From an uncultured Roseovarius sp. (GTDB taxonomy: Bacteria > Pseudomonadota > Alphaproteobacteria > Rhodobacterales > Rhodobacteraceae), in assembly GCA_937884705.1 (NCBI GenBank), contig CAKZYL010000382.1:1-34274 (forward strand): a DNA stretch of 34,274 nucleotides. Reading direction: 5' to 3'. Position numbers and translations under genes: made by a program. This document shows, piece by piece, positions 1 to 34,274 of this stretch (positions are counted from its first letter, which is position 1; each line of letters begins with the position of its first letter). The notes below the pieces were generated by a model that saw only the letters and a list, made by a program, of their open reading frames with translations, was not told the DNA's origin and made no database searches.

Positions 1-1526
1 GACCCGATCTGGCTTGCCAGTCGAATGCGTTGGCTTTCGCCCCCGCTGAGTGTGCCCGCGCTGCGCGACAGTGTGAGATACTCAAGCCCGACATTGTTCA
101 AAAACCCCAGTCTTTCCCGGATTTCCTTCAGGATCGCTCGGGCAATCTCATTTTTTTGGTTGGTCAGAGTTTCGGGCACGCTTTCACACCAAGCGTAGGC
201 CTCACGAATGGACATCTCAACCACGTGCCCGATGTGCAGACCGGCGATTTTCACCGCAAGCGCTTCTTCCCGTAGACGATACCCGTCACATGCACCGCAG
301 CGCCTATTATTCTGATAACGCTCAAATTCTTCGCGGATCCAGCTGCTATCGGTTTCGCGATAGCGGCGTTCCATATTGGGGATCACACCCTCAAAAGATC
401 GCGTCACCTGATAGACCCGACCGCCCTCATCATAGCGGAACGGGATCTCATCATTGCCCGATCCGTGAAGAAAGACCTGCTTCACATGGGCGGGGAGATC
501 CTTCCAACGGGCATTTTGATCGAACTCATAGTGTTTTGCGATCGCCTCAATCGTCTGCAAGAAATAAGGCGATTTGCCTTTGCGCCATGGGGCCAGTGCC
601 CCATCGGAGATCTTCAGCGTCTCATCGGGCACGACCAACCGCTCATCGAAGTAAAGCTCAACGCCCAGCCCGTCGCATTCCGGGCAGGCCCCGAACGGCG
701 CATTGAACGAAAACAGGCGCGGCTCAATCTCTGGGATGGTGAAGCCGCTCACAGGGCAGGCAAAATTCTCTGAAAACGTGACGCGCTGCGGATCCCCCTC
801 CTTTGGGGCTGTCTCCAGAATGGCAATGCCGTCGGCCAGATCCAAAGCGGTGCGGAAGCTGTCCGCCAGACGCGTCTCTAAGCCTTCCTTGACCACAAGA
901 CGATCCACGACCACGTCAATATCGTGACGAAATTTCTTATCCAGGGTGGGTGGTTCATCCAGCTCGTAGAACTCTCCATCCACTTTCACGCGCTGAAAAC
1001 CTTGCTTGCGCAACTCTATGAATTCTTTGCGATATTCACCCTTACGGTCGCGGATGATCGGCGCGAGAAGATAGGCGCGCGTCCCCTCCTCCATCGTCAT
1101 GACGCGATCGACCATATCCTGCACTTGCTGCGCCTCAATCGGGAGACCAGTGGCAGGCGAAAACGGCGTGCCGACCCGCGCAAAGAGCAGGCGCATGTAG
1201 TCATAGATTTCCGTGACGGTTCCGACGGTTGACCGGGGGTTCTTGCTGGTGGTCTTTTGCTCAATGGAGATCGCCGGGCTGAGGCCGCTGATGTGATCCA
1301 CATCGGGCTTTTCCATCATATCGAGGAACTGGCGCGCATAGGCAGACAGGCTTTCCACATAGCGGCGCTGACCTTCAGCATAGATCGTGTCGAAGGCCAA
1401 GCTGGACTTGCCGGAGCCCGATAGCCCCGTGATCACAACCAATTCGTTGCGGGGAATATCCACGTCAACGCTCTTGAGATTGTGCTCGCGCGCGCCGCGA
1501 ACTTCTATGTTTTTCAGCTCGGCCAT
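1..1526 (-). CDS. uvrA: Excinuclease ABC subunit A (UvrA), N-terminal part; C-terminus lies outside the window
   Basis: Reverse-strand translation from ATG at 1526 reads [68 protein letters not shown]... and reaches ...[16 protein letters not shown] at the window edge; Walker [10 protein letters not shown] and ABC signature are typical of UvrA. Not in the ORF track because it is open at the edge. Confidence 0.97.
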
Positions 1527-1591
1527 CAAACCCCCAGACTCTGCTTCTTCGGAGATAGGGGAAGTGCGGTTTTAATCCAAGACAAAAATGT

Positions 1592-1606
1592 GAACAAAGA
1601 GTGAAC
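1592..1606 (-). promoter_or_regulatory. Putative LexA (SOS) box upstream of uvrA
   Basis: + strand GAACAAAGAGTGAAC = GAAC-N7-GAAC, i.e. GTTC-N7-GTTC in the uvrA direction, the direct-repeat LexA motif described for alphaproteobacteria; ends 66 nt upstream of the uvrA ATG. Confidence 0.8.
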
Positions 1607-1858
1607 AACTGACAGGATTGGTCAGTCATCCACAGCTTTCTGCCGGGCAGAAAGGCATGTCTGTATCACGTCGGTACTTCGTCGGTGCTGCTGGTACCAC
1701 AGGCTAACCGATAAAGAGCCAATTGGTGGCGACGCCAATTGGTCACCTAAGCCGCCCGCTCAGACGCCAAAACGTGGCGGAGGACGGGCAAACGGCATGG
1801 GTGTGGATGACCTTGTGATACGCCTGTGGTCGGATGGAACCCCACCCTACGCGTGAGT

Positions 1859-3253
1859 TTACATGTGGATGACCTGACCATAGGCGTCGAGCACGCTTTC
1901 ATGCATCATTTCGCTGAGCGTCGGGTGCGGGAAAACGGTCTGCATCAGATCTTCTTCCGTGGTCTCAAGCTGCTTTCCGACAACATAGCCTTGAATGAGT
2001 TCCGTCACCTCGGCCCCGACCATATGCGCGCCCAGTAGCTCGCCCGTTTTGGCATCGAATATCGTCTTGATCATGCCTTCGGCTTCACCCAGAGCGATGG
2101 CTTTGCCGTTGCCAATGAAGGGAAAACGGCCGACTTTGACCTCGATCCCCTGCTCTTTGGCTTTGGCTTCTGTCAATCCGACGCTGGCCACCTGTGGGTG
2201 GCAGTAGGTGCAACCGGCAATGCTCTCGGCAAGGACTGGGTGCGGCGCGCCACCTGCAATGAGTTCGGCCACCATCACGCCTTCATGGCTGGCCTTGTGC
2301 GCAAGCCAGGGTGCGCCGGCGATGTCCCCGATGGCATAGACGCCGTCAACGCCAGTGCGGCAGAAGTGATCCGTCACCACGTGACCGCGATCCACTTTCA
2401 CACCAAGCGCCTCTAGTCCAAGATTTTCGACATTGCCGGTGATACCGACCGCCGAGATCACCGTGTCAAAGTCGTGCTTCGCGACTTTGCCGCCGGTTTC
2501 GATATGCGCTGTGACTTTGCCCTTGGCGCGATCAAGCTGTTTGACCATGGATTTCTCCATGATTTTCATACCTTGTTTTTCAAAGCTCTTCTTCGCGAAG
2601 GTGGAAATTTCAATGTCTTCGACCGGTAGAATGCGGTCCATCACCTCAACCACCGTCGTTTCAGCGCCGAGCGTGTTGTAGAAGCTGGCGAACTCAATCC
2701 CGATCGCGCCCGAGCCGATCACCAAGAGCTTTTTGGGCATGCGCGGCGGCATCAGGGCGTGTTTGTAGGTCCAGACAAGATCGCCGTCCGCTTCGAGGCC
2801 CGGCAGCTCACGCGCGCGGGCGCCTGTGGCCAGAATGATGTTCTTGGCTGAGAGCGTCTCAGTCCCCTTGTCTGTCTTGACGCTCACCGAGGATTTGCCG
2901 GTCATAGTGGCCTCCCCCATGATCGCCTTGACCTTGTTCTTTTTCAGCAGGTGTCCGACGCCACTGTTGAGCTGCTTGGAGACCGCGCGGGAGCGTTTCA
3001 CAACCGCATCGAGATCATAGTCAATACCCGTGGCCGACAGACCGAACTCTTTGGCGCGATGCATCAGGTGAAAGACCTCTGCGCTGCGCAACATGGCCTT
3101 GGTGGGAATGCAGCCCCAGTTGAGGCAAATGCCGCCCATATGCTCGCGCTCGATCACGGCCACTTTCAGCCCAAGCTGCGCGCCGCGTATCGCCGCCACA
3201 TAGCCACCGGGACCGGCTCCGATCACAATCACGTCGAAGGTTTGATCTGACAT
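1859..3253 (-). CDS. lpdA: Dihydrolipoyl dehydrogenase (E3)
   Basis: 464 aa; FAD-binding GAGPGGYVAAIRGAQLG, redox disulfide GGICLNWGCIPTKAML, C-terminal HPHPTLSEMMHE-like motif (FPHPTLSEMMHESVLDAYG). Confidence 0.97.
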   Translation of the reverse strand: MSDQTFDVIVIGAGPGGYVAAIRGAQLGLKVAVIEREHMGGICLNWGCIPTKAMLRSAEVFHLMHRAKEFGLSATGIDYDLDAVVKRSRAVSKQLNSGVGHLLKKNKVKAIMGEATMTGKSSVSVKTDKGTETLSAKNIILATGARARELPGLEADGDLVWTYKHALMPPRMPKKLLVIGSGAIGIEFASFYNTLGAETTVVEVMDRILPVEDIEISTFAKKSFEKQGMKIMEKSMVKQLDRAKGKVTAHIETGGKVAKHDFDTVISAVGITGNVENLGLEALGVKVDRGHVVTDHFCRTGVDGVYAIGDIAGAPWLAHKASHEGVMVAELIAGGAPHPVLAESIAGCTYCHPQVASVGLTEAKAKEQGIEVKVGRFPFIGNGKAIALGEAEGMIKTIFDAKTGELLGAHMVGAEVTELIQGYVVGKQLETTEEDLMQTVFPHPTLSEMMHESVLDAYGQVIHM

Positions 3254-3373
3254 GTGTCCTCTCCGTCAGGTCGCATTTTAAAATTAGTTTGACGTTAAAC
3301 TATTTTTCCAGCGACCTCAACGAGAGCCGCGCATCCCGCTGCGGAATGTCACGTGTGTTGTTACTGAGCGGCC

Positions 3374-3958
3374 TTATTGGGCCGCTACAGCTTGCAGTTC
3401 GCGCACAGTGGATCCGTATCCGCCTTGCTTCAAATACGTCTGCTCGGACCCTGTTGAGGCCCTGCTCAGCACAGAGTTGCGATACGGGAATCTGCCGAAT
3501 TGGCGGATGACTTCGCGATGCGCCCGCGCGTGAAATAGGTTGTCTGCACCGGTCTCGGGCATCCGTTCAATCAGCAGCCGAATGCACCGTTCTTGGTCGC
3601 ACAGATTCTCTGAATGCATCAATGGAAGATAGAAGAACTGACGCGCGGGTTCATCAATACGCGTGTCCCAGCCGTTTTGGATGGCCAGTTTAGATGCGGC
3701 CAGCGCATACTGATCGGCTTCAAAGCTTCTTGGATCGTCGCGAAACATGTTCCGCGGAAACTGATCCATCAGAAGAATGTAAGCCAATGTACCGCTGGGA
3801 TAGGTCAGCCAAAGGCCATAGGTGCCCTCAAGCGCATTTTGCCACGCGTTTTCAAAACGATCTCTTATGGTCGTATCAAGCTCATCAGAGGCTTTATACC
3901 ACTTACTCGGCCCCAACTCGTCGAGCCAAAACTCTAACACCTCTTCTGGCGAGGTCAT
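3374..3958 (-). CDS. DUF924 family protein
   Basis: 194 aa; VLEFWLDELGPSKWYKASDELD...LLMDQFPRNMFRDDPRSFEAD...FFYLPLMHSENLCDQER pattern is typical of DUF924 proteins. Confidence 0.88.
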   Translation of the reverse strand: MTSPEEVLEFWLDELGPSKWYKASDELDTTIRDRFENAWQNALEGTYGLWLTYPSGTLAYILLMDQFPRNMFRDDPRSFEADQYALAASKLAIQNGWDTRIDEPARQFFYLPLMHSENLCDQERCIRLLIERMPETGADNLFHARAHREVIRQFGRFPYRNSVLSRASTGSEQTYLKQGGYGSTVRELQAVAAQ

Positions 3959-4070
3959 ACCCTTCTCCTTTTGATCACGTCCCGGTCGTCCCTAAATCGT
4001 AAACTTCCCTGCACCTATGTGCACAGTAAAAATTTGCAACAAGAGCAATACTCCGTGACTTGGAATAGTT

Positions 4071-5342
4071 TCAGGCTGAGCGCGGATTTTCGCTTGTCTC
4101 GTCTTCTTGGGCCGTATCGATTGCATACTCAGTCGCGAAAGACACCGCCGCGGGAGACGACGACATGGTGACAATCGCGTAGCTGTCGGTCTCACTGGCA
4201 GCGGGTGCCGGACGAATGGTCATGCGGAACCCGGCATAGGCGGCCAAGACCGCACCCAGCAACGCGATGAAGATAAAAAACCCTGGCGGACCGAAGGCGC
4301 TCATGATCCAGCCGAGGAGCAGCGGGCCTGAGACGGCTCCGAGCCCATTGATAAAGACCATCCCGCCGGCCGCGCCTGCCATCGCGTCGTGATCGAGGTA
4401 GTCATTCACATAGGCCAAGAGCAGCGAATAGAGCGGGTTCGACATGCCACCCACGATCACTGCGGATACAACGATCGCCCAAAACGCCCCGGAAAAGAGC
4501 GCGCCAAAGATCGCTGCGCCCCCCAGAATACTGGAAGTGCCCATGATCAAAAGCCGGCGGTCCATCCGATCGGACAGCCACCCGATGGGAAACTGAAGCA
4601 CCAACGCGCCGACAAAGAAGGCGGAGACGAACGTTGAGATCTGCGCCACGCTCAGACCCGCCTGCGTGCCGAAAACCGACGCCATGCCGAACTGCGCCGA
4701 GAAAATACCCCCCAGAAGGAGCATACCCACGCATCCAAGCGGCGAGGCCCTCCAGATCTGAAAGAGGGAAAGAGGTTTGGCGGAGGCGTGGGCGGGCACC
4801 GGGCTGATTGACAGCAGGATCGGCGTGAATGCCAAAGAGATCAGAACGGATGGGATGATGAAGAGGATGAAGCCGCCAGGATCGGCCAGAACGAGCAGCG
4901 CCTGAGAGGTGACGATCCCCAGCATTTGCATGATCATGTAGAGCGCCAGCGCCTGACCGCGGTTTTCGTTGTCTGTGGAATCGTTGAGCCAGCTTTCTGC
5001 GGTGACATAGACGCCGGAAAAGCAAAACCCGACGAGGATGCGCCCCGCAGTCCACGCATAGGGATCCGTGACCCACGGATACATGATCATCACAGCGGAA
5101 ATTAGCGACGCAAGCGCCGCGAAGACGCGCACATGCCCAACTTTGCGCAAGAGATCGGGCGCGATGCGGGAGCCAAAGAGAAACCCGACAAAGTAGCCGG
5201 ACATGATCAAAGACATCGATGCGGTTGAAAAGCCCTCGATCTCGCCCCGGATCCCCAAAAGCGTCGATTGCATCCCGTTGCCCACCTGTAAGAGCATCAT
5301 GCCGAGCAGCAACGCCCAGGCGTTCTTCAACACTGAAAACAT
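4071..5342 (-). CDS. MFS transporter (YcaD-like)
   Basis: Multi-TM hydrophobic protein, GYFVGFLFGSRIAPDLLRKVGHVRVFA and SDRMDRR loop motifs; ORF opens at 5369 but the likely start is ATG 5342 (MFSVLKNAW) preceded by AAAGGATT. Confidence 0.88.
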   Translation of the reverse strand: MFSVLKNAWALLLGMMLLQVGNGMQSTLLGIRGEIEGFSTASMSLIMSGYFVGFLFGSRIAPDLLRKVGHVRVFAALASLISAVMIMYPWVTDPYAWTAGRILVGFCFSGVYVTAESWLNDSTDNENRGQALALYMIMQMLGIVTSQALLVLADPGGFILFIIPSVLISLAFTPILLSISPVPAHASAKPLSLFQIWRASPLGCVGMLLLGGIFSAQFGMASVFGTQAGLSVAQISTFVSAFFVGALVLQFPIGWLSDRMDRRLLIMGTSSILGGAAIFGALFSGAFWAIVVSAVIVGGMSNPLYSLLLAYVNDYLDHDAMAGAAGGMVFINGLGAVSGPLLLGWIMSAFGPPGFFIFIALLGAVLAAYAGFRMTIRPAPAASETDSYAIVTMSSSPAAVSFATEYAIDTAQEDETSENPRSA

Positions 5343-5446
5343 GGATGAGAATCCTTTACTTCGCTGCACCGGCTTTGACGGATCTCTGCGATCCTGTCGC
5401 GGACATTTTCGACCTGTGCGGGTCGTTTACAGGCCGTTGCCCAACT

Positions 5447-6502
5447 TTATCCTGGGATCAGAAGGGACGCATCGCCGTAGGAGAAAAACCGGTACCTCTC
5501 CGCCACCGCATGATCATAGATCGCGCGAATGCGGTCTTGGCCCATGAGCGCGGCAACCAACATCATCAAGGTCGATTTGGGCAGATGGAAATTTGTCATC
5601 AGCGCGTCCGTGACCTGAAACTGAAACCCGGGATAGATGAAGATGTCGGTCTCTCCCTTCCAGGCATGAATGGTGCCGGACCGACCCGCGCTTTCGATCA
5701 ACCGCAACGCGGTTGTGCCCACCGGAATGATCCGCCCGCCCGCTGCTTTGGTTTGTTGGATATCTCTCGCGGCTTGTTCTGTGATCTCGCCCCATTCGGC
5801 ATGCATCTTGTGGGTGGTGACATCATCGACTTTCACCGGAAGAAACGTGCCCGCGCCGACATGCAACGTGACATGGGTAAAGCCGACGCCATGTACCTCA
5901 AGATCATGCAACAAGGCATCGTCGAAATGCAGCGATGCTGTCGGCGCCGCCACCGCGCCGGGGCGCTTTGCCCATACCGTCTGGTAGTCCTCTTTGTCTT
6001 GTGCGTCAGCCGCCCGTCGCGTGGCAATGTAGGGTGGCAAAGGCATAGCACCGGCCGCGTTTAGCGCATCATCAAACGCCTCCCCCTCAAGGTTGAACCG
6101 CAAGATACCAAGGCCATCAGCGCGCCCGATGCATGTGGCGCTCAGCCCTGCATCAAAGAGCACCTCTTCGCCGTCTTTGAGCTTTTTCAATGGTTTGACC
6201 ATCGCGCGCCAATCGCCAGAGGCTGTGGTGTCGAGCAACGTGACCTCAATCTTCGCGCCGCTGGCACTGGTTGGATCCGCCCCCTTGCGGTGCCGCCGGC
6301 CTGTCAAACGCGCGGGGATCACTTTCGTGTCGTTCAGGACAAGGCGATCCCCTGAACGCAGAAAGCGGCTGATGTCGGACACCACCGCGTCGGTTATCGT
6401 ATCACCATCCGCGACCAACAGTTTCGCCGATGTCCGAGGACGCGCCGGACGGGTCGCGATCAAGTGCTCTGGAAGATCGAAGTCAAAGTCGTCGAGGCGC
6501 AT
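5447..6502 (-). CDS. queA: S-adenosylmethionine:tRNA ribosyltransferase-isomerase
   Basis: 351 aa; [30 protein letters not shown]...[16 protein letters not shown]...[31 protein letters not shown]...[19 protein letters not shown] are QueA signatures. Confidence 0.97.
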
Positions 6503-9500
6503 TAACGGTCAGCGCCAGAGCTTGTCTCTCCGGACGCGCCACTGTTGTCGGCGGCAGCATCCTGGCCTGGCGTTTTGGGAGGCGAGCGCCGGAACAGATC
6601 GCGAAACATGCCCGGCGTCAGCACTGAAAGTGGCGCAACCTGAACCCGTGGTCGCGTTGACTCCCCGTCCACGGAATACTTGATCCCCACCAGCCCCTCT
6701 CCCTGGCGCGTGAACAACCCGCCGAGGTTGAGGGCGTAAATTGGAGAGAGCACGCCTTCCATATCCAACCACTTGGTGCCGATATAGTAGTACCCCTCCA
6801 TCGAGATCCCCATCGACGCGCCGACGGCGCTGCCTGAATAGAGCGTGACGCGTTCGGGTGCGAGTTGAAATTTGGCTTCTAAAGTGCTGAAATGAATGCC
6901 TTCTCCGTCGAGCTGTTCAAGCAGACCGACGAGGCTGATGGCATTCAAAAGCTCGGCCATGGTGGGGGCGTCCTTGACGCGCAGGTTGGAGGCTTTGAGC
7001 TTGCCTTCATAGATACCGGCCCCGTCTCCGGGCACCAAGTAGAGCTCTAGCTGGCCATCACGGGCTTGTTTGAGCAGGTTGGCCGAGCGCAAGACCGCCC
7101 CGGCATCGCCCGCGGTAATGACAAAGGCGCTACGCCCGTTGTGAGGGGCAATGCGACCGACAATCGGGGCTTGCCCGTTCACATTGCCGGTGAACTCGCC
7201 GTCGGGCCCGTTACTCATGTCGAGTTCCGCGGTGAAATCGGTGATATTGATGCTGTCGGAAACCTGTAAGCGATCCAGACGCAGGGAGACCGGGCCGCCC
7301 TTGCCGGTTCTGCGCTGCCCGTCGCCCCGCGTCAGCGTGGTTTGCCGCAGATCAATCGTGCCGCCCGCGACGCGCACCAGGGGCGGCTGATTTGGCCCAA
7401 GACCGACCAGATCCACCGGCGCGTCGATCCAATTGTCGAGCTGCACGCGGGAGAAATTCGCCTGTTGCAGCTGCCCATCTGGCTGCAACGTGACGCTGCC
7501 ATTGGCACGCAGCCCACCGGCATTGAGTGACAGAGTGTCAAGAGACGGCGGCGCGCCCAACAGGCCACTGACGGTCAGCTCTCCGGTCTCATCTGCGCTG
7601 ATGCCCCAGTCAAGCGGTGCAAATTGAAGCGCTAGGCCTGCCAAATCAGATGTCAGCGTGAATTTGGGGGGTGTGTCTCGCTCCAATGCCAGCTCTAGAG
7701 TGCCGCGCCCTGCCCCACTGACGCTTCCAGGTGGCAAGCCGATATTGAATTCCTCCAAAAAGCGTTCCGAGAGCTCAATCCAGCCCTCGACATCGGCGCG
7801 GCCATTGCTGCCGGGGGCAAACGGCATGATCAATTGACCTTCGAAGGGCACCTGACCCAGGCGGCCCGGACCCGTCAAAGACATGCCATCGGGGTTTGCC
7901 GCGACGACAATGCGAGAGGAGGCCAGCGTGCGATCCTTGATCAGGGTATTGCTGCGCACATCAGTCAATTCCCCCGACATGGTGAAGTCGACATCCGCGG
8001 GCGTTAGGTTATCGACGACCGCAAAGCTCATGTTTCCGATCAGCTCTGCCCGACCGTCGGCCAGGGTGACGGACTGTCCGGCCTTATCGATGAAACCGAA
8101 AGGCCCCGAATTAAGCAATGAAAGCGCCGCCGTGACCGTGCTGTCGGTTTCCAAACGCACGACGCCCAGGCCACCACGCTCTCGGATGTCTTCAATTTCA
8201 AAGCTTGATCCTGAAATGTCGATCTGACCGCCTTGGGGCGGTGTGACCGTGCCAGCATGGGCGCTGATGACAAAGGCGTGGTCTTGAATGCTCGCCGTGC
8301 CGCGGCCGTTTTCAATGATCGGGACATTCTTGATGTAACTTGATACCAGATTGTCAAAATCGAAGCCCAGAAAGATATCCGGTTTGCTGTCCGGTTCAGA
8401 CCGCATGACAAACTGAATATTTTGCAAATCAACATCTTGCACGTTGCTTGTGATCCAGTTTCGCGTCTTTGGCTTTAACGTTGTGGGCCAAAGTTCCAAC
8501 AACCGTTCCGGGGCGATCTCGGGCACGTGGGCCGAGGCGGCCACATCCCATCCGGTGTCTTTGGCTGCGATATCTGCCGTCACGCGGATGAGACGACCTT
8601 GATCGGTGATGGCCATCTCACCCAGCCTGACCGTGAACGGGTCGAGGCTTAGAGCCATGTCGAGCGTGGCCGCGTCAAGGGCAATGGGCGCGTCATAGAT
8701 CCCGGCCGGATTGGTTTGAAACGATGTGGCGCGAAACTGTGATGTGAGCGCATCGGGCCAGCCATCGGCCATGCCTTCCAGCCGGGTCTTACCTTCGATC
8801 CGGGTGGAGACCCATTTGCTGTCGAGCTCAAGCGCATCAAAGGTGATCACCTGCGTTGCCGGATCATAAGTGAGATCGGCACCGGCATGTTCAAAGGCGA
8901 TCGGGCGTGCCGTTTCGTTGGGGGAGAGCGTGCCAGCACTGATATCGAGATCGGCGGCCAGGGGCCCAAGGTTGCCATCCTGGTCGACCTGCATGGAGAG
9001 GCCGCCAGAGATTGGCGCATCCAGCGTATCAAGCCAGCTGAGCGCCGGGGACTGCCCGGCAATGTCGCTGGATGGCATGTCATCAAAGGTGATCGAGAGA
9101 TCTGCAGCAGAGGATCCGATTTCACTGCGATAGGCCAGGCCCATGGTCGTGGCAAAGGCCCGGTTGCCCAAAAGCGTCAGATCCGCGGTGACCTCGATCG
9201 CGTCTTCGTCGCGCATGATCTCAATCTGGCCCCCATCCACATTCCAGGCCTGACCGGCACGGGCATCTTCGTAGCGTAACGTCAGGTTGTCGACGGAGAA
9301 CCGATCAAGAGAGGCGAAATGCGGGCGCATGAATGTCGTGTCGATTTGCTCCACGATGGCCGCGGGGGTTGTCGCGCGCTGCAAGACGCCGCCCGTACTG
9401 CCCAGCTGAAGGTTAATCTGCCCGTCTGCGGCGCGCCGAACGAGGATCTGAACACCGGACACGCGAATGGACCCAGGCCGCATCCGCCCGCGCAAAAGCT

Positions 9501-9864
9501 CGCTGAGATCGGCCGTGCCCTGAACGTCAGACAGTTTGACAAGCGGCGTGCCGATGTCATCCGCGATAACGACGCTCTGCATTGAAATCTCAGGCACCCA
9601 ATTGTCTTGCAGAAGGATCGAAACTTCTGCGACATCAAGCGAGAGACCACTCAGATCTGCATTGATTTTCGTCGTGAGATGAGATCGCACCCAATCAGGT
9701 GCGGCAAGGCGTGTGCCCACCAATGATAGGACGGCGATGACAGCCACAGCACTCAGAAGCACACAGGTTGCTACAAACCTAATGCCCAACGTTTTCAGCC
9801 GCTTTCGCCCCGGTTTGGCAGGATCTAGATCCGTCATATCAGTCAAAGATTTACGCGCGTTCAT
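6502..9864 (-). CDS. Large AsmA/YhdP-like (DUF3971) envelope protein
   Basis: 1120 aa; single N-terminal TM segment ([21 protein letters not shown]) followed by long beta-rich repeats ([23 protein letters not shown]..., [10 protein letters not shown]...). Good RBS (AAAGGA) before ATG 9864. Confidence 0.85.
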
Positions 9865-9899
9865 TTCCTTTATTCTGGCCGGTCTCGATCTAATTTGAA

Positions 9900-9913
9900 A
9901 CTGAATATTCAGT
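9900..9913. promoter_or_regulatory. 14-bp perfect palindrome in the asmA-like/bcp divergent intergenic region
   Basis: ACTGAATATTCAGT is self-reverse-complementary and lies 14 nt upstream of the bcp ATG at 9928. Confidence 0.4.
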
Positions 9914-9927
9914 GTAGGAGATCACAA

Positions 9928-10389
9928 ATGCTAGAAACCGGCCAAGCCGCACCCGATTTTACCCTGCCCAGGGATGGAGGAGATGCGGTCACGCTCTCAG
10001 ATGTCCGCCCGTCGCCCGTTATCTTGTTCTTTTATCCTAAAGACGACACATCGAGCTGCACCAAGGAGGCCGTGTCCTTTACGGAGCTTTCCGGCGCCTT
10101 CGAAGAGGCCGGGGTGAAGGTGTTTGGCATTTCCAAAGACACCGTGGCCAAGCACGACAAGTTTCGGGACAAACACAGCCTTAGTGTTCCGCTTTTGTCA
10201 GATGCTGAAACGGAGGTGTGTGAGGCCTACGGTGTTTGGAAAGAAAAGAAGATGTACGGGAAAACCTACATGGGCATTGAGCGGACCACGGTTCTGATCG
10301 ACGGGGCGGGCAACGTCGTTCAGGTTTGGCCAAAAGTGAGGGTGCCCGGTCACGCGGATGCTGTGCTTGAGGCTGTCAAAGCGATGTGA
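9928..10389 (+). CDS. bcp: Thioredoxin-dependent peroxiredoxin, Bcp/PrxQ family
   Basis: MLETGQAAPDFTLPRDGGDAVTLSD...FFYPKDDTSSCTKEAVSFTEL: conserved FYPKDDTxxCTxE active site. ORF track opens at 9895 (TTG) but ATG 9928 follows TAGGAG. Confidence 0.95.
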   Translation: MLETGQAAPDFTLPRDGGDAVTLSDVRPSPVILFFYPKDDTSSCTKEAVSFTELSGAFEEAGVKVFGISKDTVAKHDKFRDKHSLSVPLLSDAETEVCEAYGVWKEKKMYGKTYMGIERTTVLIDGAGNVVQVWPKVRVPGHADAVLEAVKAM

Positions 10390-10696
10390 CAGTGCCGCCA
10401 AAGGGCCGATGATTGCCCCTGAAACGGCGACCGCGCAAAGTTATCCACAGATTAACCCTGCGAATGACAACGAAAGTTTGGAAAATTGCAGGGGTTTTGT
10501 GTGCCCGCCAGCAACCGGTGGGTGTAAATCGGCAAAATCTTGCCATTCCTTCGTCGAAACAGGCGGGTTCAAGGGCGCATCGGTCAATTTGCTTGCTCAC
10601 AAAAAGGGCATTTTGTAAGCGTTTGCGGGCGTGCTGCACCCGACCCGCTTTCGAACGGGTGTGCGGCCTTGGGGGACGGTGACAAACGGGGGTCTT

Positions 10697-12016
10697 GTGC
10701 GCTCACATCTTGCGATTAAATTCCACTCCTTTTTGGAGAGATATTTTCCTGAGCGACGGGTTTTTCTACGCTCGGATACGGACACGCGGTTCATAAGACT
10801 GCGATCAGAAACGCAGTTGATTGCATTCGTTGGGACAACGGCTCTTGTCGCATGGACCATCATTTCCACAGCGATCCTGCTGATGGACTCGATCGGATCC
10901 GGCAATTTCCGCGAGCAGGCCAAGCGGGATCAATCGACCTATGAACACCGCCTCAACTCACTGGAGGCTGAACGAGACCAGCGTGCGATGGAAGCGGCCG
11001 CCGCTCAAGAGCGGTTCAACTCTGCTCTTGAGCAAATATCGACGATGCAGTCAGAGCTTTTGGCCTCTGAGGTGCGGCGCAAAGAGCTTGAGACCGGCAT
11101 TGACGTCATTCAAACCACGCTGCGCCGGACCATGAAAGAACGCGAAGCGGCGGAAAAGCTCATCGACGATTTCAAGACCGCGCGTGACACTGAGACCGCG
11201 CTGGCCGCAGCAAATCCGGGTACGTTAGGCGTTGATCCCATAAAACAAATGCTCACAGTGGCGCTTGAAGAAACGGCGCGGGAACGCGACGAGATCGAGG
11301 ACAACGCCAAGCAGGCGCTCTCTGATGCCAAGGAAATGGCGCTTACGATCGAACTGATGCGCGATGAAAACGATGCGATTTTCCGCCAGCTTGAAGATGC
11401 ATTGACGATCTCTGTTGAGCCGTTGGACAAAATGTTCAGCGCCGCTGGCCTCAATACCGAAGACATGCTGGACGCCGTGCGCCGCGGCTATTCTGGACAG
11501 GGCGGCCCGCTGATGCCGCTGTCTTTCTCGACCCGTGGGGAGGAGCTTTCAACGGACGCTATGCGGGCCAATCGTGTGATTGACGAACTTGACCGATTGA
11601 ACATCTACCGGCTCGCGGCACAGCAGGCGCCGTTTGCGATGCCCGTGAAAGGATCGTTCAGGTATACGTCCGGCTTTGGCATGCGGTGGGGCCGGATGCA
11701 CAGCGGCACCGACTTTGCGGCACGGCACGGCACACCGATCTACTCGACAGCAGACGGCGTCGTGACCGAGGCGGAGTGGTCTTCGGGCTATGGTCGCATG
11801 GTGACCATCCGACATGAGTTTGGAATTGAAACACGGTATGCGCATCTGTCCCGCATCCGTGTACGGGAAGGGGAAAGGGTATCGCGCGGAGACCGGATTG
11901 GTGATATGGGGAACACTGGACGTTCCACCGGTACACATCTACACTACGAAATTCGTGTTGGTGGTAAGGCCGTCAACCCCATGATATACATCAAGGCTGC
12001 GAGAAATGTTTTCTAA
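10697..12016 (+). CDS. M23 family metallopeptidase with N-terminal TM/coiled-coil region (DUF5930-like)
   Basis: HSGTDFAARHGTPIYSTADGVV...YAHLSRI...GNTGRSTGTHLHYEIRVGGKAVNP: HxxxD and HLHYE zinc-peptidase motifs. Start placed at GTG 10697 (VRSHLAIKFHSFLERYFPERRVFLRSDT) by similarity to the usual N-terminus; track ORF opens at 10631. Confidence 0.92.
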   Translation: MRSHLAIKFHSFLERYFPERRVFLRSDTDTRFIRLRSETQLIAFVGTTALVAWTIISTAILLMDSIGSGNFREQAKRDQSTYEHRLNSLEAERDQRAMEAAAAQERFNSALEQISTMQSELLASEVRRKELETGIDVIQTTLRRTMKEREAAEKLIDDFKTARDTETALAAANPGTLGVDPIKQMLTVALEETARERDEIEDNAKQALSDAKEMALTIELMRDENDAIFRQLEDALTISVEPLDKMFSAAGLNTEDMLDAVRRGYSGQGGPLMPLSFSTRGEELSTDAMRANRVIDELDRLNIYRLAAQQAPFAMPVKGSFRYTSGFGMRWGRMHSGTDFAARHGTPIYSTADGVVTEAEWSSGYGRMVTIRHEFGIETRYAHLSRIRVREGERVSRGDRIGDMGNTGRSTGTHLHYEIRVGGKAVNPMIYIKAARNVF

Positions 12017-12539
12017 AAGCAAAATCAATGACCCCGCCCCCAAACCTGAGTCTGCGGTCAAGCCATCTGTGCCGGATCCTCGCACAGAAGTCGCCCGGCC
12101 TGATGCCGCTTCAGCAGAATTCCGCGCGACCGCTCCCAAAGCAAAGCCGCCCGCCTCAATTCTGTCGGCAGACTTGCACGTCACAGGCAACCTGAAGACG
12201 ACCGGCGATATCCAGGTCGAAGGCACTGTAGAGGGCGACATCCGCGCGCATCTTCTGACCATTGGTGAGGGGGCGACCATCAAGGGGGAAGTGATGGCCG
12301 ACGACGTGGTGATCAACGGTCGCATCGTTGGACGTGTGCGTGGTCTGAAAGTGCGCCTGACATCCACGGCCCGTGTCGAAGGCGATATCATCCACAAGAC
12401 CATCGCGATTGAATCCGGCGCGCATTTCGAGGGATCCGTTCAGCGCCAGGATGATCCGCTCAACGCCAAGGCAAAGGCGGCTCCACTGAAGCCGGGCACC
12501 CCGGCGCAAACGAAGCCGGTGGAGGCTGCCAAAGGGTAA
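12006..12539 (+). CDS. Bactofilin (polymer-forming cytoskeletal protein)
   Basis: 177 aa; central DLHVTGNLKTTGDIQVEGTVEGDIRAHLLTIGEGATIKGEVMADDVVINGRIVGRVRG beta-helix repeats, disordered Pro/Lys-rich ends. Confidence 0.93.
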   Translation: MFSKSKINDPAPKPESAVKPSVPDPRTEVARPDAASAEFRATAPKAKPPASILSADLHVTGNLKTTGDIQVEGTVEGDIRAHLLTIGEGATIKGEVMADDVVINGRIVGRVRGLKVRLTSTARVEGDIIHKTIAIESGAHFEGSVQRQDDPLNAKAKAAPLKPGTPAQTKPVEAAKG

Positions 12540-12560
12540 ATCTCCTACTTTAGGATTTGA

Positions 12561-12591
12561 AAAAGCGCGCCTTGCTTTCGGCGCGCTTTTT
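12561..12591. terminator. Bidirectional intrinsic terminator between convergent bactofilin and TauD-like genes
   Basis: AAAAGCGCGCC-TTGCTTTC-GGCGCGCTTTT: 11-bp perfect stem, 8-nt loop, T tract on + and A tract giving T tract on -. Confidence 0.88.
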
Positions 12592-12595
12592 GTTT

Positions 12596-13459
12596 TCAGC
12601 TCGCTTGTTTTTGGCGACGACCTTCTCGGCGATCCCGCACAACGGTGACGCGATTCATACATCTGTACTGAGGCAAGTAATCGGCAACCGCGTAATGCAT
12701 CGTGCACCGGTTATCCCACATCGCCATATCCCCTGCCCGCCAGCGCCAGCGCATCTGATCTTCCGGCGTATTCATGTGATTGCAGAGCCATGTCTTCAAC
12801 GCGTTGGCTTCGTTCGTCGGCAAGCCCTGGATGTGCGTCACGAAAGCCTCATTGAAATTGAGGAACTTACGCCCCGTGACAGGATGCGTGCCGATCAGCG
12901 GGCGCACCATGTGACCAAACCGACCCACGGCGGCATCCAATCTTTCTTTGGCGGAGGCTGTTTGGCTGTCCGTTCCAAAAGTGTTTCGAAAATCGCCCAT
13001 GTCATGGATCGCATCCAGCCCTTCAAGATCACGCTTCATGCCGTCTGGAAGGCGATCATAAGCTGCATAACACGACGACCACATCGTATCGCCGCCCACC
13101 TCGGGCACCGTTCGAGCCAATAGGATAGACGCGAAAGGCTGCTGGGCTTTAAACGTCAGATCGGTGTGCCAGCTGTTGGTATCCGGCGGCGCGCCGCTGT
13201 CATTTTCCAGTTTTACAATCCGGTCAAAGCCCTCGACATGGGGATAGAGCGGATGCGGCTCATCCACATCGCCAAAGGCTTGGGCCAGGGCTAAATGCGC
13301 GGTGGGGCTGATCTCTGTGCCGCGCATGAAAATCACCTGATGATCAATCAAAGCCCGGTAGAGCATTTCAACGACAGCGTCACTGGGGGTGTCGCTGATG
13401 TCTATCCCACTGAGCACGGCCCCGAGGGCGGGCGTGATACGTTCAATCTCCATCGTCAT
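12596..13459 (-). CDS. TauD/TfdA family 2-oxoglutarate-dependent dioxygenase
   Basis: 287 aa; WHTDLTF (HxD), GDMAMWDNRCTMHYAVADY (distal His) and downstream Arg (RCMNRVTVVRD); GGGAGG RBS before ATG. Confidence 0.93.
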   Translation of the reverse strand: MTMEIERITPALGAVLSGIDISDTPSDAVVEMLYRALIDHQVIFMRGTEISPTAHLALAQAFGDVDEPHPLYPHVEGFDRIVKLENDSGAPPDTNSWHTDLTFKAQQPFASILLARTVPEVGGDTMWSSCYAAYDRLPDGMKRDLEGLDAIHDMGDFRNTFGTDSQTASAKERLDAAVGRFGHMVRPLIGTHPVTGRKFLNFNEAFVTHIQGLPTNEANALKTWLCNHMNTPEDQMRWRWRAGDMAMWDNRCTMHYAVADYLPQYRCMNRVTVVRDRREGRRQKQAS

Positions 13460-13640
13460 GATCCTCCCAACCGCGAGGCTACTCTATCTGGGGATCACAC
13501 AGCCACATCGTTCGCGACGAAAATGTCGTCTTCGGAGTGTGCGCTGCTGAACGCGCCATCCGCGCGTAGAGACAATTATGCTTTGTATTGCAGTGTCTCA
13601 CGTTCGATACTTCATGTGGAAAGCCCGGTAGGCCCACCAA

Positions 13641-14696
13641 TCACGCGTGCGCAAGCTCTCTTTCGGCAAAGGCCGGCATCACCTTGTCGATGAAAAGCTG
13701 CAGAGAGCGTTTCTGCTGCGTCAAATCCATACCCATCGACGCGTAGTAGACGAATGCATCCGCGCCATAGGCTTTATGCGCCTCGAGCTTTTCGATCACC
13801 TGATCCGGCGCCCCAAACATGAGGTTGTGCTCCAGCATTTCTGGGTCCACACGGGCGTTGCCGTCAAGGTCAGCTAGGGGAACTTGGTCTGGGAAGCCGT
13901 TGTTAACCTGACCTTTTTTCATCATCAGGTTGCCAAACTGCCCCAGCACATGCCGGATAGAGCCCATGGCCGCCTGCCGATCGGCTTCATTTTCATAGAC
14001 CGCTGCGTGGCGCATCACGGCCCAATCGCCTTTAAACGGTTTGCCAGCTTTCTCCACGGCGTCATCAAGGCGCCGCCGGTAGGTCTCCACCTCGGACATC
14101 GGCATTGTCAGCGGCCAGCTGAGGATATTGCAATCGTGCTCTACAGCATAATCGAACGTCACAGGCGCGCGGGCGGCGACCCAGACGGGCACGTCTTTTT
14201 GCACCGGTTTGGGGCATGACGTGGACGTGGGGAACTGCCAGAACTCTCCGTCATGGGCATAGTCGCCTTCCCACAGCTTTTGCACAACCGGCAGAGATTC
14301 CTGCATGTAGCGCCAGCTGTCCCGCTGATCGAGACCAGGCTTCATTCGGTCGAACTCCCGCTGGTAAGCCCCTGATCCTATGCCGAATTCCAGGCGCCCG
14401 TCGCTCAGAAGATCGAGCATCGCAGCCTCACCGGCAAGGTTGATCGGGTGCCAGTACGCCGCGTTCACTACGCCCACGCCGAGGCGGATGCGCTTGGCAT
14501 GTTCGCCCCACCAAGTCAGCAATTGAAATGGGTTGGGCGCAATGGTCATCTCAAGCGCATGATGCTCCGCGGCCCAGGCAATCTCAAAACCTGCCGCATC
14601 TGCCATTTGCACCATCTCGAGCGTGTGATCGCGCACGGCCTTCATATCTGTCGAGGGGTCCATCCGCTCGAGATTGATCGCGAGGTGAAACTTCAT
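13641..14696 (-). CDS. LLM class (luciferase-like) flavin-dependent oxidoreductase
   Basis: MKFHLAINLERMDPSTDM...MADAAGFEIAWAAEHHALEMTIAPNPFQLLTWWGEHAKRIRLGVGVVNAAYWHPINLAGEAAMLDLLSDGRLEFGIGSGAYQREFDR. Start at ATG 14696 preceded by AAAGGAG; the track ORF extends upstream to 14789. Confidence 0.93.
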   Translation of the reverse strand: MKFHLAINLERMDPSTDMKAVRDHTLEMVQMADAAGFEIAWAAEHHALEMTIAPNPFQLLTWWGEHAKRIRLGVGVVNAAYWHPINLAGEAAMLDLLSDGRLEFGIGSGAYQREFDRMKPGLDQRDSWRYMQESLPVVQKLWEGDYAHDGEFWQFPTSTSCPKPVQKDVPVWVAARAPVTFDYAVEHDCNILSWPLTMPMSEVETYRRRLDDAVEKAGKPFKGDWAVMRHAAVYENEADRQAAMGSIRHVLGQFGNLMMKKGQVNNGFPDQVPLADLDGNARVDPEMLEHNLMFGAPDQVIEKLEAHKAYGADAFVYYASMGMDLTQQKRSLQLFIDKVMPAFAERELAHA

Positions 14697-14830
14697 GCTG
14701 AACTCCTTTCTGATCGGGTAACGGCGTCGACAAACCAGCTGAGACATGCGCTTGACGCCGCATCGCAAAGACATGTCAGAGCCTGCCACAGAAAATCACT
14801 TCTTGAAATTGAATTTATTTGGCGAGAAAG

Positions 14831-14845
14831 TTCGGAAAATCCGAA
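14831..14845. promoter_or_regulatory. LysR-type operator (T-N11-A) between LLM and lysR genes
   Basis: TTCGGA-AAA-TCCGAA inverted repeat; contains TCGGAAAATCCGA = T-N11-A with dyad symmetry, in the divergent intergenic region. Confidence 0.65.
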
Positions 14846-14857
14846 TTGATAACGATC

Positions 14858-15700
14858 ATGAACATCACGGCCCTCAAAACCTTTCTGGCCATTGTGGACA
14901 CCGGATCACTGGTCCGTGCTTCACAAGTGCTGCATGTGACACAATCCACGGTGACGGCGCGGCTCAAATCTTTGGAAGATGAACTGGGCCAGCAGCTGCT
15001 CAATCGTCAGAAATCCGGAACGACACTCACCCCTGCCGGTACGCGGCTTTTGAGTTATGCGCGGATCATGACGGGGCTGTGGCAACAGGCCAAGTATGAA
15101 ACCGGGTTGCCCGCGGGGCTTGCCTCTGTGTGTACCTTTGGATGTGATCGCGAGTTGTGGCACGGGCCCGGGTGGGCCTTCTTTTCCGGGGTCATTGCTC
15201 AAAATCCCGATATCGCGGTGTCCGTGCGTCAGGGCGGCGCGCGAGATCTGGACATGTGGCTCTCTGAGGGGGCCGTGGATGTCATCATGACATTTGAAAG
15301 CGTGACCAGAGGGGCGCAAACCGTACACGCCTTGCCACCCGAAACCCTTCTGCTCTGCTCCGATCGGCCGGATACGCCGATGGATGCCGACCCGCTCTAT
15401 ACCTTTGTCGATCACGGAGAAGACTACCGCCGCCAGCATGCCGAAGACTACCACGATGCGGGTGTGGCCCGGATCAGCTTTGATAGTTCTTGGTGGGCCC
15501 TGCAATGCATTCTAGATCGCGGCGGATCGGCCTATCTGCCCGAGACGATGGTGCGGCCTTACCTAGAGGATGGTCGCCTTTACCCCGTCGCCCACGCACC
15601 CATCTATCAGCGCAAGAAGAACCTGATCGCCAATGACGCATCTGTGCAGAACTGGGCGTGGTTTCAAACCCTGATAGACGATCTGCGAGGCGGCGCGTGA
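14858..15700 (+). CDS. LysR family transcriptional regulator
   Basis: MNITALKTFLAIVDTGSLVRASQVLHVTQSTVTARLKSLEDELGQQLLNRQKSGTTLTPAGTRLLSYA HTH. Start placed at 14858 since the longer 14819 start overlaps the operator-like repeat. Confidence 0.95.
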   Translation: MNITALKTFLAIVDTGSLVRASQVLHVTQSTVTARLKSLEDELGQQLLNRQKSGTTLTPAGTRLLSYARIMTGLWQQAKYETGLPAGLASVCTFGCDRELWHGPGWAFFSGVIAQNPDIAVSVRQGGARDLDMWLSEGAVDVIMTFESVTRGAQTVHALPPETLLLCSDRPDTPMDADPLYTFVDHGEDYRRQHAEDYHDAGVARISFDSSWWALQCILDRGGSAYLPETMVRPYLEDGRLYPVAHAPIYQRKKNLIANDASVQNWAWFQTLIDDLRGGA

Positions 15701-15759
15701 TCCTTGCCAAAGCGACGGGCGCGCGCCTAGCATCCTGCACAAAGTAAAAGGATGCCCCC

Positions 15760-16749
15760 ATGACCGATCGTTATCAGAAATCCATGATGGATAATCTCTA
15801 TTGGTGGGGCATTCCGACAATGTTTCGATGCCCCCATGCCGGGCCCGAGGACCACGATATCGCGCTTGTCGGGGTTCCGCATTCCACGGGCAACGGCACA
15901 ACCGAACGGGATCAGCATCTGGGCCCGAGGGCCTTGCGCCATGTCTCGGCAGTGCAACGCCGGGTACATTCTGTCTTTGGCGTCGACCCCTGGAACGATG
16001 TGAAAATAGCCGATGTGGGCGATGTGCCTTTCCCGCGCGCCAATGACAATGAAGACTGCATCGAACGCATCACAGAGTTTTATGGAGACATCGACATGGC
16101 CGAGGCGCGCCCCGTGTCCATTGGCGGGGATCACTCGATCACCGGCGGCATCGTGCAAGCGCTTGGAAAAGGAAAGCTGGCCAAGGGCGGGCCGGTCTCG
16201 TTTCTGCATCTCGATGCCCATACGGACGTATTCACCAAGGTCGATCACTTTCTCGGCGCCAAGAAATCCGCAGCGCATTGGGGGGCCTATCTGGCCGATC
16301 AGGGCGATGTCGATCCCACCCGCTCCATGCAGATCGGTCTGCGCGGGCATCCAAGATCGCTCGATTGGCTGCAGCCGTCATATGAGTATGGCTACAACAT
16401 CGTAACCATGGCTGAGTTTCGCGCGCGCGGTCTGACAGACGTGGCGGCGCAGACCCGCGAGGTTTTGGGCGATCGCCCGGTCTACATCACATTTGACCTC
16501 GACTGTCTGGACCCGACAGTGGCCCCGGCCGTGTCCAATCTGGAGCCAGGTGAGAAAGGGTTCGACATTGACGAGGCGGTCGGTTTGATCCGGGCCGCGC
16601 GTGGGCTCAATGTGATTGGCGGCGACGTGGTTTGTATGATGCCCACCAAGGATGCGCCCAACAACATCACCGCGCTGACAGCGGCGGCCGTCATGTTCGA
16701 GATGATTTCTCTGATCACTGAAAACATCGTGAAAGAGAAAGGCACATGA
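15760..16749 (+). CDS. Agmatinase/arginase (ureohydrolase) family protein
   Basis: 329 aa; SIGGDHSITGG, FLHLDAHTDVF, YITFDLDCLDPTVAPAVSNLEPG metal-binding motifs. Similar to proteins annotated SpeB, but the substrate cannot be read from sequence. Confidence 0.92.
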   Translation: MTDRYQKSMMDNLYWWGIPTMFRCPHAGPEDHDIALVGVPHSTGNGTTERDQHLGPRALRHVSAVQRRVHSVFGVDPWNDVKIADVGDVPFPRANDNEDCIERITEFYGDIDMAEARPVSIGGDHSITGGIVQALGKGKLAKGGPVSFLHLDAHTDVFTKVDHFLGAKKSAAHWGAYLADQGDVDPTRSMQIGLRGHPRSLDWLQPSYEYGYNIVTMAEFRARGLTDVAAQTREVLGDRPVYITFDLDCLDPTVAPAVSNLEPGEKGFDIDEAVGLIRAARGLNVIGGDVVCMMPTKDAPNNITALTAAAVMFEMISLITENIVKEKGT

Positions 16750-17005
16750 GTACTGCGGCCTGCGCGCCTTTTCGGTGTGTGAGGGGTCGTGGAGCGGTCT
16801 TTGAGGACAGCGATTCGGTAGTTTCGCGGTCTTTGCCCGGGTCCCGAGATATAGGCGTCACGTGTTTGCGCTAACCCCATCATAATTCTGGTTTGTACGT
16901 CTCGTCAGATTTTGCGATCGTTTCCAGAACTTGCATGACTAATGAGCAGACCCGCAGAATTGTTGATTAATTGGCAACGATAAAGGCAAGCTTGCGCAGT
17001 ATAAC

Positions 17006-17014
17006 TGTGGATAA
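17006..17014 (-). promoter_or_regulatory. DnaA-box-like 9-mer
   Basis: TGTGGATAA (reverse complement TTATCCACA, DnaA consensus) in an AT-richer intergenic segment. Confidence 0.35.
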
Positions 17015-17122
17015 ATCTAGATTTGCTCCATCAATTATGAAAGCCTCTGAGTATGGAGACCGGGCGCTTAAGGGTTTCAGCGTTTTTTGGTCGACATTGT
17101 GTTAGTTATTATGGAGGGGCAC

Positions 17123-17248
17123 ATGGCCCAGACACCCCAAAAAGACGCCGAGGCAGGCACCAAGACAGAACAGACAACAGCTCAGAGCAAAGAGACCGGT
17201 GTGAAGACAATCCCAGCACGTGTGTTTACGGATTTCGCCGCGATCTAG
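17123..17248 (+). CDS. Small hypothetical protein (41 aa) of unknown function
   Basis: ATG preceded by GGAGGGGCAC; MAQTPQKDAEAGTKTEQTTAQSKETGVKTIPARVFTDFAAI*. Only RBS/ORF evidence. Confidence 0.35.
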   Translation: MAQTPQKDAEAGTKTEQTTAQSKETGVKTIPARVFTDFAAI

Positions 17249-17316
17249 ATCGGAGCATATGGAAACGTGACGTTATCGACTGCCGGTATGGCAGATCGCT
17301 CAGGGTAAGTTTGTGT

Positions 17317-18324
17317 CTATCCATTTGAGCTTTCGATAATGTCGTTGATTTCAGCCAGAAGATGATCTGGCAAGTCTATGCCGTGAGCGACGGCGGCTGA
17401 TCTTTTTTGTTGCCGTGACACGCCTGGCAATCGCGTCCCATCCTGAGCCATGATGGTCTGCAAAAGCCCCTCAAGGCGCTCAGAAAATCCGGGCGCTGCC
17501 GCGTCTGGAGAAAAGGCGATGATCGTCTGCCCCACGCCGGGTGGCGCGCCTTCGGCCTCAAAGAACGACGTCGCCTGATATGAAGGGTTCGCGCCTGTAA
17601 GCGTGGCGCATAAGATCTCTACGATCAGGGCCAGAGCGGCGCCCTTGGCGTCCCCCATGGGGAGCATTGTGCCTTTGAGCGCATCAGTGGCATTCGTTGT
17701 CGGTTGTCCATCTGCATCCAGCGCCCATCCCTCTGGGATCTTCTCGCCCGACTTCGCGGCGGCCATCACCTTGCCGCGCGCCACACGAGACAATGACAGG
17801 TCGATCACCAAGGGAGGCCCATCAGCCCTGGGTGCCGCAAAGGCAATTGGGTTTGTCCCAAAGAGTGCCGTCGATCCGCCCCAAGGTGCCATCGCTGGTG
17901 GTGAATTCGCCACCATCAGCGCAACAACCCCTGCGGTCGCAAGCTTTTCGACATGGGCACCCAATTGACCACAATGATGCGAGCGATAGACATAGCCGGC
18001 GGCGATGCCATCTTTACGAGCTATCTCTGGCAACTCGTTGATCAAAAGAGACAGCGCCGGGAAAGCAAAGCCATACTGCGCATCCACGTGTAGCAGCGAC
18101 GGCGTCGGGCGCGAGATTTGTGGCACCGCATGCCCATCCACTTTGCCAGACGCTGCCTGCGCCGCATATGAGGCGACACGTGAGAGGCCATGCCCGCCCT
18201 GCCCGTCAACCTGCGCGGCGATCAAGGCATCCGCGACCTTCACGGCGTTTTCTGGTGACACATAAGAGACGGCAAAGGCCCGCACGACCAGCGCGCGGGC
18301 CTCTTCAATTGTCAAAACCGCCAT
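17317..18324 (-). CDS. Ldh family (malate/L-lactate/sulfolactate) NAD(P)-dependent dehydrogenase, probable (R)-sulfolactate dehydrogenase (ComC-like)
   Basis: 335 aa; VDGQGGHGLSRVASYAAQAASGKVDG...YRSHHCGQLGAHVEKLATAGVVALMVANSPPAMAPWGGSTALFGTNPIAFAAPR is the Ldh_2 family pattern; overlaps suyB by one base (TAATG). Confidence 0.88.
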   Translation of the reverse strand: MAVLTIEEARALVVRAFAVSYVSPENAVKVADALIAAQVDGQGGHGLSRVASYAAQAASGKVDGHAVPQISRPTPSLLHVDAQYGFAFPALSLLINELPEIARKDGIAAGYVYRSHHCGQLGAHVEKLATAGVVALMVANSPPAMAPWGGSTALFGTNPIAFAAPRADGPPLVIDLSLSRVARGKVMAAAKSGEKIPEGWALDADGQPTTNATDALKGTMLPMGDAKGAALALIVEILCATLTGANPSYQATSFFEAEGAPPGVGQTIIAFSPDAAAPGFSERLEGLLQTIMAQDGTRLPGVSRQQKRSAAVAHGIDLPDHLLAEINDIIESSNG

Positions 18325-19502
18325 TAGGCTGAGCGGTAAAGCTTGGTCATGGAAAACTCGCGGTGACCGAGCGCTTCTGCTGCCGTGTTCCGACCATTGG
18401 CGGTACGGCGGATCATGTCGATCAGCGCGTCACCGGCCTCATCAATCGTCATCTCGCGGCGCAGGATACCGGAGACATCCACGTCCACATGCTCAGACAT
18501 GGTGCGCACGGTGCGCGGGTTTGCGGTGATCTTAATGACCGGCACGATCGGGTTGCCCACGACGTTGCCCTGCCCGGTTGGGAAAGTGTGCACCACAGCC
18601 CCACCCGCGGCCATCAGCGTGACGCATTCGGCTGCCGCAGACGAGCTGTCCATGAAATAAAGGCCATCGCCAGATCTGGGCTGCTCAGCAGGCTCCAGAA
18701 TGTCGATGTACTGAGAGGTGCGGCCGATCTTTTCGAGGTTGCCGAGGGCTTTCTCTTCGATGGTGGTCAGACCGCCTTCGATGTTGCCTTTGGTGGGCTG
18801 GCTGTCGGAAAGGTCATCGGTTTGGTGCGCGAAAATCACGTCGTCCTGATAGGCCTTCCACATCTTGTACCAACGCTCCCCCACCTCATCATTGATCGCA
18901 CGCTTCTGGCAAATGTGCTCTGCCCCCGTGATCTCAGAGGTTTCGCCGAAGAAGCCGGTGATGCCTTCGGGCAGCAGTTTGTCATACATGTTGCCGACCG
19001 TTGGGCAGGATCCCAGACCCGTTGTCGTGTCACTTTCGCCGCATTTGGTGGAGACCCATAGCTCTTTGATCGAGCATTCCTCGCGCTGCACTTCCGTGGC
19101 CTTGTGCACGAAGTCTTTCGCAGCCCAGCTTGCTGCGCGGATCGTTTCAAAGTCGCCCTTTTGCTCAATCGAGAACTCGGCCACTTCCTTGCCAGTTTCG
19201 CGGATGCCGTCGGCGATGCGCTTGGTCCAGCCGGGCTCAATCCCGATCACGACGACAGAGTGCACGTTGGGGTTGGCGCCGGTGCCGATCATGGTGCGGA
19301 AATGCAGCTCCAGGTCTTCACCGAATTGCAGGCGGCCATAGGCGTGCGGCAGGGCCATGGTGCCTTTGACGTTGTTGGCCACGGCCTCAACAGCCGCATT
19401 AGAAATGTCATCGACCGGCAGGATCACGACGTGGTTGCGCACACCCACACGGCCGTTTTCGCGCCGGTAGCCCATGAATGTCATGTTAGAGTAATTGCTC
19501 AT
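18324..19502 (-). CDS. suyB: (2R)-sulfolactate sulfo-lyase large subunit (SuyB; UxaA/altronate dehydratase family C-terminal type)
   Basis: 392 aa; [90 protein letters not shown]; split small/large subunit layout as in SuyAB. Confidence 0.88.
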
Positions 19503-19550
19503 GAATTTTTCCTCTCGCTATCGCTTCGCCACTTGAGCGAGGCGAGCTCC

Positions 19551-19841
19551 TTACCAGCGTTTCGTCTTGCAGTTATGGGTGTGGACATGGCGCCCTTTGG
19601 GGATGTCGGCGATGATCTTGCCGATGTCTTCACCGTATTTGATGGCGGTGTCGCCTTCCTGGAAGTCCTGCAGGGCAATCTTGTGCCCGATCGGAACATC
19701 GTCCTCTGCGGTCAGGGTGAAGGTGGAATTGTCATGGGTGACGCAGCAGAACATCTCTGTACCGGCGGTCAATCCCTCGACCACAACCACGCCGACATTG
19801 TCGTCATGTTCGTGAACCAAAAGATGGGGAGTATTGGACAT
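19551..19841 (-). CDS. suyA: (2R)-sulfolactate sulfo-lyase small subunit (SuyA; SAF domain)
   Basis: MSNTPHLLVHEHDDNVGVVVVEGLTAGTEMFCCVTHDNSTFTLTAEDDVPIGHKIALQDFQEGDTAIKYGEDIGKIIADIPKGRHVHTHNCKTKRW; SAF domain with terminal HVHTHNxKTKRW. Start at ATG 19841 rather than 19877. Confidence 0.88.
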   Translation of the reverse strand: MSNTPHLLVHEHDDNVGVVVVEGLTAGTEMFCCVTHDNSTFTLTAEDDVPIGHKIALQDFQEGDTAIKYGEDIGKIIADIPKGRHVHTHNCKTKRW

Positions 19842-19886
19842 CTCAAGCAGCCTTTCGAAATTGCGGTGGTTTTCCAACGGGTATCA

Positions 19887-19906
19887 TGTATAAGAAGTCT
19901 TATACA
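19887..19906. promoter_or_regulatory. Probable operator for the divergent GntR-family regulator (suyR-like)
   Basis: Perfect inverted repeat TGTATAAGA-AG-TCTTATACA centred between suyA and the GntR gene; the half-site TTATACA recurs at 19914-19920. Confidence 0.75.
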
Positions 19907-19929
19907 AGAGTAATTATACAGGAATTCGC

Positions 19930-20664
19930 GTGACGGATCTGACCAACACCCAGACGGCCGGCAAGGCCCCGCCGCTTTACCAGGTTGTGATTGATACGAT
20001 CGTGGCGCGCATTGCCTCTGGTGCGCTGCCTCCTGGCGCGATGCTGCCCAGCGAGGTGCAGCTTGGCGCCGAATTGGGGGTCAGTCAGGGCACGGCGCGC
20101 AAGGCGCTCATCGACCTTGAGCGGCGCGGGCTTGTGCAGCGCGAACAGGGACGCGGGACATTCGTCACGGTCCAGACGCCGGACCGGGCGCTGTTTAATT
20201 TCTTTCGCCTGAGGGGGCCGGATGGGTCGCGCCCAGCTCCAGTGCTGGAGCATCAAGACATCGCCGCACGCGCCGCAACGGCGGAGGAAGCCGCGCTGCT
20301 TCACGGTCAGCCTGAGCGCGTTTTTGAGATCCGACGGCTGCGCAGCTTGCCGGTAAATGACCGTCTTTCTGAGGTCTCCGTTGTCGCGCAAGCCCTCTTT
20401 CCCGGTCTGCTGGAGCGCGCGCCGCTGCCGAACACCCTCTATGTGTTTTATCAGCAGGCCTATTCCTGCATCATCGTACGCGCCGAGGAACGTCTTGTTC
20501 CCACCAACGCAGATGAGCAGACGGCCGAGAAACTGGGCATTGCCCCCGGGACGGCAATTCTGCGCGTGGAACGTGTGGCCTTTGACGCGCTTGACCGCGC
20601 TGTAGAGCGTAGGATCAGCCTGATCCACGCGAAAACAAGCAGTTATGATGTGACGCTGAAATAA
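19930..20664 (+). CDS. GntR family (HutC/UTRA subfamily) transcriptional regulator, probable SuyR
   Basis: 244 aa, GTG start; PLYQVVIDTIVARIASGALPPGAMLPSEVQLGAELGVSQGTARKALIDLERRGLVQREQGRGTFV winged HTH plus UTRA-like C-terminus (PGTAILRVERVAFDALDRAVERRISLIH). Confidence 0.93.
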   Translation: MTDLTNTQTAGKAPPLYQVVIDTIVARIASGALPPGAMLPSEVQLGAELGVSQGTARKALIDLERRGLVQREQGRGTFVTVQTPDRALFNFFRLRGPDGSRPAPVLEHQDIAARAATAEEAALLHGQPERVFEIRRLRSLPVNDRLSEVSVVAQALFPGLLERAPLPNTLYVFYQQAYSCIIVRAEERLVPTNADEQTAEKLGIAPGTAILRVERVAFDALDRAVERRISLIHAKTSSYDVTLK

Positions 20665-20720
20665 ATTTTAGGCCGATCAAAGGATATTAGACTGGCTGTC
20701 TGGGTGTGGGATGGCACGGG

Positions 20721-21638
20721 CTAAAGTCGCCCCACGAACGCAGCAAAATACAGTGCGCGTGTTGCCATCATGCCTTCGCGCAGGATACCGGACTGCTTAA
20801 GCAAAGTGACAGCTGTCATCCCGTTGACGCGGCGCGCTTCACTGAAAGCGTCGAGGATCTTTGCGTTTTTGGGCGTCAGCCGCGCATTGGACAGAACTTG
20901 CAGGTTGGCGGCAGACCACTCTGAAAACCGCCCGCCGAGCAATCCGGCGATCCTGCGGACCATGGCGAGCAAATCTGCATTGTACCCGATCTCATTGTCG
21001 CCATGCTGTCGATAGTACAGGCAAGGCTCGCGGTCAAACATCACCTCTCCCCCGGCCCCACTGACCAACATGTACATCAGCCAGTCGGTTGCGGCGATGT
21101 CATAATCCGCCGCCTCATCCGGAACCAGATTACGGGCCGCCCCATTGAAAAACATCGTGTTTCCCGCGGCAAAATTCTGCACCAGAGCATTGGCGAAACC
21201 GAGCTTTTTGCCTTCCCGAATCGAAGGCGCAATGTGCTGGAGATCGGTGTCGGTGACGACCGTGCGCGCGCCATAGAGGGCGGGGCGCGACATGTCTGCA
21301 AATCGCGCCAGCGCGCGCGTCAGCTTGTCTTCAAACCACACGTCATCCTGATCGGAAAAACTGTAAAACTCCGCCTTTATGTCAGGGTCTAGCAGCAACG
21401 AGATAAAGTTCTGCGCGGCCCCCCGCCCCGGACCCTGCCGCACATGCAATTCAACATCCGGGTGCCGCGCGCGCCAGTCCTCAATGATCTGCAACGTGTC
21501 ATCGTCTGATCTGTCATCGCTGATCCAAAGCGACCAATTCTTGTGGCTTTGCTTTAAGAATGAGTCCAGCTGTCGCTCAAGAAAGCGGCCTCCATTGTAG
21601 GTTGCCAGCAGAATGGCGATATGTGGTTCGCTTTTCAC
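20721..21638 (-). CDS. Glycosyltransferase family 2 protein
   Basis: 305 aa; IAILLATYNGGRFLERQLDSFLKQSHKNWSLWISDDRSDDDTLQIIEDW...FSDQDDVWFEDKL: GT-A/GT2 motifs. Confidence 0.93.
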   Translation of the reverse strand: MKSEPHIAILLATYNGGRFLERQLDSFLKQSHKNWSLWISDDRSDDDTLQIIEDWRARHPDVELHVRQGPGRGAAQNFISLLLDPDIKAEFYSFSDQDDVWFEDKLTRALARFADMSRPALYGARTVVTDTDLQHIAPSIREGKKLGFANALVQNFAAGNTMFFNGAARNLVPDEAADYDIAATDWLMYMLVSGAGGEVMFDREPCLYYRQHGDNEIGYNADLLAMVRRIAGLLGGRFSEWSAANLQVLSNARLTPKNAKILDAFSEARRVNGMTAVTLLKQSGILREGMMATRALYFAAFVGRL

Positions 21639-21648
21639 CGCGTCTCAA

Positions 21649-22806
21649 TCATTGGGTTGGGTCCGTGATCATTTTGAATTGCGACGGGCGCTCGGGTTTT
21701 TGAGTGTCCTCGGCATCCATCATGTCAGATACAATGGCGATATGTCCGCCCGCCTGCGCGCATAGCACACCGGTAAGACGCTCAAATGCGTGGGCGGTGG
21801 TCCCGTCCAGTTGGCCGCGCTCCAGCACGAACTGATTGGCCTGAAAGCCAAGGTCACGGATCACGTTGAGAAGCTCTGGCTTCATCCAAAACATCGAGCC
21901 GGCCGCAAATTGCAATTCCCCTGTGCTCAGGCTCAGGCCCACCTGCTCTGCCAAGCGTTCGGCCACGGGTTTGTTGATAGCCCACCATTTGTCACCGGTA
22001 TAAAGAAACGGATCAGGAACCAGCATTTTCGCGGATCTGTCCGCCAAAAAACCCTCGATCATCCCGCGCACCCCGCGTGACGGCAGCAGGCCATCTGTCA
22101 GCTCTTCGCGCCACACGTCGCCGTCCAAGAGGTGCGGAGACTTTTTCGTGTGCAGCTTGCAGACAGCATCATAGCGCGACAGCAGCCCTGAGTTCACCAG
22201 GTTCAGGAATGCCAGCACGTCGCGGCCGACATTGGGTTGGCGTTGAATGTGGGAGACGGGCACGTCACCTGCTGCAATCGCTTCAGCCACAGGGTCAAAC
22301 TCGGGCGCGTCGGGGACAGTCACGATCACATCAAGATCAAGGTTGACCTCAGAGAGGTGCGCCGCGAACTTTTCCCATACATCAAGGTAGAACACGTGCA
22401 CTACCAGAGCAAACTGCGCGGTCTTTGGCCACGGTCGGACGGACGGGAACGTTCCTTCGAAATAGACGCCGGCGTCAAGCGGGGATTGCGTGATCCGCCT
22501 CTCTGACTTGCCATGCCGGATGTAATGCATGAGCGGGCCGTGGGGATAGGTTGCCACGTCAGAATAAAGATCGGCATAGGAGACAGGGTCAAACTGACTA
22601 AACGGCGCATATCCCATGCGTTCACCGATCAACACGTAATGGGCGATCGGGAACTTGCTCCAAAACGCGCCAAGACCGGGATAGTTCCGCCGATATTGTG
22701 TTTTATCGAAGAGCCCGCTCCAGGCAATGTGGCCCACGCGGGTAAGCCGCGACACCAGTTTTGTCCGATGCGCCAGTCGACTGAGTAGTGCCTTTGAGCC
22801 TGCCAT
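21649..22806 (-). CDS. Rhamnan synthesis protein F (RgpF) family protein
   Basis: C-terminal NVGRDVLAFLNLVNSGLLSRYDAVCKLHTKKSPHLLDGDVWREELTDGLLPS...DPFLYTGDKWWAINKP; N-terminal FDPVSYADLYSDVATYPHGPLMHYIRHGKSERR motif. Start taken at ATG 22806 (MAGSKALLSRLAHR) rather than 23040. Confidence 0.87.
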   Translation of the reverse strand: MAGSKALLSRLAHRTKLVSRLTRVGHIAWSGLFDKTQYRRNYPGLGAFWSKFPIAHYVLIGERMGYAPFSQFDPVSYADLYSDVATYPHGPLMHYIRHGKSERRITQSPLDAGVYFEGTFPSVRPWPKTAQFALVVHVFYLDVWEKFAAHLSEVNLDLDVIVTVPDAPEFDPVAEAIAAGDVPVSHIQRQPNVGRDVLAFLNLVNSGLLSRYDAVCKLHTKKSPHLLDGDVWREELTDGLLPSRGVRGMIEGFLADRSAKMLVPDPFLYTGDKWWAINKPVAERLAEQVGLSLSTGELQFAAGSMFWMKPELLNVIRDLGFQANQFVLERGQLDGTTAHAFERLTGVLCAQAGGHIAIVSDMMDAEDTQKPERPSQFKMITDPTQ

Positions 22807-23147
22807 AATCCGCAATGTCAGTTCGAAATTTATTTTTCTTGCGCAGCGACTGCTACCCCACTGCTGCTTACGGTTGACTATGCCCAAAAGAGCCGCCTCG
22901 TCAAGCCGCGCGAGGACATAGCCCGTGGATTTGTAACGCATAAAGCGACATGTCGCTAGGCCCGAGACATGTCCAAACGCGGCCTGTTTTGCCCATGTTT
23001 TCCATGAGCATGGCCGGGCCAATGTCGCGGTGTTGCTCAACCTCTATCATCACGCAACGGCAAAACCTGGGCTGCGCTTGATCTTCAGGGGGTCTGCTGC
23101 GTGCCGGATACACGACCGTGGAGCGGGCCAAGAGCAAACGGTGGGCC

Positions 23148-24041
23148 TCACTTTGGAGTGACGCGGCTTTCGCGCAAGAGCGTCTCAAGATAGGTGCCGT
23201 ATGCATTCTTGGCGAAGGCCTGCGCGCGCTCTTTCAGCTGCTCGACCGTCATCCACCCGCTTTGAAAGGCAATTTCATCTGGACTGCCGATTTGCGTGCC
23301 CTGGCGTTTTGACAACGTGCGCACAAAGTTGCCAGCATCAAGCAAACTGTCATGGGTCCCGGTGTCGAGCCAGGCAAAACCGCGCCCCATGGGTTCGACA
23401 GACAAGAGACCTTCGGACAGATACATCTCGAGCAATGTGGTGATCTCAAGCTCTCCACGGGCCGATTTTTCCACGTTGCGCGCGCGCTGCGGCGCCGTGC
23501 CATCGAGGAAATAAAGCCCAGTGACGGCGTAGTTCGATGGGGGAACCTCAGGCTTTTCAATTATGGATCGGGCGCGGCCATCATTGTCAAAGTCCACAAC
23601 GCCGTAACGTTCGGGATCGGCGACCTGGTAGCCAAAGACAGTGCCGCCCTCGGTCTTTTCATTGGCCTGCATCAGGATGCTGGACAAAGAGTGCCCAAAG
23701 AAGATGTTATCGCCCAAAACGAGCGCAGAAGGCGCGCCGTCAAGGAACGCTTCGGCCAGGATAAAGGCCTGAGCCAGACCGTCAGGCGAGGGTTGTTCAA
23801 TGAAGGTCAGCTCAATCCCCCACTGACGCCCATCGCCTAGCGCCCGTTTGAATTGATCCTGATCTTGGGGGGTGGTGATCACGGCGATCTCTCGGATCCC
23901 GCTCAACATCAATGTGCATAAGGGATAGTAGATCATTGGCTTGTCAAAGACGGGCAACAGCTGCTTGGAGAGCCCCGTCGTCACCGGATACAGTCGGGTA
24001 CCCGACCCGCCCGCCAGAATGATGCCCTTGCGTTCCGTCAT
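23148..24041 (-). CDS. rfbA: Glucose-1-phosphate thymidylyltransferase
   Basis: 297 aa; KGIILAGGSGTRLYPVTTGLSKQLLPVFDKPMIYYPLCTLMLSGIREIAVITTPQD. Confidence 0.97.
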   Translation of the reverse strand: MTERKGIILAGGSGTRLYPVTTGLSKQLLPVFDKPMIYYPLCTLMLSGIREIAVITTPQDQDQFKRALGDGRQWGIELTFIEQPSPDGLAQAFILAEAFLDGAPSALVLGDNIFFGHSLSSILMQANEKTEGGTVFGYQVADPERYGVVDFDNDGRARSIIEKPEVPPSNYAVTGLYFLDGTAPQRARNVEKSARGELEITTLLEMYLSEGLLSVEPMGRGFAWLDTGTHDSLLDAGNFVRTLSKRQGTQIGSPDEIAFQSGWMTVEQLKERAQAFAKNAYGTYLETLLRESRVTPK

Positions 24042-24895
24042 GTTCCGTCCCTTGCGTCCAGCACCGCATCCAGTGCGTGTGCCCAGTTAGGCCTGGCAAT
24101 GCCAAATGTGTCTAAGGTTGCTCTGTTGTCCAACCGTGAATTCAGAGGCCGTCTGACAGCTGTTGGATAGTCCGCGGTCGCGATGTCGTTCACTGCGCAG
24201 GACATCCCGGCGCGCGCAAAAATCGCGCGGGCAAAGTCGGCCCAACTGACATCAGGCTCTCCAGAGAAGTGATAGGTTCCAGATTGTCTTTTATCATCAA
24301 TGAGCTGACGCGCAACGTTGATGCAGGCATCGGCGATGCTGGACGCAGGCGTGGGGCCACCAAGCTGATCCGCGACCACATTGATGGCGTCTCGTTCAGC
24401 GCCAAGACGCAGCATGGTTTTGACAAAGTTGTTGCCATATTGCGAGAAAACCCAGGACGTTCTGAGAACCGCGTGGGTGGCACCGGAGGCGCGCACCATG
24501 GCTTCTCCTGCTTGCTTTGTGCGGCCATAAGCCCCGAGCGGCGCCACTGGGTGATCTGTGGCATAGGGTGCATGGCCCTGCCCGTCAAAGACGTAATCAG
24601 TGGAGATATGCACGACAGGCAGATCACGTTCTGCCGCCGCGCGTGCGATGGCGCCAGGTGTCTGGGCATTTATCATAAGAGCCTTGGGCTCTTCTTTCTC
24701 AGCCTGATCCACCTGCGTGTAGGCCGCCGCGATGATTATGGCGTCGGCATCTGTCTTGAGGACATGGCGCGCGCAATGCTCTGGATCTTCGAAATCCGCC
24801 TCAGCGCGCGACAGGGATTGAATGGCAACTTGGGCCTGAGAGGCCTGCAGTGCACGGCCCACCTGCCCGCTTTGACCGAACACCAAAACCTTCAC
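24038..24895 (-). CDS. rfbD: dTDP-4-dehydrorhamnose reductase
   Basis: 285 aa; [15 protein letters not shown]...[41 protein letters not shown]. 4-bp overlap with rfbA. Confidence 0.96.
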
Positions 24896-25932
24896 CCTGT
24901 CTTGCCCAATCTGACGCCCACCCCGCTTCGATCAAGCAAAGGCCGCCACCAGCTTTCGTTGCTCAAGTACCAATCGATCGTCTTCTCAAGGCCTTGTTCG
25001 AGGGTCACCGATGGTGTCCAGCCAAGCTCATTCTCAATCCGGCTTGCATCAATGGCGTAACGCAGATCGTGCCCCGGACGGTCAGGGACAAAGGTAATCT
25101 GCTCGCGATAGGGCACGGGCTTGGGGCGTTTGCGATCCAGCAGGTCGCAAATCATATGCACCAGATCGATGTTGCGCGCTTCATTGTTGCCGCCGATGTT
25201 GTAGCTGCGCCCAATCTGGCCCTTTTGCAGCACAGTCAGCAGAGCCTCGGCGTGATCTTCGACATAGAGCCAATCGCGCACGTTGATGCCTTGACCGTAG
25301 ACCGGAATGGGTTCGTCGAAGATCGCCTTCAGGATCACAACGGGCACCAGTTTTTCGGGAAAATGATACGGCCCGTAATTGTTGGAGCAATTGCTCAGGA
25401 CCACGGGCAAAGCAAAGGTTTCACCCCAGGCACGCACCAGATGGTCACTCGCGGCTTTGGAGGCGGAATACGGTGAGTTCGGCGCGTACGGCGTGTCTTC
25501 GGTAAAGAGACCCTCATCACCCAAGGTGCCAAACACCTCATCGGTTGAGATGTGATGAAAGCGAAACCCTTCGGGGCGGCCCTGCGCGTGCCAGAACCCT
25601 CTGGCAGCTTCCAGCATATTGTACGTGCCGGTGACAGTGGTCGCTATGAAATCACCGTGCGCATCGATGGATCGATCAACATGGCTGTCGGCCGCCAGAT
25701 GCTTCACCGCATCGGGCACATGTTCTGCGAAGACGCGATCAAGAGCGGCGCGGTCGCGGATATCGACATGCTCAAACGCGTAGTTTGGATCCTGCGCAAC
25801 AGACGCCACATTTTCGAGGCACGCCGCATAGGTGAGCGCATCGACATTTACGACACTGTGGCCTTTGCTCACCGCTGCGCGCACCACGGCAGACCCGATA
25901 AATCCCGCGCCTCCGGTGACCAATATCTTCAT
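24892..25932 (-). CDS. rfbB: dTDP-glucose 4,6-dehydratase
   Basis: [21 protein letters not shown]...[18 protein letters not shown]...[12 protein letters not shown]...[19 protein letters not shown]...[16 protein letters not shown]. Start at ATG 25932; overlaps rfbD by 4 bp. Confidence 0.97.
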
Positions 25933-26197
25933 GTTTTTTCTCTCGTCATTGGCATGCTCTCTGCCCTGTGCGGGTTTAAACAATTCCCCACGCGCCTTTC
26001 AAGGGCGGCTTGCCTCGCTACCCCAACAAAGGTAAGTGCCTCAAAACGGCCTTGGGCGCGCCATTCCTGAAGCCAAACCCACATACTGCATGGCCGTCTG
26101 CAAGACACATGCAAACGGCTTGGATCTTTGGTTTTCATGACCCGTCTCGCAACATTTTTCGGACCAGTCAGCGCCGAGACAGAGGGGGTAGCCCGTC

Positions 26198-28747
26198 ATG
26201 ACCGCTGATGATCTGTGGAGGAGTATTCTGGCGGGCACTGAGATCCTGAAAAACCGCCCGAATTTTCGCTATGACCCTGTCTTTTGCGCGCGCTACTACC
26301 CGGATTTTTTCGCCAATCGAGCATGGCTTGTGCAGGTTTTGGAAAAAACCGTGATGCTCGGCAAACGCGGCGGCAATGCCTATCAGATGCTGCAAACCAG
26401 AGTGCCCAATATCGACCGGTCCGTGGCCGAGTTGGTGCGCGATCAGCGGCTGCGCAAAGCGCTGGATCAGGGCATGAAAGACGGCCACGAGCTTGCCTTT
26501 GAGCTGATGGCGCTTGGCGGGCCGATTGATCAGCAGATCGGGGATTTTTCCCAAGATCATTACTTCGGCGCCTACCCCGATATCGCGCAGACCGGCGTCT
26601 CTGGGTTGCGGCACTTCATTCAGGCCGGCATGGCGGAAGGGCGGCATTCGCTGCGCGATGTGAGGGCCAACCAGCACAAAGGCGCATTGGCGCTCGATCC
26701 GGAGAAACCGACCTGCCTTGTCTGCACGCATGATCTGACCAAAACGGGCGCACCGATCGTGGGATTGACCCTCGCGCGGGAAGCGGCACAGACCCACAAT
26801 GTGGTGGTCCTGGCGCGACGTCCGGGCGAATTGCTCAAACCCTTTCTGGAAACGACAGTGGGCGTCTTTGTCAGCCCCAATCTCGATGGCGATCTGGAAT
26901 ACACCACGCTTATCGACCTTGAGACGGTGGATTTTGCGGTGCTGAACTCAGTTGAGACCTATCCGATTGCCAAAGCGATGGTGCGCCGTGGGATCCCCTT
27001 TGCGACCTATGTCCATGAATTCGGCGATTACACCAAGCCGTCCAAATTGATCTTTCTGACGCTCTTTTCCGATCTCTTGGTCTTTTCCTCAAAGATCGTC
27101 CGCGACAGTTGGGATGATGTGTTCAAAAGCGCGTCCTTTGACAAAGACGCCGACAGCATGATCCTACCGCAAGCGGAGTTGCAGATTGGGTCCGTGTCGC
27201 CTGACGCCTACGCCGAGGCGCGCGATCGCCTGTCCGGGCTTTTGGGTGTGGATTGCAGCACGCGGCGCATTGTCTATGGCGCGGGCGTCGCGCATTGGCG
27301 CAAAGGGACCGATCTTTTCGTACTCACAGCGCAGGAGGCACGGGAAAAGGACCCTGAGACGCTGTTTCTCTGGGTAGGCGACGGGCAGGACCACGAAGAC
27401 GTTCATTTTGGTGTGTGGCTCGACAAACATTTGCGCGAGGCAGAGGTGAATTCGCCCGATGGAAATCTGTTTTTCCTGCCCGCAGGCGCGCATTACCACG
27501 ACATCTGCAAGGCCGCTGATGCGTTCTATCTTTGCTCACGCCTCGACCCCCTGCCCAATGTGATTTTTGATGCGGCGAGATATGGCGCGCATATCGTGCT
27601 CTATGAAAACGCAAGCGGGTTTCACGACGGCAGTTATACGCAGGTGGAAAGCTTTCATACGGTTCCGTACGGATCGATCAGCGGATCTTGCGACGCGCTT
27701 CTGGCGGCACCGCGCAAGGTCCCCTCGCCGTCTGATGCATCCGACGCAGAGGATCCGGTGAACATCTTCGAGACGATCACCGCGACCCTGCAAACGTCTC
27801 TGAAAACCCGCCCGCAACCCGTTAGCACCCCGGGGCAGTATGACGTGGCCATAATGTTTTCTCCGGATCAGGCCGACCGTGAGGCGCGGATCAAAGAGCG
27901 TCAAAAGATCTGGTCCTACGGGCGCAGCTATGTATGGAAGTCGCTGGACGAGGCACAAGAGACGCTCGGGGCGTCAGAAAACTGGGTGCACAAAAACCTG
28001 CAAATTGACCGGTTTGCCTATGTCGATGCGCCTCCACGCTTCGATTATGCCATTCACATGCATGCTCATTACATCGACAACCTCACCCATGATTTCGGGC
28101 AGTACAAAGCGCTGAAAGATGCGCGCGACGTTGTGGTCACAACCGACAATCATGAAAAAGCCGCGCGCATTCAGGACATGGCACAAGAGGCCGACATCAA
28201 GGCGCGCACCTTGGTGGTGCCAAACAGAGGCCGCGATATTCTGCCGTTTATGGAGTTGTTCTCAAACGGTCAGGCCGATGACCGGGATATCTGGGGCCAC
28301 ATTCACCAGAAAAAATCCATCGGCACATCGCTCTCTGGCGATGTGTGGCACGGGTTCTTGATGGCGATCCTGATGGGCGACAAGACGCGGCTTTCTTCGG
28401 CCCTGAGCCAAATCCAAGGCGACGATGTGGGCCTTGTGGCGCCATTTGATCACTACCGGGTGGATTGGAGTGGGTCGCGCCGCCTCTTGCCGCAGGTTGC
28501 ACCCAAGCTGCCTGGCCCCCTGCCCGAGCATCTGCTGCTCTTCCCGGTTGGCAACATGTTTTGGGCCAAGGGCTCTGTCGTGGCGCAGATGAACGCGCTT
28601 TTTGACGCCGATTACCCCTGGCCCAATGAGCCGCTGCCAAGTGACGGCACAGTGTTTCACCTCATTGAGCGTCTCTCGCCAACTGCCTGCGCAATGGCGG
28701 GATTGAAATCTGTTTTCCTCGAAAAAAGCGATCAGCAAAGGACGTAG
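26198..28747 (+). CDS. Multidomain glycosyltransferase: GT4-like middle region plus C-terminal RgpF-like domain
   Basis: 849 aa; FSQDHYFGAYPDIAQTGVSGLRHFIQAGMAEGRH motif, LVCTHDLTKTGAPIVGLTLAREAA, AHWRKGTDLFVLTAQEAREKDPETLFLWVGDG, and C-terminal AIHMHAHYIDNL...VVPNRGRDILPFMELFSNGQADDRDIWGHIHQKKSIGTSLSGDVWHGFLM. Confidence 0.85.
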   Translation: MTADDLWRSILAGTEILKNRPNFRYDPVFCARYYPDFFANRAWLVQVLEKTVMLGKRGGNAYQMLQTRVPNIDRSVAELVRDQRLRKALDQGMKDGHELAFELMALGGPIDQQIGDFSQDHYFGAYPDIAQTGVSGLRHFIQAGMAEGRHSLRDVRANQHKGALALDPEKPTCLVCTHDLTKTGAPIVGLTLAREAAQTHNVVVLARRPGELLKPFLETTVGVFVSPNLDGDLEYTTLIDLETVDFAVLNSVETYPIAKAMVRRGIPFATYVHEFGDYTKPSKLIFLTLFSDLLVFSSKIVRDSWDDVFKSASFDKDADSMILPQAELQIGSVSPDAYAEARDRLSGLLGVDCSTRRIVYGAGVAHWRKGTDLFVLTAQEAREKDPETLFLWVGDGQDHEDVHFGVWLDKHLREAEVNSPDGNLFFLPAGAHYHDICKAADAFYLCSRLDPLPNVIFDAARYGAHIVLYENASGFHDGSYTQVESFHTVPYGSISGSCDALLAAPRKVPSPSDASDAEDPVNIFETITATLQTSLKTRPQPVSTPGQYDVAIMFSPDQADREARIKERQKIWSYGRSYVWKSLDEAQETLGASENWVHKNLQIDRFAYVDAPPRFDYAIHMHAHYIDNLTHDFGQYKALKDARDVVVTTDNHEKAARIQDMAQEADIKARTLVVPNRGRDILPFMELFSNGQADDRDIWGHIHQKKSIGTSLSGDVWHGFLMAILMGDKTRLSSALSQIQGDDVGLVAPFDHYRVDWSGSRRLLPQVAPKLPGPLPEHLLLFPVGNMFWAKGSVVAQMNALFDADYPWPNEPLPSDGTVFHLIERLSPTACAMAGLKSVFLEKSDQQRT

Positions 28748-28751
28748 GCGC

Positions 28752-29744
28752 ATGCGGATCATCTTTCACATCGGGATGGGGAAGACGGGCACGACCTCTA
28801 TTCAGAACGCCTTGGCGCAGAATGCGGCGGCTCTGGCCCGGCAAAAGGCGCATTATCTTGGCATGTGGTTTGACGGGGTGGATCAGAAGTTTCGCGGGTT
28901 AAAAGGGTTTGGCATGTTCGTCGCCCAAAGCGAAGAGAACCAAAAGCGTCACGCCCAGCACTTTTGGGATCATGTGAATGCCATCGCGAAAGACACCAAG
29001 GCCACGACATTTGTGTTTTCCAATGAAAGCCTCTTTCAGAATGGTCCTCGGCTCGCGCCCTTTTTTGGCGAACTGCAAAACCTGAGCGCTGAGCTGGATG
29101 TCATAGCCTTTGTGCGGGATCCGCGCGCGTGGCTGCCTTCGGCCCACACCCAATGGGCGCTGCGGCATAAAACCAATGAAGGCCCTCTCGAAGATTTCGC
29201 AACGAGTGCCAGGCGGCTCATTAAATTCTATGACGCCTTGCCTTTCTGGATCGAGCAGTTTGGCGACGCCGCACAGATCCGCCATACTGCGCTGGAACAC
29301 GATGTCGTAGCGGATTTCGCTGAGACCACTGGGCTGATCCTCACGCCCCCTGCGACCCGTGCGTTGGAACGCTCAGAACCTGCAGACATCCTGCTTCGGG
29401 CGATGTTCAACAACCGCGTAGAGGGCACCGCCCTGCCCGAGCGCTTCAATCGCGTCATTCGTGACACAGAGGCCAACCCTGTGCCGTCCTTGGAGGACAT
29501 CAAACGCGTCTGCTTCGATCAAAGCGCCGCAGAGACCGTGATTTCCGAAAACGCTGGCCTGTTTGAGTTTTTGCGCGACCGAACGGGCATCGACTTTGTC
29601 AATACCTCTGATGATCCCCCCGCCGAGCCAGACGACGCGGAGCTACAGCGCCGGGTGATTGACTATCTGATTGAGATTACGTTTGACCAAGCGCAGCGAC
29701 TTAAACGCCTTGAACGCCTGGTGAGTGAGCTGCAAAAAGACTGA
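28752..29744 (+). CDS. Sulfotransferase-like P-loop protein
   Basis: 330 aa; MRIIFHIGMGKTGTTSIQNALAQN resembles the 5'-PSB (PAPS phosphosulfate-binding) loop; VIAFVRDPRAWLPSAHTQW resembles the 3'-PB region. Confidence 0.65.
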   Translation: MRIIFHIGMGKTGTTSIQNALAQNAAALARQKAHYLGMWFDGVDQKFRGLKGFGMFVAQSEENQKRHAQHFWDHVNAIAKDTKATTFVFSNESLFQNGPRLAPFFGELQNLSAELDVIAFVRDPRAWLPSAHTQWALRHKTNEGPLEDFATSARRLIKFYDALPFWIEQFGDAAQIRHTALEHDVVADFAETTGLILTPPATRALERSEPADILLRAMFNNRVEGTALPERFNRVIRDTEANPVPSLEDIKRVCFDQSAAETVISENAGLFEFLRDRTGIDFVNTSDDPPAEPDDAELQRRVIDYLIEITFDQAQRLKRLERLVSELQKD

Positions 29745-29822
29745 CAGTTGTCTCGCCTTGGACGGTCTTAACAATACGGATTGTCGGGGTACACGATATG
29801 ACCATGGCAAACGCTTTTTGCC

Positions 29823-32648
29823 CTAAGCCAACCGCGCGATGCTCTCATCCTGCAACAGATGCGGGCAGTGCTTTGATATCCGAGCCATGACACTGGCAAG
29901 CTTCTTTTCTCTACCGAATTTCGCATAGCAAAGCGCGCTTTGCCGAAGGATGCGGGGATGATTGGGAAAGCGGCGCAAAGCGAGGGCGCAGAGTTGCAGC
30001 GCGCGATTTTGCTTGTTCATTTCAAGATAACAGGCCACGGCGTCCGCCAAGCCATGAACATTGTCTGGATGATAGGCCTTGCCGGCTTCCTCGCTGAGAG
30101 TGGCCGCCACTGAGAGATCCCCGGCATCGCGCGCGGTCTTGGCACGGCCCAAGAGATGCTGGCGCCGATGATACCGCTCCTGTGCGAAAACATGGGCGGC
30201 GTGATCCCGCGCCTCTTCCTCACTCACACCCAATGCGCTGGCCAGATGGGTGGGATGCCAAAACCAATCTTCAAACCAGACACGGTGCCTAATGTAGCCT
30301 TTGGTCTCCAGAACCTTCCACACGTCCTTGCGGCTTTGCTCAATGCCGCCGTGCTCAACTGTCAGCAAAGCAAATCGGCATGTGTCAAAATCGACGCCTG
30401 AGAGGATCTCAGCCTCGCTGCCTTCAGTGTCGACGGACATGTAATCCACGACCTCTGGCGCGCTCGCCGAGGCCAGCATTTCGCCCACTGTGCGCCCATA
30501 GACCTCAATGACCTTGCCATCCTCAATCGCAGCGTTTCTTTTGCCCGCGTGAATATCGTCGTCATGGATGAAATCCACCAGACCACCGATCGCGCCCGCA
30601 TCGACAAAGCGCAGTTTGCCGCCGCTCTCGGAGAATGCCGCATTGTTATAGGCGATAGCGCTGCGGTTTTGGCAGATCACTTTGTGCCAGCGGGGATTGG
30701 CCTCAACGATCATGCCGTGCCAGCCCAGCATCCGCTCAAGCAAAAGCGTATTGGAGTTCTCAACCCCGTCATGCCCGCCAATCTCAGCAAAAAAGCCGCC
30801 CGTTTTGAAACGCAGCATCTGCATGACCCAGTTGTCTTGATAGATCTGGGAGTATCGCGGCAAGGACAGGAACCAGACCTCTTCGCCCTTTAGATTTCTG
30901 GGCGATACATCAACCAGGTCCGGCGCGGCTTTGACCTCAAGATCAAGGCGTTTCAGGGAGAGGAAGACCGGTGTTTCGCCTTTGCGCTCGACAGTGATGC
31001 CAAGCTTGAGAGGTGCGTCATAAGCAATTGGTTTGATTTGAAAACTGCGGTGCAAGAGCATGTCGCCAAACTGCAGTTTTAGAAAGAGCGTCGTGTCGGA
31101 CCACATCAGATCAACGCGGGTAAGATCCTCAGCTTTTGCCACTGGCCAATCTGTGTGATCGGGGGCTGCCTCTTTCAGAGCGTCGGCTTGGCGCACGTCA
31201 ACGCTCACCATGTCCTGCAAGGCAACGGTGACAGTGAGATCAGATGCACCATCCCCCTGCAGCGTGATGTTCAAATCAAAAGGAGACGCGCCAAACGGCA
31301 GAGCAAGGTCAACGCGCGCGGACGCAACCTGATCCTTGGTCACGGTCAAGGCAGTCTTGCTGTCGATCTGAATTTTGTCGCCAGACTCGCGGCCCGGCAC
31401 GACCAGACACTCACCCGCCCCGGATGCGTTTTGCGACACCAAGGTGTAACCAAAGATCGTGTCAGCAGACACCGACCAAAGATCGGGCGCAAATCCAGAC
31501 CCGGCCTTTTGCTGACCGATTTGAAATGTCTCAAGCACCCGTGTCTTGGGCAAGTCAGCGTGGCGTTGATGGGCCAGCTTTCGCACCACGTGATAGACGT
31601 CGCGCGGCATCATGCGGAAATCCAGCAAACCGAACGTCTTTTCCTGCTGAAGGTCCCACGGCAGATCAATGAGCTTATACCAGTAACCCCTTGCAATCCT
31701 TTGAGTTTGCGCCATCCACTCCAGCGAAGCACGGGCGAACTCTGATTGCTGGAACTCATCGTTGTAGTGCGGGCCCGACACCTCCAGAGACCGCGCGCCA
31801 TACTCGGTTACCCAGATCTCAAGCCCGTTCAGATCGGCCGCATCATATCTCTCAAAGAAGTCTTCGCAATGCTTTTGCGTGGCAGACAGAAGGGTCTTAT
31901 CCGGACGATGATGAATGCGGAAATAGGGATACGGATGGAACGCGCAGGCATGGAAAAGCGGCAGGATTTCATTGCTGCGGGCGGCCAGGATTTTCGTCAG
32001 ATCTCCCCAAAACTCCGGAATGAAGTAAAAGTGGCTGTGGGGCCCATCGGCGCGATACTTATTGTACTCGGCCGTCTTGGGCAGTCTGTTTGAGAGGGCT
32101 GGTGGGCGGTCGTCATGCCCGACAACCCCATCTTCGGCCATGGCCCCGATACATAAAGTGGCATTGGGCTGAACCTCTTTGATAGCGCGTGCGCCAGGCA
32201 GGAGAATGTGATCGACAAACTCTTCTGGCGTCCAGGGCCGGGCACCATTGTCAGTCTTCACTGAGAGATAGAAATCACTGGCATTGGGTTCGTTCCAAAT
32301 CTCCCAATCCGTGATGGTCGGAAAGCGCTTTGCCACAAGCCTACAGTACCGCGCGAAACGCTCGGACATCGCGGAGGGATCGTGAAAATAGTCTTCGGCG
32401 ACCGTGCTTGAGGGATGCACGAGATAGCCCAGCGGTTTGGCCGAGCCTGGCAGCGCCGCGAGCGCCCGATCAACGCGCGCGCAGGCCTGCGCGTTCAGCT
32501 TGCCATTGCCTTTGGGTTCGATCGCGGCCCAGGTGAGCGAGATCCGCACAGACCGCATGTCGAGCTCACACAGCCGATCCCCCAGCAGGTCCAGAGAGCC
32601 GCTCATCCTTACATGCGTCAGGGCCGGCGCGTTGATGCCAATGATCAT
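29823..32648 (-). CDS. Multidomain protein: clan GH-A glycoside hydrolase-like domain + beta-rich linker + FkbM family methyltransferase + TPR-like C-terminus
   Basis: GH: DWEIWNEPNASDFY and LEIWVTEYGARS. FkbM: YSQIYQDNWVMQMLRFKTGGFFAEIGGHDGVENSNTLLLERMLGWHGMIVEANP and VVDYMSVDTEGSEAEIL. C-terminal RALQLCALALRRFPNHPRILRQSALCYAKFG helical repeat. Start taken at ATG 32648 (MIIGINAPALTH); track ORF opens at 32831. Confidence 0.82.
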   Translation of the reverse strand: MIIGINAPALTHVRMSGSLDLLGDRLCELDMRSVRISLTWAAIEPKGNGKLNAQACARVDRALAALPGSAKPLGYLVHPSSTVAEDYFHDPSAMSERFARYCRLVAKRFPTITDWEIWNEPNASDFYLSVKTDNGARPWTPEEFVDHILLPGARAIKEVQPNATLCIGAMAEDGVVGHDDRPPALSNRLPKTAEYNKYRADGPHSHFYFIPEFWGDLTKILAARSNEILPLFHACAFHPYPYFRIHHRPDKTLLSATQKHCEDFFERYDAADLNGLEIWVTEYGARSLEVSGPHYNDEFQQSEFARASLEWMAQTQRIARGYWYKLIDLPWDLQQEKTFGLLDFRMMPRDVYHVVRKLAHQRHADLPKTRVLETFQIGQQKAGSGFAPDLWSVSADTIFGYTLVSQNASGAGECLVVPGRESGDKIQIDSKTALTVTKDQVASARVDLALPFGASPFDLNITLQGDGASDLTVTVALQDMVSVDVRQADALKEAAPDHTDWPVAKAEDLTRVDLMWSDTTLFLKLQFGDMLLHRSFQIKPIAYDAPLKLGITVERKGETPVFLSLKRLDLEVKAAPDLVDVSPRNLKGEEVWFLSLPRYSQIYQDNWVMQMLRFKTGGFFAEIGGHDGVENSNTLLLERMLGWHGMIVEANPRWHKVICQNRSAIAYNNAAFSESGGKLRFVDAGAIGGLVDFIHDDDIHAGKRNAAIEDGKVIEVYGRTVGEMLASASAPEVVDYMSVDTEGSEAEILSGVDFDTCRFALLTVEHGGIEQSRKDVWKVLETKGYIRHRVWFEDWFWHPTHLASALGVSEEEARDHAAHVFAQERYHRRQHLLGRAKTARDAGDLSVAATLSEEAGKAYHPDNVHGLADAVACYLEMNKQNRALQLCALALRRFPNHPRILRQSALCYAKFGREKKLASVMARISKHCPHLLQDESIARLA

Positions 32649-32769
32649 GAGAGCTTTCGCGTTGTGGTTTTTGGCCTTGTAGCAAAAAGCACCCTCATGG
32701 CAACGCGTTTCCAGATGGGTGCTGGGCTGCTCTTTGTGGGGACAAAGCGGGGGCTGCGCCGATCCGGTG

Positions 32770-33189
32770 TTAGCCAGTATCCGCAACAAGCCCGTGGCTC
32801 TCGATCGCCGCGACGGCTGCGGCCTCATCATTGTCAGAGCTGTCGCCCGTGATCCCTAACGCGCCGATCACAACACCGTCGCGTTTGATCAACACGCCGC
32901 CCGGCACCGGGACCAGATGCCCGTCATTCAACGCATTCATCGCGCTGATGAAATAGGCCTGTTCCTGGGCGCGGTTGAAGAGCGCGTGGGATCCCAGCCC
33001 CATGGCCACGGCACCTTTGGCCTTTCCTTGGGCAATCTCGGCGCGCAGGTTGCTGGTAACATCTTCGCGCTGCAAGGCCACCAGATGCCCACCGGCGTCA
33101 ATCACGGCGATTGTCAAAGGCTTCATATTCCGTGCCCGCCGATAGGTGAGCGCTGCCGCGATCAAGCCGTTGGCCAGGTCCAGGTTCAT
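32770..33189 (-). CDS. HbpS/GlcG-like heme-binding family protein
   Basis: MNLDLANGLIAAALTYRRARNMKPLTIAVIDAGGHLVALQREDVTSNLRAEIAQGKAKGAVAMGLGSHAL...VPVPGGVLIKRDGVVIGALGITGDSSDNDEAAAVAAIES; typical GlcG/HbpS fold. Track ORF to 33591 is extended by a shadow frame of the TRAP gene. Confidence 0.9.
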   Translation of the reverse strand: MNLDLANGLIAAALTYRRARNMKPLTIAVIDAGGHLVALQREDVTSNLRAEIAQGKAKGAVAMGLGSHALFNRAQEQAYFISAMNALNDGHLVPVPGGVLIKRDGVVIGALGITGDSSDNDEAAAVAAIESHGLVADTG

Positions 33190-33242
33190 AAAATGCCTCT
33201 CATACCTTTGATCCGCCGCATGGGGCATGCGGTGCGCCGGGT

Positions 33243-34274
33243 CTACTCGCCGTAAAAATACTCCACCAGGAAGAGCGGAATAGATGGAATGTAGGTGCAC
33301 ATCAACAGCACCGTCAGCAGCACCGCGATGAAGTAGATATTGACCTTGGTCACATCCCAGATATTGGCCCGCGCCACCGCGCAGGCGGTGATCAGAACGC
33401 TGGCCACAGGGGGTGTCTGCTGCCCAATGGCCAGGTTGAGCGTGACGACCAGACCGAAGTGGATCGGGTTGATGCCCACAGCGTTGATCAACGGAATGAC
33501 AATCGGCACGACGAGGATGATGGCCGCCGCTGAATGCAGGAAAAACCCGATGATCAGGAAAAAGAAATTCAGGATCAGCAGCACCAGCCACTTGTTGTCT
33601 GTGATCGCGAGGATGCCCGCGGCCAGTTCCTGAGGGTATTGCGCCCGGGTCAGAAACCCACCCATGACCACGGAGGCCGCCACAAGCAGCATCACCACCG
33701 CCGTCTGCATGCCACCGTCCAGCATGGCGCGTCTAAGGTGTTTGAGATCCACCTGCCGGTACCACAAGCTGATCAGGATCGCGGCGAGCACCGCCAGCCC
33801 GGCTGCCTCGGTCGCGGTCACGTAGCCGCCAAAGATGCCGCCCAGAATGATCACCGGGAGGGCGAAGGTCGGCAGAGCGTCAATCGTCGTGGCCCAGAGC
33901 CTGCGGCCGGAAAATGCCTCTTCCCGAGGCAGGTCATAGCGCCGTGCGAAGTAGTAGGCGACACCCATCAGCCCTGCCGCGCCCATGAGACCCGGAACAA
34001 CGCCCGCCACGAAAAGCTGTTCGACAGAGACATTGGCGGATGTCGCGTAAAGGATCATCGGGATCGATGGCGGGATGATGATGGCCAAAGACGCCGAAGA
34101 AGATGTCACCGCAGCAGACAGTGCCGCCGAATACCCGCGCTTTTTCATTTGCGGGATCATGACGGAGCCCATGGCGGCCACATCGGCCACGGCGGAGCCC
34201 GAAATCTCGGCAAAGAACAGCGACACGCCGATGTTGACATGGGCCAGACCACCGCGCACGAAGCCGATGATCGC
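33243..34274 (-). CDS. TRAP transporter large permease (DctM family), N-terminus outside the window
   Basis: FFAEISGSAVADVAAMGSVMIPQMKKRGYSAALSAAVTSSSASLAIIIPPSIPMILYA...HFGLVVTLNLAIGQQTPPVASVLITACAVA: DctM signatures; frame is open to the window edge. Confidence 0.95.
   Translation of the reverse strand, partial: AIIGFVRGGLAHVNIGVSLFFAEISGSAVADVAAMGSVMIPQMKKRGYSAALSAAVTSSSASLAIIIPPSIPMILYATSANVSVEQLFVAGVVPGLMGAAGLMGVAYYFARRYDLPREEAFSGRRLWATTIDALPTFALPVIILGGIFGGYVTATEAAGLAVLAAILISLWYRQVDLKHLRRAMLDGGMQTAVVMLLVAASVVMGGFLTRAQYPQELAAGILAITDNKWLVLLILNFFFLIIGFFLHSAAAIILVVPIVIPLINAVGINPIHFGLVVTLNLAIGQQTPPVASVLITACAVARANIWDVTKVNIYFIAVLLTVLLMCTYIPSIPLFLVEYFYGE

Follow-up and report, generated by a model that had tools for sequence, protein, structure and literature searches.

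A predicted clan GH-A glycosidase barrel joined to an FkbM methyltransferase in a single protein beside rhamnose genes of an uncultured Roseovarius

The Locus

The window, i.e., the whole stretch of DNA analyzed, is a 34,274-nucleotide contig from an uncultured Roseovarius sp. It includes a gene for a 941-residue protein made up of four parts, as follows: a clan GH-A barrel, a β-rich domain, an FkbM methyltransferase, and TPR-like helixes (Table 1). The gene is a single intact frame that runs on the minus strand from 32648 to 29823 with zero internal stops. The first-pass annotation had placed one protein of about 941 residues here, which is correct, but had omitted the strand. A plus-strand reading of 29823–32648 was rejected because stops are numerous. 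An in-frame extension of the gene, up to 32831, begins within the adjoining GlcG/HbpS-like gene, which stops near 32770 and is separated from the fusion gene by about 120 bases. Promoter- and terminator-like sites around the fusion gene are no more frequent than chance.

Table 1. Coordinates of the fusion gene, its parts, and its neighbors.
Feature	Position	Strand	Basis
Whole fusion gene (P0001, 941 aa)	29823..32648	(-)	ATG at 32648, stop at 29825-29823; codon-position GC alike in four segments
Clan GH-A TIM barrel, PslG/GH39-like, residues 1-~365	31554..32648	(-)	Pfam; PslG profile, 3.1e-35 for the eight-sequence group; Foldseek PslG, 2.0e-12
Predicted acid/base E120 in WNEPN, end of strand 4	32289..32291	(-)	Invariant in 8 relatives; aligned with PslG NEP Glu
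Predicted nucleophile E282 in VTEYG, end of strand 7	31803..31805	(-)	Invariant in 8 relatives; aligned with PslG STEWG Glu
β-rich domain, residues ~366-580	30909..31553	(-)	Predicted strands, pLDDT about 30-63; co-linear in G034 protein
FkbM SAM-dependent methyltransferase, residues ~598-800	30249..30857	(-)	Pfam PF05050, 4.1e-14; 23 relatives; model pLDDT 91.6
SAM-binding motif EIGGHDG, residues 622-628	30765..30785	(-)	E622, G624, G628 invariant in 23 relatives
DTEGSE motif, residues 740-745	30414..30431	(-)	Invariant in 23 relatives
TPR-like helical tail, residues ~805-941	29826..30236	(-)	Weak Pfam TPR_19/TPR_9; confident paired helixes; Foldseek TPR matches
Sulfotransferase, PF17784	28752..29744	(+)	Convergent neighbor of fusion gene
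Fused glycosyltransferase with RgpF domain, 849 aa	26198..28747	(+)	
rmlA, rmlD, rmlB (dTDP-rhamnose synthesis)	23148..25983	(-)	
GT2 glycosyltransferase and RgpF-like glycosyltransferase	20721..23040	(-)	

The setting had been described as a polysaccharide locus. The rml and RgpF genes do lie alongside, but the fusion gene is not in the rml operon; it is convergent with the sulfotransferase gene, which ends at 29744. The rml set of the window is missing rmlC, which is found at the end of another contig (G000:C517:79-588). No gene in the window was recognized as that of a flippase, an ABC exporter, or a polymerase. In the 849-residue neighbor, a weakly matched GT4-type glycosyltransferase region is joined to the RgpF domain.

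The island is flanked on both sides by genes for sugar-acid uptake and catabolism (TRAP DctM, a galactarate/altronate-type dehydratase, and GntR). A predicted ORF at 19900–20628 on the minus strand was judged spurious, and a GntR-type gene on the opposite strand was preferred. No empty site for the island was found between the sugar-acid genes in the nearest dehydratase-bearing relative (G003), which shares only the dehydratase gene and the piece next to it.

The Glycosidase-like Barrel

Clan GH-A enzymes are TIM barrels with the hallmark of a Glu after each of strands 4 and 7; they act by double displacement, and the anomeric configuration is retained. Over the N-terminal third of the fusion, Pfam gives Glyco_hydro_cc (3.9e-6) and GH1 (5.2e-6), both over cut-off, and not GH39. 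The nearest PDB sequence is PslG, at 5.4e-6 for the single sequence and 6.8e-8 for a two-sequence profile. A profile of eight barrels, the fusion's and those of seven relatives, matches PslG along the whole barrel with both Glu aligned, and GH39 xylosidases next; since this profile takes in more distant secreted relatives, its E-value of 3.1e-35 gives the superfamily placement of the group, not of the fusion alone.

The two motifs on which the glycosidase call had been based, WEIWNEPN (residues 115–122) and WVTEYG (residues 279–284), are both present in the one protein. Invariant in the eight-sequence alignment are R35, W40, D114, E116, W118, N119, E120, H238, P239, Y240, T281, E282, and G284. 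These include the side residues of clan GH-A, i.e., the Asn before the acid/base Glu (N119), the strand-2 Arg (R35), and the strand-6 His and Tyr (H238 and Y240).

The barrel and β-rich half was modeled from the eight sequences, with a mean pLDDT of 57 and many barrel elements at 75–97. Strands 114–117 and 277–280 of the model put E120 and E282 after barrel strands 4 and 7, respectively, a numbering that takes residues 2–8, which like some loops are of low confidence, as the first strand. In the PDB, Foldseek ranks PslG structures highest for this half (~500 columns, E 2.0e-12 to 2.4e-11), but with a high rmsd, so that only the barrel is trustworthy. From the alignment, E120 and E282 would correspond to E165 and E276 of PslG, both of which were mutated in an earlier study (PMC6813494). 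Thus, the clan GH-A catalytic domain with both Glu residues, proposed in the first-pass annotation, is borne out by Pfam, profile, model, and Foldseek.

The β-rich middle that had been described is strand-rich in the model, at low confidence, and has no Pfam match. It is possibly a carbohydrate-binding β-sandwich.

The FkbM Methyltransferase and the TPR-like Tail

FkbM enzymes methylate hydroxyls using SAM. In the fusion, Methyltransf_21 (PF05050) matches residues 622–785 with 53.5 bits against a cut-off of 22.7, and both motifs of the family, E-x-G-x-x-x-G and D-T-E-G-S-E, are present. An NCBIfam scan gave sub-cut-off matches only, including the FkbM family TIGR01444 at 24.4 bits against 37.7, and the methyltransferase is therefore filed under PF05050 only.

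The C-terminal half was modeled from 23 sequences, separately from the other half, because a joint alignment misplaced the GH rows beyond residue 310. Its model has a Rossmann-type methyltransferase followed by paired helixes, and Foldseek matches it to SAM methyltransferases, with a modest TM-score, and to TPR proteins in the PDB. HMM and structure searches together thus recover both the TIM barrel and the FkbM fold, and the methyltransferase had been correctly called. The helical repeats, also seen earlier, are TPR-like by model and Foldseek. In Pfam, the TPR_19 match is below cut-off (E 0.003, 18.2 against 25 bits) and sub-threshold TPR matches span residues 840–930; accordingly, we call the tail TPR-like.

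Occurrence of the Fusion and Its Parts

The full fusion was found in no other genome in 1,997 genome-searches, which included all 85 congeners in the sample; this number counts searches, not distinct genomes, as the genus, family, class, order, and phylum samples overlap, and part of the searches scored only 2–3 candidates per genome. Nor was it found in the plasmid collection, and the GH half was not found in viral contigs. A pattern scan of genome contigs, which needs exact short peptide matches and so excludes close relatives only, gave matches to the GH part alone, at 25–35% identity. No title or abstract describing a GH–FkbM fusion was found in a literature search of partial coverage. The component domains are of known kinds; their combination is new among the genomes searched and is a singleton. 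The architecture had been flagged as unusual, and no second example of the same domain order turned up in the genomes and plasmids. A singleton in a draft genome calls for caution over novelty.

The halves also occur apart. A same-genus protein of 596 residues (G034, L002:1417-3207) is co-linear with residues 1–580 of the fusion at 28% identity. It keeps both Glu residues and the NEPNASDFY motif, and it is the only close relative. This stand-alone protein indicates that the barrel and β-rich domain form a unit of their own. Like the fusion, it has no signal peptide and adjoins a sulfotransferase-like gene; unlike the fusion, it has neither FkbM nor TPR parts and is not in a rhamnose locus. With the fusion gene itself outside the rml operon, any specific tie between rhamnose and the glycosidase half is thus putative. 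Its GTG start overlaps the stop of the sulfotransferase-like gene by one base, and the two genes are apparently translationally coupled. Identity between the two sulfotransferases is just 21%, and the Pfam match of the G034 one is below cut-off.

The G034 pair (L002:434-3207), in which the sulfotransferase-like gene adjoins that for the signal-less PslG-like protein, lies outside any recognizable polysaccharide locus, between purA- and ppk2-like genes (names assigned from translations).

FkbM is joined to TPR without a GH domain in a 1064-residue protein (L063:2249-5440), and a TPR–FkbM order is found at L025. The last ~650 residues of the 1064-residue protein, from genome G226, match no Pfam family.

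Cellular Location

A hydrophobicity scan of the 941-residue fusion found no signal peptide and no transmembrane segment, in agreement with the earlier reading of its N-terminus. Its most hydrophobic 19-mer averages 0.97 (Kyte–Doolittle), versus 1.7–2.3 in relatives with an N-terminal signal. An N-terminal hydrophobic or transmembrane-like segment is found in seven of nine other PslG-like relatives and is absent in the fusion and the G034 protein; the remaining two of the nine are likewise without a signal (L061:7586-9034 and L062:18118-19416). RTX repeats and a C-terminal domain of the serralysin type are present in the former, so that a missing N-terminal signal alone is not proof of a cytosolic place. 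The C-terminus of the fusion is FkbM–TPR, with no RTX match. An export signal supplied from an upstream start was rejected, as the extension begins inside the adjoining gene and has no hydrophobic segment. SAM is cytosolic. Together, the absence of signal and transmembrane segments, the C-terminus, and the SAM requirement suggest that the fusion likely sits in the cytosol.

These two signal-less relatives belong to exopolysaccharide-type loci of the same bacterial family (L061:6407-9034 in G920; L062:7898-9004 and 18118-19416 in G848). In each locus, two PslG-like glycosidases are encoded, of which one has an N-terminal signal and the other lacks it. The signal-less L062 protein ends in a sequence similar to that of its L061 counterpart, with no Pfam match.

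Comparison with Known Systems

PslG of Pseudomonas aeruginosa has a barrel that aligns end to end with that of the fusion, with both catalytic Glu residues in the same places, and it too is a glycosidase encoded with polysaccharide-assembly genes. Its hydrolytic activity is needed for Psl production, and it acts on the periplasmic side, not in the cytosol (PMC6813494). PslG, which resides at the inner membrane/periplasm (PMC6813494), lacks both a methyltransferase and TPR, whereas the fusion is without an export signal, has a larger β region, and carries FkbM–TPR fused behind.

Members of the FkbM family (PF05050), including those at L063 and L025, share with the fusion the motifs, the fold, and the joining to TPR. 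None of the family proteins found has a glycosidase domain, unlike the fusion.

A works-like parallel only is offered by two O-chain terminators, each one cytosolic protein with two activities, a methyltransferase among them. WbdD is bifunctional and caps and sets the length of polymannose O-chains (PMC3482155), and a bifunctional Klebsiella pneumoniae O7 protein does so for rhamnose-containing O-chains (PMC11231755). In these proteins, the partners of the methyltransferase are a kinase and a coiled-coil ruler, and there is no glycosidase; in contrast, the fusion has a TPR-like tail, and no Pfam kinase family matched it at E up to 10, which sets it apart from WbdD-type proteins.

A Proposed Role and Its Alternatives

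Our tentative proposal, which we hold at a little short of an even chance, is that the fusion works in the cytosol as a glycan-tailoring protein with two enzymes, one trimming or transglycosylating a rhamnose-containing glycan and the other O-methylating it before it is exported. The PslG/GH39-like barrel would be a retaining glycosidase, with E282 as nucleophile and E120 as acid/base, that cleaves or transglycosylates a glycan bond, perhaps assisted by the β-rich domain. The FkbM domain would use SAM to methylate a hydroxyl on one of that glycan's sugars, and the TPR tail may dock the fusion to a glycosyltransferase complex. The likely substrate would be the product of the adjacent rml, RgpF, GT2, and sulfotransferase genes, a glycan that contains rhamnose and is perhaps sulfated, while it is still on its lipid carrier and not yet exported. 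Trimming and capping may jointly edit the chain or set its length.

The proposal is consistent with the complete GH-A residue set, invariant in eight diverse relatives and kept in the G034 protein at 28% identity; with the whole-barrel match to PslG, whose hydrolysis Psl production requires; and with the complete FkbM motif set in 23 relatives and its well-modeled fold. It also fits the lack of signal and transmembrane segments in a chain that holds a SAM enzyme, and the adjacent rml, RgpF, GT2, and sulfotransferase genes. As a single chain encoded in a glycan locus holds both enzymes, the glycan made there would be the simplest candidate for a substrate common to the two. Trimming or transglycosylation with methylation before export follows the precedents of PslG, WbdD, and O7. 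Against the proposal, the joint arrangement, seen once, is without evolutionary conservation; the gene is outside the rml operon, and its G034 relative is not near rhamnose genes; no flippase, ABC exporter, or polymerase gene was recognized in the window; the β domain has no family match; and PslG is periplasmic. The domain chemistry is predicted on a strong homology basis, whereas we infer the activity, substrate, reaction order, docking, coupling, and length control.

A narrower form, which would make the fusion a new type of chain-editing enzyme and in which the glycosidase would cut a nascent lipid-linked glycan in the cytosol and the methyltransferase would cap the new end, fixing its length, is distinctly unlikely.

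The GH domain could instead serve mainly to recognize the glycan, as a platform from which the chain is offered to FkbM, with minor or lost glycosidase activity. A cytosolic hydrolase would endanger the cell's own nascent glycan, and residues 366–580 may be a binding domain; but a pure binder needs none of the clan GH-A catalytic residues, all of which are invariant, also in the FkbM-less G034 protein. We consider this alternative unlikely.

Doubtful as well is a recent chance gene fusion, peculiar to the strain, with the two activities uncoupled. The singleton status in the overlapping searches and the separate occurrence of the halves would be expected of it, but all domains lie in one unbroken frame of ordinary codon-position composition, and the catalytic motifs are kept in both halves, which are thus both apparently under selection.

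An intracellular catabolic or salvage glycosidase tied to the flanking sugar-acid genes is quite improbable: these genes stand on both sides of the island, and GH1-type cytosolic glycosidases, a family that scores weakly here, are common, but a catabolic enzyme would have no use for FkbM and TPR parts, and the neighbor across the stop is a sulfotransferase, followed by glycosyltransferases.

Most improbable is an assembly artefact in which two genes were joined in frame; the assembly is a draft of 518 contigs, 84% complete, with no second copy confirming the junction, but the frame is continuous through a short linker between the β domain and FkbM (about residues 580–598), the GC is uniform and the codon-position pattern ordinary across the gene, the two other FkbM genes of the host genome are weaker matches on other contigs, and that genome holds no second full-length match.

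Implications

PslG-type hydrolases are needed for some exopolysaccharides, but what use an assembly line has for a cutter of its own is little understood. Under the tailoring proposal, a cutter and a methylating enzyme on the cytosolic side would make it possible to ask cleanly, within a single protein, if cutting and capping are coupled. Even if accidental, the fusion would still bring together two enzymes that presumably act on one glycan, and it would thereby hint at the modification state of that glycan.
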